DNA of 8,076 nucleotides from a bacterium (GTDB lineage Bacteria > B130-G9), in contig JAGHCW010000101.1 of assembly GCA_021160245.1 (NCBI GenBank), forward strand, positions 1 to 8,076. The letters are read 5' to 3'. Position 1 is the first letter of the stretch. Each line of letters starts with the position of its first letter. Under the pieces are notes generated by a model. That model searched no databases and had not been told where the DNA came from. It saw nothing but the letters and a program-made list of their open reading frames with translations. Position numbers and translations under genes: made by a program. Of the stretch, positions 1-8,076 are shown piece by piece.

Positions 1-2
1 AT

Positions 3-737
3 TTGTCTCACGACGGCATCGAGTCGTTTCGCTGGTCGCTGATTCCTGTGGACGACGAGGTCGAGGAGGACGAGCGGGTCGCGTCCTTTCTAGATAAGTT
101 CAGGGTCATTGATGAGGAAGTGCTTGGCGTGATCGACGCTGACCTTGACCTCGCGAAGTCATCGATCCGCATGAGGCAATCGACGATCGGCACGCTGGTT
201 TGCGAGGCGATTGCCGAGGAGTTCCCGACAGCGTCGATGGTAATGGTGAACTCAGGTGGCATTCGGGGCAATTTCCAGCCCGCCGGGCCGATAACATTGT
301 CCGAGGTTGACGCGATATTGCCATTTCACAACGAGATGGTGCTGTTGTGGCTCTCTGGGAAGGAACTGAAATCGGCGTTGGAGCGGTCCGTGGTGTCATT
401 GCCAAAGCCCGACAGCAGGTTCCTTCAGGTGCTTGGGCTTCAGGTTGAGGTTGACCTATCACAGCCCGCAATGGAGCCGGGACGAGGCGAGGCCGAGCAG
501 CCCGGCCAGAGGGTCGGTCGGGTTCTTGTGCGAGGCGCGCCTCTTCAGATGAACAGAGAATATCTCGTCGCCACGATGGACTACTTGGCAAGGGGCGGGG
601 ATGGCTATATTGAGCTGGCAAGGGGCAGGCGACATGTAAAGACCGGGAAGGTTTTGAATAACATCTTTGCAGATTATATTAGACGACACTCCCCAATTCG
701 ACCTAGACGGGAGAGTTCCTACATTATCTCAGAATAA
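3..737 (+). CDS. 5'-nucleotidase/2',3'-cyclic phosphodiesterase family protein, C-terminal part (5' end cut by window)
   Basis: This is the C-terminal substrate-binding domain of the 5'-nucleotidase/UshA family, whose members remove phosphate from nucleotides, usually in the periplasm or at the cell surface. Family landmarks are seen in the right order: an IGTLVCEAI helix (residues 62-70, usually IGNL..DA), NSGGIR (83-88), LPFHNEMVLLWLSGKEL (106-122), a FLQVLG segment (140-145) and YLARGGDGY (194-202), the loop that carries substrate-ring contacts in this family. The frame is open to the left edge and the first codon only happens to be TTG, so the real start, any signal peptide and the metallophosphatase domain with its metal ligands lie outside the window. 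The domain itself looks complete and ends in a normal TAA. The purine permease begins 25 bases downstream, so co-transcription in a purine scavenging unit is likely. Domain assignment is firm; the exact substrate (nucleotide, cyclic nucleotide or UDP-sugar) is not known. Confidence 0.88.
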   Translation: MSHDGIESFRWSLIPVDDEVEEDERVASFLDKFRVIDEEVLGVIDADLDLAKSSIRMRQSTIGTLVCEAIAEEFPTASMVMVNSGGIRGNFQPAGPITLSEVDAILPFHNEMVLLWLSGKELKSALERSVVSLPKPDSRFLQVLGLQVEVDLSQPAMEPGRGEAEQPGQRVGRVLVRGAPLQMNREYLVATMDYLARGGDGYIELARGRRHVKTGKVLNNIFADYIRRHSPIRPRRESSYIISE

Positions 738-762
738 CTAGCGCTGATTTGGGAGGCGCCCA

Positions 763-2058
763 ATGCTGCAGAAGTATTTCAGACTCAAAGAGCACGGAAC
801 AACGGTCAAGACCGAGATTATGGCGGGCCTCGTCACGTTTATGACGATGGCCTACATCATCATGGTGAATCCTGCCCTGCTATCCAATGAACACGGAGCG
901 GGGATGGACTTTTCGGGCGTGATGGCGGCAACGTGCCTCGCCTCGTTCTTCGCGAGTCTGATGATGGGCCTCATTGCCAGATACCCGATAGCGCTCGGCC
1001 CCGGGATGGGCCTCAACGCCTATTTCAGCTTCACAATCTGCGGCAAGATGGGAGTCCCGTGGCAGGTCGCGTTGGGCATCGTCTTCATATCTGGCCTCGT
1101 CTTCACTGTCCTGACGCTCGTTAAGGTGCGCAAGATGATTGTGGATGCTATACCGCAGGGGCTGAAGCTGGCCACGGCCGCGGGTATTGGGCTTTTTATC
1201 GCCTTCATCGGATTGCAGCACGCGGGGATTGTGCTGAAGGACGATGCGACCCTTGTTAAGCTGGGCGACTTGTCCCATACCTCGACGCTGGTCTCTCTGT
1301 TTGGACTGGGCCTCACCGCCGTTCTCATCGCCAGGAAGATACGAGGCGCGATCCTGTGGGGCCTGCTTTCTACTGGTGTTTTGGCGATCTTGACGGGGAT
1401 AACCGAGTTCAAGGGTGTCTTTGGTCTTCCGAATTTCGGCACGGTGATGTTCAAACTCGACATTTTCAAGGCCTTTAGCTTTGAGTACATCACGCCAATC
1501 ATAGTTCTTTTGTTCTTTGATATGTTCGACACGATTGGGACACTAGTTGGAGTATCGCAGCAGAGCGGCCTCATGAAGAACGGCAAGCTGCCCATGATCA
1601 ACCGCGCGCTTTTGAGCGATTCGGTCGGCACGATGGCCGGGGCCGTCGCCGGGACATCGACGGTCACGAGCTACATAGAGAGCGCCGCCGGCGTTGCTGA
1701 GGGCGGAAGAACCGGACTTACTTCTGTAACCACAGGTTTGCTCTTCTTGGTGGCCATGTTCTTCACGCCGCTTGCCCAGGCGTTTGCGATGGGGTCGGTT
1801 ACGGCGCCCGCGCTTATCATTGTCGGCTGCCTGATGATGACGAATCTTCCCAAAATAAAGTGGGATGATTTGACCGAGGCCATTCCGGCCTTTCTGACGG
1901 TTATCCTGATGCCGCTGACGTTCAGCATCGCGCATGGTCTGGCAATCGGGTTCATCAGCTATCCAATTATCAAGCTCGTTGCGGGTCGTTCAGATGAGGT
2001 CCACTGGCTGGTCTATTTGCTGGCCGGCGTCTTTTTGCTCAGGTACGTTTTTCTGTAG
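763..2058 (+). CDS. NCS2 family purine permease (AzgA/GhxP/PbuG-like)
   Basis: This is an inner-membrane nucleobase transporter of 431 residues, the usual length for the AzgA-like branch of NCS2, which imports adenine, guanine or hypoxanthine, generally with protons. The N-terminus (VKTEIMAGLVTFMTMAYIIMVNP, about 15-37) is typical of this branch. GPGMGLNAYF (79-88) is the conserved third-helix motif. FFDMFDTIGTLVG (251-263) is the eighth-helix motif with acidic residues D253 and D256, and GTSTVTSYIESAAGVAEGGR (297-316) carries the conserved Glu306 of helix ten. Hydrophobic segments run almost throughout, as expected for about 14 membrane spans. The ATG is preceded by GGGAGG at 751-756 with a 6-base spacer. 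It follows a 5'-nucleotidase gene by 25 bases, which fits release of nucleosides or bases outside the membrane and uptake here. No nucleoside phosphorylase is visible. The stop lies 50 bases from the end of the convergent gene. Family is very sure; which purine is carried is inference. Confidence 0.95.
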   Translation: MLQKYFRLKEHGTTVKTEIMAGLVTFMTMAYIIMVNPALLSNEHGAGMDFSGVMAATCLASFFASLMMGLIARYPIALGPGMGLNAYFSFTICGKMGVPWQVALGIVFISGLVFTVLTLVKVRKMIVDAIPQGLKLATAAGIGLFIAFIGLQHAGIVLKDDATLVKLGDLSHTSTLVSLFGLGLTAVLIARKIRGAILWGLLSTGVLAILTGITEFKGVFGLPNFGTVMFKLDIFKAFSFEYITPIIVLLFFDMFDTIGTLVGVSQQSGLMKNGKLPMINRALLSDSVGTMAGAVAGTSTVTSYIESAAGVAEGGRTGLTSVTTGLLFLVAMFFTPLAQAFAMGSVTAPALIIVGCLMMTNLPKIKWDDLTEAIPAFLTVILMPLTFSIAHGLAIGFISYPIIKLVAGRSDEVHWLVYLLAGVFLLRYVFL

Positions 2059-2068
2059 TGGTGAACAC

Positions 2069-2089
2069 CTTGCTTAGGGATCAGGCAAG
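2069..2089. terminator. weak stem-loop between convergent genes
   Basis: CTTGCTT (2069-2075, plus-strand reading CTTGCTT from base 2069) pairs with AGGCAAG (2083-2089) around a 7-base loop, with one G-U pair. It sits in the 50-base gap between the permease stop and the stop of the opposing AlbA_2 gene, where a shared terminator would be expected. There is no T-tract on either side, so it is not a canonical intrinsic terminator and may be chance. Confidence 0.25.
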
Positions 2090-2108
2090 CACAAGAAAGC
2101 GAGGTCGG

Positions 2109-4085
2109 CTACTTCTTACGGCTACATTCCTTCCATCGCTCATATCCTTGGTGGAAGCGAGACTCATCCGGGTGGAGCTCGATCGCTCTCAGGTAGGCCT
2201 CCTCAACCTCCGATCGCGGCCTTTTGAGTTTGGACAGAGCTTCACCCAAGTGGTACCAACACCAAGCCTGGCGAATCGGGTCCTCAGACAACTGGATTGC
2301 GCGCCGAAATAGCTCAATTGCCTCTCCCCAAAGTTGTTTTCTAGCAGACGATGCCATCCCAGTATCCCTGGCCATTCCTATCTTCGTCTGAGCGAATTCG
2401 TGAACGAACTTCGCATCATTCTTCTTTGTTTCGTAGCTTTCCCTGAAGAGATGATGCGCCTCCTTCAACTCGCCGACGCGCCTCAGGATGATGGCTGCCT
2501 CAACCTTGTCCTCATAAACCGCAAACTGGGGCATCAGCCGCTTGATTTGGCGGGCCTGCTTCTCCTGTCCACGTTCAAGGAGAGTGCTAATCATTCTAAG
2601 GTACGGAAGAGTCTCATGGTACTTCACAGGCTGCGTGCGAAACATTTCGAGAACCTGCTCCGCCCTCTTGAGCTCGTCCATCTTGCCCAGATACTCAATG
2701 AGTTGAGCCGCCAAAGCGCCAGATTGAGGCTGCTCCTTCAAAGCCCTCTCAAGATGGGCTATGGCGTCGGCCTGTTCACCAACTGCCCAGAGATATGCGC
2801 TTTGCCGAATCGCGTTGATAACGCTGTAACCGGGATGAGCGGGCAGAGTAACCGTGAAATAGGTCCTACCCTCATCGAACTCAAATAGCGGCTCCGGGGA
2901 ACCATTCTCCCGCATCTTGCGCCTGATTTTGGCGATGCCTGTGTAGCGCATCTCGGCGAGGCGCAGTTCTTTGAGGAACTCGCCTATCCGCCTATTCCTG
3001 GATGGCACTTGAGGGAAGCTCGCGTCAGGTTGGAAGTGGCTCTTCTCAATGCCCTGAACAGGCCCCGGGTAGCTTGTTATCTTAAGGCACGAGGGATACA
3101 GAAATACCTTTGTTGGTTCAACAGAATGCTCGTAGCTCCTATGATAGGCGGCATTCACAATCGCCTCCTCCATTGCCTCATAAGGAAACGCTACTGTTCT
3201 TTCAACTTCTGCATGGCCGGGCACTTTCCTAATCAGGACATCTACTAATGATTGCAGATGTTGTATGGTCATTTTGACCTGATCCTGAATGGGCCCTCTT
3301 ATCACCTTCTCCTCGATGAGATTACCGCCAGCATCATCAGAGAAATGGGCAATCTCTACCCTCGCGCCTCGGAAGAATCTATCCGGATCGTCGCTGAAGA
3401 AAAGCAGACCGATATTCCTGGGGACTTCATGACTATTCACTCGAACCGTGATCTTGAGTTTTCGATAGAGCTCCTCGTCGGGAATAGGCTGAGGGAATGA
3501 GACAAGGTCACTCCTGACATCCGCAAGAAATCGGCGAACTTGAGTCGGGGATAGGTCAGTAATACGCGACTCGAGCGACCTGCGATCGTCAAAGGGCATT
3601 TTTGCCGCCTGCTCCAAGAGCTGCCGAAGCAGGTCTTCCTTTGCTTCGACGGTCTGGGAACCTTGCCTGATGTGATAGGCGCGGGTTTTCTCGTCCCCTC
3701 TTACTGGCGCCTGATATGGCCTGTTATCGCCTCCGGGCGCCCATATAACCAGAATCCACTTGTTCTGATAGACCTCAGGGAATAGCATCGGCACGTATTC
3801 AGGGCTAATCTTTCCTCTGCACTCACCGGTCAACGCACGCTGTATCTTGTCCAAGTCGAGGTCGTCGAGGCCCCTTGGCGGCAGGATCGGCTTGCCCCCC
3901 TCCTCTTCGATCCCCAGAATAATGTATCCCCCATTCATATTAAGAAGGTCATTGGCGAACGCGCAGATGGTTCTAATAACGTCCCTCTTGATCCACTCGT
4001 CCCAAGTAGCTTTGAAATCAACCCGATTGCCCTCAATGGAGCGGAGGTTGATCAAATCATCAAGATTGAACGGCAGCCCTGGCAT
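2109..4085 (-). CDS. Schlafen AlbA_2 domain / RecG-like GHKL ATPase-region protein with C-terminal TPR repeats
   Basis: This 658-residue cytoplasmic protein has three parts. Residues about 8-150 are an AlbA_2 (Schlafen-type) domain: an acidic pair and Lys in IEGNRVDFK (17-25), AFANDLLNMNGGYIILGIEE (42-61) and WAPGGDNRPYQAP (115-127). Residues about 200-420 match the region often annotated as RecG-like/HATPase_c_4, with an N-box-like EEAIVNAAYHRSYE (306-319), SYPGPV (338-343), SRNRRIGEFLKELRLAE (362-378) and FDEGRTYFTVTLPAHP (403-418). Residues about 425-655 are TPR-like helix pairs, for example GEQADAIAHLERALKEQP (436-453) and WGEAIELFRRAIQLS (586-600). Homologues with the first two parts are usually called ATP-binding or putative transcriptional regulators; the roughly 240-residue TPR tail is an addition to them. 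The start at 4085 is chosen because AGGGAG lies 8 bases upstream and because an ATG 19 codons earlier (4142) overlaps the -10 box. Function is unproven: regulation, nucleic acid binding or defence are all possible. Confidence 0.85.
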   Translation of the reverse strand: MPGLPFNLDDLINLRSIEGNRVDFKATWDEWIKRDVIRTICAFANDLLNMNGGYIILGIEEEGGKPILPPRGLDDLDLDKIQRALTGECRGKISPEYVPMLFPEVYQNKWILVIWAPGGDNRPYQAPVRGDEKTRAYHIRQGSQTVEAKEDLLRQLLEQAAKMPFDDRRSLESRITDLSPTQVRRFLADVRSDLVSFPQPIPDEELYRKLKITVRVNSHEVPRNIGLLFFSDDPDRFFRGARVEIAHFSDDAGGNLIEEKVIRGPIQDQVKMTIQHLQSLVDVLIRKVPGHAEVERTVAFPYEAMEEAIVNAAYHRSYEHSVEPTKVFLYPSCLKITSYPGPVQGIEKSHFQPDASFPQVPSRNRRIGEFLKELRLAEMRYTGIAKIRRKMRENGSPEPLFEFDEGRTYFTVTLPAHPGYSVINAIRQSAYLWAVGEQADAIAHLERALKEQPQSGALAAQLIEYLGKMDELKRAEQVLEMFRTQPVKYHETLPYLRMISTLLERGQEKQARQIKRLMPQFAVYEDKVEAAIILRRVGELKEAHHLFRESYETKKNDAKFVHEFAQTKIGMARDTGMASSARKQLWGEAIELFRRAIQLSEDPIRQAWCWYHLGEALSKLKRPRSEVEEAYLRAIELHPDESRFHQGYERWKECSRKK

Positions 4086-4093
4086 ATATGACA

Positions 4094-4099
4094 CTCCCT
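4094..4099 (-). promoter_or_regulatory. Shine-Dalgarno sequence that sets the AlbA_2-TPR gene start
   Basis: On the minus strand AGGGAG is followed by 8 bases and then ATG at 4085. The longer alternative start at 4142 has no such sequence and lies inside the predicted promoter, so this site decides the start. Confidence 0.75.
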
Positions 4100-4101
4100 G
4101 T

Positions 4102-4119
4102 TGCGCAAATAGCAGCGCA
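4102..4119 (-). other. small stem-loop in the predicted 5' leader of the AlbA_2-TPR gene
   Basis: The minus-strand leader contains TGCGC and GCGCA arms (4115-4119 and 4102-4106) around an 8-base loop, ending 2 bases before the Shine-Dalgarno sequence at 4094-4099. The leader would be about 50 nucleotides if transcription starts near 4134. A five-pair GC-rich stem so close to the ribosome site could tune translation, but a stem this short can also arise by chance. Confidence 0.3.
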
Positions 4120-4140
4120 CATCTTCTAGTCTCGGCAAAC

Positions 4141-4169
4141 ACGATATTCCGTCAGGCTGGGGTTGTCAA
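4141..4169 (-). promoter_or_regulatory. sigma70-like promoter of the AlbA_2-TPR gene
   Basis: Read on the minus strand, a perfect -35 box TTGACA (4164-4169) is followed by a 17-base spacer and a -10 box TATCGT (4141-4146, four of six consensus bases). Transcription would begin near 4134, giving a leader of about 50 nucleotides before the ATG at 4085. A perfect -35 at ideal spacing in front of the gene is good evidence, though it rests on pattern only. Confidence 0.65.
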
Positions 4170-4182
4170 TTCTCGGCGAGAA
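4170..4182. promoter_or_regulatory. 13-base palindrome abutting the -35 box, candidate operator
   Basis: TTCTCGGCGAGAA is a perfect inverted repeat with six-base arms and a single central base. It directly touches the upstream edge of the -35 box of the minus-strand promoter. The one-base centre argues for a dimeric protein-binding site rather than an RNA hairpin. A partial copy of the left half, TCTCGGC, recurs at 4130-4136 at the expected transcription start, 41 bases away. No regulator gene is assigned. Confidence 0.4.
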
Positions 4183-4318
4183 CTTTCCCATTCACATTGT
4201 GTGCTTCCGTTGCGCCTGCCGGTTCTGTCCCGATTTCACTATAGCAAAGACCTGACTGTTCGGGCGCCGGCACTGGCGGCCGGGTTTTGAGCTTGCATTT
4301 CCGGCGCGAAGTGGTAGG

Positions 4319-4335
4319 AATCTGGGGATCAGATT
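4319..4335. promoter_or_regulatory. inverted repeat upstream of the radical SAM gene
   Basis: AATCTG (4319-4324) and CAGATT (4330-4335) form a perfect six-base inverted repeat around GGGAT, 74 bases before the GTG start of the radical SAM gene. It could be an operator or a small hairpin. The rest of the 324-base divergent region (4086-4409) holds the minus-strand promoter, leader and palindrome listed separately. I see no convincing plus-strand -35/-10 pair and no small gene in it. Confidence 0.25.
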
Positions 4336-4409
4336 AACTGCTCATTGCCCAAAAGAAGGGCCACCGACTCGCCGGTTGGTACACCACGAGGAATAGCAAG
4401 GGGAGTGTT

Positions 4410-5894
4410 GTGAAGGTTACGCTTATCTCGCCATATCTTGATACTATTGCACAGGGGCTCCGCTGTTTGTCGTCATTTATCAAGTCGAAGGGCTATGAGT
4501 GCGAGATGATCTTCCTTCCCGACTTCGACGCGCTGCTCAGCTACCGGCCTCAATTTGAGAAGCTTTACAGCGAACAACTGATTGAGGATGTTGTCGAGAA
4601 GTCCTCTTCGTCGGACTTAGTCGGCATCTGTGTGATGAGTAATTTCCTTGACAAGGCCACCCAGCTTAGTTCCGCTCTGAGAGCGAAAGTGAGGGCGCCG
4701 GTAATCTGGGGAGGCATACATCCGACCGTGCTTCCGGAGAGCTCGCTCGATTATTGCGACATCGTCTGCGTGGGCGAGGGTGAGTATCCGCTGCTAAACC
4801 TGATGCGCGCAATCGAGCAGAAGAAGGACTATAGGAACATTAGAGGCCTTTGGTTCAAGGACGGTTCCGACTACATAAGGAATCCGATTGAGCCGCTCGC
4901 CCGCGACCTCGACTCGCTACCATTTCAGGACTACGACTACTCAACCCATTTCGCTGTCTCGAAGGACCGTAATCACCTCGTGAAGGTGGATTACGAGCTG
5001 CAGAAGGAGCACATCATAAGGGGGCTTAGGATTTGCGGCGACCGCTGCGTATATCAGACGATCACGACCCGCGGCTGCCCTCATGCCTGTGCCTATTGCT
5101 GCCATTCCGCGCTCAAAAAACTATACGAGGGCCAGCCCGTGCTGAGGCGCCGGAGCGTTGACAACGTGATGCAGGAGCTTGAGGAGATCAAAGAGGCGAT
5201 GCCTTACGTGGAGCTCATCCTCTTTGCGGACGAATCGATGCCCGCGATGCCGGACGCCAAGATGAAGGAGTTTTGCGAGCAGTACAAGAAGAGAATCGGC
5301 CTGCCAATGTACGTTCAGGTCTCGCCGCCCCTTATGACCGAGAAGAAGATGGACTACCTCGCCGACGCCGGGATGATAAGCGCGCAGATGGGCATCCAAA
5401 CGGGCAGCGAGAGGATAAATCGCGAATACTACAATCGCTTCATCACCAACGACCAGGTGCTTGAGGGCGCCAGGCTGCTCAACAAGCATAAGGACACAAT
5501 GGTCCCACCCGTCTATGACGTGATACTCGACAATCCATACGAATCGCGAGAGGACAGATTGCAGACCGTCAGACTCCTGATGCAGCTGCCTCGTCCATTT
5601 GTCATCCAGTTCTTTTCGCTAACCTTCTATCCTGGAACGCCTCTCTACGATAGAGCGAAGGCGGATGGCATCGTCGGAGATGAGCGAGAGACGGTTTACA
5701 GGAAGCACTATCATGCGTTTGAGAAGACATTTCTGAACTTCCTCGTGCTGGGCGTTCACTTCGGGCTACCGAAGCCGCTTATGAGATTCCTCTCAAACGG
5801 TCTTGTGGCAAGAGTACTCGACGCTGGGCCGATTCGCCCGCTCTGGCGACTTGTCCATAGAGCTTTGAAGATTCTAAAGAGCCTGATTCGCTAA
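4410..5894 (+). CDS. B12-binding domain-containing radical SAM protein
   Basis: This is a 494-residue cobalamin-type radical SAM enzyme (class B/BchE-like layout). Residues 1-140 form a B12-binding Rossmann-like domain: MKVTLISPY start, GGIHPTVLPES (101-111) and VGEGE (121-125). The DxHxxG motif that supplies the lower cobalt ligand in methionine synthase is not seen, as in many radical SAM relatives. The radical SAM core follows, with the 4Fe-4S motif RGCPHACAYC: Cys223, Cys227 and Cys230 (CxxxCxxC). FADES (272-276) and MGIQTGSERI (327-336) are later strands of the barrel, and FYPGTPLYDRA (406-416) is typical of the family. The basic, hydrophobic tail (443-494) has no clear assignment. The start is GTG, with a GGGGAG stretch ending 4 bases upstream; tandem TAA codons end the gene. 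Such enzymes methylate unactivated carbons or perform ring rearrangements. The substrate is unknown; the neighbouring nucleotide-sugar-type gene suggests a glycan or specialised-metabolite pathway, by inference only. Confidence 0.9.
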   Translation: MKVTLISPYLDTIAQGLRCLSSFIKSKGYECEMIFLPDFDALLSYRPQFEKLYSEQLIEDVVEKSSSSDLVGICVMSNFLDKATQLSSALRAKVRAPVIWGGIHPTVLPESSLDYCDIVCVGEGEYPLLNLMRAIEQKKDYRNIRGLWFKDGSDYIRNPIEPLARDLDSLPFQDYDYSTHFAVSKDRNHLVKVDYELQKEHIIRGLRICGDRCVYQTITTRGCPHACAYCCHSALKKLYEGQPVLRRRSVDNVMQELEEIKEAMPYVELILFADESMPAMPDAKMKEFCEQYKKRIGLPMYVQVSPPLMTEKKMDYLADAGMISAQMGIQTGSERINREYYNRFITNDQVLEGARLLNKHKDTMVPPVYDVILDNPYESREDRLQTVRLLMQLPRPFVIQFFSLTFYPGTPLYDRAKADGIVGDERETVYRKHYHAFEKTFLNFLVLGVHFGLPKPLMRFLSNGLVARVLDAGPIRPLWRLVHRALKILKSLIR

Positions 5895-5896
5895 TA

Positions 5897-5909
5897 AGAG
5901 ACGTTCTCT
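5897..5909 (+). other. short stem-loop just after the radical SAM stop codon
   Basis: AGAGA (5897-5901) and TCTCT (5905-5909) are inverted around CGT, starting inside the second of the two TAA codons. The stem is only five mostly A-T pairs. It may act together with the stronger stem-loop at 5915-5933. Confidence 0.25.
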
Positions 5910-5914
5910 ATTCG

Positions 5915-5933
5915 CCGAACGCCAGGCGTTCGG
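5915..5933 (+). terminator. GC-rich stem-loop, possible terminator after the radical SAM gene
   Basis: CCGAACGCC (5915-5923) and GGCGTTCGG (5925-5933) are perfect nine-base inverted arms around one A. As RNA they form an eight-pair stem with a three-base loop, 20 bases after the first stop codon. No T-tract follows on the plus strand, so this is not a textbook intrinsic terminator. It could still end or stabilise the transcript, or be a DNA dyad bound by protein. Confidence 0.4.
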
Positions 5934-5966
5934 AGATTGCGCAGTAGTATGTGTCCGTCGAATCAT

Positions 5967-5994
5967 TTGAGTTCTCATTTCGAATTAGTATCTT
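5967..5994 (+). promoter_or_regulatory. candidate promoter of the epimerase-aminotransferase fusion gene
   Basis: TTGAGT (5967-5972) and TATCTT (5989-5994) match four of six bases each in the -35 and -10 boxes, with a 16-base spacer, in an AT-richer patch between the stem-loops and the gene. The leader would be about 36 nucleotides. Together with the preceding possible terminator this suggests the fusion gene can be expressed on its own. Confidence 0.4.
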
Positions 5995-6023
5995 AATCCC
6001 GGCATCCGACCAGTCATTTTACC

Positions 6024-6029
6024 AGGAGG
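6024..6029 (+). promoter_or_regulatory. strong Shine-Dalgarno sequence before a TTG start
   Basis: AGGAGG, a near-perfect anti-16S match, ends 7 bases before TTG at 6037. The first residues after it (HGKTILVTGGAGYLG) are exactly where an SDR protein should begin, so this site fixes TTG as the start. Confidence 0.85.
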
Positions 6030-6036
6030 GAATAAT

Positions 6037-8076
6037 TTGCACGGGAAAACCATACTTGTAACAGGCGGCGCGGGCTATCTTGGCTGTCATCTCTGTCCAC
6101 AGCTCGTGGAGCAGGGAGCAAAGGTTCGTGTCTTTGATCGGCTATATTTTGGCAAAGAGGGGCTCCAGAGCGTTGTTAAGCCAGAGAATATGGAGCTGGT
6201 TGAGGGCGATATGCGAGCGATTGAGAAGTTCCCGTGGTTGCTCGATGGCATCTATGGCGTCGTCCACCTCGCAGGTCTCGCCAACGATCCCTCATGCGAT
6301 CTCTCGCCAACAATGGCGGAGGAGATAAACCACATCGCATCGCTTAAGCTCGCGGAAATGGCCAAGGCTCGCGGAGTTCCCAGATTCGTTTTCGCCTCGT
6401 CTTGCAGCGTTTACGGCGCGTCCGGGGAGAAACTCGTTAGCGAGGTCTCTCCTCTCTCGCCGGTATCGCTCTATGCGAAGCTCAAGATAAAGTCCGAGCG
6501 AGCGCTCTTTGATATGGCGGACGAGAATTTCATCGTGACGGCGCTGCGCCAATCCACCCTATTTGGCTATTCTCCTCGAATGCGTTTCGATCTGGCCATA
6601 AACCTGATGACGTTGAGCGCAGCCGCCAAGCACAAGATAATCGTCCTAGGTGGTGGCGGCCAATGGCGTCCATTCCTTCACGTCAAAGACGCTGCCCGCG
6701 CGATCGTAGCCGTCCTTCGCGCAGAGAAGCAGAAGATCGCCTCGCAGATACTTAATGTCGGCGCAAATAGAGACAACTACACGATATGCGATCTGGCGAA
6801 GATAGTTGAGGCCAATGTGCCAGACACCGCCACCGAGGTAGCGCCGGACGATGCGGATAGAAGGTCCTATCGCGTTCGCTTCGACAAGATAGCCACTCGC
6901 TTGGGCTATGACACGACCATGACGCCTGCGGATGGAGCAAAAGAGATATATCAAGCGATCAAGGATGGCCGAATTGCTGAGCCCTATAGCGACTGGCATT
7001 TCAACGTCCTGCGACTGAAGCATCTTGTGAGCATTCCAGTAGCCGATGGCGGAGAGACCTCAAGGTCCTCCATGCTTCCTTACTCGCTTCCCACTATCAC
7101 TGGCGCAGACCGGATGCGAGTGGCGGATAGTCTGAAGGCCGCCGCAGAGGGTAGCCTAGAGGGGCCGCTTAGGAATCTTGAGAGCGCGCTTCTCGAGCGA
7201 TTTGATAGGTCTGCCGCGATGCTCTTGCACTCACGTCACTTGGTCCTTCGCGCTGCGCTTCGTAGCTCGGGTCACTCCGGACCACACATAATGATTATGC
7301 ACCCGTTCTCGGACGCGAAGCTCTTCGCAGCCGCGCAGCAACTGGGATTCACACCCGTTCTGTGCGATCTAGAGGAGCGAAGCCTGAGATTCGATCTTGA
7401 GCGGCTCAATGCGCTCTTGAAGAAAGGCGCCTCGGCAATCATCGCCGGGTCGAGGCTTGACATGCCTGAAAACCTCAAGGCAATGGAATCGATCGCGGGC
7501 GAAGAGGGCTGCTCGCTCATCGTGGACGCCCAAGACCTAATGGGCGCATTGGTTAACGGCCGTCATATAGCGACTTACGGAGACTGTGCCGTCCTCGACT
7601 TTGGGCCCGACCAGAACGTGACGGCGCTTGGCGGTGGGGCGGTTCTTTTTAGGGAACTATCCGCGGAAGAAGAAGTGATGCGAGGACAATCCAAAAACAA
7701 GACCAGTGGCGTCATCTCTCTCGATGAGAAACAGATGAGGCTCTCCCCGATCTCGGCCATGTTGGGGATCTCAAGCCTCGGCCGGCTTGACGAGGCGAGC
7801 GATTTGCTCCGCAACCTCCAAGCCGCTTATGACGAACTTCTGAGCGACACACCCCATGTGCGTGTTCTGCGCGCAAGCGATGAGTCGCAGCGGTCCGGCA
7901 GCAAGTATCCGGTCCTGGTTGATTTTGATGCTCTGACGGTCGATGCCGAGGGGATGGAGAAGCGCATGAGGGATGAGAGAATCGAGTGCCATCGAGCGAG
8001 GCACTGCGCAATTCATCTCGCAACGATGCGGCATTATGTCCTGGATTATTTGCGGCGCATAGCCGAGACGGGGAAG
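6037..8076 (+). CDS. NAD-dependent epimerase/dehydratase fused to a degenerate DegT/StrS-type aminotransferase domain (3' end cut by window)
   Basis: I read one uninterrupted frame of 680 codons from the TTG at 6037 to the right edge, with no stop. Residues 1-320 are an extended SDR: NAD-binding TGGAGYLG (9-16), Asp34 at the end of the second strand (favours NAD over NADP), HLAGLAND (77-84), FASSCSVYG with Ser122 (119-127), catalytic Tyr146 and Lys150 (YAKLK), and RPFLHVKD (211-218). Such enzymes epimerise, dehydrate or reduce nucleotide sugars in the cytoplasm. After a linker, residues about 347-680 follow the DegT/DnrJ/EryC1/StrS fold: LPYSLPTITG (347-356), GSLEGPLRNLESALLERF (372-389), IVDAQDLMGA (495-504) with Asp497 kept, and FGPDQNVTALGGGAVLF (522-538). 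The position of the PLP Lys is Gln526, and the SGT phosphate-binding motif reads SRH (399-401), so transamination is unlikely. Roughly the last few dozen residues of the fold lie outside the window. The pairing suggests sugar modification; the exact substrate is unknown. Confidence 0.87.
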   Translation, partial: MHGKTILVTGGAGYLGCHLCPQLVEQGAKVRVFDRLYFGKEGLQSVVKPENMELVEGDMRAIEKFPWLLDGIYGVVHLAGLANDPSCDLSPTMAEEINHIASLKLAEMAKARGVPRFVFASSCSVYGASGEKLVSEVSPLSPVSLYAKLKIKSERALFDMADENFIVTALRQSTLFGYSPRMRFDLAINLMTLSAAAKHKIIVLGGGGQWRPFLHVKDAARAIVAVLRAEKQKIASQILNVGANRDNYTICDLAKIVEANVPDTATEVAPDDADRRSYRVRFDKIATRLGYDTTMTPADGAKEIYQAIKDGRIAEPYSDWHFNVLRLKHLVSIPVADGGETSRSSMLPYSLPTITGADRMRVADSLKAAAEGSLEGPLRNLESALLERFDRSAAMLLHSRHLVLRAALRSSGHSGPHIMIMHPFSDAKLFAAAQQLGFTPVLCDLEERSLRFDLERLNALLKKGASAIIAGSRLDMPENLKAMESIAGEEGCSLIVDAQDLMGALVNGRHIATYGDCAVLDFGPDQNVTALGGGAVLFRELSAEEEVMRGQSKNKTSGVISLDEKQMRLSPISAMLGISSLGRLDEASDLLRNLQAAYDELLSDTPHVRVLRASDESQRSGSKYPVLVDFDALTVDAEGMEKRMRDERIECHRARHCAIHLATMRHYVLDYLRRIAETGK

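Follow-up and report, generated by a model that had tools for sequence, protein, structure and literature searches.

A conserved SDR-DegT fusion protein of Coatesbacteria with a putative pseudo-aminotransferase half

Conserved pseudoenzymes are known among the PLP-enzyme families. LCB1/SPTLC1 of serine palmitoyltransferase is a homologue of PLP enzymes that lacks the PLP lysine, is retained as a non-catalytic partner and works together with LCB2 (PMC3794620). Among enzymes with the DegT fold, the ColD and E1 (RfbH) 3-dehydratases have replaced the Schiff-base lysine with a catalytic histidine and depend on PMP (PMC8987622). In the open literature that we searched, outside of which many journals lie, there is no description of a conserved pseudoenzyme in the DegT sugar-aminotransferase family and no report of a lysine-less fusion of an SDR domain to a DegT domain. 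The protein described here would combine both features.

The fusion gene lies on the plus strand at 6037..8076 of the window, by which we mean the entire stretch of 8,076 nucleotides that was analyzed. It starts with a TTG codon (6037-6039) preceded by AGGAGG at 6024-6029, and its frame stays open for 680 codons up to the end of the contig at 8076, where the copy is left incomplete with its 3' part missing; complete relatives, such as the orthologue on QMNL01000174.1, are 720 aa long, and a TTG codon is found at the identical start position in all four copies from Coatesbacteria. Residues 1-334 (6037..7038, plus strand) constitute an extended SDR domain of the NAD-dependent epimerase/dehydratase type (Pfam: Epimerase, 1e-43), which is joined through the junction PVADGGE (7036..7056, plus strand) to a C-terminal half with the DegT/DnrJ/EryC1/StrS fold (residues 335-680, 7039..8076, plus strand; Pfam: PF01041, 3e-25). 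With a score of 89.6 bits (cut-off, 19.8), this second half belongs to the superfamily by homology, and a complete relative recovers 105 bits over positions 9-359. The SDR half retains TGGAGYLG, SSCSVYG and Y146-x-x-x-K150 (Y146AKLK150), and thereby both the Rossmann TGxxGxxG and the YxxxK signatures. Given that SSCSVYG occurs in it without the Asp-Glu pair of the 4,6-dehydratases, its motifs suggest that an epimerase-like reaction is the more likely one, and we infer that it is a working nucleotide-sugar enzyme.

Searches with the SDR half recovered a 723-aa fusion from another phylum in which the aminotransferase half is intact (SCTAALH, FSFYAIKNITTMEGG). Of the 68 species examined from that phylum (around G142), about 50 carry a near full-length fusion, and lysine occupies the position equivalent to 526 in all 30 of the fusions read from it; together with a single representative from a third phylum (L121, in G416), which has a matching junction, the lysine is present in 31 of 31 copies read. 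These lysine-bearing fusions (L064/L090 and 29 others read) resemble the Coatesbacteria protein in domain order, length (719-736 aa) and junction, and their SDR halves are about 45% identical to its own; 55 of the 61 SDR positions invariant in 30 of them are retained in all four Coatesbacteria copies. Unlike the Coatesbacteria protein, all those read possess the S-x-T motif, an aromatic residue at 426, S521 and K526, and on these residues they should be working aminotransferases. An SDR gene and a gene for a lysine-bearing DegT also occur as unfused neighbors (L066, L067, L083, L122 and L127). A further lysine-bearing fusion, with a 768-aa frame and a similar junction, is encoded from position 2339 of L238 onward on a contig classed as viral (IMGVR_UViG_2868068591_000002), and one relative of the SDR half (L065:961-2565, 535-aa frame) is fused behind an apparent N-terminal membrane segment.

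To compare the PLP site we used a joint alignment of the four Coatesbacteria copies with 30 lysine-bearing fusions, 40 other cellular DegT proteins and 40 DegT proteins from virus contigs. The original prediction had placed Gln526 (CAG, 7612-7614, in D525-Q526 at 7609..7614, plus strand) at the PLP lysine, and the alignment bears this out: the column holds lysine in 110 of 110 comparison proteins and glutamine in 4 of 4 Coatesbacteria copies, a replacement that, in view of those 110 rows, is far beyond chance. HMMER likewise pairs Q526 with the lysine that forms the Schiff base in solved DegT structures, and in a smaller earlier panel lysine was found at this column in 40/40 comparison proteins. 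No other lysine takes its place, as a conserved substitute sought near 526 in the four copies was not found, the only lysine there being at 527 in G002. It had further been claimed that the SGT motif for the PLP phosphate reads SRH (S399-R400-H401; TCA CGT CAC, 7231..7239, plus strand). The threonine is indeed lost, position 401 being H/Y/Y/Y in the clade and T in 103/110 others, but S399 is kept, and the closest lysine-bearing relatives themselves read SCT where 'SGT' was expected.

Loss at these two sites was thus correctly recognized, but two is too few, as four further positions of the pocket are changed. Position 426 (7312..7314, plus strand), aromatic (F/W/Y) in 102/110 comparison proteins with a side chain that in this family stacks on PLP, is aspartate in all four copies; D475 (7459..7461, plus strand), also found in 4/4, replaces a glycine conserved in 110/110; D500 (7534..7536, plus strand; N in the three relatives) stands where a His or Gln over the ring is usual (97/110); and D521 (7597..7599, plus strand), again in 4/4, replaces the serine (104/110) to which the PLP phosphate binds in this family. 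Aspartate at 475 and at 521 is absent from all 110 comparison proteins. The joint alignment further shows changes at positions 563-566, close to the point where a subunit of the dimer reaches the PLP of the other. The pyridine-nitrogen aspartate D497 (GAC, 7525..7527, plus strand) remains, as had been proposed, and is present in 114/114 aligned proteins. In functional terms the half lacks the Schiff-base lysine and the PLP phosphate site while retaining the pyridine-nitrogen aspartate, and S399 and D497 are the only usual PLP contacts left in it. Read from its residues, the cup that once took the phosphate has turned acidic and as such should repel PLP.

The fusion with Gln526 is found in 4/4 Coatesbacteria genomes examined, which span three genera. 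The DegT half has its nearest relatives, at 46-49% identity, in the fusions of the other three Coatesbacteria genomes, and Q526 and D497 are shared by all four copies. The glutamine and the lost motif are therefore common to the close homologues as a clade, with no normal lysine among them, and a misread AAG at 7612-7614, which had been raised as a way in which the prediction might fail, is excluded by the same glutamine in four separately assembled genomes. Thus, Gln526 is neither an error nor an oddity of a single genome.

A structure prediction, also proposed at the outset, was obtained with AF2 for the complete DegT half of the G003 orthologue, using 43 aligned rows, and gave a model of the DegT fold (pLDDT 91.2, pTM 0.90). 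A fold search with this model recovered PseC (Z 42.4, 361 residues, 3.0 Å) and matched GDP-perosamine synthase, ArnB and E1 across the whole domain (Z 41 for E1 and 38 for ColD). Since 40 of the 43 rows are canonical DegT proteins that pull the fold towards the family, the model shows that the sequence is compatible with a DegT fold and says little on the pocket. A three-sequence AF2 run for the whole fusion reached a pLDDT of 37, and nothing was drawn from that model. The half is accordingly modeled, at the level of fold, as keeping the whole DegT domain; it shares this predicted fold, D497 and the GG that follows the Schiff-base loop with PseC, ArnB and DesI, and differs from them in being without the lysine, the S-x-T motif, the phosphate serine and the stacking aromatic residue.

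The origin of the loss can be read from the junction and from the SDR half. By alignment, the junction has the same spacing as that of the lysine-bearing fusions; the pattern NVxxxKxLxxxPVxEGGE is common to the Coatesbacteria copies and L090, and that of L121 is spaced identically but differs a little in its letters. In the SDR tree the Coatesbacteria copies group with L121 (98/85) within the fusion group (94/82), with the unfused SDRs outside. Because they nest among lysine-bearing fusions in this tree, the loss of the lysine is the derived state. The DegT half is too divergent, with a branch of 3.2 changes per site, to be placed by its own tree: p-AU is 0.48 with the lysine-bearing fusions held together versus 0.37 with an LGGG-type DegT paralogue. 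This paralogue (L003:1396-2643, G000:C94) is a lysine-bearing Coatesbacteria DegT in which, as in the dead half, the Schiff-base loop is followed by 'LGGG'; none of this type was among the matches in G002. An independent fusion of this paralogue was set aside, since both the spacing at the junction and the SDR tree link the protein with the lysine-bearing fusions.

The two halves have diverged very differently. Among the lysine-bearing fusions the mean identity is 58.9% for the SDR half and 66.1% for the DegT half, whereas between these and the Coatesbacteria copies it is 45.5% and 20.3%, respectively; of 92 DegT positions invariant in the lysine-bearing set, the Coatesbacteria copies retain 18, and at 46 all four of them differ. 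This inversion, along with the counts of invariant positions, indicates that catalytic constraint was lifted from the DegT half while the SDR half kept its own. The DegT half is nonetheless under purifying selection and is not decaying: its frame is open in all four genomes, and between G001 and G003 its dN/dS is 0.126 (bootstrap 0.079-0.191), compared with 0.081 (bootstrap 0.050-0.119) for the SDR half. Over residues 361-600, which include the old pocket, the ratio is 0.05-0.09, with residues 601-660 being looser (0.37). Purifying selection of this kind supports a working pseudoenzyme and argues against decay.

Given that nearly all the parts for PLP are lost from a half that is still protected, this half probably has a non-catalytic job for its partner. 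We therefore propose, with a probability of roughly 0.7, that the protein is an SDR-DegT fusion with a conserved pseudo-aminotransferase half that would act as a non-catalytic dimerizing or ligand-binding module, a reading in line with the pseudoenzyme originally suggested and with the clade-wide Gln526, the further losses in the pocket and the selection on the half. The ancestor would have been a protein of two activities, joining an epimerase-like SDR to a PLP-dependent sugar aminotransferase; in Coatesbacteria the lysine and most PLP contacts of the latter half would have disappeared before the divergence of the three genera, and purifying selection would have maintained this half thereafter. 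Such a half should form no Schiff base, and we infer from its residues that it does not bind PLP. The loss of the lysine alone would not prove this, because engineered K-to-A mutants of DegT proteins have been crystallized with PLP (4oca, titled ArnB K188A complexed with PLP and UDP-Ara4N), and D497 and S399, which remain in the pocket, count against our reading. The DegT half probably dimerizes like its relatives, which would keep the SDR halves together in a fixed oligomeric frame, and a nucleotide sugar or some other ligand may occupy its old substrate cleft; the sugar-binding or dimerizing module originally suggested is thus a plausible role. As the live ancestral type and the dead descendant are both available and can be compared residue by residue, this sugar enzyme of two domains allows a direct test of the step from a catalytic to a non-catalytic domain. 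In practice, the lysine should be checked before a PF01041 match in such a genome is annotated as an aminotransferase.

The dead half could alternatively pair with a separate lysine-bearing DegT protein, as LCB1 does with LCB2, and so tether one live site to the SDR domain. By analogy this is conceivable, though rather unlikely. The active sites of DegT enzymes are located where the two subunits of the dimer meet, and a stand-alone lysine-bearing DegT, whose identity to the DegT half of the active fusions is 42-46%, is indeed encoded in 4/4 Coatesbacteria genomes. Its gene adjoins purD, and the three contigs that extend far enough have the order purH-purD-degT-recO. LCB1/SPTLC1, however, belongs to a different family, is a subunit of its own with no SDR domain attached and has a known heterodimer partner; in Coatesbacteria the fusion and the stand-alone gene have no genomic linkage, and the changes at 563-566 fall near the very contact that would be offered to the partner's PLP. 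The stand-alone gene is at L149:9535-10725 (G000:C130) and in the same place in G001-G003.

A changed chemistry, in which the invariant acidic residues D426, D475, D497, D521 and D525, together with Q526, would form a new ligand, cation or catalytic site, is an unlikely reading. It draws on the low dN/dS around the pocket, on the aspartates at 475 and 521 that none of the comparison proteins has, and on the invariance of 7 of 10 pocket positions across the four copies as against 38% of the whole half. This enrichment is weak (P about 0.04, for ten hand-picked positions in four related sequences), and aspartates can also stabilize an empty cleft. That the PLP cleft has been rebuilt into a conserved acidic binding or catalytic site, giving the SDR a cofactor-free partner domain across the whole candidate phylum, is a tentative possibility.

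A PMP-dependent 3-dehydratase of the ColD/E1 type with Gln in place of His is very improbable. Both enzymes likewise have the DegT fold with the lysine replaced, and both match the model well, but they combine His with PMP where the dead half has Gln, in all four copies, with a lost site; without the His that serves as general base, and with the contacts to phosphate and ring on which a PMP enzyme depends gone (T401, F/W426, H/Q500 and S521), such an enzyme is not expected. The contrast with ColD that had been drawn earlier is in fact stronger than claimed, six positions of the cofactor pocket being changed and not one. Decay of the half into a pseudogene, or an error in sequencing or assembly, which the very fast divergence from the lysine-bearing relatives (20% identity) might bring to mind, can be rejected, as both are refuted by the open frame and the same glutamine in four separately assembled genomes, a dN/dS of about 0.13 and the constraint on the pocket.

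The gene neighborhood of the fusion, when examined, pointed to no clear pathway. About 140 bases upstream of it in the window, at 4410-5894 on the plus strand, is a gene for a B12-binding radical SAM protein, a relative of which (33% identical) is encoded in G001 about 8 kb upstream of the fusion, behind a WbqC-like gene. The minus strand at 2109-4142 codes for a protein with a Schlafen/AlbA_2 domain, a HATPase_c_4-like region and TPR repeats. The first part of the window (3-2058, plus strand) holds the end of an apparent 5'-nucleotidase ORF, recognized by eye, followed by a gene for a xanthine/uracil-type permease.
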